A stretch of 45,464 nt of DNA, taken from NCBI GenBank assembly GCA_021413805.1, contig JAIOPR010000052.1, positions 1-45,464 on the forward strand. Reading direction: 5' to 3'. The translations under genes were made by a program, and so were the position numbers. Origin of the DNA: Planctomycetota bacterium (GTDB taxonomy: Bacteria; Planctomycetota; MHYJ01; WSZJ01). This document shows positions 1 through 45,464 of the stretch, in pieces (the first letter of the stretch is position 1; every line of letters begins with the position of its first letter). A model generated the notes under the pieces. It did no database searches, was not told the origin of the DNA, and saw nothing but the letters and a program-made list of their open reading frames with translations.

Positions 1-88
1 CGGAAACGCGCTGAAACACCACGGAAAAGCGCTGTAAAACAGCGACGTTTTACCGCGCTTTTCCGCGTGATGTTTCCGCGCGTTTCCG
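1..88. repeat. Long near-perfect inverted repeat / hairpin (about 40-bp arms, 6-nt loop)
   Basis: cggaaacgcgctgaaacaccacggaaaagcgctgtaaaac - agcgac - gttttaccgcgcttttccgcgtgatgtttccgcgcgtttccg; arms complementary except for a few mismatches and one 2-nt indel. Confidence 0.8.
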
Positions 89-263
89 CGTTCGCGAAGC
101 GCCATTTTTTGAAGTTCCTATTGGCTGGTGCTCGAGTGGGCAGCTCTCCGAAAATCAGAATTGCTCGCGGACTGGGACCTGGCGAAGCAAGCCCTTCCAC
201 GGCGAAAACCGCGCGGCCGGAGGCCTCGGCGGGCGGTTTCTAAGTTCCTGGCGCCAGTCGTGA

Positions 264-851
264 CTACCGGGGCGTTGCCTGGGCGCGCAGCGTCGCTTCG
301 AGCCGGTCAATCTGCTGGGCAAGCATGAGCTGATCTCCCATCGTCATCGCTCGCATCAGGGCCTGCTTGCAGTCGCCCACCGCGCCCTTCAGGTCGCCCA
401 TTTTTTCATGGGCGGTTGCGCGAAGAGTCCAGGAGTCCTGGTCGTCCGGCTGGAACGTGAGTTCACGGTCCACGTCCACAATCGCCTGGCTCCATCTTTG
501 GAGGGCCATGTCGGCACGGGCGCGGATCCTCCAGCACCCTGGGTAGTTGGCAAGCAGCGTGTGGGCGTGGTCACAGTCCGCGATGGCGCCCTCCGGCTTT
601 CCCGCTTTCAGGCGAGCATTTGCCCGGGCCAGGAATATGGATGGGTCCTGGGCATACTCCTCGATCGACTGGTCGAACTTGCGTTCTGCTTCCCCAAACT
701 TGCCCTGCGCGGCGAGTGCGTACCCTTCCTCCGCGAGGCGCCCGGCCTCTCGTGTCCCGAAAGGGTCCGCTCTCCGCGAGAGCCTGCGGTACTTGAGGTA
801 GAGCCCGCCGCAAGCGAGCGCAATCGTCAGCGCAACGCCAACCGTTTTCAT
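264..851 (-). CDS. TPR-repeat protein with N-terminal membrane/signal segment
   Basis: In-frame start MKTVGVALTIALACGGLYLKY; TPR-like repeats (GYALAAQGKFGEAERKFDQSIEEYAQDPSIFLARANARLKAGKPEGAIADCD). Confidence 0.75.
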   Translation of the reverse strand: MKTVGVALTIALACGGLYLKYRRLSRRADPFGTREAGRLAEEGYALAAQGKFGEAERKFDQSIEEYAQDPSIFLARANARLKAGKPEGAIADCDHAHTLLANYPGCWRIRARADMALQRWSQAIVDVDRELTFQPDDQDSWTLRATAHEKMGDLKGAVGDCKQALMRAMTMGDQLMLAQQIDRLEATLRAQATPR

Positions 852-1089
852 AGCGGTATTTCCGCCGCCGGCCTGGCGAGGCGGCCGGGAAAGCCTTCCC
901 GAAGGGGCTCTCGGCTCTGGGACTTGGCGATTCGATCGAAGTGGCATCAAGATTTCCCCGGAGAGTATCGCTGCCCTGTCTTCGCCCGCCCACGTCAGCT
1001 TCACCGGCAACCGCCTCGCCGATTTCGGACCTCCTGCTCGTTCATTCCCACGCGTCCCCGAACCGCATCATCCGAAGCCATCAACCGCC

Positions 1090-4000
1090 CTATGGAATCG
1101 TGAATGTTCCCTCTGCCGTCCACGCGCCGCCGGCCCAGGAGGAGTCGACCGCCTGAACAGACCAGTAGTAGGTCCCGGACGGAAGAAAGAGGGTCGCGGA
1201 GGTCCCCTGGGTCGGCCCGCGGCGCGGAAGCCGAGCCAGGCCGCTTCCAGAATCCGCCATCGGCACGAAGACTTCTGATCCGCCTGGGGATGTCCCGACG
1301 CGAAGGTTGTAACTGAGGCCGGCGGCGGGGGTGTGGTCGTCGGAAGCAGCGGACCAGGACAGGTTGACGAAGCCGGCGCCGGTGGCGGCAGAGGGAGAGC
1401 CCGCGGAGGAAGGGCCTGAGTTGGAAGCGATGATGTTGTTGCGGTAGATTTTCCCGACGATGGCCGCTCCATTGGCCACGCCGGTGATGGCGATGTCCAG
1501 GTCGCCGTCGTTGTCTTCGTCGCCGAAGGCCGTCGCCCCGCGGGTGACGTCCATGAGACCGGCGTTGCAGTCGGCAAACGCGCCGCCGCTGTTCAGGTAA
1601 AGGCGCGTGTAATACGGGCTGGCGCCGGAGACCTGCCCGGACACGACGAGATCGAGGTCTCCATCGTTATCGAAGTCGCCCCATTCGGCGGAGGAGTCCC
1701 CCAACTTCAGGAGAGGCGCCCCGATGTTCGTGAAGACGCCGCTGCCATCGTTCCGGTAGATCTTCGCCGACGAGTAGCCCACGGCCGCGAGATCGAGGTC
1801 TCCGTCCGCGTCGTAGTCGCCCCACGCCAGGGAGCAGGCGTAGATGCCGGTCAGGCCGGCGACGATGTCCGTAAACGTCCCTCCGCCGTCATTTCGGTAG
1901 ATGTGGCAGTTCGCCGAACCGGGGCCGTCCCCGGCCAGGGCCAGGTCCAGGTCGCCGTCGTTGTCGTAGTCGCCCCACTGGATCGCGCAGCTGTGGACCC
2001 CTAGGAGGGAGGCCCCGATGTCCACGAAGCTGCCGCCGCCATCGTTGCGGTAGATTTTCGACACCGAGATCGCGGCGGGGTACTGCTCCCCGCACAGGGC
2101 CAGGTCGAGGTCGCCATCGCGATCGTAATCGCCCCACGCGAACGCCCCTTCATGCACTCCGGCCAGCACGGCGCCCGAGTCGACGAAGACGCCGCCCCCA
2201 TCGTTCCGGTACAGGATCGTGGTGTCCGATCCGGCGGCGTAGCCCGAAACGACGAAGTCGAGGTCGCCGTCCCGGTCGTAGTCGCCCCACGCGATGGCGG
2301 CCCAGTCCATGTTCGCAAACGTGCCGCCGATATCCGCATAGACGCCCACGCCGTCATTCCGGTAAATGCGGGTCTTGGGAAATCCGAGCGGGCATCCCGA
2401 GATGCCGATGTCGAGGTCTCCGTCCCCGTCGTAATCTCCCCACGCCATCGCGTGCCAGGTGCCAACGAAGGTGGTCCCGGTGTCCGACCAGGCGTTGATG
2501 GTGAAGTCGGCGTCGGAAGAATCCGTCCAGGGCCCCGATGCGTCGGAGACGCGGAGCCGGGCGGTGCCGGAGGGCATCGATGGAACCGAAATCGATTCCG
2601 TCCCGTCGTCGGCGGTTCCCATCGCGAGCGGCAGCCAGGTGATGCCGTCCACCGAATATTGGATGTCGACGAGGCCTGAAGTGCCGTGCGAAGCCCACAG
2701 CACCGTGGCGGTCGTCCCGATCCTCCATACCTCCTGGCCGTTCGGGCTGTTCACGCGGATTCCGTCGAATGTGAACGTCCCTTCCGTTGCCCAGGCACCT
2801 CCCTTGAATCCCGCGTCGATGGCCTGGACGCTCCAGAAGTAGGACCCGGGGTTGAGAACGAGGGACTCGGCGATCCCCTGCAGAGGCCCGCGCCGCGGGA
2901 CGCGACGCAACCCGGTTGCGGGGTCCGACATCGTCGCGAAGATTTCGTCGCTTCCGGATGTCGTACCGATCCGCAGGTTGTAGGCGAGCCCGGATGCGGG
3001 CGTGTGGTCGTCGGTCGCGGCGGTCCAGGAGAACGCGACGACAAATCCGGCGCCTGGGGTGGCGCTGAGCCCGGCGGGAGCGGCGGGGGCGGAGTCCGAG
3101 GCAACGACGCCGTTGCGATAGATGCCCGCAAATGCACCGCCTGACGCGATTCCAGCGACGGCGAGGTCCAGGTCGCCGTCGCCATCCTCATCGCCAAGGG
3201 AAAGCGCGCCGCTGTAGACTCCGGTCAGGGGGGCTCCCGTGTCGACGAACGCACCGCCCGTGTTGCTGTAGACCTTTGTCACGAACCCGCCGAAACTCGC
3301 GCCGCAAACAGCGAGGTCGAGGTCGCCGTCATTGTCGACATCACCCCACCTGATGCAGGCGTATTCCACCCCGGTCAGGCCCGCCGCGATGTCGGTGAAG
3401 ACACCTCCACCGTCGTTGCGGTAGATCTGCGCGACGCCGGAGAAAATATTTGAGCCGGCAATGGCCAGGTCGAGATCGCCGTCATTGTCGAAGTCGCCCC
3501 AGTCGAGTGAGGAATACTGGAGTCCCGGAAAGGCAGGCGTCACATTCGTGAAACTCGTCCCGTCATTGCGGTAAAGCCAGGTGCGTTTGCCGACGTAGGT
3601 CGTGATCCCGGTCATGGCGAGGTCCAGGTCCCCGTCGTTGTCGTAGTCGCCCCACTTCAGCGTCCCTAGATACATCCCGATGAACGAGAGGCCGCTGTCC
3701 CTGAACTGATCCACGTCATTCCGGTAGATCTTCACGATGTCCCCGAGCGAAGAGTTCCCCATGAGCGCGAGGTCCAGATCGCCGTCACGGTCATAGTCCC
3801 CCCACGCCAGGGAGCCCATGATAACTCCCTTCAGCGGCGCACCGACGTCGGTGAAAACGTCTCCGCCATCGTTGCGGTAGATGCAGGACGCACCGGCGCC
3901 GCCCGCCACGGTGCCCGCAAGCGCGAGGTCCAGGTCGCCGTCGCGATCGAAATCGCCCCAGGTGATTGCGCAGCGCCCCCCGACACCCTTCAGCCCTGCC

Positions 4001-5653
4001 GTGACGTCAACAAACGTCCCCGAGTCGTTCCGGTATACCGCAGAGGTCGGCGTGCCGCCCACATCCCCTGCCACGGCGAGGTCCAGATCCCCGTCATGGT
4101 CGTAATCGCCCCACTCCAATGCGCACGCTGCGAACCCTGGAAGCCCGGCGCCGATGTCCGTCCAGATCCCGGCGATGGCGAAAACCGCGTCCGAAGTGTC
4201 CGACAAGGAGCCGCCGGTCTGCTTGACCCGCACCCGAGCCGTGGCCGAAGACGGAGCAGGAACGCTCACCACCTGGGAGCCGTCATTGGCGGTTCCCGCC
4301 ACAAGGGAAGTCCACGTGGACCCGTCGATCGACAGGTCGATATCGACGCTGCCTGCGATCCCCGCGGAGAGCCAGGTGACCGTCGCAGAAGTGCCCACAT
4401 ACCAGGTTTCTCCCCCGTTGGGGCTGATGACCTGCAGACCCGCGATCGTGAAGTCCGCGTCCGAGTCGTCCGTCATCGACCCCGCCGTCTGCTTCACCCG
4501 GACACGCGCCGTTGTGCTCAGCGTCGTCGGCGCCGTGACTCCCGTGCTCCCGTCGTTCGGCGTCGAGGCGGCAAGCGTCGTCCACGACACGCCGTCCGTT
4601 GAGATCTGGACATCCACCGTCCCGCCAAATCCTGCCGCGGCCCAGGTCACGGTCTCGCTTCCTCCCGCCGACCAGGATTCTCCGCCGTTCGGACTCGTGA
4701 CCATAATCCCGGTGATCGTGAAATCGGCGTCCGAAACGTCGCTGGCCGATCCCCCCGACCCTTTTACCCGTACCCGCGCCAGCGTCGAAGGCGTGGGCGG
4801 AACGGTGACCAATTGCGCTCCATCGTTCGCGGTGCCTGCCAGCAGCGTGCTCCAGGTGCTTCCATCCGTCGTCAGCTCGAGATCCACCGATCCCGAAAGC
4901 CCCGCCGACGCCCACGTCACCGTCGCCGTCCCGCCCGCGACACATGTCTCCCCACCGTTCGGCGCCGTCACCTGCACTCCGGCGACCGTGAAATCAGAGT
5001 TTGATTCATCCGTCGCAGACCCGCCGGACTGCGTCACGCGAACCCGGGCAGTGGTCGTCGGCCCTACGGGCGCGGTCACCGATTCAGTCCCGTCGTTTGA
5101 AGTGCCCGTCGCGAGGGCGACCCAGGTCGACCCGTCGGGCGAGAATTCGATGTCCAGGGTGCCCGGGAATCCCGCGGCGCTCCAGGTCACGGTCTCCGCT
5201 GCGCCCGAGGACCACGACTCCCCGCCGTTCGGGCTGCTCACCAGCATCCCCGCGACCGTGAAATCCGCATCCGACACGTCACTCGCTCCGGTGCCCGTTT
5301 CCTTCACACGCACGCGGGCCACAGCGCTCGGCGTCGGCGGCGCCGTCACGCTCTCGCTTCCATCATTGCCCGTCCCCGTAACGAGGGGGATCCAGGTGAT
5401 CCCGTCGAGCGTGATCTCCAGGTCCACCAGGCTGGTCACGAGGCCGGGAGTCCACGAGACGGTCTCGGAAGCGCCAATGGTCCAGGTTTCGCCGCCGTTG
5501 GGGCTGGTGACAACCGGAGAGGGGGGAGGTGGAGGCGGCGGGGGCGGGGGCTCCCGAAGAGCCGGAGCTTCCTCCGCCACCTCCGTGCTTGCAGCCTGAA
5601 CTGACCAGCGAGGCCAACAGAAGCGCCGCGACCCCGTACCGGAAAAATGGCAT
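1090..5653 (-). CDS. Large surface lipoprotein: Ig-like 'SPNGGE' repeats plus two FG-GAP/VCBS blocks; apparent frameshift between signal peptide and body
   Basis: Body ORF 1090..5580 has repeated SPNGGE(T/S)W and WGDYDxDGDLDLA motifs; lipoprotein signal MPFFRYGVAALLLASLVSSGCKHGGGGG starts at 5653 in a different frame. Confidence 0.8.
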
Positions 5654-5880
5654 CACACTTCCCTCCCTTCCAGTTGAATTCAGCGCGCATCCTAGCCAGT
5701 CAACCGGAAGGCCACAAGAGGCCCTCCCAACTGACATGGGCCGAATCGAACGGCCGAACGAACTACTTCACGGTCCAGCTATCCCGCCTGGTTCCGGACC
5801 CGCGAACGCCATGGTGTAATCTCCAGCGCTCTCACCGTGACAACACGCGCGACGTCCGCCCGTTCAGCACCGGAGCCCCC

Positions 5881-6594
5881 TTGTCCAACGACCTCGAACT
5901 CTACGATCGCCACGCTGCGGAATGGTGGGTGCCGGGCGCCCCCGCGTTCCGGACTCTTCACGCCATCCACGAATTCCGCGCGCCGATGCTCTTCGAATGG
6001 CTGGGCGAAGTGGCCTCCCACGGCCGCGTCATCGACGTCGGCTGCGGCGGCGGGTACTTCGTGGAGGATTTCGCCCGGCGCGGCGCGCGAGTGCTCGGCG
6101 TGGACCTGAGCGGAGCCAGCCTCGCGGCTTCCCGGCGGCACGCCGCTTCGGCCGGCACTCCCGCTTCTGATTACGCCCGCGGCGACGCCCTCGCCCTCCC
6201 CGTCCGCGACGGCTGCGCCGACGGCATCCTCGTGTGCGACCTGCTGGAACATACGCATTTCTGGAAGCGCGTCGTCGGCGAAGCCGCCCGGGTCCTGAAG
6301 CCGGGGGGCTGGATGTTCGCGACGACGCTCAACCGGACGTTCCTGGCGCGTGTCGTCGCCGTCTGGATCGGCGAAGGGCTCGGGTTCGTGCCGCGCGGCA
6401 CGCACGACGCCTCGATGTTCATCCGCCCCGGCGACCTCATCGAGGCCGCCGGCGCGTTCGGCCTCACCCTCGAACAGCAGATGGGCGAACGCCCCCGGAT
6501 TCTCGCAACGCTTCGCCGGAGAACCGTGATCATGGCGAAGAGCCGGATGATGGGGGTTACGTACAGCGTGCTGTTCCGGAAGAGGCAGGCGTAG
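5881..6594 (+). CDS. UbiG/Coq3-like class I SAM-dependent methyltransferase
   Basis: VIDVGCGGGYFVEDFARRGARVLGVDLSGASL; ATTLNRTFLARVV..GLGFVPRGTHD..FIRPGDL as in UbiG; likely TTG start preceded by GGAG. Confidence 0.8.
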   Translation: MSNDLELYDRHAAEWWVPGAPAFRTLHAIHEFRAPMLFEWLGEVASHGRVIDVGCGGGYFVEDFARRGARVLGVDLSGASLAASRRHAASAGTPASDYARGDALALPVRDGCADGILVCDLLEHTHFWKRVVGEAARVLKPGGWMFATTLNRTFLARVVAVWIGEGLGFVPRGTHDASMFIRPGDLIEAAGAFGLTLEQQMGERPRILATLRRRTVIMAKSRMMGVTYSVLFRKRQA

Positions 6595-6684
6595 GTCGGC
6601 CGTTCGTGAAGGTAAGGAAGGGGCACGTGGCCCTGTTTTACCGCTCCTGGCGACTTCCTCCCTCCGGTTTCCTGGGAGTCGCGT

Positions 6685-6699
6685 TGGCACAGGTGTTGC
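6685..6699 (+). promoter_or_regulatory. Putative sigma-54 promoter (TGGCACA-GGTG-TTGC)
   Basis: 10/11 match to TGGCACG-N4-TTGC, exact GG-N10-GC spacing; 40 nt upstream of ATG at 6739. Confidence 0.75.
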
Positions 6700-6738
6700 G
6701 CTCTTCCGGTGCGGAAGTCACCTCTAGAGGAGCGCCCC

Positions 6739-6921
6739 ATGTCCAAACCCCGAGCTTTCAGCCCCAACCAGCCCACCGGCGGCGCCATTTCCAGGAATTC
6801 CCGCGGTCAGGATGCCCGCGAGCAAGCCTCTGGCATGGCGCGCCCGCACGTCGAGCCGAGTCACCAGCACAACCACGACCGGAAGATGCAGGCGATGAGG
6901 CGCGTCAAAAAGACAAAGTGA
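6739..6921 (+). CDS. Small basic protein of unknown function (60 aa)
   Basis: MSKPRAFSPNQPTGGAISRNSRGQ...RRVKKTK; AGAGGAGCG before ATG; strong sigma-54 element upstream. Confidence 0.5.
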   Translation: MSKPRAFSPNQPTGGAISRNSRGQDAREQASGMARPHVEPSHQHNHDRKMQAMRRVKKTK

Positions 6922-6936
6922 GTTTCTGCAGGCGAC

Positions 6937-8907
6937 CTACTTCCGGAACCGGTACACCCGGATCGATCCCGCCCGCAGGATCGCCAGCCGCTTCATGTCC
7001 GTGGACACCGCCCATGCGTCGATGCGCGGGAACTCGACGGTCCTCGCCACCCGGAACGCCGGCGTGTACCAGAGCGTGACATAGGTTCCGTTGACGCCGA
7101 TCGCCGAAGTGGCATCCAGGAACTGGAAGAACTGCACCGGCACGTCCTCCGCCTTGTCGAGGTCCAGGTTCGACGGCGCGAGGCGCCTCGTATAGCCGTC
7201 CACCGTCCAGACGAGCCAGCGTTTCGCTGGGTCCAGCGCCACCTGCGCGTTCCGCCCCCTCCGCGTTTCTTCGAACACCCGCGTCCCTTTGGCGTCGTAC
7301 ACCAGTGTGCCCACTTTGCCTTCGTCGGGAAGCGACGCGGTCATGGCGAGGAACGAGGAATCCTCGGCCCAGGCCACACTCTGCAGATAACGGTTGGCGC
7401 GGGTCAGTGCGGTGCCGCTTCCACCGCGCCCTTTGAACACCGGCCGGAGCCAGACGCCGTCCTCGCCCTCGGTGGCGACGTGGAGGGCGCCGTTAGGGGA
7501 AGTGGCCTCGGGGAGCATGGCGTCGGAATCCTTTTTCGGGTCGAACTTGCGGACCTGCAGGCCCGTCGCGGCGTCCCAGATTTCGCTGTCGCGGGCGGAG
7601 GTCAGCGCGACCTGGGTGCGGCCTGGCCCGGGGAGACCGGTCGTCTGGAAGCCAAGGGCGCCGGGGGCGGCATCGCGGACGATCGTGGTCTTCCCCGTGG
7701 CGGCGTCGGCGAAGATGAAGTCGTTTCCCCAGGCGACGACGCGGGAGTCGTCTCGCGTCCAGGCGAGGTCCCGGATGCGCGGCGTGGCCGGGTAGCGGGC
7801 CGGCTGGTCGGGTGCGCGCCAGGTGACGACGGCGCCGTCGGGGTCGATTGCCATCAGTCGGCCTTCGCTCGGGTGGAACGCGGCCACGCAGGCGTCGAAC
7901 ACCCCGGGCGGCGCCGTGTACGTTTCCAGCGTGCCGTCCACTTCCCACACGCCCAGCCCGCCGGAAAAGCCGACCGCGACCTTGTGGCCGCCGCCATTGA
8001 CCGACACCGAGCGCGGTGGACCGCCCACAGACACCTCGACGCTGCCCCACCGGACTTTTCCGCTCGCGAACGCCACGACGGGCGTCCCGTCCGTCAGCGC
8101 CGAGAGCGCGCGGATCGCCTCACCCTTCGCCTCCCGTTTCGTCTCCTTCCCCGTCTCGATCGAGACCGTCACCAGCGCGCCGCTCTCTCCCCCGGCGATC
8201 ACCGATCCGTCCGACGTCGCGCAAAGGCTCGAGATCCGCTCCGCCTTCAGGTCCAGCCGGCTGCGGTCCTTCCCCGTCGTCGCCTCGGCGATCACCAGTT
8301 CCCCCGCGGCCGACAGGTACACGACCGATTCCCCGTCCTCGCTCCACGCCACTCCGCGTGACGGCGCCGGCGACAGCACCCGCTCCCGCTCGCCTTTCGC
8401 CAGGTTCCAGATCTCCACCCGGTCCGCCGCCACGATCAGCCTCTCCCCCGACGGCTCGAACTGCATCGATGTCACCGGCTTCGATCCCGTATCCAGCCAG
8501 GACTCCGAGCGAAGCGGCTTCAGCGTCCAGAGGAACACGCCTCCCCCGGGGGCCGCGGTCGCGAAGTGCGCATCGGCCGGACTCCCCGCAATGGCGCGGC
8601 AGATCCCGCCGGGAATCGCGATCTCCGTTTCCAGCACGAACTCCGTGTCCAGCAGCTTTCGCTCGTCGATCCGCATCAGAACCCACGCCACCCAGGCCTT
8701 CCTCAGCAACTCCGTCACTTTCGCCGTCCGCAGCGGCGCTTCGCTCGCCGCCCTCAACTCATACAGCCGGTCGGAAGCCTTCTCGCGCGTGGACAGGTCG
8801 TCGGCACCGAGGTCCTCGATAAGACGGTCGATCTCGCCGGGAGCAGGTTCCTGGGCGCGGGAGAAGAGCGGGAGACAGAGGACGAAGCCAAGGAGGAATC
8901 GGTTCAT
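6937..8907 (-). CDS. Secreted WD40/beta-propeller repeat protein
   Basis: Signal peptide MNRFLLGFVLCLPLFSRAQ; repeated WD40-like segments (GVAWSEDGESVVYLSAAGELVIAEATTGK, DLAWTRDDSRVVAWGNDFIFADAATGK). Confidence 0.8.
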   Translation of the reverse strand: MNRFLLGFVLCLPLFSRAQEPAPGEIDRLIEDLGADDLSTREKASDRLYELRAASEAPLRTAKVTELLRKAWVAWVLMRIDERKLLDTEFVLETEIAIPGGICRAIAGSPADAHFATAAPGGGVFLWTLKPLRSESWLDTGSKPVTSMQFEPSGERLIVAADRVEIWNLAKGERERVLSPAPSRGVAWSEDGESVVYLSAAGELVIAEATTGKDRSRLDLKAERISSLCATSDGSVIAGGESGALVTVSIETGKETKREAKGEAIRALSALTDGTPVVAFASGKVRWGSVEVSVGGPPRSVSVNGGGHKVAVGFSGGLGVWEVDGTLETYTAPPGVFDACVAAFHPSEGRLMAIDPDGAVVTWRAPDQPARYPATPRIRDLAWTRDDSRVVAWGNDFIFADAATGKTTIVRDAAPGALGFQTTGLPGPGRTQVALTSARDSEIWDAATGLQVRKFDPKKDSDAMLPEATSPNGALHVATEGEDGVWLRPVFKGRGGSGTALTRANRYLQSVAWAEDSSFLAMTASLPDEGKVGTLVYDAKGTRVFEETRRGRNAQVALDPAKRWLVWTVDGYTRRLAPSNLDLDKAEDVPVQFFQFLDATSAIGVNGTYVTLWYTPAFRVARTVEFPRIDAWAVSTDMKRLAILRAGSIRVYRFRK

Positions 8908-9033
8908 ACCTGCAGTGTAACGGGAGGAGGGAGTGCGAAGCGAGTGGCGGGCTGGGTGTCAGGATTACCGGGCAGGAATGCTCCGGAAACCTGGCAAGTT
9001 CGCCCCTGAGGCCCGCCCCGCTTCGCTCAGGCC

Positions 9034-9048
9034 CGGCACGGGTCTTGC
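9034..9048 (+). promoter_or_regulatory. Putative sigma-54 promoter (CGGCACG-GGTC-TTGC)
   Basis: 10/11 match to consensus with exact spacing; about 98 nt upstream of the lipid kinase gene. Confidence 0.65.
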
Positions 9049-9145
9049 GCCACCTCAAGGGCTTAGGCCGGGAATTGGCTGACAGGCAGATGCTTCGCCT
9101 GGAGTTCTTTGAGTCCGACACGCACTCCTTGCTCCCCCGTGATCC

Positions 9146-10060
9146 ATGATGCCTTCAACCCTGCCCGTGATCGTCAACATCGCTGCCGGCAAGGGCCACG
9201 GCACGGTGAGTCTCGACGCGATTCGCGAAGCGTTTCGCGCCGCGGGGAGGGATGTGGATATTCTGCCGGCCCGGGACATCGCCGAACTTGAGTCGCTCTC
9301 GCGGCGCGCCGCGGCGGAGGCTCATCCCACCATCGTCGCCGCGGGTGGCGACGGGACGCTGAGCGCGGTGGCCGCGGCCATCGTGGATTCCCCCAGCGCA
9401 CTCGGTGTGCTGCCGCTCGGGACCCTGAACCACTTCGCACGGGACCTTCGCATTCCGCTGGTGCTTGAAGAAGCCGCGCGCACCATCGCAGCAGGCAACG
9501 CGGTGATGGTGGACGTGGGAGAGGTCAATGGCCGGGTCTTCATCAATAACTCGAGCATCGGCCTCTATCCCACCGTGGTCCTGCACCGCAAAAACCAGCA
9601 GCGGCGCCTCGGGCGCAGCAAGTGGCAGGCGTTCTTCTGGGCGACCCTGACCGTGCTGGGGCGCCATCCGATGCTGGACGTCCGGTTGAGCCTGGACGAC
9701 GTCCCTGTCGCCCGTCGTACCCCGCTCGTCTTCGTCGGCAACAACGATTACATGATGGAAGGATTCCAGGTCGGCACGCGCGGTCGCTTCGACGCCGGGC
9801 GGCTGTGCGTTTACCTCACCCAGCGCCAGAGCCGCTGGGCGCTCATCCGGCTCGGACTGCACGCACTCTTCGGCACGATCAAGACGGCGAAACAATTCGA
9901 GTCGCTCACCGCCCGCACCGTCAGCATCTCGACGCGCCACGCCCGCCTCCCCGTCGCGACCGACGGCGAAGTCACCGTGATGGCGATGCCCCTCAACTAC
10001 CGGATCCGCCGCGGCGCCCTCAAGGTGATCGTGCCGCTTCCCGAAGCGCAGAACAACTGA
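9146..10060 (+). CDS. Diacylglycerol kinase / YegS-LCB5 family lipid kinase
   Basis: IVNIAAGKGHG, GGDGTLSAVAAAI, LGTLNHFARDL motifs. Confidence 0.9.
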   Translation: MMPSTLPVIVNIAAGKGHGTVSLDAIREAFRAAGRDVDILPARDIAELESLSRRAAAEAHPTIVAAGGDGTLSAVAAAIVDSPSALGVLPLGTLNHFARDLRIPLVLEEAARTIAAGNAVMVDVGEVNGRVFINNSSIGLYPTVVLHRKNQQRRLGRSKWQAFFWATLTVLGRHPMLDVRLSLDDVPVARRTPLVFVGNNDYMMEGFQVGTRGRFDAGRLCVYLTQRQSRWALIRLGLHALFGTIKTAKQFESLTARTVSISTRHARLPVATDGEVTVMAMPLNYRIRRGALKVIVPLPEAQNN

Positions 10061-10869
10061 TGCGCATCATCGCCCACCTGTCGGACCTGCATTTCGGGCG
10101 CGTGGACGAAGCGCTCCTCGAGCCGCTGCGGCTTCGAGTTCGGGAACTGGCGCCCCACCTCGTCGTGGTCTCGGGCGACCTCACGCAGCGCGCCCGGCCG
10201 TCGCAGTTCCTCGCCGCCCGGCGCTACCTCGATTCGCTTCCCCAACCGCAGGTCGTCGTCCCCGGCAACCACGACGTGCCGCTCTACAACGTCTTCCAGC
10301 GCTTCTTCCAGCCGTTCCACAAGTATCGGCGATTCATCAATGAGGACCTCGAACCCGGGTTCTGCGACGAAGAGATCGCGGTGGTCGGCATCAACACGTC
10401 GCGCTCCTTTACCTGGAAGGAAGGGAGCATCAATGCAGGCCAGGTCGCGAAGGTGCGCGCGAAGCTCTTCGGCGGCCCCGCGAATGTCGCGAAGATCATC
10501 GTGACGCACCACCCGTTCGACGTCCCCGAGGGGCGCGACGAGAACCAGCTCGTTGCCCGCGCGGAGATGGCGATGAAAGTTTTCGCCGAGTGCGGCGCCG
10601 ACATCCTGCTCTCCGGGCATCTGCACACGACCCACACGACGCATTCCGCCGAGCGCTACAGGATCCCCGGCCATTCCGCGCTGATCGTCCAGGCGGGAAG
10701 CGCCACTTCCACCCGGACCCGCGGCGAGTCGAACAGTTTCAACGTGCTTCACGTGACGCCCGGCGACATCCGCATCGATCGCTACACCTGGGAGCCCGGG
10801 AAGAACGAGTTTTCGCACGCCGGAAGCGAGGAATTCTCGCGCGCATCGGAGGGCTGGCATCGCAAATGA
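10060..10869 (+). CDS. Calcineurin-like metallophosphoesterase
   Basis: HLSDLHFG, VVSGDLTQ, VPGNHDVP, HHPFD, LSGHLHTTHT; start overlaps upstream stop (TGATG). Confidence 0.9.
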   Translation: MRIIAHLSDLHFGRVDEALLEPLRLRVRELAPHLVVVSGDLTQRARPSQFLAARRYLDSLPQPQVVVPGNHDVPLYNVFQRFFQPFHKYRRFINEDLEPGFCDEEIAVVGINTSRSFTWKEGSINAGQVAKVRAKLFGGPANVAKIIVTHHPFDVPEGRDENQLVARAEMAMKVFAECGADILLSGHLHTTHTTHSAERYRIPGHSALIVQAGSATSTRTRGESNSFNVLHVTPGDIRIDRYTWEPGKNEFSHAGSEEFSRASEGWHRK

Positions 10870-10970
10870 GGCGCCGGAAGAACTCGCCACGGAGGCAGTG
10901 AATCATGGGGACGAGTCCAACCTTCTTGTTCTGCCTCAATCGTCGCCCCTGGCGGTCCGCCTCGCTTCAG

Positions 10971-12908
10971 TCACCGCCCCATGGCGGGCAGCCCCCCGAG
11001 GTAGCCGACCCATCCGCGCTGGTCCGTCTTGCAGCGCAGGCTCGTTTTCACCAGTTCGGGATAGCCGCTCAGGTCTTCGGCTGCCCCGGGATGCTGGATG
11101 CTGCACGTGATGTAGGCCCACCCGTTTGCGTCGTCCACCACGTTCAGCCCCGTGTTCTCGGCGCCGATCGGCGAAGAGAAGATGCGCACCGCGGTCCGGG
11201 AGTCCACGTTCCACGCCCAGATGAAATTGTTCAGGTGGTTCCCCGAGTCTTCTCCGATGAAGAGCGCCCTCATGGCTTCGGAGTAATGGAGGTTGTCGGG
11301 ATTGGCGACTTTCCCGGTGTCGCACTTGTCAAACCGCCCTGCGGCGGCGCCCGCGGGCTGGCGTGCGCCGGTGACGAGGGGCTCCATGTCAACGGCGACA
11401 AAGTCACTGGCGATCGGCTCGCCGCCCAGGTCCTTCTGTCCTCCCCTGAGATTGCTTTCGTACACGGCGCCGCCGTCGAGGTCCTCCTTTTCGCCGAGGA
11501 GCCGGATGTCGTCCCGGGGGCGGCTTCCGTTCTGCCCGTCCAACATTCCCTTCCGTATGTAACTGATCACCGTGTAAAGCTTCCCGTCCGCGACGTTGTG
11601 CGCCTGTCCTTCCATCTTCGTGAATTCCGTCGTCGCGCCGAGCGTCGCGGCGAAACGCCGCGTCTCCAGGAACTCTGCGGCCACTTCCATGCCCGGCTTG
11701 ACGCGCAAATACTCCAGGGCGGTCGAGCCGCCGGTCCCGGTGTACGCGCAGGCGGGCCTGTACTCCTTGAATTTCCCCGGGTCTGCCGACACGGCCGCCG
11801 GCTCCGCGACTTCCCAGATGTCCGAGAAACGCGTGCCCTTGTCGATCAGCGCCCTCACTTCCGCGTCCGTTGCATGTCCCAACCGGATCCAGACAATGGT
11901 GAAGCGGCCGAAGTTGGCGCCGTCCTTCTGCGCCAGCTGGGCCGCGTAGAGCGTCCCCGCCGAGAGGTCGCCGGCCTCGTCCGCGACATACATCGCGCGG
12001 ATTACATCGTCCCCGTCGTCGCCAAAGTACACCGTCTTCCGGTCATCCATGACATCGCCCAACTCGAACGACAGGCGACCCATCGAGAAGTGTTTCACGA
12101 CCTCCGTCTTGCCATCCGGCTTGACCGTGACTTCCGTGATGTGCCCGTACATGTAGGGATTCGCGCCCCCCTCTGAGGCCAGCTTCCCGGCAGTCCCGAG
12201 GTACAGGTTCATCGCCTCCAGGGGCTTCTTCTCGAAGACGCGCGCGTCAGGCTCGTACTCTTCGCTTCCGAGGTGCGTCATCCACGGCGTCGTGGAGGCA
12301 TTGCACGGGATCCAGACTCCCCCGACGCCCGAGAGATCGACGTTCGAGATCGACAACGGCGTCAGGCGACCCGTGGGGCCGTCCTGCTTCAGGACGGTGA
12401 GGTTGAGCGCCATGGGAAGACGCGCGTACAGGTTGACGGGCGGAAGTCCCGGGTCGGTGTTCGCGGCCTCCGTGTCGTACTCGAGGTGATTGACCAGGAA
12501 GAGCGTGCCCTCCCCGGCGCCGGGGACGGACAGCAGGGTCATGCCGTCGGCCCCCGCGGACATGAACGGCCCCCGGCCCGATACGCCGCGAGAATCCCGG
12601 ATGGTTTCGAGAATCGGCGCGCCCTTCGCATCGACCACCAGTCCCGCGTATCCGCCACCGACAAAGTCACCCGAGCGGTGAAGCGCCACATACGACAGCT
12701 TGAACGTGCGCTGCGTCCCGTCGGCCAGCGTCACGATGGCCTCGGACGTCGTGTACGGCGTGACCATTTCCATCTCGGTCGAGGGCGCGGGGGTCGGTGT
12801 GAAACGGACGTCCTTGACCTTCAGCCGGGAAGGCTCGGCGAAGACGGTCGAAAGGAAGGCGCCGCAGAGGAGCACAGCGGCGCTCGAGGCCCTGATCTTG
12901 AACCTCAT
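10971..12908 (-). CDS. PhoX-like alkaline phosphatase family (DUF839) secreted protein
   Basis: Signal peptide MRFKIRASSAAVLLCGAFLSTVFA; LFLVNHLEY, YFGDDGDDVIRAMYVAD, NPDNLHYSEAMRALFIGED; GGAGG before ATG. Confidence 0.8.
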   Translation of the reverse strand: MRFKIRASSAAVLLCGAFLSTVFAEPSRLKVKDVRFTPTPAPSTEMEMVTPYTTSEAIVTLADGTQRTFKLSYVALHRSGDFVGGGYAGLVVDAKGAPILETIRDSRGVSGRGPFMSAGADGMTLLSVPGAGEGTLFLVNHLEYDTEAANTDPGLPPVNLYARLPMALNLTVLKQDGPTGRLTPLSISNVDLSGVGGVWIPCNASTTPWMTHLGSEEYEPDARVFEKKPLEAMNLYLGTAGKLASEGGANPYMYGHITEVTVKPDGKTEVVKHFSMGRLSFELGDVMDDRKTVYFGDDGDDVIRAMYVADEAGDLSAGTLYAAQLAQKDGANFGRFTIVWIRLGHATDAEVRALIDKGTRFSDIWEVAEPAAVSADPGKFKEYRPACAYTGTGGSTALEYLRVKPGMEVAAEFLETRRFAATLGATTEFTKMEGQAHNVADGKLYTVISYIRKGMLDGQNGSRPRDDIRLLGEKEDLDGGAVYESNLRGGQKDLGGEPIASDFVAVDMEPLVTGARQPAGAAAGRFDKCDTGKVANPDNLHYSEAMRALFIGEDSGNHLNNFIWAWNVDSRTAVRIFSSPIGAENTGLNVVDDANGWAYITCSIQHPGAAEDLSGYPELVKTSLRCKTDQRGWVGYLGGLPAMGR

Positions 12909-13099
12909 GGAAGAACCTCCGGGAAGTGGTGCGGCGTTGAAGCTAGCTCTCCCCACCGCAAGATCAACCCCCTCCTTTGACATTCACACCATCTTCATCG
13001 CACCGCAACGCGGCCCAAACCCGCCTGCGGGGGCGGTCCCGGTTCAAGTTTGCCTCCATCCACGGCCGATAAAACCCGAGGCATCCAGAGAGGGGACCG

Positions 13100-13537
13100 A
13101 TGACCCGCCGAGACTCCGCCTTCGCCGTCATCCACCGCCGGCAGCAGGTCCTGCTCGTCAAGCCCACGGGCGGGCGGCGCTGGCAGCTCCCGGGCGGCGG
13201 CATCAAGCCGAACGAGACGCCGTGGACGGCCGCGGTGAGGGAGGTGCTCGAGGAAACCGGGCTCGACGCGCAGATCCTGGCACTCACCGGGATATACCGC
13301 CGCTCGGACGGCTCCCTGGCGTACGTCTTCGCCGCCCGCGTTGGTTGGCAGGACATCCCCCGGGGCCGCCTGAACGAAATCGCCAAGCGCCGCTGGATTC
13401 CCGTGGTCGAGGCCGGCGACCGCCTGCCGCGAGCCTCTCGCGCCCGGCTCAAGGACGCCCTCCGCAAACCCGGACTCTTCCGCACGGCCCCGACGGCCCG
13501 CGTTGAAGAACGGGCGCTTCTCTTTTCAGCAGGATAG
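13100..13537 (+). CDS. NUDIX hydrolase
   Basis: Nudix box GGGIKPNETPWTAAVREVLEETGLDA. Confidence 0.9.
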   Translation: MTRRDSAFAVIHRRQQVLLVKPTGGRRWQLPGGGIKPNETPWTAAVREVLEETGLDAQILALTGIYRRSDGSLAYVFAARVGWQDIPRGRLNEIAKRRWIPVVEAGDRLPRASRARLKDALRKPGLFRTAPTARVEERALLFSAG

Positions 13538-13543
13538 CCCCCC

Positions 13544-14413
13544 ATGAAGACGCTCGAAGCGGCGCCCCCGACGCCCACGCTTGCAGGCAGTTTCTCGAAG
13601 ACGGCATCGCAGCACCTTGAACGACTGCGCGAAGGCGAGAAACAGGTGCGGGAAAGCGGCGACCTCGAGGGCGTCCATCTCATGCGGACCTCGTGCCGTC
13701 GGCTGCGGGCGACGGTGAAATACCTGGGCGACCACCTCGCGCGCGCCGACCGGAAGTCACTTCAGGGCGGCCTGCGCTCGCTCATGGCGGCCCTAGGGCC
13801 GGTGCGGGACCTGGACGTCCTGCGGCACGCGATCCAGGGGACGCCGGGACTGGACCCCAAGGAAGCCGAACTGCTGGCGATGTCGGTTGACAGCCTGGTC
13901 GCGCCGGCGACGTTGCGGATGAACGAAGCCCTCGGCGGCGGCGACTACGCGCGCCTCCTCAGGGACCTGGCCCGAGTGGCGGAGTCCTCTGCGCGCTCGA
14001 TGCCCGCCAGCCTCGCCGGCCCCTCGCGGATCGGCAAAGCGCTCGCCGAGGCCGTGCGACTCAAGCCCGCCAACTGGGCTGCCGCCCCGGACGAAGAGCT
14101 TCACGATCTCCGGAAGGGCATCAAGAAGCTTCGCTATGCGCTGGAAGCCTTTGCGCCGTCCTACGGCCGCCCGGTGTCGCGTGCCATCGAGCGCTGCCGC
14201 GAACTCCAGGAATCGCTCGGAACGCTCCAGGACGCGGCCGTTTTCGGCTCGCTGCTCAAGGGAGTCCGCACCTTCGGCTCAGGACAGTTCCTTGCGACCG
14301 TGCGCGCTCGCGCCGATGCGGGAATCCAGGCGCTTCCCGCCCACTGGGAGCGGGCGTTCGGACCCAAAGGCCTCTCAAGGCTGGGCGGGCATCTCTTCCG
14401 CAGAGCCGTGTGA
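13544..14413 (+). CDS. CHAD domain protein
   Basis: HLMRTSCRRLRATVKYLG, LGPVRDLDVL, LHDLRKGIKKLRYALEAF. Confidence 0.9.
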   Translation: MKTLEAAPPTPTLAGSFSKTASQHLERLREGEKQVRESGDLEGVHLMRTSCRRLRATVKYLGDHLARADRKSLQGGLRSLMAALGPVRDLDVLRHAIQGTPGLDPKEAELLAMSVDSLVAPATLRMNEALGGGDYARLLRDLARVAESSARSMPASLAGPSRIGKALAEAVRLKPANWAAAPDEELHDLRKGIKKLRYALEAFAPSYGRPVSRAIERCRELQESLGTLQDAAVFGSLLKGVRTFGSGQFLATVRARADAGIQALPAHWERAFGPKGLSRLGGHLFRRAV

Positions 14414-14430
14414 CGGGCGCCGAAGGAGAT

Positions 14431-14751
14431 TCAGGCGGCGTCGTAGCCGACGAGGGGAGTCTTGATATCTGCAGCGGAAACCCCGCCGGCCGTTTCGTCG
14501 CCCGTCAGGAGATCGCCCTGGCACGGCTCGCCCCCACTCCACCCGAGGGGCGCCGAAGAGGCGCGCGCCCACAGCCTCTCCGGCCGAGGCACAGCCGCGA
14601 CAAGCGGTGTGCCGGCCCCATCGGATTGAGAGGAAGCAAGGAGGGCCGACTCATTCCCACTCGCAGGCCCCCCGGCACGCGTACGGCGCCCCGGGCCCGG
14701 AGCGAAAATCGAGAGCAGCAGGATCCAAACCAGTGCGGCGATGAGCAGCAT
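14431..14751 (-). CDS. Small membrane-anchored hypothetical protein
   Basis: MLLIAALVWILLLSIFAPG TM segment; strong SD AAAGGAGG upstream of ATG. Confidence 0.55.
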   Translation of the reverse strand: MLLIAALVWILLLSIFAPGPGRRTRAGGPASGNESALLASSQSDGAGTPLVAAVPRPERLWARASSAPLGWSGGEPCQGDLLTGDETAGGVSAADIKTPLVGYDAA

Positions 14752-14969
14752 CCGGCCTCCTTTCGTTGCACGACACGAAGATGGTAGGCGGGGCCTGTGA
14801 AGCGCGCGTTCAGCGGGCGTGAAGTCTTGCCGAATGCGCCAGATTCTTTTCGGGACTCGAATTCACCGGGAATTAGCGCGGGCTTCACGCTCCCTTGGTG
14901 GCCAGGCGGTTTCATCCCTGTCGTCCCCGCGCGAGTGCCGCGAGGAACCGACCAGAAACAGGAGCCCCC

Positions 14970-15476
14970 ATGAAAGTTCACGAACTTTGTCGGCGCGCGC
15001 CGTACACGATCGGCCCCGATGCGAACCTGGCCCAGGCCGTGGCCGCAATGTGGGAAGGAGACTGCGGCGCCCTGGTCGTCGTCGATGCCGAAACCCGGCC
15101 GCTGGCCGTCATCACCGATCGCGACATCGCCGTCGCCCTCGGCACTCGCGACGTCGCGGCGAGCGCCCTCAAGGTCTCGGACGTGATGTCCCGCCGCCTC
15201 TTTACCTGCCTCTCCGATGACGACGTCCGCGCCTCCATCCGCTTCATGGTGCGCAACGGCGTCCGGCGCCTCCCGGTCATCGACCGCGAAGCGAAGCTCA
15301 CGGGGATGCTGTCGGTCAACGACCTCGTGCTCGCGGCGCAGTCCGCGCGAATGTCCCGTCACGACGAACTGACCTGGGCGGACCTCGTCCCGGCGCTGGA
15401 AGTGCTCTACCGTCCGTCGCGCTCGCGGATCCCGGATCATCTCAGGGGCGAAGCGAAGGAGCTTGTCACGACGTAG
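14970..15476 (+). CDS. CBS-domain pair protein
   Basis: MKVHELCRRAPYTIGPDANLAQAVAAMWEGDCGALVVVD..AVITDRDIAVAL..VSDVMSRRLFTC..RRLPVIDREAKLTGMLSVNDL. Confidence 0.9.
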   Translation: MKVHELCRRAPYTIGPDANLAQAVAAMWEGDCGALVVVDAETRPLAVITDRDIAVALGTRDVAASALKVSDVMSRRLFTCLSDDDVRASIRFMVRNGVRRLPVIDREAKLTGMLSVNDLVLAAQSARMSRHDELTWADLVPALEVLYRPSRSRIPDHLRGEAKELVTT

Positions 15477-15480
15477 TGGT

Positions 15481-16164
15481 TCAGCAATCGCGCTGCATTA
15501 CCTGGCTGCCAGACGCGCGCTCCATCTCGAAGGCCGCAGCATCCCGCGTCCTTCCCCGCGGGCGTAGCATCCGCCACGCCTTCTCGTCAGGAACGCGATG
15601 CCATTTTTTAAGGGATCGCCCGACGCCGCTGAGGCGGGGGTGGGTCATCAGGCAGACCACATCGTCCGCCAGGGGCTTAATGCTCGCGATGGAATGTTCT
15701 GTGGCGGCGAGGGCAACGGCGACGATGTGCGAAGCGCGCCGGGCGCGGAGGCTGCGAAGCGCGGCGCGCATCCGTACGCCGGTCGCGAGGCCATCGGCCA
15801 CAAGGATGACGACGCGCCCGGCGACGTTCGGGTTCGTCGAGCCGGGCAGCCAGCGGACGCGCTTCAGGAGCATTCGTGAGAGCCCGTCGATGATCCGGCT
15901 CGCCAGCAGTTCCTCGGAGCCGGTGTTCACATCGCCCGAGTCCAGTTCGACTTCGCCGGTCTCCGCAACCGCGCCGCGGTAACCCTCCACGACCAGCCCT
16001 TCGGCCTGCACCATCCCAAGTTCGGCGCCGAGCCAGAGCGCGACTTCCCGGGCAATCGGGACGCCGCCCGGGGGAAGAGCCAGGACGACGGGGCGGGGAA
16101 CGCGGTACTCCGACAGGCGGGCACCGAGCGCACGCCCAAGTTCCTCAATGTCGTTCGGTTGCAT
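15481..16164 (-). CDS. Phosphoribosyltransferase family protein
   Basis: VLALPPGGVPIAREVA; RVVILVADGLATGVRMRAAL. Confidence 0.85.
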   Translation of the reverse strand: MQPNDIEELGRALGARLSEYRVPRPVVLALPPGGVPIAREVALWLGAELGMVQAEGLVVEGYRGAVAETGEVELDSGDVNTGSEELLASRIIDGLSRMLLKRVRWLPGSTNPNVAGRVVILVADGLATGVRMRAALRSLRARRASHIVAVALAATEHSIASIKPLADDVVCLMTHPRLSGVGRSLKKWHRVPDEKAWRMLRPRGRTRDAAAFEMERASGSQVMQRDC

Positions 16165-16408
16165 GTGGGTCTCCGGGTGAATTCCGCACGGGCGGCGGCG
16201 TCGCTCGCGGGGGAAGGAGGATGATGGCCCGTGCGTGCAGGCATTGAGCAAAGGACGGGTGAAGAATCCGTAATGATTCGCGGGACTAAAACCCTGCCGC
16301 GGCGTCGAAGTTAGCTCGTCACGCGGCAGGCGTCGCCGAGGACGGCCTGAACGCACAATCCCGCATCTGCCGCTTCCGCAATGAAGAGATGTCTGGTAGG
16401 AACATCCT

Positions 16409-16936
16409 GTGAAACAGAGTGAACTGCCTCACGTTTCGTTTGCGCGGGCGGACGTCACGATGGCGCGCGAACTGCGCGGCCTCGCCGAGGCCTGCGCCGG
16501 GGACCTGACGCGCCGGTTCGGGAACGGACACTGGTCCGGTGTACGGACGCTGGAGACAATCCGGCGCGGGGTGAAAACGCGCGAGGTCTGGGTTGCGCAG
16601 GAAAACGGGAAGATCGTCGGGACCTTCACGCTGGAGCCGAAGAAACCCGGCTTCATTTCGCGCCGAAACTTCACGAACCCGCAGGAGACGTACCTCTGGC
16701 TGGTGAGTTTATTCGTGCACCCGGCACGACAGGGACAAGGCGTCGGGAGGGCGTGCATCTCGGAAATGCGCCGGGTCGCGCTGGCAAAGGGCGCCCGGTG
16801 GATCCGCTGGGACGCCTACAGCGCGCCTGCCGGGGCCGCGGCTTTCTGCGAAAAGTGCGGCGCGAATCGAATCGACGAGACATCCATTCGCGGCGTCGGG
16901 CTCGCCATCTTCGAGATTTCCGCGGGCCCAGCCTGA
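16409..16936 (+). CDS. GNAT family N-acetyltransferase
   Basis: LVSLFVHPARQGQGVGRACISEM..AKGARWIRWDAYSAPAGAAAFCEKCGA. Confidence 0.85.
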   Translation: MKQSELPHVSFARADVTMARELRGLAEACAGDLTRRFGNGHWSGVRTLETIRRGVKTREVWVAQENGKIVGTFTLEPKKPGFISRRNFTNPQETYLWLVSLFVHPARQGQGVGRACISEMRRVALAKGARWIRWDAYSAPAGAAAFCEKCGANRIDETSIRGVGLAIFEISAGPA

Positions 16937-17059
16937 GGATAATTTCTTCACGGCCGCGACGCCGGGCCCGATCCCGAACTCGAGGACATCACGCATTACG
17001 AACGTGATCCCCGCTGCCCGAAACGTCGAGGCCGCGGGGACCACGGAATTGGACGTCGG

Positions 17060-17878
17060 TCAGAACTGGATGGTGACCTCGGCAAAGAACCCCTGGACTG
17101 CCATCTCAATGTCGAAGTGGTCGTCCCCTCGCCGATCCTCAAGATCGATCCCGATGTAGCGGTACCCGGCGCCGATGGCGACGTTCTGGAAAAGGTAGAA
17201 CTTGGCCTGCACCGTTGCATCGAGGAAACCGGTGCGGATCTCGCGATACCGGATGTACATGGCCTCCGCGTCGGCCTCTAGGGAAATGCAGTTCAGGAAA
17301 CCGAAGCTGGCAGAGGCCCGCGCGACGGGAATGACAGTGTCGCTGTCAACGCGCTCCCGCGGACCGTTGGGGTCCTTCTTCACCGCGCCTTCGGCGTAGA
17401 GGTACCGGCCGCCGACACCGAGACCCAGCCGGAAACCGGCCTTCTTCGCTTCGCCGACATCGATGAGCATGAACTCCGCATCGACGCCACCACTCCGCAC
17501 CGTGACCTCCGAATCCACATCGTCGAACGTGTTGTACTTCGTCCCGTTGTACGTGAAGCTATCGGAGACGACTTGCGAAGATTCATATTCCTGCTGGAAG
17601 TAGCGGGCTTCGACACGCAGGCGCTTGAAGCGCACCTGGGCGAGCCCCTCGACGGCAATCTTGTCATTGCCCAGGTCGAGATCGTCATGCCAGTCGATCT
17701 TGCTTCCGTCGATATCCTCGGTGCCGACTTCCGCGCTGCCTTCGAGCCTCGCCAGCCAGGCGCGACCTTCAACCTTGATGAGGTAATCGTCGATCGACTT
17801 CCCGTCGAGGTCGAAGATTCCCCCGGCGAAGGCCGGGACAGCGCAGAGCGCGAGCGCCAGGCAAATCCTTGTGAGCAT
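17060..17878 (-). CDS. Predicted outer-membrane beta-barrel protein
   Basis: Signal peptide MLTRICLALALCAVPAFAGG; alternating strands; C-terminal aromatic ...FFAEVTIQF. Confidence 0.7.
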   Translation of the reverse strand: MLTRICLALALCAVPAFAGGIFDLDGKSIDDYLIKVEGRAWLARLEGSAEVGTEDIDGSKIDWHDDLDLGNDKIAVEGLAQVRFKRLRVEARYFQQEYESSQVVSDSFTYNGTKYNTFDDVDSEVTVRSGGVDAEFMLIDVGEAKKAGFRLGLGVGGRYLYAEGAVKKDPNGPRERVDSDTVIPVARASASFGFLNCISLEADAEAMYIRYREIRTGFLDATVQAKFYLFQNVAIGAGYRYIGIDLEDRRGDDHFDIEMAVQGFFAEVTIQF

Positions 17879-17917
17879 AAGATGTCCTCTGTCTTCCCGA
17901 TGGTGAGAATGGGTCAC

Positions 17918-17945
17918 GCCGGCGCGGCAACTCGGCCGCGCCGGC
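17918..17945 (-). terminator. GC-rich hairpin, likely terminator of the 18242 gene
   Basis: Perfect 11-bp arms GCCGGCGCGGC-aactcg-GCCGCGCCGGC just after the stop at 17964; no clear U-tract. Confidence 0.5.
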
Positions 17946-17963
17946 CCAATTCAGACGTCGGTG

Positions 17964-18242
17964 TCAGCGGCGGCCCAGGAAGAACCCGAGCAGCGCACCC
18001 GCGACGGAAGCGGCGAGGACCGAGCGGAGAGGGTTACGCGACACGGCCTCTCCCGTCGTGGCGCGGATGGCCAGTACCTTGCGACGCCCAGCTTTCGCGG
18101 CGCGCTTGGAACCGGTTTTCAGGGTCGCCAGGTTGCGCTCGACAGCCTCTTCTACCCTGTCCTTGATCGAAGTCATTCCATCCGTCAGCGCGTGGGCCCT
18201 GGAAGCGTGGTTCGAACGATGTCCATTTGAGCTGTGTGCCAT
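17964..18242 (-). CDS. DUF883/YqjD-ElaB-like small membrane-anchored protein
   Basis: MAHSSNGHRSNHASRAHALTDGMTSIKDRVEEAVERN..NPLRSVLAASVAGALLGFFLGRR; AAGGAG before ATG. Confidence 0.75.
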   Translation of the reverse strand: MAHSSNGHRSNHASRAHALTDGMTSIKDRVEEAVERNLATLKTGSKRAAKAGRRKVLAIRATTGEAVSRNPLRSVLAASVAGALLGFFLGRR

Positions 18243-18281
18243 GACGTTCTCCTTTGAGTTGTTGACGGATTGGAGGCAAAA

Positions 18282-18296
18282 GCAAAGACAATGCCA
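18282..18296 (-). promoter_or_regulatory. Putative sigma-54 promoter (TGGCATT-GTCT-TTGC)
   Basis: 9/11 match, exact spacing; -12 GC is 40 nt from the start codon at 18242. Confidence 0.7.
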
Positions 18297-18545
18297 CGGG
18301 ACTGACACGGGAGTTCCTCCTGGTGGCGCGGAACGAATCGGGTCTCCCGGGGCGCCGATCGGCGCGTTGAATCGGCAAAACTTGCCCAAAACGGAAATTC
18401 ATTCTCCCCGCGGGCGGTCCCGGGGAAGACCAGGAACGACCTTGGCGTCATTCGAAGGCAGGAATCCGATCCGGCGCGCAAGTCTCGTACACTTCCAGGC
18501 CTCGGCTCGCGATCCCCGAACCAGCGGGCCCAGCCGGCAGACGCG

Positions 18546-19826
18546 TTACCTGAAATACTTCTCAATCCCATGCGAGAGCGCAAACGCGTTCGGCTTCCCG
18601 ATGAGCCCCTGTACGAAATTCCCTATGGGGAAGCGCCGGCCCGGGTCGAACTCCGCTTCGAAGTCTCTTCGATTCGACTGGATCATTTCGGCGACGTAAC
18701 GCCCGAGCGCGTCGGCCCATGCCAGCCCCGTGGCCCCGGCCATGAAGGAGAGCGTCGGGTCAGCGGTATCCCGGGCCGCGAGGGGAAGGAAGTCCTTGCT
18801 GACGCCGATGAGCCCGGGCCAGAAGTATTCGATCTCGACCGGCACATGCGGGAATCGCTGGCCGAGCCACGAGCGCATCTTCCGGAGAATCCGGGGGGCC
18901 ACCGCCCGCTCCTTGCCGTAGGTGTACAGCAGGCTCGCAGCCCCGATGAGAAGACGGTTGCCGCCGATGACGCGGAAGTACTGGTAGATGAGGTCCGTGT
19001 CCCACACCATCAATCGCGCTTCCGGGAAGATCGCTGCGACTTGCGCGTCGCGGAGCGGGGCTGAAACCGCGAGGAAGGTCTGCACGTGGTAGACCTGCCT
19101 GGGAATCACGTCGACTTCCGGCAGGAAGCGGTCGAGGCAGAGCACCACGGCGTCGGCCCGGACGGTGTGCCCGTTCGCGGTCACCTGCCCTTTCCCCGCG
19201 GCCGTGACGCGAGTCTGTTCATGGATCACGACGCCGGATTGCAGCAGGACATCACGCATCGCGCGGCAGTACCGGTGCGCGTTGATGCCGAATGTCCTGG
19301 AATATCGCAGGCCGCCGTGCGATCCGTTCGACCCGAGAAGCGACGTCAGCGACTCGCGGTCGTGAAGAGTGCTTCCGTAACCGAAGGCCTGCCTCGCGGC
19401 GTGCTCCGCCTGCACGACCGCCGCTCCTTTCTTCGACGCGGCGAGAAACAGCGAGTCCTGGACCTGCAGGTCGCAGTCGATGCCAAAACGCCTGATGTTC
19501 GCGAGGATCGCTTCCACTCCCCCCAGCGCGAATTCCCAAAGGCGCTTCGCTACCCCTGGCCCAAGATTCCGGATGAGGTCGCACAACTCCATTTCGGAAT
19601 CCGGCGTGACGAATCCCGACGATTTCCCGCTCGCGCCACTTCCGCACCGGTCTTTCTCCAGGAGGACGACCTTGCGGCCCTGCTTGCCCAGTGCCTGCGC
19701 ACAGCTGAGGCCAGCCACGCCACCGCCCACCACCACGACTTCGGTCCGCGCATCCTGCGCCAGCGGCATCGGCGGCGATTCCTGCGGTGCCTGCTCGTGC
19801 CAGAATATCCGTGGCTGAACTCTCAT
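18546..19826 (-). CDS. FAD-dependent oxidoreductase (DAO family, PuuB-like amine oxidase)
   Basis: VVVVGGGVAGLSCAQALGKQGRKVVLLEKDRCGSGASGKSSG. Confidence 0.85.
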   Translation of the reverse strand: MRVQPRIFWHEQAPQESPPMPLAQDARTEVVVVGGGVAGLSCAQALGKQGRKVVLLEKDRCGSGASGKSSGFVTPDSEMELCDLIRNLGPGVAKRLWEFALGGVEAILANIRRFGIDCDLQVQDSLFLAASKKGAAVVQAEHAARQAFGYGSTLHDRESLTSLLGSNGSHGGLRYSRTFGINAHRYCRAMRDVLLQSGVVIHEQTRVTAAGKGQVTANGHTVRADAVVLCLDRFLPEVDVIPRQVYHVQTFLAVSAPLRDAQVAAIFPEARLMVWDTDLIYQYFRVIGGNRLLIGAASLLYTYGKERAVAPRILRKMRSWLGQRFPHVPVEIEYFWPGLIGVSKDFLPLAARDTADPTLSFMAGATGLAWADALGRYVAEMIQSNRRDFEAEFDPGRRFPIGNFVQGLIGKPNAFALSHGIEKYFR

Positions 19827-21250
19827 CGCACGATGACGTTCTTGAACTGCCAGGGGTCCGCTTCATCGAGATCTTCGGGAAACAGCGTCCCGCGATCCCG
19901 AAGCGGCGTCCAGTCGGTGTACACGCCGGTCACCGGCCCAAGGTACGGGCGCTGGACTTCGAGGCAACGCCGGAAGTCCAGGTCGTCAGCCTCGACGATT
20001 CCTGCACGCGGATTGTCGAGCGCCCAGGCCATCCCGGCAATGACCGCAGAGGTGACCTGCAAGCCCGTCGCGTTCTGGTACGGGGCGAGCCGTCGCGTCT
20101 CTTCGATCGAGAGTCGTGAACCGTACCAGTACGCGTTCTTCGGATGGCCGTAGAGGAGCACCCCGAGCTCGTCGATTCCGTCCACGATTTCGTTCTCGTC
20201 CAGGATGCGCCCGGTCGATTGCCGCTTCGAGCCGCTGCCGAAGAGCTCGTGAAGCGACAGCACCGCGTCGCTGGCCGGGTGATATGCGTAGTGGCAAGTC
20301 GGCCGGTACGCGACGTGCCCGTTCTCCCGCACGGTGAACCAGTCGGCAATCGAGATCGACTCGTTGTGAGTGACGAGAAAACCGTATTGCGGACCGGGGG
20401 TCGGGCACCAGCTTCGCACTCTCGTGTTGGCGCCAGGACGCAGGAGATAGATCGACGCGCCGCAGCCGGCATCGTGAAGCCGGCCGTCGGGCGGAAGTTC
20501 CTTTTCGTGAGTCCCCCAGCCGAGCTCGGCGGGCTGAAGCCCTTCCGACACGAATCCGTCGATGGACCACGTGTTGATGAAGGTGTCGACAGGCTTCGGC
20601 GTGCGGGACCGCTGCGTATCGCGCTCCGCGATATGGATTCCCTTCACTCCCGCGCGCTGCATCAATTTCGCCCATTCGGCGCGGGATCCCGGGACGACGG
20701 AACCCAGGCCAGTGGCGGCGGCGACGTCGAGAAGTGCCTGCTTGACGAACCACGAGACCATTCCCGGGTTGGCTCCGCAGCAACTGACGGCGGTGGGACC
20801 TTCCGGATGCGCTCGGCGTTGCGCGAGCAGCGCTTCACGCAAAGCGTAGTTGGATCGCTGGGCCACGGTGAGCGATCCGTCCGTGTAGAACCCCGGCCAC
20901 GGCTCGATCACCGTATCGATGCAGAGCGCGTTCGCTTCGCGACAGACCTCGATTATCGCGGTAGACGAGACGTCAACGGAGACGTTGACCACGAACCCCT
21001 GGCCAGGCCCGGCGTTGAGAAGCGGCAACAGCACTTCCCTGTGGTTGGCGCGAGTCAGCGCGGTTTTCGCGAAGCGGACGCCCGTTTTTTCTGCGAGCCC
21101 CCGGTGGCAATCGTCGGGATCGAGGACGGTGATTCTCGCCGGATCACATTCAAAATGGCGAAGGAGGAGCGGCAGAGTTCCGCGACCGATCGAGCCGAAC
21201 CCGATCATGACGATGGGGCCATCGATGCGGCCATGGATCTGCGGGGGCAA
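19823..21250 (-). CDS. hss: Homospermidine synthase
   Basis: [124 protein letters not shown] start with GGAG upstream. Confidence 0.95.
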
Positions 21251-21285
21251 AGGGCACTCCTTTCAGCCCATGCCGGGCGCTTCTG

Positions 21286-21747
21286 TTACAGGCGGCGGTC
21301 CAGGCTCATCGGCCCCGGGCCGACCCAGGTGAGAAAGAGCGCCATGCCGAGCATCGATACGTTCTTCATGAACATGATCTGCTGAATCTGCGCCGCCGCG
21401 GGGTCCGCGACTGCCCAGAAGTTGTGCATCACGAGGGTCACAGGGACGAGGAAGAGCACGAGCAGCCAGGCGCCGATGCGCGACTTGTAGCCGAGGGCGA
21501 TGCTGAGGCCGCCGAGGAAAGCCAGGATTCCCGAGAACGGCACGAGCACGTTGGCCAGCGGAACTCCGTGTTCCGCAGCGCTCGCGATTGTTTTGGCCGT
21601 GAAGTGCCCGGGGGCGGCGAGGATAAAGATCGCCGCGAACAGGCAGCGACCTGCCGGCACGGCGAATCGCGCGACTCGGTCAGCCCACGCGTGGGACCAG
21701 ATTCCGCGGTCGGCGGCGACGGGGGCGGCAACGGTGAACGTGTTCAT
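21286..21747 (-). CDS. DoxX family membrane protein
   Basis: [72 protein letters not shown]. Confidence 0.85.
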
Positions 21748-21799
21748 GACAGCTCCGATTTCAGCGGGTGGTTCGGGGATCTCGAAGGCAGCTTCAGAT

Positions 21800-21814
21800 G
21801 CAAGGCTTATGCCG
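21800..21814 (-). promoter_or_regulatory. Putative sigma-54 promoter (CGGCATA-AGCC-TTGC) of the doxX-hss-FAD operon
   Basis: 8/11 match, perfect TTGC and GG-N10-GC spacing; 53 nt from the start codon at 21747. Confidence 0.6.
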
Positions 21815-21943
21815 GAGCTTGCAAGGCGCGGGGGACGGTCCTTCGCAAAGCAGGTCTCCGATTGCAGGTAGAACTTTCCGATTCGATGCCGAAATTCGGG
21901 GCACTTCGACTCCGCCCCCACGGTTCCACACGGGGACCGGCCC

Positions 21944-21958
21944 CGGCACGCGGCGTGC
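21944..21958 (+). promoter_or_regulatory. Putative sigma-54 promoter (CGGCACG-CGGC-GTGC)
   Basis: 9/11 match, exact spacing; about 70 nt upstream of ATG at 22027; divergent from 21800. Confidence 0.65.
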
Positions 21959-22026
21959 ATACGAACCCCGTGGAGATGCCGCGGCCCTGCCCTTCCCCGC
22001 TACCCCGCAATCAAGGAACGAATCCG

Positions 22027-22866
22027 ATGCGCACGATCACCACCGAGGACGGCACCGAGATCGCGTACAAGGACTGGGGCAAGGGGCAGCCGGTGGTGCT
22101 CAGCCACGGCTGGCCGCTCAACTCCGACAGCTGGGAGTCGCAGATGTTCTTCCTGGCCGAGAACGGGTATCGCTGCATCGCTCACGACCGGCGGGGCCAC
22201 GGGCACTCGACCCAGACATGGCACGGGAACGACATGGACACGTTCGCCGATGATCTCGGGACGCTGATCGAGAAGCTCGAGCTCAAGAAAGTCGTGCTGG
22301 TCGGATTCTCGATGGGCGGCGGCGAAGTGGCCCGCTACGTCGGCCGGCACGGCACGAAACGGCTGGCGAAGGTCGCGCTGATTTCCGCCGTGCCGCCGCT
22401 GATGCTGAAGTCAGCGGCGAACCCGGGGGGCGTGCCGATGGAAGCGTTCGACCACCTCCGCGCCGGCTCGCTCGTCAATCGTTCGCAGCTCTACAAGGAC
22501 ATTGCCAGCGGCCCGTTTTTCGGGTTCAACCGGCCCGGCGCGAAGATCTCAGAGGGCACGATCGATGCGTTCTGGCACCGCGGCATGCAGGCGGGCCACA
22601 AGAACACATTCGATTGCATCAAGGCCTTCTCCGAGACGGACTTCACCGCCGACCTCCGCAAGTTCGACGTGCCGACGCTCATCGTGCACGGCGACGACGA
22701 CCAGGTCGTGCCGATTGACGCTTCCGGCAGAGCCTCCGCAAAACTGATCCCGCACTCGGTCTTCAAGGTCTACCACGGGGCGCCGCACGGCCTCACCGAT
22801 ACCCACAAGCTCCAGCTCAACGCGGATCTGCTCGAGTTCGCCCGGTCGGCCAGCGCGTCGGGATAA
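22027..22866 (+). CDS. Alpha/beta hydrolase (non-heme chloroperoxidase-like)
   Basis: [37 protein letters not shown]; nucleophile elbow [24 protein letters not shown]. Confidence 0.9.
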
Positions 22867-22939
22867 GTGCGCTCGGCCGCATCAGGCCGCCCTGTCACCA
22901 GGCAGAGGCTGGACTCACGGGTTCGGGCCGTCCCGGGCG

Positions 22940-23545
22940 CTACTCGACCATCGGCCCGGGAAAAAACATCGGCGTGTCTTCCATCTCCTCGAACTGCGAC
23001 TGGCCGGGTTCGCGGCCGCGCACGAGTTCCCGCATCGCGGCCACGGATTCCCGAACTTCTTCGCCAGCGGCGAAACCAAATTCGCGCGCGCCCTGAAGCG
23101 CCCCGCGGGACACGGCGAACACGGCTTCCGGAACGCTCAGGCCCAACTCGCGAGCGCCCTCGGCCGCGCCGGCGACAAGGCCGTGCGTGGCGGCCCCAAT
23201 GCTGCCGCCTGCCCGCCCGATCTGGCGGATCACTGCCCTCGAGCTCACGGCGAGCGTGGTGAAGGCGGTATCCGGCAGGGCCTTCCGGCCGCGCAGCACC
23301 CCGAGTGCGATCCCCCGGGATGCTTCGACCGCATCGTGCCCCGTGGTGACGACGGCGCCGATCACGCCCGCGATGATGTCCACGAGCAGGTCGCCGGCCT
23401 CAAGCGCTTCATCTCCGGCTTCCTTCATGAATTCTGTCGTCGAGTCGACGACGGCCTTGAAGAGATCGCCGGTCTGGAGGAAGACCTTGAGAGCTTCTTC
23501 CTTGAAGTGCAGGGGGCCCAGCCGTTCGTCAGGGAAGTCAGTCAT
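22940..23545 (-). CDS. Hypothetical Gly/Ala-rich, hydrophobic-segment protein
   Basis: MTDFPDERLGPLHFKEEALKVFLQTGDLFKAV..LLVDIIAGVIGAVVTTGHDAVEASRGIALGVLRGRK; AAAAGGAGA before ATG. Confidence 0.65.
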   Translation of the reverse strand: MTDFPDERLGPLHFKEEALKVFLQTGDLFKAVVDSTTEFMKEAGDEALEAGDLLVDIIAGVIGAVVTTGHDAVEASRGIALGVLRGRKALPDTAFTTLAVSSRAVIRQIGRAGGSIGAATHGLVAGAAEGARELGLSVPEAVFAVSRGALQGAREFGFAAGEEVRESVAAMRELVRGREPGQSQFEEMEDTPMFFPGPMVE

Positions 23546-23578
23546 CCTGGTCTCCTTTTGTGATGAAAGCAAAGGTTC

Positions 23579-23593
23579 GCAAAAGCCGTTCCC
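23579..23593 (-). promoter_or_regulatory. Putative sigma-54 promoter (GGGAACG-GCTT-TTGC)
   Basis: 9/11 match, exact spacing; -12 GC is 34 nt from the start codon at 23545. Confidence 0.65.
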
Positions 23594-23745
23594 GCGAGCG
23601 CTGGCAGCGCGTCGAGTGCGGCGACTCATGGAAGCGTGCGATGCGCAGTATTGGGTGACTCACACCCGGAAGCTCCCCCCGCGGTCGGTCACATTGACCG
23701 GGACTCCTCTGGGCGAACTCCGGTACAGGCACTTGTTACCGAGTC

Positions 23746-25182
23746 TCAGGACCCAGGAGGCGAGGCGGGCACATCGAGCGTCCCCCATTGCTTCAACTTG
23801 TTGTACAGCGTCTTAACGCCGATCCCCAGGATGCGCGCTGTCGCCGTCCGCTTGCCGCGGCAGGATCGAAGCGTCGCCATGATCAGGGCCCGTTCCATTT
23901 CGGCGAGCGTCATGCCGATGGCCACCGGGATGCCCTGCGCGCCCCCTGCGACTGTCGGCACCATCGGTTCAGCGGATGCAGGCGCCGCCGGGGCAGGCGA
24001 AGGCGCCGTTGCCGCCGGGTGACCGGCGGACTCCGGTATCATCGACAGGTTCCCGGGCTCGATATCCACGTCCGCCAGGATCCACGCTGCCTGCACCACA
24101 TTGCGCAGCTCGCGAACATTGCCGGGCCACGAATGCGATTCGATCCGCGCCAGCGATTCCGGCACGAAACGCTTCACGACCTCCTTGTCACAATTCATCT
24201 GCCCTAGCGCGTGCTCCGCAAGGAGACGCACGTCGCCACCGCGCTCGCGAAGCGACGGCATGCGGATGTGGAACCCCCGCAGCCGGTAATACAGGTCCTC
24301 CCTCAGCTTGCCCTGTGCGATCGCTTCGGCTGGCTCCCGGTTCGTCGCGGCGACGATCCGGACGTTGACGTCCGTCTCCTTCTCGCCCCCGATCCGCAGG
24401 ACGCGCCCCGTCTCGAGGACTCGCAGCAGCTTCACCTGCAGATCCGGCGACATCTCGCCGATCTCGTCCAGCAGCAGCGTCCCGCCGCTCGCGCGCTCGA
24501 AGTAGCCGGCGTGGCGCTGGGTCGCGCCCGTGAAACTGCCTTTCTCGTGGCCGAAAAGCTCGCTCTCGATCATGGAGGAGGCTACGGCGCCGCAGTTGAT
24601 CGCGAGGAAGGGCCCTTCGGCTCTCGGGCTCATGTCGTGAAGCGTCATCGCGGCCAGTTCCTTGCCCGTGCCGCTTTCCCCGGTGACGAGCACGGTGGCC
24701 TCCGTCGGGGCGACGCGGGAAAGCAGATCGTAGACTTGCTGCATCGCGGGGGAGCCGCCGATGAGCCGCCCGAATCGCCCGAGCTGCCTCAACTCGTCGC
24801 GCAGTTCGCCGATTTCCCCGCGCAGCCGGAGCGTGCGGTGGACGCGCGTCAGGGCCCGACGGAGGGCAACGGTGGACACGGGTTCGTGCAGGACGTCGAT
24901 CGCCCCGGAGCGCTGGGCGTCGAAGGATTCCTTTCCCAGGGGCGCGAGCGCGACAGCCTCCATTCGGGGAAGGCCGCTTATCTCGCGGACGAACTCCAAC
25001 CCGTCGCCGTCCGGGAGTTGCGGGTCCACCAGGACGGCATTGGGCGCAAACCGTTCGAGGGAAGCCCTGGCCGAACTCAGCGATCCCGTGACCGAGACCG
25101 AGTGCCCCTCTTTTTCCAGCGCCATGCCCAGGTCGGTGCGCCTGGACTCATCCGCCTGAACGACCAGGATACGCATTTTCAT
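23746..25182 (-). CDS. NtrC-family sigma-54 transcriptional activator with degenerate receiver domain
   Basis: Walker A GESGTGKE, ELFGHEKGSFTGA, GGTLLLDEIGEM, WPGNVRELRN, C-terminal Fis HTH TATARILGIGVKTLYNKLKQW. Confidence 0.95.
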   Translation of the reverse strand: MKMRILVVQADESRRTDLGMALEKEGHSVSVTGSLSSARASLERFAPNAVLVDPQLPDGDGLEFVREISGLPRMEAVALAPLGKESFDAQRSGAIDVLHEPVSTVALRRALTRVHRTLRLRGEIGELRDELRQLGRFGRLIGGSPAMQQVYDLLSRVAPTEATVLVTGESGTGKELAAMTLHDMSPRAEGPFLAINCGAVASSMIESELFGHEKGSFTGATQRHAGYFERASGGTLLLDEIGEMSPDLQVKLLRVLETGRVLRIGGEKETDVNVRIVAATNREPAEAIAQGKLREDLYYRLRGFHIRMPSLRERGGDVRLLAEHALGQMNCDKEVVKRFVPESLARIESHSWPGNVRELRNVVQAAWILADVDIEPGNLSMIPESAGHPAATAPSPAPAAPASAEPMVPTVAGGAQGIPVAIGMTLAEMERALIMATLRSCRGKRTATARILGIGVKTLYNKLKQWGTLDVPASPPGS

Positions 25183-25325
25183 CATCACCTCCGTCAAACA
25201 CGCTCCATCGCCTGGCGGCGGAGAAGCGCTTCGCACCGCGTCGCGAACGCGGTGGACACGAGAATTTTACTTCGAGAGTTGAGGGGGTGGACTTTCGATT
25301 CGGCGCTCGGTCAGATTTTCCGGGA

Positions 25326-25339
25326 AACCCCTAGGGGTT
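25326..25339. promoter_or_regulatory. 14-bp perfect palindrome AACCCCTAGGGGTT between divergent genes
   Basis: Self-complementary sequence in the 25183-25535 intergenic region. Confidence 0.4.
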
Positions 25340-25535
25340 CGACTCCCTTGATTCGGGGGGTTGCGCGCTTCGGACGCACCGCCTCGAAATCAACGTTGAT
25401 CCACTACTGGCAAGCGGGCTAGTGGAATAGAGGAGGAATTTTTCGGGGAGCGGACCCGATGGTTATTCCGGAGGGAGTGTCGTATTTGTTATCCGCGGTG
25501 AGACAAGTCCCCTGGACCTATGCCAAGGAGGGTTC

Positions 25536-25808
25536 ATGTCGCTTCACGAGATACTGTTCGTCGGAGTGGACTGCAGTCGTGAACGGGTCAGCGCCGTGCT
25601 CGATGTGCTGCGAACCTATCCGGATGCGGACTTCCGGATCTGCCAGGGAAAGCTGACCAAGGGGCGCGCGCGCCTGGATCTCCGCTTCGCCGGCCGGCGC
25701 AACTTGATCCACGACGCGCTTGCGGAAATCCGCAATCTCGGCGCCGGGGTCGAGATCATCCCCACCATGGAGCCTGACCGCCGGGTTGCACTCGGCTCCA
25801 CCATTTAA
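25536..25808 (+). CDS. Small hypothetical protein (90 aa), paralogue-like to the next ORF
   Basis: AAGGAGG before ATG; MSLHEILFVGVDCSRERVSAVLDVLRTYPDADFRICQGKL... Confidence 0.7.
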   Translation: MSLHEILFVGVDCSRERVSAVLDVLRTYPDADFRICQGKLTKGRARLDLRFAGRRNLIHDALAEIRNLGAGVEIIPTMEPDRRVALGSTI

Positions 25809-25834
25809 AGAACCCTTGCGAGCGGGAGTCCACC

Positions 25835-26104
25835 ATGCCCACCTGGAAAACGAGTTTCATCCGGATCGTCGGCGGTCGAGAACACCTCGACGCCGCGATG
25901 TCCCTGATGCAGGAGCACCGGGACGTTCGGCACCGGGTGTGCGGCGACTGCGTGGAAGCGACGGGACCGGGCATCGACCTGGGAATCTCCGGGCACCCGA
26001 ACCGGGTCGATCACGTGATCGAGACGATCCGGCTGCTGACTGTGAGCGTGGACCCTATCCTGGCGCCGCCTTTCCGCTACTTCGTGCGGTCGGGAACCGC
26101 GTGA
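25835..26104 (+). CDS. Small hypothetical protein (89 aa), divergent paralogue of the 25536 ORF
   Basis: Ungapped alignment to the preceding ORF with shared R-E, R-x-C, DL, G, N, IR-L pattern. Confidence 0.7.
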   Translation: MPTWKTSFIRIVGGREHLDAAMSLMQEHRDVRHRVCGDCVEATGPGIDLGISGHPNRVDHVIETIRLLTVSVDPILAPPFRYFVRSGTA

Positions 26105-26331
26105 AACAGAACACTCGCTCCTGCTCCAATTGCGATGGGTGGGGATTCTGGTACCCCAACTCGACGAATGAGGAGATCAACTGGAACATGGCCGCGCGCG
26201 TTCATCCGGACGAGGGCTTCCTCGGCACTCCCGGTTTCCTGACAACCCTGAGCATGCGCCAGCCGGTCCCTATCCGCTGCCCCGAGTGCGGCGGCAGGCC
26301 CGGCAGCAAGTCGCCCCGGCTCCGGAGCTGA
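26101..26331 (+). CDS. Small zinc-ribbon-like protein (half DnaJ-type CxxCxGxG)
   Basis: GTG start overlapping upstream TGA (GTGA); VKQNTRSCSNCDGWGFW...RCPECGGRPGS. Confidence 0.65.
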   Translation: MKQNTRSCSNCDGWGFWYPNSTNEEINWNMAARVHPDEGFLGTPGFLTTLSMRQPVPIRCPECGGRPGSKSPRLRS

Positions 26332-26371
26332 GAACTGATCGCGCGGGTCCAGCCGCGCCGGCTCAAGCCTA

Positions 26372-26535
26372 AGTAGCTCCCCGATAATTTCCTGCCATTC
26401 AGCCGCCGCGAATTTCGCCGGCTGGCAAGGAGGAGACCGGAATCGATGCGGGACGGAGCATCGATGAGGATCGACGACGACGCCAGACGGCGAAAGGCGC
26501 GCGGATAGGTGGCAGAAAATTATCGAGGAGCTACT
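26372..26535. mobile_element. MITE-like element, 26-bp TIRs, TA duplication within a CTAG target (IS630/Tc1-mariner-like)
   Basis: Left AGTAGCTCCCCGATAATTTCCTGCCA (26372-26397); right TGGCAGAAAATTATCGAGGAGCTACT (26510-26535); 24/26 complementary; flanked by C-TA ... TA-G. Confidence 0.8.
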
Positions 26536-27191
26536 TAGCGCTCCGGAAAATGCCGCACTGCATGAGCCACGAGTTGCGTCGCGTTCTCAAGGCCGAGCTT
26601 CTCCTTGATGTTGGCGCGGTGCGTCTCGATCGTCTTCACACTCAGGCACAGCCGCCGCGCGATCGAGCGCGTGCCGATCCCTCGCCCGATCAGCTCGAAC
26701 ACCTCCATCTCGCGATTCGTCAGGCGGCCCACCGGCGACACCGAAGTGCCCGGCGTCCGGCCGGCGACGGAGGCAATGAGGGTCTCGTTCATCCGCGGGC
26801 TCACGTGAATTCGACCCGCAAGGACCTCCCGCGCGGCGGAACGAAGCGTGTCCGCTGCCTCCTGCTTCATCACGTAGCCCATCGCGCCCAGGTGCAGCAC
26901 CCGCTCCGCGTAGAGCTGTTCGTCATGGATCGACAGCACCAGGACCGGGATCCCCGGGTGGCGGGTGCGCAGATCCTTGAGCAGGCTCAATCCACTTCCC
27001 GCTCCCAGCGACAGGTCGAGGATGACCAGGTCGGGAGCCGCAGCGGGGATCCTCTCGAGCGCCTGCACGGCCGTCGCGGCCTCGCCGCAGACAGCCATGT
27101 CGGGCTCGGCCGACAGAAGCGACGTCAGCCCGGCGCGCACGACCTCGTGGTCGTCCACCAGGAACACTTTCGCCCGGGTTTTGGTTTTCAT
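26535..27191 (-). CDS. NarL/LuxR-family response regulator
   Basis: KVFLVDDHEVVRAGLTSLL, LVILDLSLG; LTNREMEVFELIGRGIGTRSIARRLCLSVKTIETHRANIKEKLGL. Confidence 0.95.
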   Translation of the reverse strand: MKTKTRAKVFLVDDHEVVRAGLTSLLSAEPDMAVCGEAATAVQALERIPAAAPDLVILDLSLGAGSGLSLLKDLRTRHPGIPVLVLSIHDEQLYAERVLHLGAMGYVMKQEAADTLRSAAREVLAGRIHVSPRMNETLIASVAGRTPGTSVSPVGRLTNREMEVFELIGRGIGTRSIARRLCLSVKTIETHRANIKEKLGLENATQLVAHAVRHFPER

Positions 27192-28504
27192 GCCTGGCTC
27201 CCTGAACAATTTTCCTGCAGGGCGCAAACGACCTGGGTTCCCCCGCTCAAGCGCGGCAGGAAGACGATCCCCGCGTCGATGAGGCCGGCGCGGTAACGCA
27301 TGTTGCGGATCCCGGCGCCTCCCTGCCGGAGTCCTTCCTCAGGGAGACCGCGCCCGTCATCGGCGATCTCCATGACCAGGGTCCCCCCGCAGTCCTGCAG
27401 CCCCACGAGAATCTCGCGAGCCTCCGCGTGCCGGATGGCATTGGTCACCGCTTCCTGCGCGATCCGGTACAGATGCCAGGCGGCGTCGCGGCCATGGACG
27501 ATCACGTTTGCCGAGCACTCGAAGCGGACGGACAGCCCGGAATCGCGGGCGACGTTGTCGGCGAGGTCGCGAAGAGCGCTGACGAGCCCCTGGGGCTCGA
27601 CGTCCACCGGCAGGAGGCCGCGCGAAAGGACCCGGGTCTTTTCGAGGGCGCGCCGGGCCCCATCGGCAAGATGAGCCGCGTCGCGCGCGTCCGCCCCGCC
27701 CCTGGCGGAGAGTCGTTCGGCGAGCGCCCGCGCCAGACAAGTCAGGCCTGTCAGTTCCTGGCCCAGGTCGTCGTGCAGCTCGCGGGCAAGGCCCTTGTGC
27801 CACTCGTGCAGCTTCTCGGAGAATTCCCTCTGCAGCCGACGCCGCTCGATCAGTTCTCCAATGCTGCGCCCGATGTCCGCCATCGTCTCTGGAAACGCCT
27901 CGGGCGGTTGCACGACCTCATCGGAGAAGAACTCGAAGATCGCCACGACCTGTCCATCCACATCCGCGGGATACGCGGCCGCCGAGCGGATCTCCGCCTC
28001 TTCGGCCTGTTTTTCCCGCCCCGGAAGCGCTTCCCGCGCGTCCCTGGCCCACGTCGGGGGGCCCGGCGTGAGCTTCGAGTACCAGACAGCGGCAGGCCCG
28101 GTGGTCGCCGCCTGTCCGCGGTCCAGGATCCAGGCATGGGCCCAGCGAAAGCCGGAGTACTCGGCGATGCGCGGGAGAACGACATGGAGCGCTTCCGTGG
28201 CGGACTCGGCCTCGTTGGCGGCGCTGCTGACCGCGTGGAGCACGGCGAGGCGTTCGGTTGTCAGGATCGCCTGGCTGCGGAGGGCGTCGGACCTGGCGCG
28301 CCACGCCGTTTCACGGCGCAGCCACTCTTCGCGCGTTTCGCGAACCTCCTTCGAGGAACTCTCCTGGGGGAACGCCCCGGGCGTCCTGAGCGCGGCCGGC
28401 GCCGGGGGGATTGGCCACGGCGTCTCGCCTCGGGCGAGGCGGGCGGCGTCCGTGGATTCTGGTTCGCGCCGGCCGTCCATCGGCTCTCCAGTTCGAGGTG
28501 GCAT
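27188..28504 (-). CDS. NarL-type (HisKA_3) cytosolic sensor histidine kinase
   Basis: RELHDDLGQELTGLTCLARALAERL; HATPase ADDGRGLPEEGLRQGGAGIRNMRYRA; ATGA overlap with the response regulator. Confidence 0.9.
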   Translation of the reverse strand: MPPRTGEPMDGRREPESTDAARLARGETPWPIPPAPAALRTPGAFPQESSSKEVRETREEWLRRETAWRARSDALRSQAILTTERLAVLHAVSSAANEAESATEALHVVLPRIAEYSGFRWAHAWILDRGQAATTGPAAVWYSKLTPGPPTWARDAREALPGREKQAEEAEIRSAAAYPADVDGQVVAIFEFFSDEVVQPPEAFPETMADIGRSIGELIERRRLQREFSEKLHEWHKGLARELHDDLGQELTGLTCLARALAERLSARGGADARDAAHLADGARRALEKTRVLSRGLLPVDVEPQGLVSALRDLADNVARDSGLSVRFECSANVIVHGRDAAWHLYRIAQEAVTNAIRHAEAREILVGLQDCGGTLVMEIADDGRGLPEEGLRQGGAGIRNMRYRAGLIDAGIVFLPRLSGGTQVVCALQENCSGSQA

Positions 28505-28643
28505 GCCGCGTTCCCTTTTCGAGAGCGAGCAACGGGACTGATTCTAGCACGCGTGCACTCGGGACGAGGTCGCAAGGAGTGGATGGCCGTGCGGCGGAGT
28601 GGAGTGAAGCGCCACCCCGCCGCAGGCCTCCAGTTCCCCGGAA

Positions 28644-28659
28644 CAGCGCCGAAGCGCTG
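28644..28659 (-). ncRNA. Candidate hairpin with UUCG tetraloop, flanked by CCCCGGAA direct repeats (+ strand)
   Basis: Minus strand CAGCGC-TTCG-GCGCTG; CCCCGGAA at 28636-28643 and 28660-28667. Confidence 0.35.
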
Positions 28660-28816
28660 CCCCGGAAACTACCCTGATGACTTCGGCCATCGCCGGCGGC
28701 GTCACCTGAGTCGCGAGATCAGCAGACGCCACCCGTCGCGAGCCGAGGACTTGACGGCATGCTGGGACTACGGCCCGGCGTCGATCGTCAGAGCGCTTCG
28801 AGCACGGAGGGAAAGA

Positions 28817-28864
28817 CATGCGGCAGAGAAACACGCCCCATTGGCGAATTTGCTCTGCCGCATG
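28817..28864. repeat. 12-bp perfect inverted repeat CATGCGGCAGAG/CTCTGCCGCATG with 24-nt loop
   Basis: 28817-28828 and 28853-28864; loop contains CGCC/GGCG. Confidence 0.6.
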
Positions 28865-29002
28865 GAACCCGGTTCTGGGGGGATGGTGCTTTCACCCTCG
28901 GAACACTAAGGCATCGGGGCATGCGGAACCATCGGGCACCGGCAGGAAACTACCATCGGGAAATACTGCACGCCGACTCGGGGAAACCCCTATCCCTTAC
29001 GC

Positions 29003-29437
29003 TCAGGCGCGCGAACAGTTGACCTTCAGCCAATAGCGCGCCAGCAGGCCCACGGTTGACACGAACTCCTCAAACTCAAGGGGCTTCACGACGTAACTGT
29101 TCACCCCCAGGTCATAACAGACCGCGCGATCGGCGGGCTCGCTCGATGAAGTCAGGATGACCACCGGCACCAGCTTCAACGCAGGGTCGCTCTTCATCCT
29201 CTTCAGCACCTCGATCCCGTCCACGAGCGGCAGCTTGATGTCCAGGATCACTACCTTTAGTTCGCCCGCGGTTGCCGGCTCGCCCTGCGGAAAAAGAAAG
29301 GTCAGTGCTTCCGCCCCGTTCTTCACCCTGTGCAGACCGCGGGACAGCTGGTTCTTTTCGAGCGCCCAGACCGTCATTTCCGCGTCGGCGGAGTTGTCCT
29401 CGACGAGGAGAACCTCCTCATGCTGGTTTGCCGGCAT
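29003..29437 (-). CDS. Rcp1-type single-domain response regulator
   Basis: EVLLVEDNSADAEMTVWAL..VVILDIKLPLVDGIEVLKRMK..VVILTSSSE..SYVVKPLEFEEF. Confidence 0.9.
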   Translation of the reverse strand: MPANQHEEVLLVEDNSADAEMTVWALEKNQLSRGLHRVKNGAEALTFLFPQGEPATAGELKVVILDIKLPLVDGIEVLKRMKSDPALKLVPVVILTSSSEPADRAVCYDLGVNSYVVKPLEFEEFVSTVGLLARYWLKVNCSRA

Positions 29438-31076
29438 GGCCTTGACCCTCCGTTGGAAGTGAGAAATGGAAGGCGGCGCCCGCCCCGGTCTTGCCTTCCG
29501 CCCAGACGCGGCCGCCATGGCGCAGGATCACGCGCTGGACAAGCGCGAGCCCGACGCCCGTCCCTTCGAACTCTTCGCTGGAATGAAGCCTCTGGAACAC
29601 CCCGAACAGCTTGCTCGCAAACGTTTCGTCGAACCCGACGCCGTTGTCGCGGACAGTCCAGACGGTCTCGCCCTTGTCCTGCCGGGAAGTGAACTCGATG
29701 ACCGCGGACTCCCGCGGCCGCGTGTACTTCACGGCATTGCCGAGGAGATTTGCCAGCACCTGGCGGAGAAGCGCCTGGTCACCCCACGCAGGCGCCAGGT
29801 CCCCGATCCTGAAGTCGATCTTCCTGCCGGCATTCGCCACACGCAACTCGTCGCTGACGGCACACGCAAGGGTCGTCATGTCAACGCGGGAGCGGTTCAA
29901 CTCCGCCCGGCCCATCCGCGAGAAGGCCAGCAGGTCGTCGATCAGCTGCGCCATGCGGCGCGTATTCGTCACCACGACCTCCGTCAGCCGCTTCCCCTCC
30001 GCATCCAGGCTCGCAGAGTGCCGGTCCACGAGGCGGCGTGTAAAACCTTCAATGGCGCGAAGCGGCGCGCGCAGGTCGTGCGAGACGGAGTAGCTGAAGC
30101 TCTCCAGCTCCTTGTTCGCGGCCTCGAGCTGGGCGGTGCGTTCGCTCACGCGCCGCTCGAGCTCCACATTGAGCCGAAGCGCGTCGATCGCAGCCTTCTT
30201 TGCTTCGCTCACGTCCCGTGCCACGGCGTAGATCAGGCGTTCGCTCGGGTACGGCGTTCCCGTCCACGCGAGCCACACGTAGTCGCCGCCTGCGCGCCGG
30301 AAGCGGTTCTCGAAAGAAACCGCGCCGGGCTCCTTCTTGAGCAACTCAAGGGCCTCCCCCGTCGAGGGACGGTCGTCGGGGTGGACAAATTCCAGGAACG
30401 GGCGGCCGGTGACGCGAGCAGGAGTCCATCCCAGGGTTCCTTCCCACGGCGGGTTCCCCTCCCGGATATTGCCGTCAAAGCCTGCGATGCAGATCAAGTC
30501 AGGGGAGAGCGCGAAGAACCGGTTCCGCTGCTCGGTAACCTGCTCCAGCAGCCGGCGGTGCTGGCGGTCCTCCATGCGACGCAGTTGCTCCGCCTGGATC
30601 CTGACCTCCCTCATCGCCCGCGCCAGGTCCACGAACACCGAGACTTTCGAGTGGATCGCCTCCGCGGAGATCGGCTTCATGATGAAATCAGCCGCGCCCA
30701 CGGCGTACGCGTGTTGAAGACTATCGGGCGACGACTCCTCCGCAGTCAGGAAGATGATCGGCGTCGCACGCGACCGCTCCCGCTTCCGGATCATCTCCGC
30801 CGTTTCAAAACCGTTCATCCCCGGCAGGTGCACATCCAGCAGGATCGCCGAGAAGTCGCGGTCCAGGAGACACCGAAGCGCCTCCTCGCCCGACGAAGCC
30901 TTCACGAGCTGGACGTCCAGGTCGCCAAGGATCGCCTCCAGCACCATGAGGTCTTCCGCCCGGTCGTCAACCAGCAGGACGCTGATCCTGGAATCGCGCG
31001 GCGCCTTGGACGCGGGCTGGCGCGTGGCCTCTGACTTGGCCCTGCCCGGGACCGGATTGACACTCTTTCGCGGCAT
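29418..31076 (-). CDS. REC-PAS-HisKA-HATPase hybrid histidine kinase
   Basis: VLLVDDRAEDLMVLEAIL; PAS FFALSPDLICIAGFDGNI; SYSVSHDLRAPLRAIEGF; VRDNGVGFDETFASKLFGVFQRL. Confidence 0.95.
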   Translation of the reverse strand: MPRKSVNPVPGRAKSEATRQPASKAPRDSRISVLLVDDRAEDLMVLEAILGDLDVQLVKASSGEEALRCLLDRDFSAILLDVHLPGMNGFETAEMIRKRERSRATPIIFLTAEESSPDSLQHAYAVGAADFIMKPISAEAIHSKVSVFVDLARAMREVRIQAEQLRRMEDRQHRRLLEQVTEQRNRFFALSPDLICIAGFDGNIREGNPPWEGTLGWTPARVTGRPFLEFVHPDDRPSTGEALELLKKEPGAVSFENRFRRAGGDYVWLAWTGTPYPSERLIYAVARDVSEAKKAAIDALRLNVELERRVSERTAQLEAANKELESFSYSVSHDLRAPLRAIEGFTRRLVDRHSASLDAEGKRLTEVVVTNTRRMAQLIDDLLAFSRMGRAELNRSRVDMTTLACAVSDELRVANAGRKIDFRIGDLAPAWGDQALLRQVLANLLGNAVKYTRPRESAVIEFTSRQDKGETVWTVRDNGVGFDETFASKLFGVFQRLHSSEEFEGTGVGLALVQRVILRHGGRVWAEGKTGAGAAFHFSLPTEGQGHAGKPA

Positions 31077-34000
31077 CAGGCCTCCACCCTCTTGCTCTGG
31101 TACATCCAGACCCGGACCAGCGAAAGCAACTGCTCCGTGTCTACCGGTTTCGGGATGTAATCGGAAGCACCCGCTTCAATGCATCGCTCGCGGTCTCCCT
31201 TCATCGCTTTCGCCGTCAGCGCGATGATCGGAAGCGTCTTGAGGTCGTCCTGCATCCGGATCTGCCTCATCGCCTCGTAGCCGTCCATTTCCGGCATCAT
31301 GATGTCCATCAGGACGACGTCCACTCCCCGTCCCCGGCTCTTGAGAAGCTCCACCGCCTCTTTTCCATTCTGCACAAAGGAGGTCTTCAACCCGTGCCGT
31401 TCGAGCACCGACGTGAGGGCAAAGATGTTACGGATGTCGTCGTCCACGATCAGGACGCGGCGATCCGTGATCAGCGGGTCCATCTGGAGCGTGTCGAGGA
31501 GCATCCGCCGCTTATGCTCGGGGAGCGTCGCGGTGACCCGGTGAAGGAACAGGGCGGTTTCGTTGAAAAGCCGCTCCGGGCTGTTCGCGTCCTTCACGAT
31601 GATCGCGCCGGCGTGTTTGCGGAGCTGGGACTCCTCTTTCCGCGAGAGGGACTTCCCTGTGTAGACGACGATCGGGAGGTGCCCCAGGCCGGGATTCTCG
31701 CGGATCTTCCCGAGCAGTTCGAACCCGGACATGTCGGGGAGCCGCAGGTCGAGGACCATGCAGTCGAAAGGCTTCGACTCGAGGGCCTGGAGCGCATCGC
31801 CCCCGGTGCCAACGGCCGTGATTTCCACATCCTTGCCGCCGAGCATCTCGGAGAGCCCGCGCCGCTGGGCTTCGTCGTCTTCCAGGACGAGGAGGTGCTT
31901 CACCGGCTTGTCGATGAACTTCCGGAGCCGCGTGAGCGCCTCCCCGATCGCCTCGCGTGACACGGGCTTCTGCAGGAATGAGAACGCCCCGAGCTTGAGG
32001 CCCCGCTCGCGGTTGTCATCCGCCGTGACGATCTGGACCGGGATGTGGCGCGTCTCCGGGTCGTGTTTGAGGCAGTCGAGGAGCGCCCAGCCGTCCATGT
32101 CCGGCATGCGCATGTCCATCATGAGCGCATCGGGCTTGAATTTCCTGGCCATCTGCAGGCCGATCTCGCCTCCCGTCGCAATCAGGCCCTTGAATCCGTT
32201 TTCATGCGCCAGGTCGAGAAGGACATGGGAGAACGTGTAGTCGTCCTCGACGATCAACACAACCTTGTCCCCCGGCTGCGTCGCTCCACGGTCGTCGTGC
32301 ACTTCCCGCAGCAACGAGTTCACCGGGGACGAATCCACCGCTTCCGTCGCACGGGGAGTGACAGGCCGCCCGGCCACGGTGGTGTATTCCTGCAGGGTGT
32401 GCGATCCATCCCTCGACGCGCGGGACTTGACCGGGGCGAAGTCGAGGGGAAGGTAGAGGGTAAAGGTACTTCCTTCCCGCACCTTGCTCGTGAGCCCGAT
32501 CTCGCCGCCGAGCATCTTGGCGATTTCGCGGCTGATCGAGAGGCCGAGGCCGGTGCCTCCGTATTTGCGGCTCGTCGTCATGTCGGCCTGCTGGAAAGGC
32601 TCGAAGATGATCTGCTGCTTGTCCTCGGGGATGCCGATCCCGGTGTCGGTGACCGAGAAGGCGATGACCGTCTCCGCGCTGTTGAGAATCGGGTGGTCCT
32701 GGCTCCAGCCTGACTGCGCCACCGTCATCCGCAGAGAAACACCGCCCTTCTGCGTGAACTTGAAAGCGTTCGACAGGAGGTTCCTCAACACCTGCTGCAG
32801 CCGCTTCGAATCCGTCTGCATCGCGGAAGGAAGCGCCGGGTCCAGCTGCATCGCAAAGTCGAGCTTCTTGTTCTGCGCGATCGGCCGGAAGCTGGGCTCG
32901 TTGTCAGCCAGGATGTCCTTGAACGACAAGGTTGCGATTTCGAGCGCCATCGTCCCGGACTCGATTTTCGACAGGTCCAGGATGTCGTTGATGAGGCTGA
33001 GGAGGTCGGAGCCCGACCCGTGAATCGCGCGCCCGAACTCGACCTGCTTCGGCGTCAGGTTTCCTTCCGGGTTCTCGTAGAGCATCTTCGCCAGGATCAG
33101 CAGTGAATTCAGCGGCGTCCGGAGCTCGTGCGACATGTTCGCGAGGAATTCCGACTTGTACTTCGACGTCAGCGCGAGCTGCTCGGCCTTTTCCTCGATT
33201 TCCGCGTTCGTCTGCTGGAGTTCCTGCGTCAGGGCCTGCGACTTCTTGAGAAGCGCCTCAGTGTTCATCGTCGCGGCGATCGTGTTGAGCACGATGCCGA
33301 TCGATTCGGTGAGCTGGTCGAGGAAGTGAAGGTGCGTCTCGTTGAAGCTCTTGAAGGACCCTAGCTCGATGACGGCGCGGACCTGGGACTCGAAGAGCAC
33401 GGGGAGGACGACGATGTTGGACGGGGTCGCGTTCCCGAGGCCGGAAGAGACCCGGACGTAGTTGTCGGGGACGCGGTCGAGCAGGATCCGTTTCTTTTCG
33501 ATCGCGCACTGGCCGACGAGCCCGTCGCCGACGTTGAAGCGGGTGGGCAGGTCTTCGCGGGCGGAGTAGCCGTATCCGGAGACGAGGTTCAGCGCGGAAC
33601 CGTCGTTGGATTCATCGAGGGCATAGAAGACGGAGTGCTGGGCGCCGACGAGGGGCGCGAGTTCCGAGAGGATCTGGCGGGAAACGGACTCGAGGTCGCG
33701 CTGGCCCTGGAGCATGCGGGTGAACTTGGCGAGGTTGGTCTTGAGCCAGTCCTGCTCCGCGTTCTTCTGCGTGGTTTCGCGGAGGTTGCGGATCATTTCG
33801 TTCAGGTTGACCTTGAGGTTTTCGACTTCGCCGGCGGCCTCGACCGTGATGGACCGGGTCAGGTCGCCCTTCGTGACCGCGGTGGCGACGTCGGCGATCG
33901 CGCGCACCTGGGTGGTGAGGTTGGCCGCGAGTTGGTTTACGTTGTCGGTGAGGTCGCGCCAGATGCCGGTGGCGCCGGGAACGCGGGCCTGGCCGCCGAG

Positions 34001-36442
34001 GCGTCCCTCGACGCCGACTTCGCGAGCCACCGTCGTCACCTGGTCTGCGAACGTTGCCAGCGTGTCGATCATGTCGTTGATGGTGTCGGCCAGCGTCGCG
34101 ATTTCGCCGCGCGCCTCGAGGGACAGCTTGCGCTGAAGCTCGCCCTTGGCGACGGCAGTCACGACGACGGCGATTCGGCGCACCTGGGTCGTGAGGTTGG
34201 ACGCCATGAAATTCACGCTGTCGGTCAGGTCCTTCCAGACGCCGGCCACGCCCTTCACCTGCGCCTGTCCGCCCAGCTTCCCTTCCGTGCCGACCTCGCG
34301 CGCCACGCGCGTCACTTCGCCGGCGAACGCGTTCAGCTGGTCCACCATCGTGTTGATCGTGTCTTTCAGCTGCAGGATTTCGCCTTCGACCTTGACCGTG
34401 ATCTTGCGGGAGAGGTCGCCTCGCGCCACGGCGGTCGTGACGTCCGCGATGTTGCGCACCTGGGACGTCAGGTTCGACGCCATGAAATTCACGTTGTCGG
34501 TCAGGTCCTTCCAGACGCCGCCGACGCCGCGCACCTGCGCCTGGCCTCCCAGTTTTCCTTCCGTGCCGACTTCGCGCGCCACGCGCGTCACTTCACTCGC
34601 GAACGCGTTCAGGCGGTCCACCATCGTGTTGATCGTGTCCTTCAACTGCAGGATTTCGCCCTTCACCTCGACCGTGATCTTGCGGGAAAGGTCGCCGCGA
34701 GCGACGGCGGTCGTCACGTCGGCGATGTTGCGCACCTGCGACGTCAGGTTCGATGCCATCGAGTTCACGTTGTCCGTCAGGTCCTTCCACACGCCGGCCA
34801 CGCCTTTCACTTCTGCCTGGCCTCCCAGCTTTCCTTCCGTGCCGACTTCGCGCGCCACGCGCGTCACTTCGCCCGCAAATGCGTTGAGCTGGTCCACCAT
34901 CGTGTTGATCGTGTCCTTCAGCCGCAGGATTTCGCCCTTCACCTCGACCGTGATCTTCTTGGACAGGTCACCCTTTGCCACGGCCGTCGTCACGTCGGCG
35001 ATGTTGCGCACCTGCGAGGTGAGGTTGCCGGCCATCGAGTTCACGTTGTCCGTCAGGTCTTTCCAGACGCCGGCGACGCCTTTCACCTGCGCCTGGCCGC
35101 CCAGCTTCCCGTCCGTGCCGACTTCGCGCGCCACACGGGTCACCTCGCCTGCGAACCCGTTCAGCTGGTCCACCATCGTGTTGACCGTGTTCTTGAGCTG
35201 CAGGATTTCGCCCTTCACCGCGACCGTGATCTTCTTCGAGAGGTCGCCCTTGGCCACCGCCGTCGTGACTTCCGCGATATTGCGCACCTGGCTGGTCAAG
35301 TTCACGGCCATGAAATTGACGTTGTCGGTCAGGTCCTTCCAGACGCCGGCCACACCCCGCACCTGCGCCTGCCCGCCGAGCTTTCCTTCCGTGCCGACTT
35401 CGCGCGCCACGCGCGTCACTTCGCCCGCGAACGCGTTCAGCTGGTCAACGAGCGTGTTGATCGTGTCCTTCAGCTGAAGAATTTCTCCTTCGCCTTTCAC
35501 CGTGATTTTGCGCGACAAGTCGCCCTTGGCTACGGCCGTCGTCACGTCGGCAATGTTGCGCACCTGGCTCGTCAGGTTGCCGGCCATGAAGTTCACGTTG
35601 TCCGTCAGGTCCTTCCACACGCCGGCCACGCCTTTCACCTGCGCCTGGCCGCCCAGTTTTCCTTCCGTGCCGACTTCGCGCGCCACGCGCGTCACTTCAC
35701 CCGCGAACCCGTTCAACTGGTCCACCATCGTGTTGATCGTGTTCTTCAGCTGCAGAATTTCGCCCTTCACCTCGACCGTGATCTTCTTCGACAGGTCGCC
35801 CTTCGCCACGGCCGTCGTCACGTCCGCGATGTTTCGCACCTGCGATGTCAAATTCCCGGCCATCGAGTTCACGTTATCCGTCAGGTCCTTCCAGACGCCG
35901 GCCACGCCTTCCACCTGCGCCTGCCCGCCCAGCTTTCCCTCGGTGCCTACTTCGCGCGCGACACGCGTCACTTCCGAAGCGAATGACCCCAGCTGGGACA
36001 CCATCGTGTTCACCGTGCGCGCCATCTGCAGGAACGACCCCCGCACCGGCTTGCCCTCGATCTGCGTCGGCATTTTCTGCGAGAGGTTCCCGTTCGCGAC
36101 CGACCCGATCACGCGCGCCACCTCGTTCGTCGGCCGCACCAGGTCGCCGATCAGTGAGTTCGCGGCGTTCACTGTCTTCAGCCAGGATCCGGAAGAGCCG
36201 CGAAGCGCGGCGCGTTCCGAGAGCTTTCCTTCCTTACCGACCACCCGGCTCACCCGCTGGAACTCCTCCGCCATCCGTTCGTTCTGCCGGATGATCGCGT
36301 TGAGGGTCCGGGCGATTTCACGGCCGGGCCCTCCGCGAGGAACCCGGCAGCGCGTCGCAAAATTGCCCCTTTTGACGGACCGGAGGGTCAAGAGGAGATC
36401 CGGGACGTTGAGAGGATCTCGAACCTTGGTGGCCTGTCTCAC
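31076..36442 (-). CDS. Cytosolic hybrid histidine kinase: about 8 tandem HAMP-type repeats, GAF, HisKA/HATPase, three REC domains
   Basis: 92-aa repeats [23 protein letters not shown]...[28 protein letters not shown]; three REC domains; GTG start with AAGGAG. Confidence 0.95.
33850..36020 (-). repeat. Coding tandem repeat, about 276-bp period (92 aa HAMP-type unit)
   Basis: Eight copies of (E/D)G(K/R)LGGQA[15 protein letters not shown] units in the 31076..36442 ORF. Confidence 0.9.
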
Positions 36443-36846
36443 AGGAAACTCCTTAGGGAGTGCGGGGAGGCGGGAGGGCGGACATGATCGAAGCCGGGGT
36501 GGATGACGGGGCTCCGTGGCCGGAGGCCGGGTGTGCGATTCCGCTGTGAAGCGGAGGCACGACTCGTTCTGCTGCCGACGGGGGTCGGTCGAGCAATGGG
36601 GCGCCGCCAGGAAGGGGGCGCCGGGGTTCCCGGGTTCGCAAGGAGTATAACCGACGCACTGGAATTGTGTCCGCGGGGGCGCTCAAGAAAATCAGGGGGT
36701 TTTGAAGACGACATCGGGAGGACCAGTTCGTAGCTCCCCGCGGCCGTCCTTCCCCGATCAGCCGGACAAGAATGGTTTCCAGGATGGGTGTCTCCATTCG
36801 CGATCCGGGGATTCCGCCGGAAATTCGGCGGCGTGAAGCAGCGAAA

Positions 36847-36861
36847 GCAAGGCGCGTGCCG
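36847..36861 (-). promoter_or_regulatory. Putative sigma-54 promoter (CGGCACG-CGCC-TTGC)
   Basis: 10/11 match, exact spacing; about 400 nt upstream of the HAMP-array kinase. Confidence 0.55.
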
Positions 36862-36973
36862 CCGAGTTTGCGGGCTACGCAGAGCCTGTTCCCGGGCAAT
36901 GGCTCTCGAATCCCGGGAATAGTTGCCGATGTTTGTGTTTCGTTCCCCCCGGGCGGCAGGCGCATGGCACACC

Positions 36974-37405
36974 TCAGCACCCGAGCAGGATCGGCGGTTT
37001 TCCAAATCTCTTCCGCAGCCTGTTGATGCGTCCCTGGACGCTCGGGCGCTTGAGCAGCTTCCGCTGCAACTTTCGCTTGGACGGGAAATCCGTGATTGAG
37101 AACCCGATCAGGAAGAGAAGCGTGCCCGGAAAAGGGACGCCCGGGATCGCGAGGATGAGTCCGACGATGGCCAGGAGGAATCCACAGATGTTCCTGGTCC
37201 AATAAGTGATTTTTCCCCGCACGCCGACCCGCGGCGTGGGCGCATGCCGCTTCAGCGAAAGATAATCCGCGGGCATGAGGACGATGAAGAGGGCGCACAG
37301 GGCGAAGCTGCCCATCACCGTGAGCACGGCCACGAGCAGAACGGAAGCGAACCCTTCCGCTGAGAGGCCGACGTACCCTGCCATCGAATTGAAGATCTGT
37401 TTCAT
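36974..37405 (-). CDS. Small membrane protein (PGPGW-like), 143 aa
   Basis: Several TM segments; ICGFLLAIVGLILAIPGVPFPGTLLFLIGFSI. Confidence 0.7.
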   Translation of the reverse strand: MKQIFNSMAGYVGLSAEGFASVLLVAVLTVMGSFALCALFIVLMPADYLSLKRHAPTPRVGVRGKITYWTRNICGFLLAIVGLILAIPGVPFPGTLLFLIGFSITDFPSKRKLQRKLLKRPSVQGRINRLRKRFGKPPILLGC

Positions 37406-37468
37406 GGCTATGCCTCAACCTGAGGTTTCGATCCCATGGTGCTTTCACTCGAGGGCAATCATTCGTTT

Positions 37469-37483
37469 GCAACGACCATGCCG
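37469..37483 (-). promoter_or_regulatory. Putative sigma-54 promoter (CGGCATG-GTCG-TTGC)
   Basis: 9/11 match, exact spacing; 64 nt from the start codon at 37405. Confidence 0.65.
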
Positions 37484-37602
37484 CTTCCGGGCGAACGGAA
37501 GCCGGATTCATCCTCGCGGGCATCGGCGGTAGCGCATACCCGAGGCGGTAGCAATGACCGGCGGGGGTGCGGCGCAATTCGATCGGCGGCCTGTATGCGG
37601 GC

Positions 37603-37617
37603 GGGCACTTGTTTTGC
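37603..37617 (+). promoter_or_regulatory. Putative sigma-54 promoter (GGGCACT-TGTT-TTGC)
   Basis: 9/11 match, exact spacing; 109 nt upstream of ATG at 37726. Confidence 0.65.
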
Positions 37618-37725
37618 TTCCTTCACACGCCGGCACTGCTGATTCCGCACGCGCGGCGCGGAAAAGGTTTCCAACCCTCCCCGTTGAAGCGCTCAAGTCA
37701 CGGGGACAAATAAACGGAGGTTCCC

Positions 37726-37911
37726 ATGCTGTACTGGTCCCTGGTTTTCTTCATCGTCGCCATCGTTGCGGCCGTCTTCGGATTCGGAGGCATCGCCGCT
37801 GGTGCCGCGGGAATCGCGAAGATCCTGTTCTTCTTCTTCGTGGTCATCTTCCTCGTGTCATTGATCTGGGGCCTCCTCAACGGCCCGCGGTCCCGTCCCC
37901 CGGCTGTTTAG
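37726..37911 (+). CDS. DUF1328/UPF0391-like small membrane protein
   Basis: [58 protein letters not shown] upstream. Confidence 0.9.
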
Positions 37912-38026
37912 TATCGCGATTCGCGCGCAGCTACGTGACTTGGGCCGGGTTTGCGATGAGTCAGGTATGGTCCCGGGGGGGTGCAGCCGAAGGTCGCACC
38001 CCCCCGGAATCACGCGTTTCGAACCA

Positions 38027-38920
38027 CTACGCTCCCCTGCCCGCGACCGTTTCACTTCCGCGGCCTCGTTCTCCCCGAACGACCAGCACGGGGGACTTCA
38101 ATTCGCGAAGCACCTTCTCCGCGACGCTGCCCGCCACCGGCCTCGACACGCCCTTTCGCCCCTGCGTCGCCATCGCGACCAGGTCGGCGTCGTGGGTGCG
38201 ACTGGCGTCGAGAATTTCGGAAGCGGGGTCGCCGAGGCGAAACAGGGGATCGACGGCGATGTGGTCGTGGGAGAGCGCATCGACCGCGACCCGCACAAGG
38301 GGGTCCCCCTTGCAGCTTGAACGCCGTCCGGCTGGCTCGACGACGCCGAGCACAATCACGCTGGCGCCGAAGGCGCCCGCCAGGGACCGGACGTGGGGCA
38401 GGGCCGCGAGCGAATTCCCGGTGCCGAGGACCGGCATCAGGATCCTCCGGATCGGGACCTCGTGGGCCGAGGTCCGGGCGGCACCAGCGGCGACCTGCTC
38501 GAAAGATCTCAGGATGAGAACGGGAATCTCGCTCTTCCGCAGCACCTGCTCCGTCACGCTCCCGAAGACGCAATGTGAGCGGCCGGTGCGGCCATGCGTG
38601 GCCATGGCAATGAGGGTCGCGCCCTCGTCCCGGGCCACTTCCAGGATTCCACCGGCTTCCCGGCCCACGTGCACGACCCCAAGCACCCTCACGCTGTTCT
38701 TTCGAAGCTCGCGCGCCAGCGCCGAGAGGTAGCGCTCCGCTTCGGCTTTTGTGTCCCGAAGGCTGAAAGGAGCGCTGCCAGGGCGAGGGTGCAATGGGAC
38801 CGGGATGGCGCGCATGAGAATCAGGGTGGCGCCCCGGGTGCGGATCAGGTGGACAACCGGGCCGAGAATGGCCTCGGCTATTTCGGAGCCGTCAAGCGGT
38901 ACCAGAATGCGACGGAGCAT
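38027..38920 (-). CDS. Tandem universal stress protein (two UspA domains)
   Basis: RRILVPLDGSEIAEAIL..IAMATHGRTGRSHCVFGSVTEQVLRKSEIPVLIL; second ADLVAMATQGRKGVSRPVAGSVAEKVLRELKSPVLVV. Confidence 0.9.
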   Translation of the reverse strand: MLRRILVPLDGSEIAEAILGPVVHLIRTRGATLILMRAIPVPLHPRPGSAPFSLRDTKAEAERYLSALARELRKNSVRVLGVVHVGREAGGILEVARDEGATLIAMATHGRTGRSHCVFGSVTEQVLRKSEIPVLILRSFEQVAAGAARTSAHEVPIRRILMPVLGTGNSLAALPHVRSLAGAFGASVIVLGVVEPAGRRSSCKGDPLVRVAVDALSHDHIAVDPLFRLGDPASEILDASRTHDADLVAMATQGRKGVSRPVAGSVAEKVLRELKSPVLVVRGERGRGSETVAGRGA

Positions 38921-38960
38921 GGGGTGGGCCTCAAGGGTGGCCGATCGCAGCTTCTGATCT

Positions 38961-38975
38961 GCATACCGTGTGCCC
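38961..38975 (-). promoter_or_regulatory. Putative sigma-54 promoter (GGGCACA-CGGT-ATGC)
   Basis: 8/11 match (GGCAC core), exact spacing; 41 nt from the start codon at 38920. Confidence 0.55.
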
Positions 38976-39125
38976 CTTGAAAAGCATCCACGGACCGGCC
39001 GGAATACGTCATCGCGGGGAGGAGCACGCCGGGAGCCCGGCCAATTCGCCCGCATCCTCCTGCAACAATTCCCGCCGCGCGTACTTCTTGCAGGCCCCAC
39101 CGGATCGCAGCCCGACGGAACCCTC

Positions 39126-39140
39126 GGGCATAGGTGTTGC
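39126..39140 (+). promoter_or_regulatory. Putative sigma-54 promoter (GGGCATA-GGTG-TTGC)
   Basis: 8/11 match with perfect TTGCA, exact spacing; 85 nt upstream of ATG at 39225. Confidence 0.6.
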
Positions 39141-39224
39141 AAAAGGAATAGCGTCCGCGGCCTCGACACCCGGAAACGTGAGCATTTCTGCCGGACTCGT
39201 GGCGGTGAAAGGAGGGACGCACGA

Positions 39225-41498
39225 ATGAGGCCCATTCCGACGCCGCAGACAATTCCGCGCGAGTTCTCCACACCCCGGCAGTTGCCCAGGATGTCGGCGT
39301 TCGTGCCCGCGCGCCGGTCGCTGTCCATCGACCGCGGCTTCGTGGCCGCCGCCGCCGTGCTCCTCTTCGCCTCCGCAGCCGTCGGCCTCGGCGTTCCGGG
39401 CGTGCCTGGACTCGAAGGCCCGGCGCGAAGCGAATTCCGCCGTGGCCTGGCGCTGGCATTTGCGACAGGTTCGGTCGCTGCCGCGGCTTCGCACGCCGCG
39501 TTTGCCCGGTGGGTGCGTCGCGCCCACATGTGGCGAGCGAGCTACCTTGCGATTCTCGGGACGAGCACGGACTCGGTCGTGGGCTGCGATGCCCGCGGGA
39601 TCATCACTTCCTTCAACCCGGCCGCGGAAGCCATGTTCGGCTGGAAGGCGTCGCAGATGGTGGGGCAGCCGCTGACCCGCCTCATGCCCGAGCGCCACCG
39701 CGCTGCCTTCCGCGAGCGGATCTCGTTCCTTCAACTCAGGAGGGAGTCGCGCCTGGTCGGGGAGTCGAGGGTCTTCGAAGCGCTGACTTCCAGTGGGAAG
39801 GAAATCAGGGTTGAGGTGGCGCTGACGGCATGGGACGGCGAGGACGGGCCCGAATTCGCGGGCGTGCTGAGGGACGCCGGGCGATGGGCGCGAATCGACG
39901 CCCAGTTGCGCCTCTCGGACGAGTTGCTCCTGCAGCTCCCGGAGTGCATTGTCCTCACCGACCTGGGCGGACGGATCGTACGGTGGATGGGTCGCGCCAG
40001 CCAGGTCTTCGGCTACACCGCGGCCCAGGTTGTGGGGATCCCGATCGACCGGCTGCTGGAACCGTCGTACCGCGCCGCGCTGACCCCTGCCGAAGTTGCC
40101 AAGATGCGCAAGGGAGACTACCCGTCTGAAGTCCCCTGTGCGCGGCGCGACGGGACGCCCGTCCACGCAGCAACGAGTTCCTCGGTCGTCTTCGACAGCG
40201 ACGGGAGACCCGCCTACATCATCCACATCCTGCGCGACGTGAGCGAGCGGCGGCGGGCCGAGGAACTGCTCGGTCACTCCGAGCAGAAATACCGCCAGCT
40301 TGTCGAATGCGCCGACGAGCTCATCGTGACCCTCACGCCCGACGGGCTGATCGCCTCGCTCAACCCGGCCTTCGAGCGAACCCTGGGGTGGAAGACGAAG
40401 GACTGGCTCGGGAAACACTACTCCGATCTCGTCCATCCCGAGGACCTTGCAAAGGCCGAGCAGGCGACCGCGACCGCGCTTCGCGGAAACACACCCTCCG
40501 CCGTCATCGTGCGGGCCCGCACGCGCGCCGGGCTTTGGCGCTACCTCGAATCCATCGGCCGGCCCCTGGTCATCGGCGGACGGATTACCGGCGTTATGGT
40601 CATCGCTCGCGACGTGACAGAACGGTGGCTCGCGGAAGCGGCCCGCGCCGCCGCGCAGGCTCAGCTGGAACAGAAGGTGGAGGAACGTACGCACGAACTG
40701 CGGGAAGCAAACGAACGGCTCCACCGCGAGGCCACCGAACGGCAGCGGGTCGCGGCCGAGCTGGCAACCCAGAGGCTCCAGCTCGAGCGTTCCAACGAGG
40801 ATCTCGAGCGCTTCGCCTACGTCGCTTCCCACGACCTCCAGGAACCGCTCCGGATGGTGACCAGCTACGTGCAACTCCTCAACCAGAAGTTCGGGCCCAG
40901 GCTTCCGCCGGACGCTCACGATTTCATGGGCCACGCCATCGACGGCACACGCCGGATGCGCACCCTGATTGTGAGCCTCCTGGAATTCTCGCGTCGCGCC
41001 TGCGGCGAGCAGATTCTCCGCCCGGTTCTCGCCGCCGACGCCCTTCGTGAAGCGCTTCTCAACCTCCGCCCCCTGATCGTCGAGAGCAACGCCAAGGTGG
41101 CGCAGGGCGAGCTGCCGGAGGTTACGGCCGATGCGACGCAACTCACGGAAGTCTTCCAGAACCTCATCGCCAACGCGCTCAAGTACCGCGGTCCGGAGCC
41201 GCCGCGCGTGATGATTGAAGCGCGCCAGGAAACGGATTCATGGGAATTTCTCGTGTCGGACAACGGCATCGGCATCGAGTCGCGCTTCCACGAGCGCATC
41301 TTCCTCCCCTTTCGCCGTGGCCCGGGTTCGGAGCACTGTGAAGGGTCGGGCATCGGGTTGGCGATCTGCAAACGGATCGTGGAGCGTCACGGGGGGCGCA
41401 TCGGGGTCCGGTCGGAGCCCGGGAAGGGCTCTACTTTCTTCTTCAGCCTGCCGATTGCGCCCCCCGGGGGAGCGACCGGGCCGGCCAGGGAGGCTTAG
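39225..41498 (+). CDS. Membrane sensor histidine kinase with multiple PAS domains
   Basis: N-terminal TM segments; [50 protein letters not shown]; HATPase [15 protein letters not shown]. Confidence 0.95.
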
Positions 41499-41942
41499 AT
41501 GAGCACGATCCAAGGGGAAGCGGCGGACGTCCTGCTGGTCGAAAACAGCCCGGCGGAAGCGAGGTTGCTTGCGGAAGCGATCGCGGGGTGTGAGCCACCG
41601 ATCCGGCAAGTTCTCGCCATGAACGGTGAGGACGCGCTGGACTACCTCCGCCGCAAAGGGAATTACGCTTCGGCGAAAAGGCCGCGGCTGATCCTGCTCG
41701 ACCTGAACTTGCCGCGGAAGGACGGGCGGGAAGTGCTGGAAGACATCAAGGACGACCCGGAACTGAAGCACATCCCGGTGGTGGTGCTCACGACATCGGC
41801 AGCGGAGAGCGACGTGCGTCGTTCGTACCGGAGCCATGCAAACTGCTTCATTACAAAGCCTGCGGAACTGCCCGAGTACCGCACCGTCGTACGTTCGCTC
41901 GTGGACTTCTGGCTCCGGATTGCGCGGCTTCCTGCGGAGTAA
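41499..41942 (+). CDS. Rcp1-type response regulator
   Basis: DVLLVENSPAEARLLAEAI..LILLDLNLPRKDGREVLEDIK..VVVLTTSAAE..CFITKPAEL. Confidence 0.9.
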   Translation: MSTIQGEAADVLLVENSPAEARLLAEAIAGCEPPIRQVLAMNGEDALDYLRRKGNYASAKRPRLILLDLNLPRKDGREVLEDIKDDPELKHIPVVVLTTSAAESDVRRSYRSHANCFITKPAELPEYRTVVRSLVDFWLRIARLPAE

Positions 41943-41947
41943 ACACC

Positions 41948-42832
41948 ATGGTCGATGACGCGCTGGACATCCTGCTGGTTGAGGACAACGCGGCGGACGC
42001 CGACTCCATCCGCCGCCAGCTCGCGGGCGGCGCAGGCGTCGCGCCGAGCCTCCGAATCTGCCAGACCCTGGACGAGGGAGTGCGTCAGGCCAAGGCCGCC
42101 GCGCCGGACGTTGTGCTGCTGGACCTCAACCTCCCTGACTCCGACGGGCTTGAGACGGTCCGGAGCATGAGCGCGGGCTGCCCCGACATCCCGATCGTCG
42201 TGCTCACAGGCCTGAACGACGACGCGACCGGGCTCGCAGCCGTCAACGCGGGCGCGGAAGACTTCCTCGTCAAAGGCGAAGTCGATCCTCCACGCCTCGC
42301 GAAGATCCTTCGGTTCTCCGTCGAGCGGCACCGGACTCTTTCCGCCCTCCGCGGCCTCTCGACGCGCGACGAGCTGACGGGACTCCACAACAGGCGCGGA
42401 TTCCTCGCCCTGGCCGCACGCCATTTTTCAGGGTCGCACCCGCCCTCGACGTCCTGCGCCTTCTTCTTCATCGACGTTGACGGGCTCAAGCTGATCAACG
42501 ACGGCCACGGCCACGCCGCGGGCGACGCCGCCATCGCAGGCGCCGCAGCCGTCCTCCGAAAGGCCTTCCGCCCTTCCGACCTCGTCGGCCGGATCGGCGG
42601 CGACGAATTCGCGGCGCTTCGTCTTGAGCCGGGCCTGGGACCGCCGGAAACGGTGGTCGCGCGGATCCTCGAAGAGACGGCGGCGTTCAATGCACACACT
42701 CCCAACCCCTGGAAACTGTCCCTGAGCGTCGGGTTCTCCCGTCTTTCAAGCCAGGCCACGACGCTGGAAGACCTGCTCACGGAAGCGGACAAGCGCATGT
42801 ACGAGGCGAAGGCCAACAAGCGCAACCCGTGA
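41948..42832 (+). CDS. REC-GGDEF response regulator (diguanylate cyclase)
   Basis: DILLVEDNAADADSIRRQL; DELTGLHNRRGF; FFIDVDGLKLINDGHGHAAGD; RIGGDEFAAL. Confidence 0.95.
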   Translation: MVDDALDILLVEDNAADADSIRRQLAGGAGVAPSLRICQTLDEGVRQAKAAAPDVVLLDLNLPDSDGLETVRSMSAGCPDIPIVVLTGLNDDATGLAAVNAGAEDFLVKGEVDPPRLAKILRFSVERHRTLSALRGLSTRDELTGLHNRRGFLALAARHFSGSHPPSTSCAFFFIDVDGLKLINDGHGHAAGDAAIAGAAAVLRKAFRPSDLVGRIGGDEFAALRLEPGLGPPETVVARILEETAAFNAHTPNPWKLSLSVGFSRLSSQATTLEDLLTEADKRMYEAKANKRNP

Positions 42833-42878
42833 CGGTGCGTCACGCGAGCGGACGTCCGCGCGGCATTGGAGGCCCGGC

Positions 42879-45464
42879 CTACGGGAAACTCACCTCCGCC
42901 AGGTCCAGCACTTCCTTGACGTCTTTCAGGCGCCGCGTGACCTCGATCTTCTCCTGGTTCGGCCGGCCGTAGTTTTTGTAGATGCAGATCTGGACGGTCG
43001 TCGCGCCCGCCAGGACCTGCTGCGTGTTGCCGTAGAAGTCGATCTTCACCTGGAACTTGCCGGAGATCGCCTTCTTCACGAGGTACTCCTCCGGGCCGTA
43101 ACCCTGCGTGAAGTCGGGGCCGAAGCGCCCGCCGCTCATCGTTTCGCGGTGGCCGTAAAAGGCCTTCTCGCCGTCGGGCTCGACGACCCAGAGATCCATG
43201 TCGCAGGCGTCGGCGTCCCAGGTCAGCGTGACGCGCAGGTCGCACGGCAGTGAGGCGACCAGGTCGGCGGGAAGCGTGTGGAATTCCTTGCCCGTTTTCG
43301 CGCGGCAGACGGTGACGATCTCGTTCAACTCGCCGAGGGCGAGGACCTCGAGTTCGGGGAAGCGGCCGTCCCAGGTGCCGAGGACGACCTTCTCGAGAAG
43401 CGCAATCGACTCGGCGTATTCGGCGCGCTTCGCCAGCACCAGCGCGAGGTCGCGGTACGACTGCGGCTCTTCGGGGCGCAGGCGCAGGACATCACGGAAA
43501 ACTTCGGCAGCGAGGGACGTCTCCTCCATCTGGTCGAGGCGATGGCCGAGGATTCGGAGGAGCTGCGGGCTGCCGAGGTTCATCTCGGCGATGTTCGAGA
43601 GGATCTGGAGGGCGGCCTTGCGGTCCTTGCGTTCGTCGAGGAAGAAATCGGCGCAGTCGAGGAAGAATGCGGACGAGTGGCCGTACTCGGCGCGGAGCTT
43701 GCCGTAGACGATGAAGGCGCCGTCGCCGGCCGCGCGGAGAGCCTTGAGGTAAGGCGTGTCGGGCGTCCAGGGCTTGAGGGCGATGCCGGGACCGGACGGC
43801 TTGCCGTCCTCGTCCTTCTTGAGCAGGGCTTCTTCGTTGTGATCACTTTCGCCAAGTCCCTGGCGGGAGCGTTCGCCGGGCGCAGGATCGCTGCCCGGCG
43901 CGGCGCCGGACTCGCCGCCGCGCGCCTTGTCCTTCTTGTCCTCGAACTTGAACCCATCCGGGACCTTGAAATCCGTCTTCCACCACTCGACCCGCGCTGT
44001 CCACAGGCCGCGCACGTACGTCAGCTTTTCCCCCCGCGTCTTCGCCGCGGCGACCTTTTCCTTCTCGATCAGGTCGAAGTACGCCTCCTGCATCTCTTTC
44101 GGCGGCAGCACGCGGTAGCGGACGTACTGCTCCATCGACTCGAGGACGAGAAGCGAGGTTCTCGGCGTGACGATCCCGTACTTGAGCCCGAGCTGCAGGA
44201 CTTCGTCTTCGTGCGCCGCGGCGGGGACGAGGCTCGCGACTTTCTTGCGGGCCCACGTGCGGTCGGCTCTTGCGCCCTCCACACCGGTGCCGATCGTAAA
44301 CGGCACTTCCCATGTCTTCCCTGAAGCGTCGCGGAAGCGCCCCTTGGCTTCTACCGCCGCACCGCCGGCCACGCGCCCCGCAATCCCGAGAACGCGGTCC
44401 GCCCGGCACGGGGCCGGAGGCAGGATCTCGCTCACGCCCTCGCCCTCCACGCCCAGGAAAATCGCCGGCTCCGTCTTCCACGCGGCGAGGCACGCTTCGA
44501 CCTTCTCGGTCGTGAGGTCGAAAAGGTGCCCCGTTGCGAGCCTGTCGAGCACCGCGCGATCCGTCGTCGCCTGCGAGCAGAGCACGTGCACTGGCCGCGA
44601 GCCCATCACCGGCAGCGCCGGGCCGAACGTCGTCATCCCGTCCGTGCACAGCACGATCGCGTCGGCGCGGCCGTCGTACGCCGAGAAATCGAGGCCTGCG
44701 AAGCGGCTCCCACCGTCAGGGACGAGTCCCGCGAGGCGCGCCAGCAGCGCGTCGGCCTTGCCGTCCGCCACGGCGTAGTCCTCTTCGAACCAGACCGCGT
44801 TCGAGAACACGACAAGGTGCACTTGCGACGCGCCCAGCCACCCGAACCACGCGGCCAGCAGCCGGGCTTGGATTCGATGGCCGACGTCGCGCCGGTCGGA
44901 AGAACCGCGGAGAACGTCCGCCCCACCTTCGTCGCCTCCACCGTCACGCGCGGCTTGTCCACCACCGGCAGCGTCAGCACCAGGTCCCACGCCACTTCCA
45001 TGTCCTTCCCCTCGGCGCTCGCGCGGAACGTCTGCGCCTTCGCGTCCGTCACCACGTCCAGGTCGTCCGGCAGCGAAGCGCGCTTCCCGCCAGCGATCCC
45101 CGAAACCTCGGGCACCACGCCGCTCGCCGTCACCTCCAGCACGAAATTCTTCAGCCGCCCCAGCCGCAGCGGCACCACGAAACTCCGCGACGCTTCCCAC
45201 TCCCACGCAATCACGACGCGCTTCGTCCCGTGCGCCGGGATCGGATAAACGCGCGTCTGGAACACGTTCCCCTGCACCCACTCCACCAGCCCCGGGTCCA
45301 CGTTCCGGCGTTCCTCGCTCTCGAACACGAAACGGGCCTTCTCGCGTTCCACGACGGAGGCCTCACGCAGCGTCCCGTCGGTCTCCAGCGCGAACGCCGT
45401 CACCGTGGCTTCGGGGGGAAGCGCCAGCACGAGCTGCCCTTCCAGCACCCGGTCCAGGTCGTTC
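42879..45464 (-). CDS. VIT/VWA-domain protein, 5' truncated by window edge, apparent internal frameshift near 44860-44875
   Basis: VIT-like segment in frame of 44633..45448 (VVEREKARFVFESEERRNVDPGLVEWVQGNVFQTRVYPIPAHGTKRVVIAWEWE); VWA-like and C-terminal parts in frame of 42879..45281 (HLVVFSNAVWFEEDY, AIVLCTDGMTTFG). Confidence 0.75.

Follow-up and report, generated by a model that had tools for sequence, protein, structure and literature searches.

The element at the response regulator stop codon

The DNA analysed here, referred to as the window, is a stretch of 45,464 nucleotides (positions 1 to 45,464 of contig JAIOPR010000052.1) from the Planctomycetota bacterium assembly GCA_021413805.1, a MAG of 4.57 Mb in 377 contigs that is 82% complete. 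On the minus strand at 26535-27227 lies a response regulator gene with Response_reg and GerE/LuxR domains, and converging on it from the plus strand is a small ORF without a Pfam match (26101-26331). Between the two we find a MITE-like hairpin element of 164 bp (26372-26535, with AG...CT ends and no assigned strand), delimited by its sequence, its fold and relatives in the same genome. Its 26-bp terminal inverted repeats (TIRs), the left at 26372-26397 on the plus strand and the right at 26510-26535 on the minus strand, are identical at 24 of 26 positions. The element is flanked by C-TA at 26369-26371 and TA-G at 26536-26538, where the TA dinucleotides (26370-26371 and 26536-26537) are read as a target duplication; a C directly precedes the boundary at 115 of 139 family boundaries. 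The repeats, length and flanks given by the initial annotation agree with the sequence to the base, and when the element and one TA are taken out the remaining sequence is CGCTAGGCTTG, as it had stated.

The response regulator gene ends in ...CCG GAG CGC TAA on the minus strand, with its stop codon (26537-26535) at the right end of the element, which supplies the final A. The orthologue in the sister genome G002 (WSZJ01, Planctomycetota isolate X3_MetaBAT.40, a congener) has no element and ends in the identical last residue (HFPER*), which bears out the proposal that the insertion occurred without a change in the protein. Both neighbours of the element are conserved at the G002 locus, including the C-terminus of the small ORF. 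The end of this ORF is 38 bp short of the element, and the interval between them (26332-26368) is about 33 nt longer than its G002 counterpart. A pre-insertion allele ending in CGC TAG had also been proposed; the site is indeed empty in G002, but the allele there is CGC TGA GCCG, with no clean CTAG, and not CGC TAG G. Because the sister stop codon is TGA rather than TAG, the ancestral stop at this locus is not proven exactly.

When folded with DNA parameters, the entire element forms a single imperfect hairpin (-56.9 kcal/mol, z = -9.7), and none of 200 shuffles matches its folding energy. The new structured 3' UTR that had been claimed for the gene is real at the level of sequence, any function of it being putative. 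No ORF of 80 or more amino acids is confined to the element.

Copies in the host genome and in congeners

A search for further copies, as suggested in the initial annotation, returned six more copies or fragments in the host genome and dozens in four congeners. Those in the host are three near-full-length relatives of the window element (85-96% identity), one diverged copy, one copy cut at a contig end and one 92-bp derivative, so that the host catalogue comprises 7 copies including that of the window; across the five genomes, all of them incomplete MAGs, 74 copies or fragments were catalogued. Since further copies exist in the same genome, chance is excluded as the source of the window repeat. 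By BLAST of 61 genomes the family is found in the host and the four congeners only. Of 24 genomes of the class scanned with a covariance model built from 27 copies, 5 contain it, and these belong to one genus; the family is absent from the 56 other genomes searched by BLAST, of which 19, from the same class, were also searched with the covariance model. No similar DNA was found in phages or plasmids, nor in viral contigs searched with an exact core pattern. TIRs are present in every full-length copy, and the ends are of two types, AAGTAGCTCC or AAGCGGGTTCGG. In a tree the copies cluster by species, which indicates separate, species-specific amplifications.

Shorter forms also occur, namely 61-bp palindromes, palindromes of about 36 bp and half-elements. 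The mini-palindromes at loci L240, L241, L242 (G003; 1001-1061, 61 bp) and L395 (202-237, about 36 bp) have kept the TIRs and lack the core, and those at L241, L242 and, by eye, L395 are located at gene stop codons. Read from the sequence, the 61-bp form corresponds to the full-length G003 form minus a deletion between two ATTTCGCCGG direct repeats; as it matches an internal deletion, an origin in place is indistinguishable from mobility of its own. At L177:3020-3160 (G002:C259) two tandem copies of a different palindromic repeat, GATTCCGCGGGTTGCTCCCTTCGGTCGCAACCCCCGGAATCAATGCTGACTCACCACTAGT, immediately follow a solitary family TIR. The G000 copies contain a small reading frame, ATGAGGATCGAC..., that runs up to the TAG of the right end; it was considered and dropped, as by eye it is broken in the G004 and G003 copies.

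Element ends as stop codons

The relation of the elements to genes was assessed with a codon score derived from 128 long ORFs, which asks which of the six frames codes in the 150 bp beside each boundary; the resulting gene calls are statistical, and boundaries with a weak coding signal were counted as having none. At 46 boundaries a confident coding frame enters the element in phase with its first triplet, compared with 3 out-of-phase cases, at least one of which (L187) is a misplaced boundary; for decoy boundaries shifted 1-60 bp outward the phases are equal. Of the in-phase boundary triplets, 44 of 46 are stop codons (TAA 25, TGA 14, TAG 5) versus 51 of 93 triplets at other boundaries, a split indicating that ends which serve a gene drift from TAA to TGA or TAG, while elsewhere they drift also to non-stops. 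At least one gene ends in frame at the element end in 42 of the 74 elements or fragments, four of which have one gene on each side, and the gene ends are distributed over both arms (left 17, right 27).

An element-free orthologue with the same last residue was found at 8 of 10 loci (L206, L205, L182, L183, L185, L181, L176 and the window), the sister-species orthologues at the other two, L169 and L171, being of different length. The window is thus one case of a pattern across the family, in which the element end supplies the stop codon and the C-terminus of the protein is unchanged.

Comparison with sister species, as opposed to sister strains, gave two-sided empty sites for the window element (in G002), for L183 and for L242. 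The clearest case is L242: in G003 two convergent genes end at opposite sides of a 61-bp element, and in G001 their counterparts overlap as CTAG with TAG as both stop codons, that is, a clean CTAG empty site for the homologous insertion. At L183 the element is missing in three sister genomes. The stop is followed within a few bases by a terminator-like inverted repeat; from this proximity, the insert would be upstream of the inverted repeat and probably within the transcript. The initial annotation had named, as the outcome that would favour a structured RNA over a MITE, a sequence with no further copies and a site conserved across relatives; this is excluded, as copies were found and the sister sites are empty. 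Last codons GAC and AAC, in place of the GAG and AAG of the orthologues, had suggested that the element brings the C before TA with it; the CTAG empty site of G001 weakens this reading.

Insertion preference

Both IS630 and ISY100 duplicate TA, and IS630 prefers the TA in CTAG (PMC2170065, and the title of Tenzen and Ohtsubo 1991 cited in it). The TA duplication and the CTAG preference expected of a MITE derived from IS630/Tc1-mariner elements are both found in the family, and it is because of this preference that insertions at stop codons exist. We counted the availability of CTAG on about 350 kb of fetched loci, where 24 unoccupied sites are intergenic, 14 are genic and 7 are at stops. Of 65 elements, 37 are at in-frame stops. 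The corresponding figure is 5 of 41 for unoccupied CTAG sites scored alike (p = 4e-6) and 7 of 31 when only non-genic CTAG sites are counted (p = 0.002), a baseline that is small and drawn from element-bearing contigs. The preference for CTAG alone predicts a share of about 12-23% at stops; the share seen is 57%, and as weakly coding boundaries were scored as none, the true value is probably higher.

This excess is not fully explained. The simplest and most likely account is that insertions harmful to genes or promoters have been lost. The two comparisons would also be expected if stops or gene ends were actively targeted, for example by a transposase reading beyond CTAG or coupled to terminating transcription or translation, but selection against promoter and intragenic insertions yields the same excess and the baseline is limited as described; we regard active targeting as unlikely.

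Covariation and the conserved core

Within the hairpin, 32 of 52 pairs change on both sides yet stay paired, far above shuffled and slid controls. Departures from pairing on one strand are more often G.T than A.C (16 pairs versus 6, p = 0.05). The conserved core, at 26428-26480 on the plus strand of the window, consists of AGGAGGAGACCGGAA, a variable inner hairpin and TGAGGATCGACGACG; over 27 copies its mean identity (GGAGACCGGAA ... TGAGGATCGACGACG) is 0.88, versus 0.63-0.67 in the outer arms. Compared between species, the copies differ less in the core than in the TIRs, the opposite of what is expected for a TIR-driven MITE.

Together with the location of the elements at gene ends, the covariation, the G.T bias and the conservation of the core over the arms could reflect a structured RNA (a 3' UTR stabiliser, processing site or terminator) that is selected at gene ends and has spread through its usefulness, the covariation then being a sign of RNA function. 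Palindrome-correcting template switching can give covariation of the arms without selection on RNA. It would suffice for the arms but not for the conservation of the core, and neither a better-conserved core nor covarying inner stems would be needed in a MITE driven by its TIRs, a point against the MITE reading. However, with gene ends on the left as well as the right arm, the element is transcribed from both strands, which makes a role for RNA of one strand the less favoured reading. Moreover, the same genes do without the element in sister species, no terminator-like T run lies close to the window copy, and the covariance models of Rfam 15 gave no match up to E = 1 in the window at 26300-26600. 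On balance, an RNA selected for function at gene ends appears improbable.

Candidate mobilising enzymes

An autonomous partner was sought with DDE_3 and IS630 profiles, with patterns for both TIR types and among solitary TIRs, and none was found in the five incomplete MAGs; inspection of solitary TIRs and the pattern searches in these genomes gave only half-elements or IS elements without family ends. What the searches showed in place of a partner was, in G001, a decayed IS630 and, in G003, an ISAzo13-family gene; both are without family TIRs. The latter is intact (L343:1381-2598, G003:C109; NF033519, 588 bits) and was rejected as the partner, as no family TIRs surround it. The initial description as an IS630-like MITE is supported in that copies, empty sites and the TA/CTAG flanks fit a MITE, but no IS630-family transposase with these ends was found in the five genomes. 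The element resembles IS630 and ISY100, which are Tc1-mariner elements, in its TA duplication and CTAG preference, and differs from them in carrying no transposase. Because no partner was found, we infer the enzyme from the insertions: the TA duplication, the CTAG preference and the TIRs fit IS630/Tc1-mariner, and such an enzyme would have mobilised the family.

A long palindrome dispersed mostly at gene ends, with GTAG near the end of some copies (TAAGTAG) and a G.T over A.C bias on one strand, also recalls REP/REPIN sequences, which would be moved as single-stranded DNA by a RAYT (IS200/IS605-type Y1) transposase. GTAG is lacking, however, from G003-type and most G004-type ends (AAGCGGG, AAGCAGC), the foot of the hairpin being TAAGCGG in G003 and mostly TAAGCAG in G004, and the symmetric TIRs, the TA on each side and the CTAG empty site are further arguments against this route, which we consider very improbable.

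Discussion

Taking into consideration the copies, ends, flanks and empty sites, the family very probably consists of non-autonomous TIR mobile elements (MITEs) that insert at the TA of CTAG and that are confined, as searched, to one genus of Planctomycetota. Insertion at this TA leaves a TA on each side, and owing to the AG...CT ends an insertion in the stop 'C TAG' rebuilds a stop (C TAA G...) for a gene on either strand; a CTAG that serves two convergent genes at once gives two rebuilt stops. The gene retains its exact C-terminus and acquires a long hairpin starting at the stop codon. The enzyme was most likely a DDE transposase of the IS630/Tc1-mariner type acting in trans, now lost or missing from the incomplete assemblies. 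The excess at stops would most likely arise from the CTAG preference, as CTAG is scarce inside the GC-rich genes of these genomes, together with loss of gene- or promoter-damaging insertions. A stronger version, in which stop codons are a safe harbour, with ends and TA duplication rebuilding stops on both strands, a true preference for stops beyond CTAG availability and a core maintained by an additional role in the new 3' UTR, seems doubtful to us.

Several known repeats are comparable with this MITE family. RUP of Streptococcus pneumoniae is likewise a short non-coding repeat with TIRs, inserted at TA in many copies and attributed to an IS630 transposase (PMC2229807). For RUP a partner, IS630-Spn1, is proposed to mobilise it in trans, and this pair serves as the model for the mechanism here, although for the present family no partner was found; RUP is, moreover, reported to favour IS elements, whereas the elements described here are mainly at stops and form, over their whole length, one covarying hairpin. 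BOX repeats of the same species supply the stop codon of 36 genes without evident truncation (PMC3049150) and are alike in providing gene stops; they are modular (boxA/B/C), while in our family each arm offers a fixed, in-frame end, and orthologues and empty sites show the C-terminus to be unchanged. ERIC/IRU and Correia/NEMIS are imperfect palindromes of about 100-170 bp with terminal TA and possible long stem-loops in transcripts (PMC2229807). By their description they are similar in size, terminal TA and stem-loop potential, and they differ in belonging to another phylum and in that exact placement at stop codons is not among their described features (PMC2229807). This is a real MITE family. 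Neither the family nor the regularity with which it occupies stop codons appears to have been described in the open-licence papers searched; an earlier description may exist elsewhere. What is new here is that the in-frame junction is fixed, whichever arm it lies on, together with the evidence from empty sites and orthologues, and the taxonomic group.

The family is a natural example of protein-sparing insertion, in which the rare CTAG of a GC-rich genome lies mostly outside gene interiors and partly at stops. Dozens of genes carrying the same hairpin from the stop codon onwards are a replicated natural test of what the sudden arrival of a 3' UTR hairpin does to an mRNA. They also illustrate that conservation and covariation of a hairpin past a stop codon can mark a mobile element and not a regulatory RNA.
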